From positions 1 through 25,857 of the IMG/VR virus record IMGVR_UViG_3300044844_000258: 25,857 nt of DNA. The stretch is one strand, 5' to 3'. The translations under genes and the position numbers were made by a program. The notes below the pieces were generated by a model. It saw nothing but the letters and a program-made list of their open reading frames with translations, was not told where the DNA came from and ran no database searches. This DNA is from a virus. Below, piece after piece: positions 1 to 25,857 of this stretch (position 1 is its first letter; every line of letters starts with the position of its first letter).

Positions 1-62
1 CGCTGCGCGTCTGTCGGTGCATGAGGCTTGCGGCCTAGCTTGCCTTTTGTTTCTTCGGTCAT
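1..62 (-). CDS. 5' end of a gene cut by the left edge (possible small terminase subunit)
   Basis: Reading leftwards from an ATG at 62, twenty codons are open before the window ends, giving a hydrophilic start that contains GRKPHAPTDAQ. The ATG overlaps the stop of the Mom-like gene in an ATGA junction, the same coupling used across this operon, so it is very likely a real gene. The short stretch resembles the N-terminus of phage HTH/small-terminase proteins that begin with a GRPPHxPT-type segment, and terminase genes often lie here in phages. The fragment is too short to prove the product. Confidence 0.5.
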   Translation of the reverse strand, partial: MTEETKGKLGRKPHAPTDAQ

Positions 63-724
63 GTCGAGGCCTCGAGAGTTGGAGCGTGTGGGTCAGTGCT
101 GCCCTGCCGCTGTGCTTCCGGGGAGGAAGCCATCGCCTTCTTCACACGCTTAGGATATGGTTTTGACAGCGGCATTATACGCTGCCGCATGTCTTCGTCT
201 AGTGGCATCAAGTAACGGTGTTTGCCTGGAACTGTTTTTTTAAGAAGGTTTGATTGATTTATCCCTGCATCATCAACTGTTTTTTTGTGTGACCACTTCC
301 CATTGTAAAATACTTTTATGGCTTTTCCAGATATGCCAACATAAACCCAATTTCCAGCTTGGTATATTCCGCCATGATGGCCTTGTTCTGGGTCTGCATA
401 AGAGACTATCAACCTAAGCCCATTGCTCTGTGTTTTCAGAAATCGCATTGCTTGTGCTGCTATTCTGCTGACAGGTGATTTATGTTTTGTCAGTGCTATT
501 CTGACAAGTTCACAACCTTCATCTTGCGAAAGACCGAATGGCGACAGCATATTGTTATTTGCACCACGGCCAAACAAAACAACACCAATAAACTTTCCGT
601 CTTCCCAAGCACCTACTTTGACTAACTTTCCAACTGGCAAGCATTTGCTATAGTGCCAATTCTCACACGCATACTTCGCAGCTTCATGTGTTGCCCAGTC
701 GATGCGGAGGTTAGCCTTGCTCAT
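59..724 (-). CDS. mom: Mom-like DNA adenine modification protein
   Basis: This 221-residue protein looks like the phage Mu Mom family, GNAT-fold enzymes that convert adenine in phage DNA to a methylcarbamoyl form and so protect it from host restriction. Recognisable family segments are HYSKCLPVGKLVKVG (24-38), FGRGANNN (51-58), CELVRIALTKH (71-81) and the conserved block SYADPEQGHHGGIYQAGNW (108-126). The C-terminus is a basic, low-complexity tail. The start overlaps the end of the ParB-like gene by 14 bases, suggesting coupled translation. The gene is visibly more AT-rich than its neighbours, with T and A runs around 230-330, which fits acquisition as a moron. No separate Com-type regulator was found. 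The family assignment is from recognised motifs; activity is inferred. Confidence 0.85.
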   Translation of the reverse strand: MSKANLRIDWATHEAAKYACENWHYSKCLPVGKLVKVGAWEDGKFIGVVLFGRGANNNMLSPFGLSQDEGCELVRIALTKHKSPVSRIAAQAMRFLKTQSNGLRLIVSYADPEQGHHGGIYQAGNWVYVGISGKAIKVFYNGKWSHKKTVDDAGINQSNLLKKTVPGKHRYLMPLDEDMRQRIMPLSKPYPKRVKKAMASSPEAQRQGSTDPHAPTLEAST

Positions 725-1229
725 GCTTCCTCATGTCGAACTCATCTCCGCAATGCGGGCATTGGATGATCTTTGGCGCAAGTTCGTCCAGCTTTCCTTG
801 ATCGGCTTCTGTGCCAGGTTCAAAGTTTGGCTGTGCGAACATTGACGCCATCTCACCTAGATCGAAGCCGGTGATAGTCAGATCGAACTTCATGTCTTCG
901 AGGTCTTTCAACTCAACTTTCAGCATCTCGAAGTCCCATCCCGCATCAAGCGCCATCCGGTTGTCGGCGATGACATACGCGCGCTTCTGGGCCTCCGTGA
1001 GGTGGCTCGCCTCAACGCACGGCACTTCCTTCAGTCCCAGCTTGTTCGCCGCCAGGACGCGCCCGTGGCCCGCCACGATGCCATTCTTGCCGTCCGTCAC
1101 CACCGGGTTGATAAACCCGAACTCCTTGATCGATGACGCGATCTTGGTGACTTGGGCCTCGGAGTGCGTCCTGCTGTTGCGGGCGTACGGGATGAGGTCG
1201 GCGGTTGGAATCAGCTTATAGGTCAGCAT
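711..1229 (-). CDS. ParB-like nuclease-domain protein with C-terminal CxxC motif
   Basis: This is a 172-residue protein using the ATG at 1229, which has an AAGGAC ribosome binding site; a longer in-frame reading to 1376 lies over the XRE gene and was not used. Residues 9-75 show the ParB/sulfiredoxin-like fold signature: LIPYARNSRTHSEAQ, then IKEFGFINPVV, and the nucleotide-binding loop GHGRVLAA at 54-61. The segment ending QKRAYVIADNRMALDAGWD is typical of phage ParB-domain proteins. The C-terminus has a single CPHCG knuckle (157-161). The gene sits directly upstream of and overlaps the Mom-like gene, so a role linked to DNA modification is plausible but inferred. It is unlikely to be a partition protein because no ParA or parS-like array is visible. 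Confidence 0.8.
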   Translation of the reverse strand: MLTYKLIPTADLIPYARNSRTHSEAQVTKIASSIKEFGFINPVVTDGKNGIVAGHGRVLAANKLGLKEVPCVEASHLTEAQKRAYVIADNRMALDAGWDFEMLKVELKDLEDMKFDLTITGFDLGEMASMFAQPNFEPGTEADQGKLDELAPKIIQCPHCGDEFDMRKHEQG

Positions 1230-1413
1230 TGCTGTCCTTTTTATTGTCGGTTTTCTGGACTGCCTTAACGGCAAGTTCGATATAGCGCGGGATCGGCTGC
1301 TTGCCGGTTTCGTAGGCTCGAAAGGTGTTGCGGGCGAGGCCAAGGGCCTCTGCTGCCTTGCGCTTCGATAGGGCAACCGAGGTGCGCCATTGGATTAGTT
1401 CGTCTGGTGTCAT
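1216..1413 (-). CDS. Small XRE-family HTH regulator
   Basis: This 65-residue protein consists almost entirely of one helix-turn-helix domain: MTPDELIQWRTSVALSKRKA leads into AAEALGLARNTFRAYETGKQ and then IPRYIELAVKAV. That is the standard phage/antitoxin XRE layout. The chosen ATG at 1413 has no Shine-Dalgarno sequence, but a TATATT box ends seven bases upstream, so a leaderless transcript is likely. A TTG-start reading from 1500 would run through the upstream terminator hairpin and is rejected. The 3' end overlaps the ParB-like gene by 14 bases. It probably controls its own promoter and the ParB-mom pair; this is inferred from position. Confidence 0.75.
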   Translation of the reverse strand: MTPDELIQWRTSVALSKRKAAEALGLARNTFRAYETGKQPIPRYIELAVKAVQKTDNKKDSNADL

Positions 1414-1420
1414 GCGGCGC

Positions 1421-1449
1421 AATATAGAGCAAAAAAAACCCCGCCACAA
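1421..1449 (-). promoter_or_regulatory. Predicted promoter giving a leaderless XRE transcript
   Basis: On the minus strand a TATATT box (1426-1421) is preceded, 17 bases upstream, by TTGTGG (1449-1444). The A of the XRE start codon at 1413 falls seven bases after the box, which is a normal transcription start distance. The -35 box lies inside the terminator hairpin of the upstream operon. The -10 match is good (5 of 6) and the -35 match is poor (3 of 6). Confidence 0.45.
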
Positions 1450-1457
1450 GGGCGGGG
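1431..1457 (-). terminator. Rho-independent terminator after the HTH/sigma4 gene
   Basis: On the minus strand the perfect stem CCCCGCC/GGCGGGG (7 bp, 5-base loop) is followed directly by eight T residues. It lies about 40 bases after the stop of the HTH/sigma-region-4 gene and separates it from the XRE-ParB-mom group. Confidence 0.85.
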
Positions 1458-1496
1458 CTGAGTTGCTGCGGCGGGAGGAGTAAACCGCAGGGGGGA

Positions 1497-2063
1497 TCAA
1501 TACCGATATGGATGCTTTGGCACGGCGACACCTAATCGTCTAGCCTGTTCCCGCATCTCGCGAATGGCCTTCAATTCGTTCTGCCGGATGCGCTCTCTCG
1601 TGACGCCATAGTCTTTGGCGATCTCTTCGAGCGTCCTTTCCGGCTCGCCGGTGAGGCCGAAGCGGGCTTCGATCATGGCGCGGCGGCGTGGGTGGGTGAT
1701 GGCAGCGACCAGCTTGGCGAGGAGCGGCTTGTCCACTTCCAGGCTCGACGGTGCGGCGATCTGGGCGAGTTGCTCGGCGTCGATCTCTGCCTCGATGGAA
1801 TTGCGGGCGGTGAGCAGGTCTCGCATGTGGTGCGGCCAGAGTTCTTCCGGCTCGGTGCGGAGCGCGGAGGAGATGTCCATTGCGAGTTCTGACCAGTCGC
1901 CGTTGGCGATGGGCTTTTCGCGGAAATTTATAATCGCGTTGATGTGTTGCGGAGACTTCCCCATGAAGCGGGAAAAATCGGCTTGTGTGGCGAACCCTGC
2001 GGCCTTGATGGCGCGGAGGAGTCTGGCATTGCGAACGGTGACTTTGACGGCGAAGTCGGTCAT
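1497..2063 (-). CDS. HTH protein fused to a sigma-70 region 4 domain
   Basis: This 188-residue protein appears to have two DNA-binding modules. Residues about 10-78 resemble an XRE/Cro-type domain, containing ATQADFSRFMGKSPQHINAI and ending in EELWP, a common C-terminal mark of phage XRE domains. Residues about 123-172 match sigma-70 region 4, which reads -35 elements: HPRRRAMIEARFGLTGE, then LEEIAKDYGVTRERIRQNEL and KAIREMRE. No region 2 (the -10 binding and core-binding part) is present, so it cannot be a complete sigma factor. It could act as a promoter-specific activator of the phage late genes. The start overlaps the preceding gene in an ATGA junction and the gene is followed by a strong terminator. 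Confidence 0.75.
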   Translation of the reverse strand: MTDFAVKVTVRNARLLRAIKAAGFATQADFSRFMGKSPQHINAIINFREKPIANGDWSELAMDISSALRTEPEELWPHHMRDLLTARNSIEAEIDAEQLAQIAAPSSLEVDKPLLAKLVAAITHPRRRAMIEARFGLTGEPERTLEEIAKDYGVTRERIRQNELKAIREMREQARRLGVAVPKHPYRY

Positions 2064-2311
2064 GGGGTGGCCTCATAGGGGGGTGGCAGTGGCATCCAAG
2101 CGGTGACGTTATTGAGTTTTTCTGCCCGAGGACTGTTATCCTCCCAAGTCTTGCGGGCTATGCTCCATCGGGCGATTCTGACGATAGAGAATGTTTCTAC
2201 GGGACCTCCCCACACGGCGAGATGAAACTTGCTCGTGGTGTATGAGCAAGTGACGAGGACGTATCCCGGTGGCTTTCGGTCGCCTTTGGTGATGGGAGTC
2301 CAGTCGGTCAT
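2060..2311 (-). CDS. DUF551-type small phage protein
   Basis: This 83-residue protein uses the ATG at 2311, which overlaps the stop of the preceding gene; an 18-residue longer reading lies inside that gene. It starts MTDWTPITKGDRKPPGYVLV and ends with VTAWMPLPPPYE. The Trp-rich start and the terminal 'WMPLPxPP' are the hallmark of DUF551 proteins, small accessory proteins common in phages and of unknown function. It is translationally coupled to the HTH/sigma4 gene by a 4-base overlap. Confidence 0.7.
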   Translation of the reverse strand: MTDWTPITKGDRKPPGYVLVTCSYTTSKFHLAVWGGPVETFSIVRIARWSIARKTWEDNSPRAEKLNNVTAWMPLPPPYEATP

Positions 2312-2511
2312 TCGGTCCTCGTGACTTTGGTGCCGATGATGCCTCTGAGGCTGATCTTGCGGCAAATGTAGCGGCGGGGGCGGTAGTAGCGGGCGGCATC
2401 GTGCTGGAGCGATTTGGAACTCCGACCGGGGGCGAAGAACGATTCACCGATCTCGACGGTGCGCCACGGATACTTTGGCGGGCGTCCTGTCGGCTTAGGC
2501 TGGCTAGTCAC
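2308..2511 (-). CDS. Hypothetical basic phage protein
   Basis: This 67-residue protein starts with GTG at 2511, placed as GTGA over the stop of the preceding gene. It is rich in Arg, Lys and Pro. A central segment, YPWRTVEIGESFFAPGR, is followed by a basic second half containing RYYRPRRYICRKI and ending in IGTKVTRTE. Similar short proteins occur among phage accessory genes, but no function is known to me. Coupled overlaps on both sides support that it is expressed. Confidence 0.6.
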   Translation of the reverse strand: MTSQPKPTGRPPKYPWRTVEIGESFFAPGRSSKSLQHDAARYYRPRRYICRKISLRGIIGTKVTRTE

Positions 2512-2750
2512 TTGGAGGCCTCCTCTGCCCGATAGACGATCCAGATCGAACGTGCGCGGGGCGTCAGGTTGCCGATGCTGATCGCCATGTCGGCCATGCG
2601 GAGGCGGGCGGCTTTTGACTTGGTGTGGCGGCGCATCTCCTTGATGACGAGGATGGCTTCCTCACCAGTCTGTGGCGGCTTGCGGGGGCGGGTGGAGAGT
2701 TCGGCCATTGCGGTGTGTCCCTTGGCGATGATGTCGTTGGCGGTGGTCAT
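2508..2750 (-). CDS. Hypothetical small phage protein
   Basis: This 80-residue basic, mostly helical protein has a good ribosome binding site (AGGAG, 8 bases before the ATG). The C-terminal half is Arg/Ala rich with a possible short helix-turn-helix-like stretch around KAARLRMADMAISIGNLT, but I cannot assign a family. It is the first gene after a perfect inverted repeat at 2777-2795 and overlaps the next gene by 4 bases. Confidence 0.6.
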   Translation of the reverse strand: MTTANDIIAKGHTAMAELSTRPRKPPQTGEEAILVIKEMRRHTKSKAARLRMADMAISIGNLTPRARSIWIVYRAEEASK

Positions 2751-2776
2751 TGTTGGCTCCTATTGGGTGGGTGGGT

Positions 2777-2795
2777 GAGGGGCGCTAGGCCCCTC
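2777..2795 (-). other. Intergenic hairpin without a T tract
   Basis: GAGGGGC/GCCCCTC form a perfect 7-bp stem with a 5-base loop between two minus-strand genes. On the minus strand it is followed by ACCCACCCACCC, not a run of T, so it is more likely an mRNA stability or pausing element than an intrinsic terminator. Confidence 0.5.
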
Positions 2796-2797
2796 GG

Positions 2798-2938
2798 TTA
2801 GGCGGTGTCTATCTTGAGGGCATACTCAAGCGCGTGCTTGCGTGTTTTGAACGGCCCCATGCAGTTGCCGTAAACATTCGACATCACCCACCAGTGGCGC
2901 GGCGAGGTCTTTTCGAAGCTGTATTTTTTGAAGGTCAT
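2798..2938 (-). CDS. Hypothetical small protein, first gene of the leftward operon
   Basis: This 46-residue protein starts at the ATG at 2938, preceded by a GGGAGAG ribosome binding site; an upstream in-frame ATG at 2998 lies beyond the predicted promoter and operator and is rejected. The protein, starting MTFKKYSFEKTSPRHWWVMS, is basic and aromatic with a C-terminal helix (RKHALEYALKID). I do not recognise a family. It is the first gene after the promoter with twin operators, so it should be among the earliest products of this transcript. Confidence 0.6.
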   Translation of the reverse strand: MTFKKYSFEKTSPRHWWVMSNVYGNCMGPFKTRKHALEYALKIDTA

Positions 2939-2962
2939 TGGTCTCTCCCTTGTTGATGTCCT

Positions 2963-2991
2963 CTTATCCCACATCTTGCAGAAACTTGCAA
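2963..2991 (-). promoter_or_regulatory. Predicted promoter of the leftward operon
   Basis: On the minus strand TTGCAA (2991-2986) and GATAAG (2968-2963) are separated by exactly 17 bases, each matching 4 of 6 consensus positions. The expected start is near 2956, giving a leader of about 18 bases with a good ribosome binding site. The -35 box lies within one of two palindromic operators, implying repression. Confidence 0.5.
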
Positions 2992-3015
2992 GCCCCATGT
3001 TGCAGAAAAGTGCAA
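2976..3015. promoter_or_regulatory. Twin palindromic operators TTGCA-N6-TGCAA
   Basis: Two copies of TTGCA-N6-TGCAA lie at 2976-2991 and 3000-3015, 24 bases apart start to start. The spacers are GAAACT and GAAAAG, so the copies also agree in the spacer. The first overlaps the -35 box of the leftward promoter. The natural candidates for the protein that binds here are the small HTH regulators of this phage (1216-1413, 1497-2063 or 6295-6468); which one is unknown. Confidence 0.6.
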
Positions 3016-3355
3016 GAAAGCGTCATCCCGATAAATGCCAATCCTAAGCCTTTGAAATTGCTAGACTTTTAATTAACGTCCTATATAGCCGTAAGCGCCA
3101 AAAACGCCAAAGAATGGCAGATTGACTTGTGCTTTCAATGGCTTAGGCAAATCACGGCATTAAAGGCAATTAAATGATTTATGGGTGAAGGCGGAAGGGG
3201 GGACCCGGACGGGTGGCTGGTGGTGTGTGGTGGGGTGGTGGTACTGTAATATATATAAATAGTATAATTCTCTCTATACATATACAACACTAGCAACATC
3301 AAGCACTTGCACGATCCATTTAGGGGTGACGCCCCACCCTCGAATAAAGCCTCTT
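3016..3355. other. Non-coding region with G-rich and AT-rich tracts, candidate origin
   Basis: No convincing gene is present between the operators and the terminator of the primase operon. It contains a direct repeat CGCCAAA/CGCCAAA around 3097-3115, a strongly G-rich plus strand at about 3185-3241, and immediately after it an AT-rich stretch (about 3246-3286) that would melt easily. Its position beside the primase/ATPase gene fits a replication origin. No clear DnaA boxes or iteron array were found, so this remains a suggestion. Confidence 0.3.
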
Positions 3356-3388
3356 AAATAAGAAAAGGCCCCGGATCGCTCCGAGGCC
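3356..3388 (-). terminator. Rho-independent terminator of the primase operon
   Basis: On the minus strand GGCCTCGGA and TCCGGGGCC form a 9-bp stem (one G-T wobble) closed by the GNRA-type loop GCGA and followed by TTTTCTTATTT. It lies 25 bases after the stop of the primase/ATPase gene. Confidence 0.85.
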
Positions 3389-3412
3389 CTATCAAAATGA
3401 TATGTCGCTAGG

Positions 3413-5743
3413 TCAATCTTCCGTAGCCTCCGGTGCCGGGATGAACCACGCCATGCGAGGCCTACCGCGCTGGCCCTTGTTGGTGTGGCGGCATTGGATG
3501 CCGTAATCGGCAACCAGCTTGTCTATCACCTGGCCCCGGTCCCGGAGCGTCAAGGCATCGAACGCTGAGATGCGGTTGCCCAGCTCTGCCTCGGTCAGCC
3601 CCTTGAGACCGGAAGCCCTAAGCTTGGCAATGACTGCCTTGCAGATCGCCTGATGGCTGCTCTCGGCCATGTTGTCCCTAAACATGGCGATTGCGCGCCG
3701 GTTGTAGAACCTGACATAATCAATCGCCCATTGCATAGGCTCAGGTCCGATCTCGGTCTCTAGCAATGACCTTGCAACAATCAGACTGATCCGCATGGCG
3801 ATCTCGCGGCTGCGGTTGTACATCGCCTCGAGGCCGGTTTCGTTCTCGCCCTTGATCGCTCCGACCAGCTCGGCCTCGTAGTCCCGCAGGATGTCCATTG
3901 CCGGCCTTGTAAAGGGCACCTCGACGGGATCGGGCGGCATGTCATAGGTATTGGTGCCGGTCAGGTTTCCGGCCCCAGAGTGCGCCTGTGCCTGTTCTTG
4001 GAGCCATCCGATGATGCGGTCGCCAATCGGCACGATCCGCCGCTCCTGGCTCATCTGCACGCCGATCTCAGATTTGACGATAAGGAAGCGGTTGAGAAGG
4101 CCAGATGCGATGTCACCACCTGAGATGGCCCCATAGAACTCCGATGGCGTAGACATGCCTAGGAGCGTCAAGGACGGCCTTCTGATGACTTTCTCGAATG
4201 CCTCTGCCTGTTCCTTGGTTAAGCCGATGGTGGCATATCCCTGTGGCCGCAAGACGCCATCCTGCCGCCCGAAGCATTCCATGATGGCGGTCAAGGAATC
4301 AGCCTTGTGCTGCATCGAGCGGTTGGCGGCGCTCTTGAGGGTTCGGCCCAACTCATCGATCACGGAAACGTGAATGGGCCGGGAGATAAGCGCCGAGAAG
4401 ACGCCGCTGGCGCTGGTGTAACCGGCTGGCCCTAGCAGGTGCCCTAGCTGGGCGGCATCAAGCATGGCCTCGATCACGGTCTTGGCGTGTTCCTTGCCGC
4501 AACCTGTCTCGCCAATATTGAGCAGGTACAGGTTGCTAAAGTTGCGCTGGCTGGTTGTCCATCGCCGCCCCATTGCAACGGCACCAAGGGCAATGGCGGC
4601 TTGCACGGCAAACTGCGGCTGCGTCTTGATGGCGGTTGTCTCATAGTACCGCACAACGTCTTGGAGCACGCCAGGGATCGAAAGCAGGTGCGCCGGGATA
4701 GATGCCAGCGGATTGTCTGGCGTGACAGTGGTGGTGCGTTTGGAAGGCAGCACGCCGGGAGTCGCAGCCTTGCCGTGGTCAATCTGAACCTTTGCCTCGG
4801 GCGTCCACTCATGGCTCGGATCGGTCGTGATGTTGAGGAAGGCGGCTGCGTTCTTGATCGCCGCATTCATGTTCCCGCCATGCTCAAACTGGAGGTACAA
4901 TTCGAAGCAATCGAAGGCGTGTTCGTTGCCGAACGGATCGGAACCGTGATGGCTGAACGCCGTGTTGTTATCGAATACATTGCAACCGGCCAGCTTGGTG
5001 CCGCTGTTGGGGCTTAGATACCGATTCGGTGCGGTGCGCTTGTAGCCATACTTGACCAGCAACTCTCCGATATTGTGCGCTGCATTATAGGCGTCGATCA
5101 CCGATGTGCCGGGATTGGGCGCGCGAACCCGAACCGGGGCTTGATACTCAGGCCGAATCTTCCACGGGCATAGGTCCATCATTTGCGGGCGCAGCTTGTC
5201 CCATTCGTCCCACATGACTTGGAGTTGCTTCGGCAGGATCGGAATCTGATCGAAGGGCAATCCTTCCCAGACATAGGGCTGCATCGTGTCGGGATGGATG
5301 GACGGCGGCAGCACATCTTGCACCGCCCCACCGCGCAACTCGAAGACTGTCGTGTTGCCACGGCCATCCTTGTTCGGCCATGCGATGGAATGACGGGATA
5401 GATCATCCCGATGGGCGCGGAAGATCAGCTTGCCTCGCCCCTCCCGGCCCCGAATTCTGGCGGTCGATGCCATGATGGCATCTAGATCAAGCCCCAGCCC
5501 CTCGAAGATGATCCGCGTCCATTCCATGTGATCGATGTCAATGGCGCATGTGCCGGTCCATTGATGGATGAGGCCGACGTTCCAGGTTGGATTTCTTGAG
5601 TAGAAATCAATGGCACCCTGTCCGGTGAGTGCCTTGTCCTTCTGGTTCCAGGCATAGGATGTCGGCCCCTTCTGTCCTGCGGGGATCGGGACAAGATACC
5701 AGCCGAGTTCGGTGTAGGATTTGATGCTCTCGATGATAGTCAT
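3413..5743 (-). CDS. Bifunctional primase-polymerase / DUF3987-type ATPase
   Basis: This 776-residue replication protein has an N-terminal archaeo-eukaryotic-type prim-pol domain (about 1-180): metal-binding AIDID (67-71), TARIRGREGRGK (94-105) and the typical PPSIHPDTMQPYVW (146-159). A middle region leads to a DUF3987-like P-loop ATPase with Walker A GETGCGK (411-417) and a Walker B-like VSVIDE (459-464). The C-terminal part (about 600-776) is helical, with a winged-helix-like end. It should prime and probably unwind DNA at the phage origin, combining primase and helicase roles in one chain. It is the last gene of its operon, starts directly after the methyltransferase-like gene, and is followed by a strong terminator. 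Helicase activity is inferred from the architecture. Confidence 0.85.
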   Translation of the reverse strand: MTIIESIKSYTELGWYLVPIPAGQKGPTSYAWNQKDKALTGQGAIDFYSRNPTWNVGLIHQWTGTCAIDIDHMEWTRIIFEGLGLDLDAIMASTARIRGREGRGKLIFRAHRDDLSRHSIAWPNKDGRGNTTVFELRGGAVQDVLPPSIHPDTMQPYVWEGLPFDQIPILPKQLQVMWDEWDKLRPQMMDLCPWKIRPEYQAPVRVRAPNPGTSVIDAYNAAHNIGELLVKYGYKRTAPNRYLSPNSGTKLAGCNVFDNNTAFSHHGSDPFGNEHAFDCFELYLQFEHGGNMNAAIKNAAAFLNITTDPSHEWTPEAKVQIDHGKAATPGVLPSKRTTTVTPDNPLASIPAHLLSIPGVLQDVVRYYETTAIKTQPQFAVQAAIALGAVAMGRRWTTSQRNFSNLYLLNIGETGCGKEHAKTVIEAMLDAAQLGHLLGPAGYTSASGVFSALISRPIHVSVIDELGRTLKSAANRSMQHKADSLTAIMECFGRQDGVLRPQGYATIGLTKEQAEAFEKVIRRPSLTLLGMSTPSEFYGAISGGDIASGLLNRFLIVKSEIGVQMSQERRIVPIGDRIIGWLQEQAQAHSGAGNLTGTNTYDMPPDPVEVPFTRPAMDILRDYEAELVGAIKGENETGLEAMYNRSREIAMRISLIVARSLLETEIGPEPMQWAIDYVRFYNRRAIAMFRDNMAESSHQAICKAVIAKLRASGLKGLTEAELGNRISAFDALTLRDRGQVIDKLVADYGIQCRHTNKGQRGRPRMAWFIPAPEATED

Positions 5744-6298
5744 TTATGTGCGGCCTCCCCATTGTTCAGCCATCGCTTGTGCGATGCCCTCAAACGTCCT
5801 GCTTCGTTCTTTCCAGCAATCTGGCCCCGGCGGCATCTTGTGAATGCGCGCCTCTCGGCCTTCCACGATATTGGTCGGCAGCAGCTTCGGCAGGTTCTTG
5901 AGCCAAAGGCAAGTTGCCTTGGTTTCCCCATGCCCGAATTGCCACGGCTGGATGATTTGGTCTGGCTTGCGAATGCGGCTCGATATGATGCTGATCGGGT
6001 TTTCCAAGGCAATGCGCGGGATAGTGGCGTCTAACAAGCGTCTAACAAAGTCGAGCGCCTCGGCTTGTTCGATCTGCTTGTCCTTGAACCATCGAGCACC
6101 GGAAACGGCGAGATGAGTGCAAGGCGGGTGAGCGATCATCAAATCCCAGTTGCGATGCAAATGCTGAAGCACATCTCCGTGGATATGATTGCCAAGGCGT
6201 TCGGTCGGCAGCAGGTCACAAGACCAAGCATCGTGGCCTCTGGCGGCGAATGCATCCCGCACCGTGCCAGAGTATTCACAAGCGACCAGTACCCTCAC
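5744..6298 (-). CDS. Cytosine-C5 methyltransferase-like protein (short form)
   Basis: This 184-residue protein carries landmarks of the C5-cytosine methyltransferase fold: VLVACEYSGTVRDAF (3-17, SAM-binding motif I), HPPCTH (57-62, motif IV with the catalytic Cys60) and IALENP (96-101, motif VI Glu99). It is much shorter than full Dcm-type enzymes and has no obvious target-recognition domain. The C-terminus instead has CLWLKNLPKLLPTN and a short basic tail. Many phages encode such short forms. The substrate may be DNA or a nucleotide; sequence alone does not say. It overlaps the upstream regulator by ATGA and abuts the primase gene, so modification and replication genes are co-transcribed. 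Confidence 0.75.
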   Translation of the reverse strand: MRVLVACEYSGTVRDAFAARGHDAWSCDLLPTERLGNHIHGDVLQHLHRNWDLMIAHPPCTHLAVSGARWFKDKQIEQAEALDFVRRLLDATIPRIALENPISIISSRIRKPDQIIQPWQFGHGETKATCLWLKNLPKLLPTNIVEGREARIHKMPPGPDCWKERSRTFEGIAQAMAEQWGGRT

Positions 6299-6468
6299 GC
6301 TGCACGGCCTTCAAAAAACTCCGTGAGCAGCTTGATCGTCTCATATCGAGCGCCGGGAGCGCCATCCCGAATCGCTTTCACGGTGTTGTAGGAAAGGCCG
6401 GTGGCCTTGACGATCTCGGGAATGTCGGCCCCGGCAAGTCGGGCGCGGATGTCTTCAATGGATAGCAT
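6295..6468 (-). CDS. Small HTH regulator at the divergent control region
   Basis: This 57-residue protein is essentially one helix-turn-helix: MLSIEDIRARLAGADIPEIV, KATGLSYNTVKAIRDG, then a short helix TIKLLTEFFEG. The ATG at 6468 is chosen because AGGAG lies 7 bases before it; an ATG two codons earlier is too close to the same site, and longer readings run through the divergent promoter. It is the first gene of the minus-strand replication operon and faces the plus-strand early operon across 94 bases containing several TGCAA half-sites. It is therefore the best candidate for a Cro- or CII-like switch regulator. Its binding site is inferred, not shown. Confidence 0.75.
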   Translation of the reverse strand: MLSIEDIRARLAGADIPEIVKATGLSYNTVKAIRDGAPGARYETIKLLTEFFEGRAA

Positions 6469-6488
6469 GGTCATTCTCCTGCTTGGTG

Positions 6489-6530
6489 ATTGCAATTTTT
6501 TCCATTGCACGCATTTCAGAAATATGCAAT
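6489..6530. promoter_or_regulatory. Operator cluster between divergent operons
   Basis: Within 42 bases there is a palindrome ATTGCAAT (6489-6496), a larger palindrome TGCAAT-N7-ATTGCA (6491-6509), an ATTTCAGAAAT palindrome (6513-6523) and a further ATGCAAT (6524-6530). The TTGCA/TGCAA half-site is shared with the twin operators at 2976-3015. The cluster covers the predicted plus-strand promoter. Confidence 0.5.
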
Positions 6531-6533
6531 AAG
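6505..6533 (+). promoter_or_regulatory. Predicted early promoter for the rightward operon
   Basis: TTGCAC (6505-6510) and AATAAG (6528-6533) are 17 bases apart. The same pattern, TTGCA followed 17-18 bases later by ATAAG, appears in the leftward promoter at 2963-2991. The match to the general consensus is weak, but the position 30 bases before a gene with a perfect AAGGAGG is right. Confidence 0.4.
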
Positions 6534-6562
6534 CCATTCCGTTGAGAGAAAAGGAGGCTGAC

Positions 6563-6943
6563 ATGAGCAGCAACGTAATGGGCCTTTGCGGGGCCTGGCT
6601 TGAAGCCAAACGCCGCGAGGATGAAGCCAAAGCGGCCCGCATCAAGATCGAAGACGAAATCTCCCAGGCACTGGACGCAAAGGACGAAGGCTCGATTACG
6701 CACAAGGTCGAGCCGTACAAGGTGACGCTCACCCAGCCGATCTATCGCAAGGTGGACATGGGCGTCTGGGAGACCATCAAGGGCTTCATTCCGATGGAGG
6801 CGTGGCCGCTCAAGATGAAGGTTGAGGTAGACGATACCGGATGCCGCTGGTTGATGGAGAATCGGCCTGACCTCTGGTCCATCGCAGCCAAGGCAATCAC
6901 GGCAACGCCGGGAAAGATCGGCGTGAAGGTGGTGAAGTCATGA
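6563..6943 (+). CDS. Hypothetical phage protein, first gene of the rightward operon
   Basis: This 126-residue protein starts at the ATG at 6563, preceded by AAGGAGG. The N-terminal third is a charged helix (EAKRREDEAKAARIKIEDEI), followed by a compact region with KVTLTQPIYRKVDMGVWETI and a C-terminal IGVKVVKS. Proteins of this outline accompany Sak4-type recombination genes in phages, but I do not know their function. As the first gene after the divergent control region it is expected to be expressed early. It overlaps the next small gene by ATGA. Confidence 0.65.
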   Translation: MSSNVMGLCGAWLEAKRREDEAKAARIKIEDEISQALDAKDEGSITHKVEPYKVTLTQPIYRKVDMGVWETIKGFIPMEAWPLKMKVEVDDTGCRWLMENRPDLWSIAAKAITATPGKIGVKVVKS

Positions 6944-7116
6944 TTCCGGGATTGGACTTGTACTCTGTCGCTGATGCGTTGCAGAACGCACGCGATCACA
7001 TCATGCAAGCTAGGGGCAGCATCAATCGCAACCGTGAGATCGATCTTGCGATTGAGAATATACGGGACGCGATGAAACTACTCGGAATGAAGGAGGCCGA
7101 GACGAATGGCAATTGA
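6940..7116 (+). CDS. Small helical hypothetical protein
   Basis: This 58-residue open frame fills the gap before the Sak4-like gene. It starts in an ATGA overlap with the preceding gene and ends 11 bases inside the next. The product (MIPGLDLYSVADALQNARDH, then NREIDLAIENIRDAMKLLG) is predicted to be two amphipathic helices. The next gene's ribosome binding site (GAAGGAGG) lies within it, so it probably mediates coupling. No family is recognised. Confidence 0.6.
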   Translation: MIPGLDLYSVADALQNARDHIMQARGSINRNREIDLAIENIRDAMKLLGMKEAETNGN

Positions 7117-7861
7117 TCTGAAGAAACTGGAGCGCCCGAAAGGGCAAAGGCCCATCATCGCAACAGTGTTCGGTGAGGGCGGCATGGGCAAGTCAACGCT
7201 CGCGGCGATGTTCCCGAAGCCCGTTTTTATCAGGACGGAGGACGGGACTGCATCGCTTGCCGGCAATGACGAGGTGATGCTCTTTCCTCTGGTGTCCTCG
7301 AGCCAGCAAGTGCTTGACCAGATCGAGGCATTGGCAACGCAAGAGCACCAGTTCAAGACACTGGTGCTGGACAGCATCACGCAGCTGGGCACGCTCATCG
7401 AGCATGAGATTGTCGCCGCCGACCCCAAGGCCAAGAGCATCAATCAGGCCGGTGGCGGTTACGGAGCGGGCTACAACACCGCTGCCGAGAAGCACCGACA
7501 GGTGCGGGAATGGGCTGGCGCACTGGCCTACGAACGCGGGATGAACGTGGTCTTCATCGGCCACGCTGACACCGAAACGCTCGATCTGCCAGACTTTGAT
7601 CCATTCGCCAGATACACGGTGCGGATGCACAAGCGATCCTTGCCCCACTATACCGATAACGTGGACCTAGTGGGGCTGATCCGGCTCAAGACATACGTTC
7701 GCGGTGATGGCGACAAGAAGCGGGCGATCAGCACAGGCGACCGGGAAATCATCTGCTTTCCGCAAGCCTCGAGCGTGACGAAGAACCGTTTCAACATCAC
7801 CCAGCCGCTGCCGTTCACCTTTGAGAGCGGCAACCCTTTTGAAGCATTTGTAGCAAAGTAG
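7106..7861 (+). CDS. Sak4-like RecA-fold ATPase (phage recombinase)
   Basis: This 251-residue single-domain P-loop ATPase has Walker A GEGGMGKST (23-31) and Walker B KTLVLDS (84-90). A central glycine-rich AGGGYGAGY precedes the segment MNVVFIGHAD, which fits the sensor strand. The arrangement matches the AAA_24/Sak4 group of phage single-strand annealing recombinases, which are small RecA relatives. The gene is followed by a DUF669 protein, the usual partner of Sak4, which strengthens the call. The pair should anneal or exchange single strands during phage replication and repair; activity is inferred from the family. Confidence 0.85.
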   Translation: MAIDLKKLERPKGQRPIIATVFGEGGMGKSTLAAMFPKPVFIRTEDGTASLAGNDEVMLFPLVSSSQQVLDQIEALATQEHQFKTLVLDSITQLGTLIEHEIVAADPKAKSINQAGGGYGAGYNTAAEKHRQVREWAGALAYERGMNVVFIGHADTETLDLPDFDPFARYTVRMHKRSLPHYTDNVDLVGLIRLKTYVRGDGDKKRAISTGDREIICFPQASSVTKNRFNITQPLPFTFESGNPFEAFVAK

Positions 7862-7870
7862 GAGAAGAGA

Positions 7871-8323
7871 ATGAGACTGAATGGATTCGATGCGAATGTC
7901 GTGGAGCCGAGTGCGCCACGCGAAACGATCCCGGCTGGCAAGTACAAGGCTGTGATCACCAAGAGCGAGGAGCGCCCCACCAAGGCACAGACCGGCTCGA
8001 TGCTGGTGCTGACCTGCCAGATCATCGAAGGGCCGCACCAAGGCGTGAGCCTGATGGACCGGCTCAACCTCAACAACCCGAACAAGACGGCGGAAGAGAT
8101 CGCGCAGCGCACGCTCTCGGCCATCTGCCGGTCGGTTGGCGTCATGATGCCGAACGAAAGTTCTGACCTCCACGACAAGCCGCTGATGATCACGGTCAAG
8201 GTCAAGCCCGCAGAGGGCAACTATCAGGCATCGAATGAGATTGCCGGATACGAGCCGTGCGAAGGGGGCGCACCGACTGCGGCACCTGCGGCGGCTGCAA
8301 CGCCACCCTGGAAGAAAAAGTAA
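7871..8323 (+). CDS. DUF669 single-stranded-DNA-binding-like protein
   Basis: This 150-residue protein matches DUF669: NGFDANVVEPSAPRETIPAG near the N-terminus, TGSMLVLTCQIIEGPHQGVS, LNLNNPNKTAEEIAQRTLSA and ICRSVGV. These features describe a beta-barrel-like core. The tail is Ala/Pro rich and ends PPWKKK, a flexible end like those that recruit partners in SSB-type proteins, although it is basic here rather than acidic. The ATG has an AGGAGAAG site and lies 9 bases after the recombinase gene. It probably binds single-stranded DNA and stimulates the Sak4-like ATPase. Confidence 0.8.
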   Translation: MRLNGFDANVVEPSAPRETIPAGKYKAVITKSEERPTKAQTGSMLVLTCQIIEGPHQGVSLMDRLNLNNPNKTAEEIAQRTLSAICRSVGVMMPNESSDLHDKPLMITVKVKPAEGNYQASNEIAGYEPCEGGAPTAAPAAAATPPWKKK

Positions 8324-8345
8324 TTAGATACTGGACAAAAACGGC

Positions 8346-8363
8346 GGGCGTCTACGGACGCTC
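8346..8363 (+). other. Intergenic hairpin with UNCG-type loop
   Basis: GGGCGTC and GACGCTC form a 7-bp stem (one G-T wobble) closed by C(TACG)G, a member of the very stable UNCG tetraloop group. No T run follows, so it is more likely an mRNA 3'-end protector or partial terminator. It lies in the 73-base gap between the DUF669 gene and the next gene. Confidence 0.5.
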
Positions 8364-8396
8364 GCAACCAATATAAAAGCATCAAAGGAGGCAATA

Positions 8397-9287
8397 ATGA
8401 GCACTATGAATGATGAATCCAAAATTCGCGCTAGGGTGTTTGATGTGATTCGGCGCGTTTTAGATGTTCCTCCACTTAAAGTTAACAATGCACGCAAAGA
8501 TTTTCTTGCCCCACCCCCTATGTCGTCATTCAGAGGCGTTGATCCAGCTTTGCTTTACGAAGGAGATGACTGGTGGATATTTAATGTTAGAGAATGCACA
8601 CCAAGCATCGTATGGCCGATTGATGTCTGTCTAATACGCGGCAGTTGTGATTTTTATGACATGTATATGATGCGGCTTAGGTCTGTGACGCCGAAAGAAG
8701 TGAGAGGCTATGCCTCGCGGGTCAGCCCATTTATGCTTAGGAAAGATGTTGCAGTTCACGACAGAGGCAAACTTATCACGGCATCTACTCTTCTTTCTTT
8801 TGTTGGCGGTCATTGGTCAGATGCACAAAAAAGAACACTCTGGGGAGGAACGGCAGACAATCCTGTCCCTGTTCGCACGGGCTATGTTTCTGATGGCCAT
8901 CTGGATTTTGGCGGGGTGGCCATCGGCGTAGCATTGCGCCAGCGTTATGAGTGGGCGGTCAACGTCGGATTTCCGAACACACCATCAGTTCGGATAGCGA
9001 CAGATCCAACTGGCATGAAAGAACTATTTCGTCTCCGTGACGTTCAGCCAGGTAGGGATCGCCGTGACGCGTTGATGAATTGGGTGTCAGATCACTGGCG
9101 GCAAAACCGTCACGATCCAGATGTCGAGATATACGTTCGCAAGCATATGCGTGGTGGCACGCAGTTCGATTGGCGCGGCTTTAGCTGCGAAATCATTCCT
9201 GCACGTTTTGACATTGAACAAACCAACAAGTTCATTGCGGAGCGCGCCGCGATGCGTGTTGCTGGCAGTGACCGTCGTTATGTCTAA
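8397..9287 (+). CDS. Hypothetical protein, unrecognised family
   Basis: This 296-residue protein begins at an ATG preceded by AAAGGAGG. The N-terminal 45 residues are charged. The core is rich in Trp, Tyr and Arg (for example GDDWWIFNVRECTPSIVWP and YDMYMMRLRSVTPKEVRGYA) and the C-terminus is basic. It has no signal peptide or membrane segment and no enzyme motif I can name. It differs from its neighbours: it has a 73-base gap with a stable hairpin before it and a 23-base gap after it, instead of overlaps, and uses more A/T-ending codons. This suggests an inserted accessory gene. It lies within the recombination block, but that does not prove a role there. Confidence 0.7.
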   Translation: MSTMNDESKIRARVFDVIRRVLDVPPLKVNNARKDFLAPPPMSSFRGVDPALLYEGDDWWIFNVRECTPSIVWPIDVCLIRGSCDFYDMYMMRLRSVTPKEVRGYASRVSPFMLRKDVAVHDRGKLITASTLLSFVGGHWSDAQKRTLWGGTADNPVPVRTGYVSDGHLDFGGVAIGVALRQRYEWAVNVGFPNTPSVRIATDPTGMKELFRLRDVQPGRDRRDALMNWVSDHWRQNRHDPDVEIYVRKHMRGGTQFDWRGFSCEIIPARFDIEQTNKFIAERAAMRVAGSDRRYV

Positions 9288-9310
9288 GTGCACCACTAAA
9301 GGGATTAAGA

Positions 9311-9781
9311 ATGACCACCGACACCTATGCAATCGAACGCTTCATAAAGCAGCAGCTGGACGGCAACTTCTGGAGTTTCGATGTCGAAGGCCGCATCGTC
9401 TGGAACGATGTGCCAGTTGACTATATCCCACAATTTAAACGCTACACATGGACCGATAGTGAAGAAGATCGGCCAAAGACGCAAATGGTACGCCGCGATT
9501 GGTCGATGGATGACTTCCGGCGGATCGAGAAGCTGCGGATCAAGAGGCGATTCTGGAATCAAATTGCCAAGAACTTCGGCGCAAGCGAAACGGCTACGAG
9601 CGACTTCTACAAGCGCATCATTGCCCAGCAAAACGAGAACATGACGAAAGAAGTCACAATCAGGCGGATGAAGATCATCAAATGGATGCACGACGAAGGA
9701 ATCAATGCAAAAGCAATCAGCATGTTTATGCACTATGATCGAAGGATGATCGAGAGCATCACCGGGAGGGAAGAGGAATGA
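9311..9781 (+). CDS. Hypothetical protein with probable HTH segments
   Basis: This 156-residue protein is basic in its second half. The central DDFRRIEKLRIKRRFWNQIA followed by KNFGASETATSDFYKRII has the spacing of a helix-turn-helix. A second possible one covers MHDEGINAKAISMFMHYDRR. The N-terminal 60 residues are acidic and aromatic. It overlaps the nuclease gene by ATGA, so it is produced with it. A DNA-binding role is likely; the target is unknown. Confidence 0.6.
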   Translation: MTTDTYAIERFIKQQLDGNFWSFDVEGRIVWNDVPVDYIPQFKRYTWTDSEEDRPKTQMVRRDWSMDDFRRIEKLRIKRRFWNQIAKNFGASETATSDFYKRIIAQQNENMTKEVTIRRMKIIKWMHDEGINAKAISMFMHYDRRMIESITGREEE

Positions 9782-10707
9782 AACTCGACATGACATCGCC
9801 AATCGTAAAGGCGATCTACCAGCGATACGAAGAGAACCGCCGCAACGCACACAGGCCGCACCTTGGCGGGTCGCAGATCGGCAACACTTGCGCTCGTGCG
9901 CTCTGGTATCAGTTCCGGTGGACCTATACCGAGAAGCATGAAGGGCGCATCTTGCGCCTCTTCGAGACTGGCGAACGCGAGGAACTGCGGGTGATTCAGA
10001 ACCTTCGTGCCGCCGGTTGCACCGTCTGGGATCGCGATCCGGCCACAGGCCAGCAGTTCCGATATACGGCGGTCGGTGGGCATTTCGCGTTGAGCCTGGA
10101 CGGAGTGGTCGAGGGATTGCCGGAAAGTTCCAAGGTCCACACGCTCGAAGTGAAGACCATGAGCGAGAAGTATTTCAAGGTGTTGTGCAACCTCGGCGTC
10201 GAGAAGGCGAAGCCGATCTATTATGCACAGTGCCAGATCGGAATGCACTTGAGTGGGCTGGATCGCTGCCTGTTCATTTCGGTCAACAAGAACACCGACG
10301 AGATTTACGCAGAGCGGCTGAAGGTCGATCATGCCTTTGCAGAGTCGCTTATCGAGAAGGCAAGAAAGATCATATCGACCGAACGGCCACCGCTTGGAAT
10401 CAGCAATGATCCGGCATGGTTCGAGTGCAAGTTCTGCCCATATCATTCGATCTGTCACGGCGATGGTGCAGCGGAACTAAACTGCCGCACATGCGCCTTC
10501 TCGACGGCAGAGACCGAAGGTTGGTCATGCGCCAGGCACAAGAAGGCACTCGATGAGATCGACCAGCGGAGCGGCTGCGGTGATCACATATACAATCCGG
10601 CTCTAGTGAAGCTGCCGGTGCATGACACTGGAGAAGACTGGATCGATTACATCAATGAAGACGGCGAGATCGTGCGGAACAAGGGCAGGGAGTTTAGCAC
10701 ATGCTAG
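9778..10707 (+). CDS. Cas4/RecB-like PD-(D/E)XK nuclease with Cys cluster
   Basis: This 309-residue protein carries the nuclease core: LSLDGVVEG with Asp108, then LEVKTM with Glu124 and Lys126, and the YYAQCQIGMH helix (QhXXY-like motif). Cys38 (NTCARALWY) together with CKFCPYHSIC (Cys217, Cys220, Cys226) matches the four-cysteine iron-sulfur site of Cas4/AddB-type nucleases. A second cysteine group (Cys236, Cys239, Cys251) follows. It should resect DNA ends to feed the Sak4-like recombinase. It overlaps the helicase gene by 7 bases, suggesting the two work together. Nuclease class is confident; the end polarity is unknown. Confidence 0.8.
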   Translation: MKLDMTSPIVKAIYQRYEENRRNAHRPHLGGSQIGNTCARALWYQFRWTYTEKHEGRILRLFETGEREELRVIQNLRAAGCTVWDRDPATGQQFRYTAVGGHFALSLDGVVEGLPESSKVHTLEVKTMSEKYFKVLCNLGVEKAKPIYYAQCQIGMHLSGLDRCLFISVNKNTDEIYAERLKVDHAFAESLIEKARKIISTERPPLGISNDPAWFECKFCPYHSICHGDGAAELNCRTCAFSTAETEGWSCARHKKALDEIDQRSGCGDHIYNPALVKLPVHDTGEDWIDYINEDGEIVRNKGREFSTC

Positions 10708-12326
10708 AACTCCGCCCCTATCAACGCTCTGCCATTGATGGCCTTTACAATTATTGGTCAGACAAAAAAGGCGACAACCCGATCATTGTTGCTCCGACCG
10801 GCTCGGGCAAGAGCCTCATCATCGCGCACCTGATCAAGGATGCGATGAGTTATCCCGGCACGCGCGTTTTGATTTTGACGCATGTCAAGGAGTTGCTGGA
10901 GCAGAACGCCAGTGAATTGGTTGCGCTCTATCCAGAGGCAGATGTTGGCTTCTACAGCGCCAGCCTCAAGAAGAAAGTGCTGCGGAAGCCGATCACATTC
11001 GCGGGCATCCAGTCGATCCACAAGAAGGCTTATCAGATGGTGCCAGCGCCTGATCTGGTGATTGTGGATGAGGCGCACCTGATCCCGAAGACAGACGGCA
11101 CACGCTACAACAAGTTCCTCTCGGACCTTCGCATATGCAATCGCGGCGTGAAGGTGGTCGGTCTTACGGCCACGCCATACCGGCTCGATAGTGGCTGGCT
11201 GCACGAAGGCGAAAACGCGATCTTCGACGGCATTGCATACGACATTCCAGTGGCCGATCTCATGGAACAGGGTTTCCTGGCCCCGGTGATTAGCAAGAGC
11301 GGCGTCAAGACCATCGACCTTTCAAACGTAGGCAAACGCGGCGGTGAGTATATCGAGAGCGAACTAGCCAAGGCCGCATCTGATCCGAAATTGGTAACAG
11401 AAACAGTTGCAGAAATCGTGCGCTATGGTGCGGAGCGCAAGGCGTGGCTAGTCTTCGCTTGCGGTGTCAATCACGCCGAGTTGCTCCGCGCCGAGTTCGA
11501 GACGCATGGCATTGAGGCAGATGTCGTGACTGGTGCCGATGGCATGAGCGCACGCGTCGATAAGATCGAGCGGTTCAGGCGTGGCGGAAGCAAGTGCCTG
11601 ATCAACGTCAACGTCTTGACCACCGGCTTCAATGTCCCGCATGTCGATCTTGTGGCAATCGTGAGGGCAACCGAAAGCACCGGCCTTTACATCCAGATTG
11701 TCGGGCGCGGCACACGCATTGCGCCGGGAAAAGAGAACTGCCTGGTGCTGGACTATGGCGACAACGTGATGCGCCACGGATTTATTGATCAGATCAAGCC
11801 GAAGATCAAAGGTCGCACCGAAGACGGCGAAGCCCCGGTCAAGAAATGCCCGGAATGTTTGACTGTCAATCATGCCGCCGTTAGAGTGTGCATCGAGTGC
11901 GGCCATGAATTCCCGCCTCCGCAGTTTAACCACGGAACGAAGGCATATTCTGGCGCGATGATCTCCACACAGGTACAGGCCGAATGGGTTGACGTTGACG
12001 ATGTTGGCTATTCCCGCTGGCGCAAGGAAGGCAAGCCAGATAGCATCCGCGTCACCTATTATTGCGGCCTGATCAAAGTCTCCGAGTGGCTATGCCCTGA
12101 CCACGGAGGCTATGCTTCGGAGCGATACCAGAAGCGGATGCCATCGCTTGGCGCGTCTGCCATGACCACCGAAGATGCCATGCAAGAGTGCGACCACTGG
12201 ATCAAGCCGCGCAGGATAAAGGTGAAGCCGAATGACAAGTTCCACGACATTGTACAACTCGACTATAGCCAGCCCAAGCGGCTCACCGCCGAAGAGTTGG
12301 CAGAACTTCAAGAGCCGCTGTTCTAA
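10701..12326 (+). CDS. RadD-like superfamily 2 DNA helicase
   Basis: This 541-residue protein has the full helicase set: RPYQRSAI (Q-motif region), Walker A APTGSGKS (31-38), DEAH (123-126), GLTATPYR (motif III), and in the second RecA domain NVNVLTTGFNVPHVD and QIVGRGTRI (motif VI). After the helicase core comes a zinc-ribbon-like CPEC...CIEC segment, as in the RadD/YejH group of double-strand-break repair helicases. The last 130 residues form an additional domain that I cannot name. The gene is coupled to the Cas4-like nuclease by overlap, resembling a minimal end-processing pair. Confidence 0.85.
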   Translation: MLELRPYQRSAIDGLYNYWSDKKGDNPIIVAPTGSGKSLIIAHLIKDAMSYPGTRVLILTHVKELLEQNASELVALYPEADVGFYSASLKKKVLRKPITFAGIQSIHKKAYQMVPAPDLVIVDEAHLIPKTDGTRYNKFLSDLRICNRGVKVVGLTATPYRLDSGWLHEGENAIFDGIAYDIPVADLMEQGFLAPVISKSGVKTIDLSNVGKRGGEYIESELAKAASDPKLVTETVAEIVRYGAERKAWLVFACGVNHAELLRAEFETHGIEADVVTGADGMSARVDKIERFRRGGSKCLINVNVLTTGFNVPHVDLVAIVRATESTGLYIQIVGRGTRIAPGKENCLVLDYGDNVMRHGFIDQIKPKIKGRTEDGEAPVKKCPECLTVNHAAVRVCIECGHEFPPPQFNHGTKAYSGAMISTQVQAEWVDVDDVGYSRWRKEGKPDSIRVTYYCGLIKVSEWLCPDHGGYASERYQKRMPSLGASAMTTEDAMQECDHWIKPRRIKVKPNDKFHDIVQLDYSQPKRLTAEELAELQEPLF

Positions 12327-12406
12327 TTGCATGAGCCTATATGATGCTCGATATTGCACTCATTGGCGTGACGTTGTACCTGATGATGTACAGAAAGAAG
12401 GCTGCG

Positions 12407-12778
12407 ATGCGTTCAACGGTTTCCCTCCCTTCTGAGCATGACGAACAAGCCGGATTCGTGCAATGGTTTCGCGCCAAGTGGCCTCGTGTATTGATATTTG
12501 CAATACCAAACGGCGGCAAGCGCAACATCTCGACGGCAAAGAAGCTGAAGGCCGAAGGTGTCGTTCCTGGCGTGCCAGACCTGTTCATTCCAACATGGGG
12601 AATCTGGATCGAGATGAAACGCCAGAAAGGCGGGCGCACTTCATCGGATCAAGACGGCATGATTTCATACTTGGAAAGCATCGGCCATCGCGTTATTGTT
12701 GGCTATGGCGCAACCGATGCCAGCGACAAGCTGCTGTCTTTGTTGAATATGAGCGGGGCGGCGACTAAAGGAGGATAG
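12407..12778 (+). CDS. VRR-NUC domain nuclease
   Basis: This 123-residue protein shows the VRR-NUC version of the PD-(D/E)XK fold: FAIPNGGKRN (31-40), GVPDLF with Asp58, IEMKRQKGG with Glu69 and Lys71, and a Gln in SSDQDGMISYL. Proteins of this family cut branched or structured DNA and are often phage resolvase substitutes. The ATG at 12407 has AAGAAGG before it; an in-frame ATG at 12341 would add a hydrophobic 22-residue N-terminus that does not belong to the family and lacks a ribosome binding site. It completes the nuclease/helicase/recombinase set and is followed by an inverted repeat that may end this transcript. Confidence 0.8.
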   Translation: MRSTVSLPSEHDEQAGFVQWFRAKWPRVLIFAIPNGGKRNISTAKKLKAEGVVPGVPDLFIPTWGIWIEMKRQKGGRTSSDQDGMISYLESIGHRVIVGYGATDASDKLLSLLNMSGAATKGG

Positions 12779-12790
12779 CCACCGCCCCTA

Positions 12791-12815
12791 GCATCCGGGG
12801 GAGCAAACCGGATGC
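12791..12815 (+). terminator. Possible weak terminator
   Basis: GCATCCGG and CCGGATGC form a perfect 8-bp stem with a 9-base loop, followed by TTACATTAAC. The T tract is poor, so efficiency is uncertain, but it lies directly between the VRR-NUC gene and a new predicted promoter. Confidence 0.5.
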
Positions 12816-12831
12816 TTACATTAACGATTGA

Positions 12832-12861
12832 TTGAGAACTCTAGTCTAGGCTTGCCATAGT
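12832..12861 (+). promoter_or_regulatory. Predicted promoter for the small-gene block
   Basis: TTGAGA (5 of 6) and CATAGT (4 of 6) are 18 bases apart. A perfect AAGGAGG and an ATG follow at 12866-12880. Together with the preceding inverted repeat this suggests that genes from 12878 onwards form a separate transcript. Confidence 0.5.
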
Positions 12862-12877
12862 TTCAAGGAGGAACATC

Positions 12878-13090
12878 ATGGCCAAATATGAATACGATGC
12901 CACACAAGACCAGTGGCTTCATGGTGATCCGGGCGTGCTGTCCGGTTCAGTGGCCGCTGCTGATCAGCGGTATGCCAAGTCTACCCAGGTCAGGGAGAGC
13001 TGTGCCCCTCGGCTCTCCCTGATCGACTGGCTGATCTGCGGTCCAATCATGGTCGGTCTTGGCTTCCTGATGGGAGTTTACTGGCCGTGA
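12878..13090 (+). CDS. Small membrane protein of unknown function
   Basis: This 70-residue protein has a polar N-terminal half and one hydrophobic segment near the C-terminus (LIDWLICGPIMVGLGFLMGV), so it is probably a tail-anchored inner membrane protein. The AAGGAGG site before the ATG is ideal. Its stop overlaps the start of the lytic transglycosylase gene (TGATG), so the two are coupled and may act together at the envelope. The coding sequence contains a perfect 11-bp inverted repeat at 12990-13022. No family recognised. Confidence 0.65.
   Translation: MAKYEYDATQDQWLHGDPGVLSGSVAAADQRYAKSTQVRESCAPRLSLIDWLICGPIMVGLGFLMGVYWP
12990..13022 (+). repeat. Perfect 11-bp inverted repeat inside a coding region
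   Basis: TCAGGGAGAGC and GCTCTCCCTGA are exact reverse complements separated by 11 bases, extendable by two more pairs (one wobble). It falls in the middle of the small membrane protein gene, before its hydrophobic segment. A stem of this length in RNA would be very stable. Confidence 0.7.
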
Positions 13091-13482
13091 TGAGGTATCT
13101 AGTTTTGATCGCCGCGATGACGGCTGGAAGTGTCTTGGCACATGCTTCGGATGCGACTCGATTGGTTACATCGGAGGCAAGACGGCAAGGCGTGCCGGTT
13201 GGATTCGCCTTGAAGATGGCAAAGATCGAGAGCGGTGTTCGATGCCACAACCACAACAAGCGAAGCAGTGCATCCGGCCCCTTGCAGGTGCTTCGCGGCA
13301 CAGCGCGGGCTATGGGCTATCGTGGCGACATCCGGCGTGCTTCATGCGCTACGCAGACGCATTACGGCATGAAACACTTGGCTATGTGCTGGCGCGGAGC
13401 ACGAGGCAATGCGGCCTTGGCGAAACGATGCCACCAGGTTGGCGTGTCTGTGTTGTATGGCAAAAAGAAGAGGAGGCGTTAA
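13090..13482 (+). CDS. Exported lytic transglycosylase-like protein
   Basis: This 130-residue protein has a Sec-type signal peptide (MRYLVLIAAMTAGSVLAHAS; cleavage probably after LAHA) and an SLT-type core: VPVGFALKMAKIESG with catalytic Glu47, then SASGPLQVLRGTARAMGY, the signature that follows the catalytic residue in this fold. It is small for the family and has a basic C-terminus (GKKKRRR). It should cleave peptidoglycan glycan strands in the periplasm. The ATG at 13090 is chosen over a GTG one codon earlier because it gives a TGATG overlap with the membrane protein gene. Its place in the early operon, on the opposite strand from the lysis cassette, is unusual. Confidence 0.75.
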   Translation: MRYLVLIAAMTAGSVLAHASDATRLVTSEARRQGVPVGFALKMAKIESGVRCHNHNKRSSASGPLQVLRGTARAMGYRGDIRRASCATQTHYGMKHLAMCWRGARGNAALAKRCHQVGVSVLYGKKKRRR

Positions 13483-13646
13483 TGACCAGAGAACCTGATC
13501 TTGAAACCGTCAATCGCGCATTGGGCGAGACGGTGAGAAAATTGCAGCAAGACTTAGCCGATGCTGACAGAAGAATCCGGCGGCTTCGAGAGGAGTTGGC
13601 AGAGGCACATAGAGCAGCGGCAATAGCCGCAGGGAGGGATTGGTGA
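13482..13646 (+). CDS. Short coiled-coil protein
   Basis: This 54-residue protein starts at an ATG that overlaps the preceding stop (TAATG) behind an AGGAGG site. It is almost wholly predicted coiled coil (VNRALGETVRKLQQDLADAD, then RRIRRLREELAEAHRAA) and very charged. There is no signal peptide. A longer reading of the same frame from 13242 lies over the transglycosylase gene and is rejected. It may be an adaptor for its neighbours; the function is unknown. Confidence 0.6.
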   Translation: MTREPDLETVNRALGETVRKLQQDLADADRRIRRLREELAEAHRAAAIAAGRDW

Positions 13647-13906
13647 GTTATTCGCTGAGCAAGCTGTTGCTGCTGTATGCCCAGCAGTTCGAGGATCAGC
13701 ACGCGCCGCAGAACGTCACCATCGCCCTGCGCGAGGCATCGGCTGAGATAGACAAGCTGCGCGGCGTCTTGCAGCGTGTGCGCCGCTTTGGATCGCCAAT
13801 GATAAGAGGGTATATCGATGGTGCGCTGGGCAGACAGGTTGGAGGCAGTGATCCTGTGGCTGATGATCAAGTGGGTGGGGTGGGTGAACAGGGGGCGCAG
13901 AGATGA
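13643..13906 (+). CDS. Hypothetical protein with GTG start
   Basis: This 87-residue protein starts at GTG 13643, forming GTGA over the preceding stop; GGGAGGG serves as ribosome binding site. The N-terminal half is helical (LSKLLLLYAQQFEDQH, then IALREASAEIDKLRGVLQRV) and the C-terminus is Gly/Asp/Val rich and probably disordered. It belongs to a run of small overlapping genes typical of phage early regions. No family recognised. Confidence 0.55.
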   Translation: MSYSLSKLLLLYAQQFEDQHAPQNVTIALREASAEIDKLRGVLQRVRRFGSPMIRGYIDGALGRQVGGSDPVADDQVGGVGEQGAQR

Positions 13907-14169
13907 GTGACATTGTGGATAGGCTGCGCGACTATCGCGGAGGTGATGTGAGTGCTTGGGTGGCTATGGAGGACGCTGCCGACACCATCACCCGCCTCAC
14001 CGCAGAGAACGAGAAACTGAAGGCGGGTTTGCGTGATTGTGAGGCGGAACTGAATGCCTACTACCGGATGCAACATCCGGGCGATCACGCACACAGCCAG
14101 AAGGAACTGGCGCAAGCTATGGCGTCAAACCCAGCCACCGTTGCGATGAAGGAGACAAACAATGAGTGA
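13903..14169 (+). CDS. Hypothetical coiled-coil protein
   Basis: This 88-residue protein starts MSDIVDRLRDYRGGDVSAWV, followed by a coiled-coil stretch (MEDAADTITRLTAENEKLKA). This pattern (a short 'DIVDRLR' opening, then 'DAADTIxRLxAENxxL') is very common among phage accessory proteins of the Ea22/Lar-associated kind, and no activity is established to my knowledge. It begins in an ATGA overlap, and the following microprotein gene starts inside its last codons. Confidence 0.65.
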   Translation: MSDIVDRLRDYRGGDVSAWVAMEDAADTITRLTAENEKLKAGLRDCEAELNAYYRMQHPGDHAHSQKELAQAMASNPATVAMKETNNE

Positions 14170-14245
14170 CCCGACTTGGACGCAAGTTGCCGTGCTTGGG
14201 GTGATGTTTGCGCTCGCTGCGCTGATCGTGTGGAGGACAACGTGA
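14162..14245 (+). CDS. 27-residue single-span membrane microprotein
   Basis: A short frame starts at ATG 14162 behind AAGGAG and encodes MSDPTWTQ followed by a hydrophobic span VAVLGVMFALAALIVW and a short RTT tail. It overlaps the preceding gene by 8 bases and ends in a GTGA junction with the next gene start, so it fits exactly between them. The design, a minimal N-out or N-in single transmembrane helix, is that of phage membrane microproteins. The role is unknown; it could modify the envelope or assist a neighbour. Confidence 0.6.
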   Translation: MSDPTWTQVAVLGVMFALAALIVWRTT

Positions 14246-14451
14246 TCAAGCCTGAGCAGATACCTGATGAGGTGGTGAAGGAGGCTTTATGGGCTTACAA
14301 CTACGCATCCAGAGATTGTTACACGACAGAAGAACAGGACATTGCTATCGCCATCGCCGCCGCTATCAATGCGTGGCCGGGGATAGAAATCCACACTGAC
14401 GGCACTGAGGACTGGATTGAACTGACCCTGACACAGGAGCCAAGCGCATGA
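14242..14451 (+). CDS. Hypothetical small acidic protein (GTG start)
   Basis: This 69-residue protein starts at GTG 14242, which overlaps the stop of the microprotein gene and has GGAGG eight bases before it. The N-terminal segment (IKPEQIPDEVVKEALWAYNY) is a helical motif frequent in phage accessory proteins, as is a central helical AIAIAAAINAWPG. The next gene has the same design (TPEQIEAVARAIAN...AAINAMRPF), so the two look like diverged relatives. Function unknown. Confidence 0.6.
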   Translation: MIKPEQIPDEVVKEALWAYNYASRDCYTTEEQDIAIAIAAAINAWPGIEIHTDGTEDWIELTLTQEPSA

Positions 14452-14747
14452 CCACCACACCAGAGCAGATAGAGGCTGTTGCGCGGGCGATTGCAAACGA
14501 TGACGACTGGTGTGGGGCAAAATTCAACGGAGAGTTCTGCCTCTGTGATGATCCGCGCCTTGACGATGATGTTCGCTCTCCCGAGTGTTTTTGCAGGCTG
14601 CAAGCGTCTGCCGCCATCAACGCCATGCGCCCGTTCATCCGTGCCGAGGCGCTGGAAGAGGCGGAGGATGTCGTTGGCGAAGTTGGTGATTGCGCGGAAG
14701 CTGGTGCTTATATAAACGCCATCAGAGCGTTGAAGGAAAAGCCATGA
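14448..14747 (+). CDS. Hypothetical acidic protein
   Basis: This 99-residue protein starts with TTTPEQIEAVARAIANDDDW and contains five cysteines between residues 22 and 49, which may form a small metal site (CLCDD, CFC). The middle (LQASAAINAMRPFIRAEALE) and end are helical. The opening is common to many phage proteins of unknown function. It overlaps both neighbours by ATGA. Confidence 0.6.
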   Translation: MTTTPEQIEAVARAIANDDDWCGAKFNGEFCLCDDPRLDDDVRSPECFCRLQASAAINAMRPFIRAEALEEAEDVVGEVGDCAEAGAYINAIRALKEKP

Positions 14748-15025
14748 CTGACATCCTAGACAAACGCGAGAAGACGCACGGCGATTATTATCAAGTTTCT
14801 ATGATGGCACAGGAACTGAAGGACGCCATGCGGCGCGGCAAGAAATGGAGAATACTAGACGATATGCAGCGCGAGACGCTGGAGATGATCGCCAGCAAGA
14901 TTAGCCGCATCTTGTCAGGCAATCCGCACGAGTCCGATCACTGGCGGGACATCGCTGGCTACGCCACGCTGATCGAGCGGTGGCTCACACCACCGGCTGA
15001 CCTCGAAACCAAGTCTGACCGTTGA
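14744..15025 (+). CDS. DUF6378-like phage protein
   Basis: This 93-residue protein starts at ATG 14744 in an ATGA overlap. It opens MTDILDKREKTHGDYYQVS, has a central QRETLEMIASKISRILSGNP and ends with HWRDIAGYATLIERWL. This arrangement is characteristic of DUF6378-type proteins, which are widespread in phages and of unknown role. It is the last gene of the rightward operon and its final 41 bases overlap, tail to tail, the end of the minus-strand phosphoesterase gene. Confidence 0.75.
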   Translation: MTDILDKREKTHGDYYQVSMMAQELKDAMRRGKKWRILDDMQRETLEMIASKISRILSGNPHESDHWRDIAGYATLIERWLTPPADLETKSDR

Positions 15026-15941
15026 TGACACGGCAGAACTCTGGCTCGAGCAACATGCCGCTAGGCGCAAAATGCAACACCACAAAACCCTGTGACCAGT
15101 TCACCGGGTTGTCCTCCGCATAAGCGAACTTATCGTTATCAGGTCCGTAATCCGAAAGCGTTCCGCACTCCACGCCCCATCGAAGGCCATTGTAATCCGC
15201 AAACATAGTAGCCTGGAGCCGATGCGTGTGCCCGGTCACAATCGACTTGCCGCTCTTCAATGTGTTGTTATAGGCCCCATGAACGCCTTGGTGGATGCGG
15301 TGCTTCACGACCGTGTGCTCGTTCAACCACAAACTCGTGCAGAACTGCCATGCAGGGAAGTGGTGGGCGATGTCAAACCCTTGCACCAGCGCGTATTCCG
15401 GCGCTGCTTGAGCCAGTCTCGCCATGAAACGGTTGTCGTGGTTTCCGTCTGTCCAGATCAGATAGCAACCGGGAGGCGCATAGGCTTCGATCTCTGCATG
15501 ACGTTCCTTGACGGCTTCTAGTTCTTCGGCCACGCTTGGTGTCTGCACACGAGCGCCTGGCGGATAACGGCTGATCTTTGCACCGTCGAAGCTGTCGCCG
15601 TTCATGATGACCATCGATGGTTGCAAATCCTTGATGATCTCGATCATCGCCGCAAAAGCCTTGCTTCGCTCTCCCGGCCAGAAATGCCCATCGCTGCCGA
15701 TGATGACGGAGCCGACAACATTTTCTTTTAAGGCGCGGAAACCTTTTGTTGGCACCTCGATCTTGATCCGCTGGGCTGGCTGCGAAATCGTGTTCAGAAT
15801 GATTCCATGCTTGCGCTCAAGGCTATCCCGTCGAGCGTTGACGCCGCGCAGGTTGAGGCCCAATTCCTTGGATACGGCAGACGGTGATCCAAGACGCTTC
15901 CATGCGTCGATGAACTCTTGATCGGAGTACTTCTTGGTCAT
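14985..15941 (-). CDS. HTH-metallophosphoesterase fusion
   Basis: This 318-residue protein has a helix-turn-helix-like N-terminus (SDQEFIDAWKRLGSPSAVSK, about 6-45), then a calcineurin-like phosphoesterase domain with all metal motifs: SDGHF (Asp84, His86), NGDSFDG (Asp116), GNHDNR (166-171) and VTGHTHR (GHTH at 237-240). Such enzymes hydrolyse phosphodiesters of DNA, RNA or nucleotides; many phages carry this HTH-fused type. It is the last gene of the late operon, beyond the lysis genes, and overlaps the convergent DUF6378 gene by 41 bases. The HTH suggests it acts on or near DNA; the substrate is unknown. Confidence 0.8.
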   Translation of the reverse strand: MTKKYSDQEFIDAWKRLGSPSAVSKELGLNLRGVNARRDSLERKHGIILNTISQPAQRIKIEVPTKGFRALKENVVGSVIIGSDGHFWPGERSKAFAAMIEIIKDLQPSMVIMNGDSFDGAKISRYPPGARVQTPSVAEELEAVKERHAEIEAYAPPGCYLIWTDGNHDNRFMARLAQAAPEYALVQGFDIAHHFPAWQFCTSLWLNEHTVVKHRIHQGVHGAYNNTLKSGKSIVTGHTHRLQATMFADYNGLRWGVECGTLSDYGPDNDKFAYAEDNPVNWSQGFVVLHFAPSGMLLEPEFCRVINGQTWFRGQPVV

Positions 15942-15944
15942 TCG

Positions 15945-16193
15945 TTACTCCTGCGCGCGGCGAAAGTTGAGCCGCCAGATCACATCTGCAACTTGCTTTC
16001 CGAACATATCGATCTGTTTTTCCTCTGCTTCTGGAAAAACAAGATGCGCCACCTCATGGGCGGCAATCTCCAAGAGCAGCTTTGGCTTCTGGAGGAGGCG
16101 CGGATCTAGCTGGATGTGATCTTCGCCAATATAAGCCCAGCCCCATGCACGCTCACAGGTCTTCCATTCGATGGTGATCTTGCGGCGTGCCAT
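15945..16193 (-). CDS. Small zincin-like metallopeptidase
   Basis: This 82-residue protein carries a clear HExxH site: LLLEIAAHEVAHLVFPEAEE with His46, Glu47 and His50, and acidic residues after it that could give the third zinc ligand. Upstream IQLDPRLLQKPKLLLE and downstream IDMFGKQVADVIWRL resemble ImmA/IrrE-type and other phage zincins. At 82 residues it is a minimal catalytic unit. It stands between the lysis genes and the phosphoesterase. It may cleave a phage or host regulator, but the target is unknown. Confidence 0.7.
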   Translation of the reverse strand: MARRKITIEWKTCERAWGWAYIGEDHIQLDPRLLQKPKLLLEIAAHEVAHLVFPEAEEKQIDMFGKQVADVIWRLNFRRAQE

Positions 16194-16197
16194 AGTA

Positions 16198-16428
16198 TTA
16201 CCTCTTGCACCGCTTCCGATGATGATCCCACTCGCCGCCGCGGCGGATGCAGTCGCGCCACTCTTGTTCCTTCTCAGGCGTCATGCGCTTCGCCAGAAAA
16301 GGCAAAGATGCCTTGAACATAACAACGCCAAGGCCGAACCAGAAAGATGGCCTTTGAGCGACGAGAAAGCCGCCAGCGCCAATGCCGATCAACAGCACGA
16401 CGATGGCGGCAATCTCAAGCCAGTTCAC
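16198..16428 (-). CDS. Membrane protein of the lysis cassette
   Basis: This 76-residue protein has one strong transmembrane helix at the N-terminus (MNWLEIAAIVVLLIGIGAGG) and a second, weaker hydrophobic stretch (FWFGLGVVMFKASLPFLA). The C-terminus is charged and carries two cysteines (CIRRGG and the terminal CKR). It overlaps the holin-like gene by ATGA, so it is probably a holin partner, antiholin or spanin-like accessory. Its exact role cannot be told. Confidence 0.6.
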   Translation of the reverse strand: MNWLEIAAIVVLLIGIGAGGFLVAQRPSFWFGLGVVMFKASLPFLAKRMTPEKEQEWRDCIRRGGEWDHHRKRCKR

Positions 16429-16586
16429 TTCTTGGCCCAGATAGACCAGCCAGCGGCGAAGATGACGCCGAGCGCACCGATGATCTCGTTCATGGCGGTG
16501 GCGTCAATAACGCCGGTGCCGACAACGTAGCCGCCACCAGCTGCGAGAACGGCGCGAACAACGCCCCAGACCATTTCTTTTGTCAT
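16425..16586 (-). CDS. Putative phage holin (Pam3-gp28-like)
   Basis: This 53-residue protein starts at the ATG at 16586 behind GGAAG; longer readings lie inside the endolysin gene. It has two hydrophobic stretches (VVRAVLAAGGGYVVGTGV and IIGALGVIFAAGWSIW), split by a short polar turn and ended by a basic AKK. This sequence pattern, with 'WGxxRxVLAAGGGYVVGxG', is that of the small holins annotated as Pam3-gp28 family. It would form the membrane lesions that time lysis, next to the endolysin gene. Confidence 0.75.
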   Translation of the reverse strand: MTKEMVWGVVRAVLAAGGGYVVGTGVIDATAMNEIIGALGVIFAAGWSIWAKK

Positions 16587-16587
16587 G

Positions 16588-17010
16588 TCACTTACTTCCT
16601 TTTGTTGTGCCGGGATACTGCTTCCACGGCAGTTGAAAATGTGGCCCGTCCTTGAACGAAACCCAGTCACCGCCCCACTCTAGCAACACGTTCTCAGCCT
16701 TTGCCGCTGCCTTCATTCGCTTGGCAAGGCTATCGTATAAAGGCCAATCCCAGCGCACCTGGCCCTTGATTGTGCAAGCCAGATCAATGGCGTGTGAAAA
16801 CCCATTTGCCGCAGGAATATGGCGAGACCGTAACGTCTTGGATGCGCCCTTGGCCTTGAGGATTTTTTGCTCCTCAAGAGTGCGAACGCCGCAGGTGACG
16901 ACGAAGCCTGTATCGGAATCCTTCCAATCACCAGCGCATCGATTGACCACACGCACCAGATCGGGATGAACGCCTTTCAGCTTGGCAAAGGATGCGCTGT
17001 TCAGTTTCAT
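16588..17010 (-). CDS. Endolysin, M15-family peptidase
   Basis: This 140-residue cell-wall peptidase has an N-terminal segment LKGVHPDLVRVVNRC as in phage L-Ala-D-Glu/D-Ala-D-Ala peptidases. The catalytic part has SRHIPAANGFSHAIDLA, which supplies the His/Asp zinc ligands (His64 or His73, and Asp76), and EWGGDW...DGPHFQL (111-126), where His124 is the third ligand. No signal sequence or SAR domain is present, so export depends on the holin. The gene overlaps the upstream membrane/coiled-coil gene by ATGA and lies next to the holin gene. Confidence 0.85.
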   Translation of the reverse strand: MKLNSASFAKLKGVHPDLVRVVNRCAGDWKDSDTGFVVTCGVRTLEEQKILKAKGASKTLRSRHIPAANGFSHAIDLACTIKGQVRWDWPLYDSLAKRMKAAAKAENVLLEWGGDWVSFKDGPHFQLPWKQYPGTTKGSK

Positions 17011-17249
17011 TTCCTCAAGGCCTCCTCGATGCTGTCCAGCTTCGCCATGATGGCGCGGCTCGTCTCGCGGATTTCCTTGATCTCTCGGTCGTGCGCTGTA
17101 CGCGACGTTTCAGTCTGTGCTTGCAGAACAGCAATGGCCGTCTCATGAGCCTGTTGCTGGCGGTAGATCACCCAGACAAACGCGGCCACTGGCGCGATGA
17201 TCCATTGCATGATGGCCCCGAGCACTTTGAAGGTTTGATCATCAATCAT
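17007..17249 (-). CDS. Membrane-anchored coiled-coil protein (spanin- or holin-accessory-like)
   Basis: This 80-residue protein has one N-terminal transmembrane helix (IMQWIIAPVAAFVWVIY), then a long charged coiled coil (about 30-78: AIAVLQAQTETSRTAHDR, IKEIRETSRAIMAKLDSIEE). This shape is like an inner-membrane spanin of the Rz type, or an XhlA-like holin helper. It is directly upstream of the endolysin gene and overlaps it. Which of these it is cannot be settled from the sequence. No outer-membrane spanin lipoprotein partner was found. Confidence 0.6.
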   Translation of the reverse strand: MIDDQTFKVLGAIMQWIIAPVAAFVWVIYRQQQAHETAIAVLQAQTETSRTAHDREIKEIRETSRAIMAKLDSIEEALRK

Positions 17250-17258
17250 GGCGTTGTC

Positions 17259-17852
17259 TCACGGAGAGGAGGCATATTCGCGGCGGCGGAACATCCAGAT
17301 TTTTGCACCAGATGAACCCGTCCCAACAAAGCGAGCCTTGAGAATTTTATTCAAAACTGAGCCATCTGCTCCAGATGCAGATGGAAATTTTGCCGCAACA
17401 GAAACACCTGTGTTCGTACCTGTACGTGAGTAAGCGCCTATCATCAGGTGCTGAAGTTTTGGCACACGAGGCATGGATATTTCATAGTCATGCCAGCCAC
17501 TTAATACAGTCGTCGTGCTTGATGGAATCCAATCAGCGGTTACTTCTCTGTACAACTCTATAGAGGTAAAACCATCTAGAGTACCAAACAATCTGTATTC
17601 ATAGCCATCAACAAAATTTGGCGTTTCAAAATTTGTCGATGCACCACTAACAGAAAAATCATAGATAACACCGTCTTTGCCATCGCCAATCGTCACCTTG
17701 TCATACGGATGCCAACCAGAAAACACAACAGGTGCGCCGCTTGCAGTTTCTGCAATAGCCGAAGGATTGTCGCGCAACGCCGTCACGGTCGTGCTTGACG
17801 GTATGCCGCCAACGGCAACCGCTGCGTTTGAAATGCTAGTCCATGTCGCCAT
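17259..17852 (-). CDS. Tail fibre or receptor-binding-like protein
   Basis: This 197-residue beta-rich protein starts MATWTSISNAAVAVGGIPSS, with VTALRDNPSAIAETASGAPV, an opening frequent in phage tail-tip and fibre proteins. The rest is a Ser/Thr/Gly-rich sandwich-like domain with a galactose-binding-like look (YDFSVSGASTNFETPNFVDG, GWHDYEISMPRVPKLQHLMI). The ATG at 17852 overlaps the hub gene stop (TGATG) and is used in preference to a GTG three codons earlier. The gene is more AT-rich than the hub gene. As the last tail gene before the lysis cassette, it is a candidate host-recognition protein. Confidence 0.65.
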   Translation of the reverse strand: MATWTSISNAAVAVGGIPSSTTVTALRDNPSAIAETASGAPVVFSGWHPYDKVTIGDGKDGVIYDFSVSGASTNFETPNFVDGYEYRLFGTLDGFTSIELYREVTADWIPSSTTTVLSGWHDYEISMPRVPKLQHLMIGAYSRTGTNTGVSVAAKFPSASGADGSVLNKILKARFVGTGSSGAKIWMFRRREYASSP

Positions 17853-19747
17853 CAAAGCCACCTATACGGTTGAGGAGTACCGCTTCCATCATTACCACTA
17901 TCATTGAGCCAACGCCACGGCTGGGCTACGCCATTAACGTCAAGCCCAGCATCGGTCAGCCAGGTCCAGAGAACGCCGCCCTTCTCGTTGTCTTCCGCCG
18001 TAAAGCGGTACGTCAGGCCGTTGCGGGCTACTTCTGCCGAGGTGATAAGCCATTCGCCATCGCGTGGCGCACCTGTGAAATCGACATCCAGATAGTGCCG
18101 TATCTGCACAACCGATCCGGTCCAGATGTTCGCGGCATCCTTGGCCGATAAGTCAAAGGTGATTTCCTTGCGAACATCGGAGAAGCGGTCAAGATAGGTC
18201 TGTGCGAGGGAATTGGCGATTGCCTGTGTGCTAATGAACCGGCAGAACAATTCCCTGATCTGCGGCTCACCGCCGTACTGCACTTGCTTCAGGACATCGA
18301 TGTAGACCGAGACGCGGGAATAGTTGCTCTTCTCGGTTACGCTCGGGATCGGCGTGCGTTGCAAATAGTAGACATGTGTCTGAGATGCACGCTCTTCCGG
18401 CTTCTCCTCGATTGAGAAACTGCCAGCAACAATCGCATCGTCATCAGTCAAAAGCGTAGGAGACGGCTGCGGACTGACAGGCTCCATGAGAATCTTTTGG
18501 ACGCGCTCATCCCACCATAGATTCGAGACGGCCTGGAGGCACACCTCGGCTAGAAGTTCTTCGATCTTGTCGGGATCGGTGATCCAAGCCGTGAAATTGT
18601 AGTCTGGCCGATAGGTGGTTTTTGCTGCCGCCCAATCCGCGAAGTTGATGTATTTCGCAGGGATGCCGCCCCAATTAACAAGAAGGTCATAGAGGATTTC
18701 GTGGAATGGCGTAGCGTTGTAATAAAGCACGCGCTGCACGCGGTTGTTCTGACTTTGAGCCGCTGCCGTTGTTCCTGCCAGACCTCGTGTCAGTCCATCG
18801 AAGTAGATGTTGCCGCCAGTCGTTTCATAACGCTGGGCATATTGGATCACCTCGCTGTTGATCCTGACATAGCCAGTTGCGGGATAGTCGCTCAGGATTG
18901 CGCCAGCCACGGTCATGGCCGTTTCTACGTTCGTGATGTTTGAGGCCAGTTCGCCAGTACTCAAATAGGGTGCTGTCAGGTTGGTGTCGGTGATCTTTCG
19001 CAAGATGTCTTTGGCCGTGATCGAAACGCCATTGCGACCTGCGTCGATCTTCTCGATCACATATTCCCGCTGCGTCATGGCTGAAAGCGGTTCGCCTATC
19101 AGCCCTTCGTAGATGTTAAGCGTGTATCCGATGTGGTAAGGATTGCGGGCAAGCCACTTGCTCCAGAAGCTGCCGATCTGGTCTGGATCATAAGCCCTCG
19201 TGGAGACGTAAGGATCGGTGCCTACGTCATTCCAAGGAAAGTCCTTGATACGGACATTGCTAACAGCGCGATAGCCTAGCGGGCTTTTATTGCGCGATCC
19301 CGAGGCCACGTTGAGGACGGTCGGAGCCGTCTGATAGTTCTGCATCGCCGGGATGGCCAAGGATGGTTGATATAACACATCGACCAAAAGCCGAAATGTT
19401 GTTTCTCCTGAAAAAAGCAGAGATGAAGCCCCATCAACAAGCAAAAGATGATCCACACCATTGACTAAAGTCAATGAGCCTGTTGCTGGTTCGACCTGTT
19501 CTGCGATGATGTAATCACCGCTTTCTGTCAGCAGGTTGATGTTGTTATCTTGCCACTCGTAAACGTCATCATTGACGAACCGCAGCGTCAGTGACTTGCT
19601 CAGATCGAGAGCGGATAAGAACTTGCAGGTCTTGTCGGTGTTCCAACAGGCATCGCCCGTTGCATTGCATGGCGAGACGCCAAACGTGCGGGAGCAGAGC
19701 GGCTGGATGATCTCGACAATCTCGACGGGACGCGCTGCAAATGTCAT
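17852..19747 (-). CDS. Tail tip/baseplate hub-like protein
   Basis: This 631-residue protein begins VEIVEIIQPLCSRTFGVSPC and continues CWNTDKTC, a cysteine-rich opening typical of siphovirus tail-tip proteins (BR0599-type). The middle contains repeating beta motifs, including DGASSLLFSGET and GAILSDYPATGYVRINSEV followed by a coiled connector. The C-terminus has a tandem repeat: WTWLTDAGLDVNGVAQPWRW is followed by WLNDSGNDGSGTPQPYRW. It is likely the hub that joins the tail tube to the fibre proteins. It couples to both neighbours through TGATG junctions. The tail-tip role is supported by position; the precise baseplate part is uncertain. Confidence 0.7.
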   Translation of the reverse strand: MTFAARPVEIVEIIQPLCSRTFGVSPCNATGDACWNTDKTCKFLSALDLSKSLTLRFVNDDVYEWQDNNINLLTESGDYIIAEQVEPATGSLTLVNGVDHLLLVDGASSLLFSGETTFRLLVDVLYQPSLAIPAMQNYQTAPTVLNVASGSRNKSPLGYRAVSNVRIKDFPWNDVGTDPYVSTRAYDPDQIGSFWSKWLARNPYHIGYTLNIYEGLIGEPLSAMTQREYVIEKIDAGRNGVSITAKDILRKITDTNLTAPYLSTGELASNITNVETAMTVAGAILSDYPATGYVRINSEVIQYAQRYETTGGNIYFDGLTRGLAGTTAAAQSQNNRVQRVLYYNATPFHEILYDLLVNWGGIPAKYINFADWAAAKTTYRPDYNFTAWITDPDKIEELLAEVCLQAVSNLWWDERVQKILMEPVSPQPSPTLLTDDDAIVAGSFSIEEKPEERASQTHVYYLQRTPIPSVTEKSNYSRVSVYIDVLKQVQYGGEPQIRELFCRFISTQAIANSLAQTYLDRFSDVRKEITFDLSAKDAANIWTGSVVQIRHYLDVDFTGAPRDGEWLITSAEVARNGLTYRFTAEDNEKGGVLWTWLTDAGLDVNGVAQPWRWLNDSGNDGSGTPQPYRWL

Positions 19748-20529
19748 CAGTAGTATCCCGTGACGCCGAGAGAGACGGAGCGATAAGCGTTGATGCCCAT
19801 GTTCACTGGCTCAACGTCTCTGTCGGTCCAGACGAAGCCGACATCGGTCGTGATCTTGGATGGATTGCCAGTGATGAAGAATGGCTGCAATGGAAGCGTC
19901 TTGGCGAAGGGCTCGAAGTAGGTATCGTACCAAGTCGTTGTGAGGTATTCCCAATCGTAAGATGAGGTGACAGCACGCCTCTTGATGATGCGCCCAAGCC
20001 ATTGGCCGGTCTCAGAGAACTGTTGCTGTGCTTCCGTGACGCGGTTGAGGTTGAGCGGCCTATGTCCTCCGTATATCGGGATTGGCATTTGCAATGCAGC
20101 GCCCGCGCGGATGATGCCGATGGCGATGTCCGTGCCATCGTTCACGTTCACTCGCACTTCTCGGACGGTGTAGAGCGACCCAGCATTATTAAAGAACACC
20201 GCGATAGTCGAGTTGTCAGTTGGCGAGATCGTCGCACGAGTGGTGTGACCACCTCCGACTGTTGCCGCCGTGGAGATCGTGACTGTCTTGCCAGATAGGT
20301 TGTGCGCTGCAATGAAGACGCAATCGATAGATACGTCTGCCGCTGCCACAAGCGTCCAGTTATTCGAGCCTGGCGCAAGTTCCCACCGCTGCGATGTGTA
20401 GTCATTGGCAGCATAAGCCGGATTGGTTCCATCGCCAGAGACAGTGCCGGTTATCATGTCCCACAAGATGCGGGCATGGTTTAGCGGCTCATTCGTGGAG
20501 ACGGTATAGTTGCTCGTGGAGATGGTCAT
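19747..20529 (-). CDS. Tail-tip structural protein
   Basis: This 260-residue beta-rich protein includes NEPLNHARILWDMITGTVS, YTSQRWELAPGSNNWTLVAA, the segment CVFIAAHNLSGKTVTISTAA and GVTGYY at the end. Proteins of this kind stand directly upstream of the BR0599-type hub gene in alphaproteobacterial phages. A 'domain of sandwich type for virion surface' is plausible: the IAAHNL segment is a common phage tail motif. Junctions with both neighbours are tight. I cannot give a more specific role. Confidence 0.65.
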   Translation of the reverse strand: MTISTSNYTVSTNEPLNHARILWDMITGTVSGDGTNPAYAANDYTSQRWELAPGSNNWTLVAAADVSIDCVFIAAHNLSGKTVTISTAATVGGGHTTRATISPTDNSTIAVFFNNAGSLYTVREVRVNVNDGTDIAIGIIRAGAALQMPIPIYGGHRPLNLNRVTEAQQQFSETGQWLGRIIKRRAVTSSYDWEYLTTTWYDTYFEPFAKTLPLQPFFITGNPSKITTDVGFVWTDRDVEPVNMGINAYRSVSLGVTGYY

Positions 20530-21141
20530 CTAGCTTGCCATTATGATCCAATTGGTGCCATCGCAAATTAACAGAACCCAAATGCCAGCCGTTCCAGTTG
20601 TTCCTGGCAATAGCGTTGATGCTGCGGCTCCACCTGCTTGAGGGACAACATTAGAAGACGCAGATTGAACGACAAGATTAACCGTCTTTTTAATCAGCAA
20701 TTGTCGCCCTGCATTTGTTGCAGCAGCAGGAAGCGTTATTGTATGAGTGCCACTGGAGTGAGCAATAATGACAGCATAGTCTGTGCTGGAAACCGTATAG
20801 CTGGACGCTGTAATTGTGACCGGAGCAGCAAGGGCAAACGATCCATTGACTTGCAGCTTCGCAGTCGGCGTTGCCGTGCCGATGCCTACGCGATCCGTTG
20901 ATGCGTCTACGAAGACAAGGTTGGCGTCGGTATCTCCCTCGATGCGTTGGTCTACATCAGCGCCAGCATCATTGAAGACGTTGGCCCCTGCGAATGATGC
21001 AGCCGGGACATTCTGAAACAGTTCCTCGCGGGTCTGCTTCTTGGTCTCCGGGACACTTGTATCCACCACCACATAGAGATCATCGGTGGCCGTGTTGGCC
21101 CCGGTCAGTGCTGATAGTGCGCTGATCTTGATGTCGGCCAT
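20530..21141 (-). CDS. Fibre-like virion protein with GIGTATP motif
   Basis: This 203-residue protein starts DIKISALSALTGANTATDD and has the motif RVGIGTATPTAKLQVNGSF at 84-102, the 'GIGT.sPxxkL.V.G' signature of tail fibres and of proteins ending in intramolecular chaperones. After it comes a beta-rich Ser/Thr/Ala domain (TYTVSS-like repeats, then GTHTITLPAAATNAGRQLLI), which is often found in receptor-binding tips. There is no C-terminal chaperone peptidase here. It lies between the tape measure gene and the tail-tip genes. It is probably a virion fibre or decoration component. Confidence 0.6.
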   Translation of the reverse strand: MADIKISALSALTGANTATDDLYVVVDTSVPETKKQTREELFQNVPAASFAGANVFNDAGADVDQRIEGDTDANLVFVDASTDRVGIGTATPTAKLQVNGSFALAAPVTITASSYTVSSTDYAVIIAHSSGTHTITLPAAATNAGRQLLIKKTVNLVVQSASSNVVPQAGGAAASTLLPGTTGTAGIWVLLICDGTNWIIMAS

Positions 21142-23315
21142 CAGGCTATCACTCCGCGAATTGTGCCGCCGTTGCGCTGCGTGCTGTTAAGCTGGTCGAT
21201 GAACTGCCTGGCGAACTTCTCACCAAAGCCCATCGGATCATTCATCATTGTAAACTGGAACGTGGTCGTTGGCGATGCCGCTGCCGGGGCTGCGGATGCA
21301 CCACCGCCACCGCCTCGACGGCCACCACCGCCTCCACCACCGCCGCCACCACCGCCACCGCCTTCGGAGACGCCCTTGATAGCCGCCACTGCGCTCATGC
21401 CCTTGGCAAAGACGGCGGCGTAGGCTGCAAACTTTTCAGCAGGAGTAAGGCCAACCTTCATTGCGTCAACGGCTGCTACAATTGTGGAAACAATGGCTTG
21501 TGCTGCTCCAAGTGCTTTCGCTACCTTTAGCATCTTTTTGCCGCCATTCTGGAATGCAGCCGCCATGCTTCCAAGTCCAGCCTCAACATTCTGCAAATCA
21601 TTCTGAACGCGCATTCTTTCGATTTCATTCAGATCATTTGCGTGTTGCTCCGCACGTTGCCGCATTAGTTCTTTGAACTCTGCATCGAGTTCATCCTTGC
21701 CGGTCAAATGCCCGCGAAGCAATTCCATATCTGCTGCATATTCAGCATCAAGAATTTCGCGCTCAGACTTAAATCCTTCGCGGATCGATTCAAGCCTAGC
21801 CATATAGAATGCGTCTACCTCTTGCGATGGCGAAACGCCCGGGACTATATCCTTGTTTTTGTTATCCTCTTCGGTTTTTATGTTACCGCCACCGACGCCG
21901 CTACCTGCGCCGCCAGCTAAACCTCCACCCATTGCGCCGAATGCCGATGAAACAGCATTTCCTGCTGCTGTACTAAACGCACCAACAAAATCTTCATTGA
22001 CACGAGAAGCCATGCGGCCTGTGAATGCCGACCACTCTTTGTCGAAGTTTGAGGCAAAGGTATTTGTAAATTGAAAGGCCGTGACCTCCCCCACACGGTC
22101 AAAGGTAACGCCCGTGTAAGATGCAATCTTGTTAACAGCATCAATCACATTGTTGACGTAGCCGATAGCCTTATTCGTCATGTCGGCAAGTGTTCTTAGA
22201 ACAGCATTGCTCATGCCAACAAAGGCTGCTCCAATAGCATTAGGAAGGTCCAAGAAGACTGTTTTTATGCCATCATAAGCGTTGATAAATCCACGAGCGA
22301 TAAAATTGGCTGCGTCCTTTGCAATGTTGACCACATCAACGCCAATCGCTGACTTGATGTCATCGCGGAACACAAAGGCTGCGACAGAAGCACCTGCTAA
22401 CGCACCAACTATAAGTCCAATCGGGTTTGCAAGCATTGCAAGCGTGATTGACTTGATGGCATTGGATATAGCAATCAGTCCACCTGCCGTAGTTGTCAAT
22501 CCCGTCAGAACGGCGGGAGCATAGAATCCTGCGATTGCAGCAACAGCAATCGCTGCATAAGGCGCAATCTCTTGAATTGTACCGCCGAGCTTTACCATTG
22601 CCTCAGCACCGGCAACAGATACGTTCAAGAATGCTTGTGCTAGAGGAAGCGTGGCAGAAGCCAACTTGATCATTGCCCCTTGGCCTACAGCCCCAAGATC
22701 GCTGATCGTATCGTTGAACTGTTCCGCCCTTTTGGCAGTGTCTTCCGAAATGGAAATCCCAAGATCGATTGCCCGCTGCCTCATTTGCTCGAGGCCATTC
22801 GATCCGGCATTGAGCATCGGGATCATTGATGCACCGGAACGTCCAAGCAACTCCATCGCTAGGGCTGTCTTTTGTGCGCCATCTGGGATTGACGCAAAGC
22901 GGTCCGCCAAGTCCATAAGAACTTGGTCCGTGCTACGCAGTGAGCCATCAGAATTCTGGATGGCTACGCCGAGTTGATTGAACAGATCAGCATTCGTGAC
23001 CATGCTCTTGGACAGGAATCTCATTCCTGTTTCGAGGTCAGTAAATGTCAGATCGGAAAGTTTCGCCGCATAAGAAAGTTCAGACAAAGCCTTGGTTGTA
23101 GAGCCAACCTTTTGAGCAGATTTGCCCACGGCATCAGCGAAATCAATTGCTGCCTTTCCAGCAGCAACAAAAACACCAGCGGAAAGTGCCCCGGCGATCC
23201 CAGCCGCAGCGCCCTTCGCAAACCTGCTTAGTGAACTTTCAGCCTTGCCCAGTGCTCGATCAAGGCCAGACGAATTGCCGGTGATGTTGACTTCGATCCC
23301 GCTAACTTGAGCCAT
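21141..23315 (-). CDS. Tail tape measure protein
   Basis: This 724-residue protein fixes tail length and is injected with the DNA. It has the usual plan: an N-terminal helical part (VNITGNSSGLDRALGKAESS, then RFAKGAAAGIAGALSAGVFVAAG), a long coiled and hydrophobic middle with membrane-like spans (AAIAVAAIAGFYAPAVLTGL, ANPIGLIVGALAGASVAAFV), a charged coiled coil (DELDAEFKELMRQRAEQHAN) and a glycine-run region near the C-terminus (GGGGGG tracts, about 21300-21362). At about 1.5 angstrom per residue this predicts a tail near 110 nm. Its start overlaps the -1 frame chaperone ORF by 14 bases. Confidence 0.9.
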   Translation of the reverse strand: MAQVSGIEVNITGNSSGLDRALGKAESSLSRFAKGAAAGIAGALSAGVFVAAGKAAIDFADAVGKSAQKVGSTTKALSELSYAAKLSDLTFTDLETGMRFLSKSMVTNADLFNQLGVAIQNSDGSLRSTDQVLMDLADRFASIPDGAQKTALAMELLGRSGASMIPMLNAGSNGLEQMRQRAIDLGISISEDTAKRAEQFNDTISDLGAVGQGAMIKLASATLPLAQAFLNVSVAGAEAMVKLGGTIQEIAPYAAIAVAAIAGFYAPAVLTGLTTTAGGLIAISNAIKSITLAMLANPIGLIVGALAGASVAAFVFRDDIKSAIGVDVVNIAKDAANFIARGFINAYDGIKTVFLDLPNAIGAAFVGMSNAVLRTLADMTNKAIGYVNNVIDAVNKIASYTGVTFDRVGEVTAFQFTNTFASNFDKEWSAFTGRMASRVNEDFVGAFSTAAGNAVSSAFGAMGGGLAGGAGSGVGGGNIKTEEDNKNKDIVPGVSPSQEVDAFYMARLESIREGFKSEREILDAEYAADMELLRGHLTGKDELDAEFKELMRQRAEQHANDLNEIERMRVQNDLQNVEAGLGSMAAAFQNGGKKMLKVAKALGAAQAIVSTIVAAVDAMKVGLTPAEKFAAYAAVFAKGMSAVAAIKGVSEGGGGGGGGGGGGGGRRGGGGGASAAPAAASPTTTFQFTMMNDPMGFGEKFARQFIDQLNSTQRNGGTIRGVIA

Positions 23316-23481
23316 GTAACAGTTCCTTTAATTCCTCTACATCGGCCCTAGTCAGCTTCCCTGCGTATGTTTCGCCTGGCTCTTTCGGCTTCTTCAACTC
23401 GTATTCCAACCACCACTCGGGAATGGTCATCTCCCAGAACTCGCTAGGCTGAATTCCCCATTCCCTCGCCCATAGATACAT
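23302..23481 (-). CDS. Second tail assembly chaperone frame (T-like)
   Basis: A 59-residue frame starts MYLWAREWGIQPSEFWEMTI and ends VEELKELLHGSS, in the -1 frame relative to the chaperone gene 23493-23870. The 'WGIxPxEFWxMTxxE' pattern is that of tail assembly chaperones of GTA-like and siphovirus tails. The frame is open upstream to the slippery site at 23559-23565, so a ribosome shifting there makes a 189-residue fusion (104 + 85 residues). It could also start alone at ATG 23481, behind a weak GGAACGGG. Its end overlaps the tape measure start by 14 bases, as is typical for lambda G-T. Confidence 0.75.
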   Translation of the reverse strand: MYLWAREWGIQPSEFWEMTIPEWWLEYELKKPKEPGETYAGKLTRADVEELKELLHGSS

Positions 23482-23492
23482 CCCGTTCCAGT

Positions 23493-23870
23493 CTAGTTCT
23501 CCATACTCTCCATGATCTTCGCCCTCGCCTTCGACTGGCTTTCGGTCTGGGCGTCTGGATTTTTTGACTTGTCCTCAGTTGGAGAGAACGATGTCAGCAC
23601 AAGGCTGATCAAGGAAGTGATGCTGTCTTGGTCGCCCGTCACCAGTTCCTCATAGACCTGTTCGTCCGTGACCTTGACACCTGCCGACTGCAACATCTTG
23701 GAAAGAACGAAAGCGATGTGGCTGACAGGCGGGCGACCTTGGCTTGTGCGAACGGCAATGTCCGTGAAGGATATGTCGCCCATCTCGATGGATCGCATCA
23801 GTTTCATGGAAGGGACGAAGCGATACTCTTCACCCTTCCACTTGATTGTTAGCTCCCGAAAAATTGCCAT
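23493..23870 (-). CDS. Tail assembly chaperone (G-like)
   Basis: This 125-residue protein occupies the lambda gpG position between the tail tube and tape measure genes. The N-terminal half (IKWKGEEYRFVPSMKLMRSI) is a compact beta-start domain seen in phage chaperones; the rest is helical (SHIAFVLSKMLQSAG, DEQVYEELVTG, SLISLVLTSF), ending in a charged linker. Codons 103-104 form the A-AAA-AAT slip site, so a share of ribosomes should change frame and add the T-like part. Both forms together would wrap the tape measure before tube polymerisation. Assignment rests on position, family resemblance and the frameshift signal. Confidence 0.8.
   Translation of the reverse strand: MAIFRELTIKWKGEEYRFVPSMKLMRSIEMGDISFTDIAVRTSQGRPPVSHIAFVLSKMLQSAGVKVTDEQVYEELVTGDQDSITSLISLVLTSFSPTEDKSKNPDAQTESQSKARAKIMESMEN
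23559..23565 (-). promoter_or_regulatory. Predicted -1 ribosomal frameshift site A-AAA-AAT
   Basis: On the minus strand the bases read A AAA AAT in the zero frame of the chaperone gene (Lys103-Asn104), an ideal X-XXY-YYZ heptamer. An SD-like GAGGA (23576-23572) lies six bases before it and could stimulate slipping. The -1 frame has a stop five codons upstream and stays open for 85 codons afterwards, ending at 23302. Confidence 0.75.
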
Positions 23871-23872
23871 GA

Positions 23873-24262
23873 TTACGAGGCCGTGAACGTAATCGTGCCA
23901 GAAGACTGGATCGAGGCCGTGAAGGTCGTGGCGTCTGCCTGTTCGCCGGTCACAGCGAAGCTGGCAAGGAAGAAGTTGCCGGTGAACGATCCAAGGCCAA
24001 GCAGTTCGATGGTGTAGGCTTCGAGCAGCGCCGAGGCGGTGCCAACGGCAAGCGCCAGGAAGGTGGTGTCCTCAAGGATGCCTTCGACTTCGGCATCGAT
24101 GGAGCGGACACCGACATCAGCCAGCATCTTGCGCCAGCCGTTGTCATCCTTTTCGGTGATGTCAATCGGCTCATTGTTGATGGTGAAGCTATCGGCACGA
24201 GCACCAGCTACGGCAGTCGAGCCACGCTTGATACGGACTTTGCGTCCAGCGATTGCGGGCAT
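23873..24262 (-). CDS. Major tail tube protein, short paralogue
   Basis: This 129-residue protein has the layout of TP901-1-type tail tube proteins: GRKVRIKRG, ADSFTINNEPIDITEKDDNG, WRKMLADVGVRSIDAEVEGI, then the LGLGSFTGNFFL strand pair and EQADATTFTASIQSSG at the end. By eye it matches the neighbouring 226-residue protein over about 120 residues with around 55% identity. It lacks the C-terminal Ig-like domain. It should form rings of the tail tube or a sub-part of the tube. The AAAGGAA site is good. No frame disruption is seen. Confidence 0.8.
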   Translation of the reverse strand: MPAIAGRKVRIKRGSTAVAGARADSFTINNEPIDITEKDDNGWRKMLADVGVRSIDAEVEGILEDTTFLALAVGTASALLEAYTIELLGLGSFTGNFFLASFAVTGEQADATTFTASIQSSGTITFTAS

Positions 24263-24278
24263 GTTTCAGTTCCTTTCT

Positions 24279-24959
24279 TTAGGTCACGGGTCCACGGATG
24301 TTGGAGAAGGCCACCGTAGACCCTACGCTATTGGTGGCGGTTACACGGCACCGGATATACTTTCCGGTGTCGGAGCCTGTGAGTGTGTATGTCGTTCCGG
24401 TAGCAGATGCGATGTTGGACCATGACGGGTCATTGGGATCAGCAGCATTGGCGCGCTGCCACTGGCGGGCGAACGTGATCGTGGCATCGCCAGCCCATGT
24501 GCCGTTTGTCGTGGTCTGGACGTTGGTTCCGGAGAGCGTTCCGGTGATCGCCGGGAGAACCGTATTGTATGGGCCGATTGTGGCCGTCATGTTCTCGCCG
24601 CTCTCAAGTGTGGCGGTGAAGGTCACAACATCAGCCTGTTCTGCGCCGATCTGAAGGCCTTGGAGCATGAAGTCGCCGGTCAAGGTGCCGATGCCGCTGA
24701 TCGTAACCACACATTCCTTGAGGAGCGCCGTGGTGGCGGTGCCTACGGAATCCGCCAAGAGGACGGTATCCTTTAGCACGCCTTCGATCTCGCAAGAGAC
24801 AGAGCGCAAGCCAACATCGCCTAGCATGGTGCGCCAGCCGGAATCGTCCTTGTCCGTGATGTCGAGCGGCTCATTATTGATCGTCACGCTGTCAGCACGA
24901 GCGCCCACGATGTTGGAGCCGTTGCGGCTTATGCGAACTGATCGGCCAGAAATAGCCAT
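24279..24959 (-). CDS. Major tail tube protein with Ig-like C-terminal domain
   Basis: This 226-residue protein contains a tail tube domain (1-about 130: VRISRNGSNIVGARADSVTI, DITDKDDSGWRTMLGDVGLR, LTGDFMLQGLQIGAEQADVV). It continues with a C-terminal Ig-like domain (about 135-226: LPAITGTLSGTNVQTTTNGT, ITFARQWQRANAADP, TYTLTGSDTGKYIRCRVTAT), the last part being a standard Ig/Fn3-type fold. Ig-like domains on tail tube subunits project outwards and are thought to help adhesion. It precedes its shorter paralogue by 16 bases. Which one builds most of the tube is unknown; both may be incorporated. Confidence 0.8.
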   Translation of the reverse strand: MAISGRSVRISRNGSNIVGARADSVTINNEPLDITDKDDSGWRTMLGDVGLRSVSCEIEGVLKDTVLLADSVGTATTALLKECVVTISGIGTLTGDFMLQGLQIGAEQADVVTFTATLESGENMTATIGPYNTVLPAITGTLSGTNVQTTTNGTWAGDATITFARQWQRANAADPNDPSWSNIASATGTTYTLTGSDTGKYIRCRVTATNSVGSTVAFSNIRGPVT

Positions 24960-24998
24960 GCAAGAACCTCTTCTTTGGCCGTGATTATATCACGGAAA

Positions 24999-25427
24999 CT
25001 ATGCAATCCACAATACACGGTACAAGATGAGGCCGCGCTTGGTCTTGCCGTCAGGATCGCGCGAGAAATTGCAAGAATCAAGTTCGGTGGTGATGTGCGT
25101 GACACCCGCAATGGAAAGCGGCTGGCGGCGCATCCGGCCATCGACGGCATCGACTACGGTCTTGAGATCGAGCATGGATGCGGCACGATCCCACACATCA
25201 ATCTGAACGATGGCCGATCCACCGAGATCATCCTTGCTGTCGAACGGATTGATTGTGTCAGCCCCGATGGTGATGAACGGGAATGCCGATTCCAACTCAC
25301 TGTCAGCCGCCTGGGGGACATCGGTGAAGATCGCCACGAGCGGGCTGTAGTAGGTGCTGAGAAGGCTTGTCACGGCGCTATCGTTAAGCCGGTTGTAGAC
25401 TGCCGTCTGGAGGTCATCGGACTTCAT
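24999..25427 (-). CDS. DUF3168-type tail completion protein
   Basis: This 142-residue protein begins MKSDDLQTAVYNRLNDSAVT, continues with VPQAADSELESAFPFITIGA and IVQIDVWDRAASMLDLKTVV, and ends DPDGKTKRGLILYRVLWIA. This matches DUF3168, the family containing tail terminator/completion proteins that cap the tail tube and join it to the head. It overlaps the upstream HK97-gp10-like gene by ATGA and precedes the tail tube genes, the canonical order. Confidence 0.8.
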   Translation of the reverse strand: MKSDDLQTAVYNRLNDSAVTSLLSTYYSPLVAIFTDVPQAADSELESAFPFITIGADTINPFDSKDDLGGSAIVQIDVWDRAASMLDLKTVVDAVDGRMRRQPLSIAGVTHITTELDSCNFSRDPDGKTKRGLILYRVLWIA

Positions 25428-25857
25428 TTCGTTGTCTTCTCCGCGCGTGCCTTGGCCTTGGCGATTGCAATGTTAACCAATTCTAGCATCCGTGGGATTG
25501 CTCGCTCAACAGCAGGTATCCATGCAGGACGTTTGCCCATCTTGAATGTGCCGAACTCAAGGTGATAGGCGTATGGCAATCGGCTTCCGATTGCGCGTCC
25601 ATATTTTCCTCGGTTTTCAATGTAGGTTGATGTCAGCAAAGCGCCTCCATCGGTGGCCGGGGCTTCGCCTTCTTTTGACGCCTGATGCTTGATGTCTCTG
25701 TTTTTTCCCTTGTAATAAATCCGACCTGTTTTCGGCGGGTTCTCAATAGCATTTCTAACGTCTCTCAAAGCGTTTTGTGCGGTTGCTTTGACAATCAGCT
25801 CTAAAGAGTTGCCAAGGTCTTTCCCATAGGCTTGCAAGGCCGCGTTGACCTCTTTCA
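25424..25857 (-). CDS. HK97 gp10-like head-tail connector (start just off the edge)
   Basis: The frame extends to the window end. The open codons at the edge read (A)TG AAA GAG GTC AAC, so the true ATG very probably has its A one base outside; an internal TTG start would lose six residues. The protein (about 144 residues; window portion VNAALQAYGKDLGNSLELIV, then PYAYHLEFGTFKMGKRPAWI) shows the YHLEFGT...RPxxxP motif of HK97-gp10-type minor tail or neck proteins. The central segment is basic (YYKGKNRDIKHQ). It precedes DUF3168, the usual order. Confidence 0.75.
   Translation of the reverse strand, partial: KEVNAALQAYGKDLGNSLELIVKATAQNALRDVRNAIENPPKTGRIYYKGKNRDIKHQASKEGEAPATDGGALLTSTYIENRGKYGRAIGSRLPYAYHLEFGTFKMGKRPAWIPAVERAIPRMLELVNIAIAKAKARAEKTTK

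Follow-up and report, generated by a model that had tools for sequence, protein, structure and literature searches.

Gene organization at the end of the window

The window analysed here is the whole stretch of 25,857 nucleotides of viral DNA (IMG/VR record IMGVR_UViG_3300044844_000258, positions 1 to 25,857), and a packed operon read from the minus strand lies at its end, in which the following features are recognized:

1497-2063, minus strand: gene for a sigma-region-4-like protein, part of the packed operon at the window end
1216-1500, minus strand: gene for a helix-turn-helix (HTH) protein (HTH_31, E 2.6e-5, slightly under the Pfam cut-off), directly upstream of the ParB-like gene
711-1229, minus strand: gene for the ParB-like protein, 172 aa (PF02195, ParB_N, E 1.4e-6; phrog_620, E 7.4e-57)
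840-1229, minus strand: ParB core (residues 1-130), which stays constant when the cassette is swapped, as judged by identity across cassettes
711-839, minus strand: ParB tail, residues 131-172 plus stop, exchanged with the downstream enzyme (DNA homology to non-Mom cassettes stops at 829-860)
771-827, minus strand: Mom-linked tail motif NFEPG..DQGKLDELAPK, residues 135-153, with the LD part at 771-794
747-761, minus strand: CPHCG zinc knuckle, residues 157-161, a single copy ~22 nt ahead of the overlap
711-724, minus strand: overlap of 14 nt between the ParB end and the mom start; an overlap is present in 58/58 unique junctions
59-724, minus strand: Mom gene, 221 aa, encoding a predicted GNAT-like DNA adenine modification enzyme (PF25680, E 1.5e-43; PHROG 1384, E 7.7e-59)
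1-62, minus strand: first codons of the gene for the terminase small subunit, which runs off the window, with its ATG at 60-62

The positions of the two central genes (711-1229 and 59-724), their overlap of 14 nt (711-724) and the CPHCG end of the ParB-like protein, all of which an earlier note on this DNA had described, are correct. The truncated gene has the same N terminus as the terminase small subunit encoded at 5555-5932 of contig L085 (phrog_309, E 1.6e-18), where TerL comes next. Mom overlaps both of its neighbours, its stop codon (59-61) and the terminase ATG (60-62) being merged as ATGA, and 14 nt are likewise shared between the end of the HTH reading frame (1216) and the ParB start (1229). 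Because of these neighbouring overlaps, the ParB/mom overlap is ordinary, and its interpretation as a special sign was rejected. A second putative DNA methyltransferase of the same phage is encoded at 5744-6298 of the window (minus strand; phrog_757, E 2e-72).

The Mom and ParB-like proteins

The protein encoded at 59-724 is firmly assigned by its sequence to the Mom family. It scores 149 bits against PF25680 (cut-off 27.1) over profile positions 1-202, which corresponds to a full-length match, and two alignments show residues HY (24-25), E72, R75, S86, S108, D111, Y121, and H146 to be invariant with Mu Mom. The conserved features of Mu Mom, namely HY, the S124 equivalent, SxAD, and YQA, are all present, and S86 aligns with Mu S124, the residue that is mutated in the inactive Mu Mom crystal structure 8bv8.

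Phages very often carry ParB-like genes, and the usual annotation of these is partition protein or nuclease. The protein of the window consists of only the N-terminal domain of the ParB/Srx fold and a tail of ~40 aa. An AlphaFold2 model of the core has a pLDDT of ~80-96, and its best Foldseek match is a ParB dimer with CDP (6sdk, E 5.5e-7), with further matches to CDP/CTP-bound ParB (7bm8), Noc, KorB, and PadC (6ryk). Residues S33, G38, G54, and N90 are invariant in an alignment of 42 and correspond, in a profile alignment, to the pocket motifs of Spo0J. Profile matches and the predicted model thus agree in placing the protein in the ParB/Srx superfamily. The arginine of the ParB GxxR motif is absent in some pairs (Appa and Wyborn), so that CTP binding may not be general. 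The tail is modelled with low confidence, with a short helix across the LD motif. A chromosome or plasmid partition ParB was considered and rejected, since a Pfam search of the 172-aa protein gave no match to the parS-binding HTH domain and no ParA was found among the scanned neighbouring ORFs (HTH/sigma-like, primase, methyltransferase, and terminase).

Conservation of the ParB-Mom pair

A survey of how often the two genes are adjacent, which the earlier note had suggested, confirmed their association: of the 80 Mom loci of IMG/VR closest to that of the window, 79 have a ParB-like gene upstream of mom and on its strand. This figure describes the neighbourhood of the window Mom rather than all Moms because the Mom searches were seeded with it. 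The remaining locus, L035, is cut by a contig end. Within the 79, the ParB-like gene abuts mom in 78, and a spacer of ~180 nt separates the two in L031. All 58 unique junctions overlap, most frequently by 14 nt (33 junctions) and otherwise by 11 nt (11), 17 nt (8), 8 nt (5), or 1 nt (1). The pairing is far above chance.

Annotated phages that carry the pair include phiEf11 of Enterococcus (14-nt overlap), Appa of Microbacterium (8 nt), and Wyborn of Arthrobacter (1 nt). It is also found in Salinibacter B2_17 and in Arthrobacter phage Martha, where a 73-aa gene is placed between the ParB-like gene and mom, and in contigs of Yersinia, Serratia, Nitrosomonas, Methylosinus, Paenibacillus, Lysinibacillus, and Calditrichota, among others. 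The pair spans phages and prophages of several bacterial phyla, in other genomic surroundings as well. When 101 Moms are placed on a tree, those with a linked ParB cluster strongly into a single large clade, apart from Moms of the Mu type and other distant ones, which lack a ParB. Variants of the arrangement were also seen, with tandem ParB-like genes ahead of Mom in L342:1-1046 and L372:3-934, the first of which ends in CPGCGFEF and has no LD motif, and with Mom genes in tandem in L377:2348-3678, L314:2252-3657, and L044.

Enzyme exchange behind a constant ParB core

Searches that used ParB and the terminase small subunit as queries retrieved contigs of the same phage lineage, in which the ParB core and the downstream terminase gene are constant. 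What is exchanged is the stretch between the two, which begins at ParB codon ~130 and runs up to the ATG of the terminase gene. In the place of Mom, this stretch encodes a C5 cytosine methyltransferase (PF00145 in Pfam, E 1.8e-50), either of two kinds of TET-associated glycosyltransferase (TAGT; PF20691, E 1.4e-33 and 5.3e-38), or an N6/N4-methyltransferase fused to ParB (PF01555, E 6.2e-26). Residues 1-130 of ParB are 100% identical to those of the window in the C5-methyltransferase contigs (L221, the L085 region), 97% and 95% identical in the contigs with the first (L089) and second (L092) type of glycosyltransferase, and 97% (L090) and ~87-91% identical in the first and second type of fused methyltransferase, respectively. 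BLASTN of the window against these contigs gives ~90-94% nucleotide identity in both flanks and none inside the cassette. The exchange is exact: on the left, homology ends at ParB codon ~124-134 (~829-860 of the window), and on the right it resumes no more than ~15 nt from where the terminase small subunit gene starts. The locus is clearly a recombination spot, and the retention of the same ParB partner in close relatives with swapped enzymes makes this partner look like a reusable chassis that assists in placing protective marks on the DNA of the phage.

Other ParB-linked arrangements were also noted. In L152:532-1792 and L128:4000-5604, a ParB-like gene is followed by a GNAT-like and/or ATPase-like protein (GNAT of L152: PF00583, E 8.5e-4), which is perhaps another ParB-linked modification system. 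In L154:108-1459, a stand-alone ParB with the tail CPHCGETF precedes a 289-aa protein without a Pfam match, a candidate DNA-modifying enzyme of a new kind. ParB-methyltransferase fusions in L126, L127, L129, L133, L144, and others have a downstream gene resembling S-adenosylmethionine synthetase (PF00438, E 4e-9), possibly for cofactor supply.

The AT-rich mom gene had also been taken in the earlier note as a sign of acquisition as a moron. The GC content is 0.458 for mom (GC3 0.405), 0.568 for parB (GC3 0.746), and 0.549 for the window. The GC content of mom is likewise below that of its surroundings in 47 of 54 relatives, which points to an old property of the clade rather than to a recent arrival, and in phiEf11, Appa, Martha, and Wyborn it equals the local GC content. 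A recent AT-rich moron was consequently rejected, as the atypical composition is not private to this genome and is inherited in the clade. Cassette exchange has occurred, with a swapped segment that extends into the end of the ParB gene.

A Mom-linked motif in the ParB tail

The tails that follow the ParB core differ according to the enzyme. Among 98 distinct Mom-linked tails, xLD is present in 93, and the stricter pattern F.P...LD is present in 82 compared to 0 of 19 tails from other stand-alone ParBs. The CPxC knuckle is found in 97 of the 98 Mom-linked tails and also in 8 of the 19 others, among them ParBs paired with C5-methyltransferase; the fused methyltransferases have neither the LD motif nor CPxC. 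These counts indicate that the knuckle is generic and that the LD motif, in full F.P...LDxLxPK, is linked to Mom. The knuckle codons vary synonymously (TGC/TGT and CCG/CCA/CCT), indicating that selection acts on the protein. Distances between tails track those between Moms beyond what the ParB core accounts for (partial rank r 0.47), and simple linkage explains part of this co-segregation.

Prophage Moms of Pseudonocardiaceae (Lentzea, Crossiella, Actinokineospora, and one further genome) are preceded by no ParB. In all seven of these loci (L288, L289, L292, L293, L295, L296, and L383), an ORF that is likely a gene of ~50 aa and carries DF.P...PRLDxL ends at or just ahead of the mom start. The motif pattern occurs 6 times in 92,350 six-frame residues of the Pseudonocardiaceae loci, each time in this ORF, compared to 6 times in 3.05 million residues elsewhere, and in most pairs of these ORFs most differences are at third codon positions. 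They are thus likely short putative genes that carry just the LD motif. Terminase-like genes are located downstream of Mom in L289 and L296.

In a Rhodobacteraceae MAG (L291:3349-4273), a Com-like CxxC..CPRC protein, which matches Mu Com with a phmmer E-value of 1.1e-4, takes the place of ParB before a Mom of the ParB clade, and this Mom itself has an N-terminal extension with the LD-like sequence QPQLDKL. In the AlphaFold2 model of this single Mom of its kind, residues 1-34 have a pLDDT <50 and the extension is not confidently docked. A viral scan found no further loci that combine Com with an LD-bearing Mom, and there was no second strong case among 395 genomes of the same family.

Functional interpretation

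The occurrence of the pair across phyla, and the fact that different DNA-modifying enzymes take the place of Mom next to one ParB core, support the suggestion, made in the earlier note, of a two-part DNA-modification unit, and on this genomic evidence the ParB-like protein and Mom very probably form one. For the ParB-like protein, a role in targeting is the best inference. In the reading that we prefer, and to which we assign a probability of roughly 0.55, it would act as an adaptor that docks Mom via its tail. Mom, as a GNAT-like enzyme, would modify adenines of the phage genome against restriction, and its adaptor would be the ParB-like protein, which has a domain of the CTP-binding fold and is devoid of the HTH domain of partition ParBs. 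The tail, with F.P...LDxLxPK and the CPxC knuckle, would provide the docking site, and the core would deliver the complex with Mom to DNA, possibly by working as a nucleotide-gated clamp like ParB and PadC, although such CTP-gated loading is speculative. The 14-nt overlap would couple translation, such that ParB and Mom are made together just ahead of the terminase. We infer the docking, the DNA loading, the use of CTP, the chemistry of the mark, and its anti-restriction role. Not every Mom would need such an adaptor, since that of Mu and many distant ones function or are found without a ParB.

Another explanation of the tail is control of the Com type, which the earlier note had considered for the zinc knuckle: the knuckle, or translation of the tail, would open the mom start and thereby switch on Mom translation, as Com does in Mu. 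Com is a finger with four zinc-ligand cysteines; it binds the hairpin motif CC(N)2-3GAG, next to an inhibitory structure that contains the mom start (PMC6483171). The overlap in every junction, combined with weak and variable Shine-Dalgarno sequences of mom, fits translational coupling, and the Com-like protein of L291 stands at the usual position of ParB before a ParB-clade Mom. However, the ParB-like protein of the window has one CxxC and no match to the Com profile (PF10122), to which Mu Com scores E 2.7e-9. The knuckle is shared with ParBs of non-Mom enzymes, its codons are synonymously free, and in Martha it is retained although mom does not follow directly. No conserved inhibitory fold was detected at the mom start in the 58 junctions (mean z -0.40, sd 1.19). 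As for the Com RNA motif, the window lacks it, and fewer junctions contain it (13 of 142) than expected from shuffles (24.5). A Com-like knuckle was accordingly rejected as the best reading and such control is quite improbable, whereas translational coupling via the overlap itself is plausible.

The ParB-like protein might instead be an NTP-regulated nuclease or nicking partner in an arrangement similar to restriction-modification, in which Mom marks phage DNA and ParB nicks or degrades unmarked DNA. Earlier work ascribes nuclease and NTPase activities to ParB/Srx domains; in one case, a ParB domain joined to an adenine methylase is reported to nick nonspecifically (see the review PMC5512222). 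Such a nuclease would, however, have to read each of the different marks, since C5-methyltransferases and TAGT glycosyltransferases also occur with this core, and the motif-only ORFs stand in for the whole ParB in Pseudonocardiaceae. The best structural matches, the CTP-switch proteins ParB and PadC, also point away from it, although they are compatible with nuclease activity, and we regard this explanation as unlikely. It could also be argued that the two genes have no functional link and merely share an operon at a recombination-prone site before the terminase, where exchange is evident and where overlaps of a few nucleotides are common among operon genes. Against this, the pair persists at other loci and in other lineages, a different enzyme comes with a different tail, and ParB linkage is not scattered over the Mom tree, which leaves the absence of any link very improbable.

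The adaptor reading can be widened to a proposal that we hold tentatively, at a little under even odds: the ParB/CTP-fold domain may be a general exchangeable chassis for phage DNA-modifying enzymes, into which Mom as a modifier of adenine of the acyl type, C5-methyltransferase, TET-associated glycosyltransferases, and N6/N4-methyltransferases are each plugged by their own tail or fusion. The plug of Mom would be the LD motif of ~20 residues, able to stand alone as a micro-protein in Pseudonocardiaceae prophages. One ParB core kept with four kinds of DNA-modifying enzyme amounts to a natural experiment and gives a concrete, testable role to this domain, that of a DNA-modification platform. If true, it would explain how Mom-type enzymes other than that of Mu reach DNA without Com, and the tails of ParBs would predict which modification a phage carries. 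The LD motif is a short docking candidate that can be tested by point mutation.

Comparison with known systems

The ParB-Mom pairing itself is already visible in public annotations. The pairs of phiEf11 and Microbacterium phage Appa are similar to that of the window in gene order, overlap, and CPxC tail, and their ParB and Mom genes are annotated separately in the public records. In the literature searched, we did not find descriptions of a functional ParB-Mom link, of the cassette exchange behind a constant ParB core, or of the Mom-linked LD motif. The com-mom operon of phage Mu also has a small partner gene that precedes and overlaps mom, and its Mom shares the Pfam family and the invariant residues of the window Mom. 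The partner in the window differs, being a ParB/Srx fold with one CxxC rather than a four-cysteine finger, and the overlap is 14 nt, with no conserved hairpin or Com motif, compared to 80 nt in Mu.

The CTP-switch proteins (chromosomal ParB/Noc, KorB, and PadC) share the core fold and the positions of the nucleotide-pocket motifs, and PadC likewise contains a ParB-like domain matched in isolation; in place of the parS-binding HTH domain and a known ParA partner, the ParB-like protein of the window has a tail linked to its enzyme. The phage ParB-DNA methyltransferase fusions (phrog_498 / N6_N4_Mtase) have a ParB core 86-97% identical to that of the window at the same locus before TerS. In these fusions the enzyme is part of the same polypeptide and the LD/knuckle tail is missing, whereas in the window the enzyme is of a different chemistry and is encoded by a separate, overlapping gene.

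Follow-up and report, generated by a model that had tools for sequence, protein, structure and literature searches.

The slip site of the G/G-T tail assembly chaperone genes of phage lambda is G_GGA_AAG. These genes lie between those for the tail tube and the tape measure, and a -1 shift yields a longer G-T product beside the short G (in the part of PMC5009743 available to us). Such tail-chaperone frameshifts are already well known in tailed phages. In the accessible portions of other reports, 6-7% shifting was measured for an HK97-like chaperone cluster (PMC3711429), 2397 chaperone frameshift genes were annotated in SEA-PHAGES genomes (PMC10885494), and the frameshift was called the norm for tail chaperone genes and was reported from most described Rhodobacter capsulatus phages, with RcZahn as an exception (PMC8601537). 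Alphaproteobacterial GTAs carry g10 and a second small chaperone gene, and the RcGTA chaperones are treated as two genes in the accessible part of PMC11409702. The locus described here is, judged from its sequence, with high probability a tail assembly chaperone pair of the lambda G/G-T type with a -1 frameshift, now seen in a GTA-like chaperone family.

The locus resembles lambda G/G-T in its place in the tail gene cluster, in the direction of the shift and in its short and long products. Unlike lambda, it encodes proteins similar to the GTA-gp10 and TAC_6 families, and its site is A_AAA_AAT. With Escherichia coli dnaX it shares an A-run heptamer with an upstream Shine-Dalgarno (SD)-like sequence and, as predicted here, a downstream hairpin, but the dnaX heptamer is A_AAA_AAG and its product is shortened rather than extended (PMC3711429, in the part available). 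Both an SD-like sequence and a predicted hairpin are present here, whereas some tailed-phage shifts seem to lack stimulators (in the available part of PMC5009743). With the GTA pair the locus shares both domain types in identical order; by contrast, the GTA T gene has its own start codon, may lie in any frame relative to G and is not preceded by an X_XXA_AAZ heptamer leading into T. The R. capsulatus phages share the chaperone-gene frameshift and are likened here by description only; the sites are not given in the available text of PMC8601537.

The analysed window (the whole stretch of DNA taken from a virus record) is 25,857 bases long with 54.9% GC. Its minus strand carries, in order, genes for a tail completion protein, two tail-tube-like proteins, G, T and the tape measure protein, such that the two overlapping frames sit downstream of the major tail protein gene and upstream of the tape measure gene, as in lambda. 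G opens at ATG 23870 and closes after 125 codons at TAG 23495-23493. It matched PF11836 (Phage_TAC_11, GTA-gp10) at E 3.4e-4 and 21.1 bits, below the curated cut-off of 27.8, and phrog_2115 (tail) at E 7.1e-6. PF11836 was matched at E<=0.1 by 12 of 13 aligned G members (best 9.8e-6), and on these profile matches G is a remote relative of the family. T matched PF09550 (Phage_TAC_6) at E 0.0088 and 16.9 bits, also below the curated cut-off (23.4), with all 13 aligned T members matching at E<=0.1 (best 7.8e-7); by the same kind of evidence T is a remote relative of this tail assembly chaperone family. An NCBIfam search of G and T returned nothing at E<=0.001, solved-structure searches with the G and T profiles returned nothing below E 0.02 and no hit related by name, and megablast of window positions 17852-25857 against named phages found no match; protein searches among named phages gave one record each.

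Features of the chaperone locus, in window coordinates
Feature	Position	Strand	Details
Major tail protein (Phage_tail_2)	23873..24262	-	profile matches; directly upstream of G
G-like frame, GTA-gp10-like tail chaperone	23493..23870	-	125 aa, 14.0 kDa; profile matches
TGA bounding the -1 frame upstream	23575..23577	-	sets the 82-nt G/T overlap
Shine-Dalgarno-like GAGGA	23572..23576	-	6 nt before the heptamer
Slippery heptamer A_AAA_AAT, zero-frame register	23559..23565	-	in TCA AAA AAT, inside the 82-nt overlap
T-like -1 frame, post-slip	23302..23558	-	85 codons + stop; PF09550-type chaperone domain from near DW at 23493
Predicted hairpin CGCCC...GGGCG	23520..23553	-	first arm (23553-23549) begins 5 nt downstream of the heptamer; second arm 23524-23520
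ATG in T domain (DWNG-M), rival separate start	23479..23481	-	11 nt past the G stop; four codons into the domain
Tape measure protein gene	21141..23315	-	phrog_8462, E 1.2e-43; the T frame ends inside it

A preliminary description of this DNA had read the heptamer from zero-frame TCA AAA AAT, with GAGGA six bases ahead of it, a possible separate T start at 23481 and a -1 frame open for 85 codons that ends within the start of the tape measure gene. These elements were all recovered, the T frame running to TAG 23304-23302, past the tape measure ATG at 23315. The stop said to bound the -1 frame upstream is likewise present, but as TGA 23577-23575 it lies four codons before the first AAA codon and not five. 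Since 85 sense codons follow the slip, the fusion would comprise 104+85 = 189 residues; the predicted products are 125 aa (14.0 kDa) and 189 aa (21.75 kDa). When the overlap in the window was resampled from pooled codon usage while its amino acids were held constant, X_XXA_AAZ arose in 4.7% of cases and any heptamer in 26.7%. The window alone is therefore a weak case, and it is conservation in relatives that settles whether the heptamer is there by more than chance.

Conservation of the heptamer in related phages had been proposed as a check, and it was examined in two scans of viral contigs (66 loci and the best 80 of 98, with many contigs shared by both). Of 150 sequences, eight were left uncounted: one was reversed (L001), five were without one of the two matches (L059, L067, L103, L108 and L109), and two (L148 and L149) were handled apart. 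In each of the 142 remaining rows with both G and T matches, T lay at -1 and an in-register heptamer was found in the overlap, even in L062 with an overlap of just 25 nt. Many contigs were present twice, and the 142 rows represent 63 distinct stretches, five of which are cut by a contig end. After these five were dropped, 58 complete stretches (the window and viral contigs) were combined with Oceanospirillum phage GJ44 and phage PB15 into a set of 60, which are related sequences falling into 18 clusters at 85% identity. T at -1, a retained T frame and X_XXA_AAZ in register were found in 60 of 60 stretches. The heptamers were AAAAAAT (41), AAAAAAC (13), AAAAAAG (3), GGGAAAT (2) and CCCAAAG (1), with the A_AAA_AAY type accounting for 54 of the 60. 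The letters shift together with the encoded amino acids (K-N, G-N, K-K and P-K) while the slippery pattern is kept; the heptamer is thus conserved through amino-acid changes. The codon preceding the P-site AAA has A as its third base in 15 of the 18 cluster representatives, across six different encoded residues; elsewhere in the G and T genes NNA codons make up 16%, and AAA and AAG occur at 35:65.

Nine more loci came from a third viral-contig scan (best 80 of 218, six new contigs) and a genome scan (three loci), and eight of them carry the heptamer. The exception, L231 of Rhodovulum kholense, and Agrobacterium phage Rivra (L270) also place T at -1 but have no canonical heptamer; in each, either the slip site is a non-standard one or T is translated separately. 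A_AAA_AAG was found in L067 and in Paracoccus phage Shpa (L269), and GGGAAAA and GGGAAAC occupy the equivalent place in other further relatives. The dominance of A_AAA_AAY may be unexpected to a specialist: as far as the accessible part of PMC5009743 goes, A_AAA_AAC shifts far less readily in E. coli than A_AAA_AAG, a point against the shift, and A_AAA_AAT is not named. The known G/G-T frameshifts gain a well-bounded family of uncultured phages whose signal is predicted in full. The public records of GJ44 (L148), PB15 (L149) and Shpa annotate T as its own CDS despite an in-register heptamer in the G/T overlap.

If ribosomes enter the -1 frame at the heptamer, coding constraint should change at that place, and the substitution pattern matches. 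Among 14 close-family representatives, the fractions of substitutions at zero-frame positions 1, 2 and 3 were 0.42, 0.30 and 0.65 in the 90 nt before the heptamer and 0.27, 0.34 and 0.23 in the 39 nt after it, position 2 being the wobble position of the -1 frame. By sliding windows, the change falls between the heptamer and about +15. The switch is not sharp, as a 15-nt window from +6 still has zero-frame position 3 most variable (0.27 compared to 0.23), and the pattern of the -1 frame becomes clear at +15 and beyond. In L046, L060 and L063 a zero-frame stop occurs 18-30 nt past the heptamer, yet the -1 linker is conserved. As expected of a frameshift of the lambda G/G-T type, the second frame is constrained from about the slip site onward and has no start codon ahead of its domain.

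Candidate stimulatory signals flank the heptamer in the layout known from dnaX; both are present in the window and often conserved in position among relatives, with weak covariation. GGAG, GAGG or AGGA was found at -20 to -4 in 12 of 18 cluster representatives compared to 12.4% of background windows. The outer stem of the hairpin, starting 5-6 nt past the heptamer, was predicted for 26 of the 36 distinct stretches folded, and the mean 40-nt folding energy of 23 sequences over 120 offsets had its minimum of -13.2 at +9 (best elsewhere, -10.3). The window folded alone (97 nt) gave no signal (z -0.32; its own folding z ranged only from -0.3 to -1.4), and the hairpin emerged from comparison across relatives. 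No outer-stem pair had changed on both sides; the outer stem says little here because it is nearly invariant, and its conservation could alternatively reflect dual coding. Among the extension pairs, both sides had changed in nine cases, as many as in 11 of 500 shuffles, i.e., weak covariation. The diverged members L144, L148, L149, L221 and L228 did not show the hairpin. From these predicted folds, a hairpin downstream of the heptamer is probable.

GTA loci served as an internal control. PF11836 loci were read at 35 places, among them the best 30 of 56 and three weaker ones from G001. Prior to counting, L234, L235 and L236 (with GGGAAAG, AAAAAAA and CCCCCCG, respectively) were set aside as prophage-like, leaving 32 GTA-type loci (L232, L233 and L237-L266). 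The GTA megatron gene lies downstream on the same contig in all 31 loci examined for it (L233 and L237-L266), two with a match in pieces or partial. A start codon for T occurs no more than 12 codons ahead of DW or NW in every one of the 32, and ahead of the motif in none of the 59 motif-bearing phage-type stretches. T lies at -1 relative to G in 20 of the GTA-type loci, at +1 in 11 and at 0 in one, and none of the 32 has an X_XXA_AAZ heptamer fitting a -1 shift into T; the one A-type heptamer, GGGAAAT in L255, stands before a T at +1. In L241, whose T lies at -1, an in-register G_GGG_GGC occurs 6 nt ahead of the stop codon of G, and T also has an ATG at -4; this is a possible weak site, which we judged to be chance in GC-rich DNA.

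This apparent lack of the shift in GTAs was unexpected, and no statement to that effect was found in the open-licence literature searched, as far as its accessible text extends. We give about even chances to the view that one chaperone pair has two expression modes, in which phages keep a stimulated -1 shift at mainly A_AAA_AAY, whereas in GTAs the shift has been given up and T, in whatever frame, is initiated on its own. In that case GTA tails would assemble without a G-T fusion and the fusion ratio would be inessential to the chaperone pair itself. The contrast offers a natural experiment on the need for the fusion in tail assembly.

The GTA homologues also lend weight to the proposal that T of the window is a separate protein, with ribosomes that have terminated G re-initiating, or being coupled, at ATG 23481, since they do begin T separately. 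The short distance of this ATG from the G stop, its presence at the equivalent position in 56 of 60 stretches, and the database records of GJ44, PB15, Shpa and Rivra, which give T as its own CDS, point the same way, as does a TTG in the T frame just ahead of QW in the more distant, heptamer-bearing L229 and L235. However, initiation at ATG 23481 would delete the conserved DW, which T starts of the GTA type precede in 32 of 32 loci. The codon is CTG in L063 and TTG (itself a possible start) in L065, and PB15 has a later ATG. The linker ahead of DW is conserved in the -1 frame, and in 59 of 59 motif-bearing stretches the T frame contains no ATG, GTG or TTG from the heptamer up to [DN]W; nor was a start codon found in the first 10 T-frame codons of GJ44, which is without the motif. 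A separate start would also leave the conservation of the heptamer unexplained. The preliminary description had held that a T frame always started at its own ATG would count against the shift; by sequence, the internal ATG is not placed as a domain start, though it is mostly kept. As the GTA control combines an own start before DW with no fitting X_XXA_AAZ heptamer, re-initiation is considered improbable here.

Two further explanations carry less weight. Poly-A runs can cause polymerase slippage, such that the six A's of the window might give mRNA indels rather than ribosomal slippage. Yet runs of more than 7 are named in the available part of PMC3711429, in relatives with GGGAAAT, GGGAAAA, GGGAAAC or CCCAAAG no base is repeated more than 3-4 times in a row, and relatives retain the X_XXY_YYZ register; transcriptional slippage is thus very unlikely. 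Least credible of all is that the heptamer arose by chance and T is unexpressed or decayed. At p = 0.047 for an in-register X_XXA_AAZ in the window, a single instance would prove little, but the heptamer is conserved in 18 clusters with changing letters, and the T frame is kept in every stretch of the set of 60.

Taken together, the conserved heptamer, the switch of constraint, the misplacement of the T ATG as a domain start and the GTA contrast support the programmed -1 frameshift proposed in the preliminary description, and from these comparisons the shift is real and conserved and very probably functional. We infer that most ribosomes translate the 125-residue G-like protein and that a minority slip by -1 on A_AAA_AAT and continue into the T frame, probably helped by the upstream SD-like purine stretch and the predicted hairpin 5 nt downstream. 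Tandem slippage would give the 189-residue G-T fusion with the junction ...SKN-SRRP.... By analogy to lambda, G may coat the tape measure and T may recruit the tail-tube protein.

Two minor observations concern the remainder of the window. The adjacent tail-tube paralogues at 23873-24262 and 24279-24959 (minus strand) are 54% identical, the upstream one having approximately 100 extra C-terminal residues; the pair is present in 11 close relatives inspected, and a single place is found in the outgroup loci L229, L230, L148 and L149. At the opposite end, a Mom-family protein (PF25680, E 1.5e-43) encoded at 59-724 on the minus strand suggests a putative Mu-like DNA base modification; it adjoins a ParB-like protein at 711-1376.
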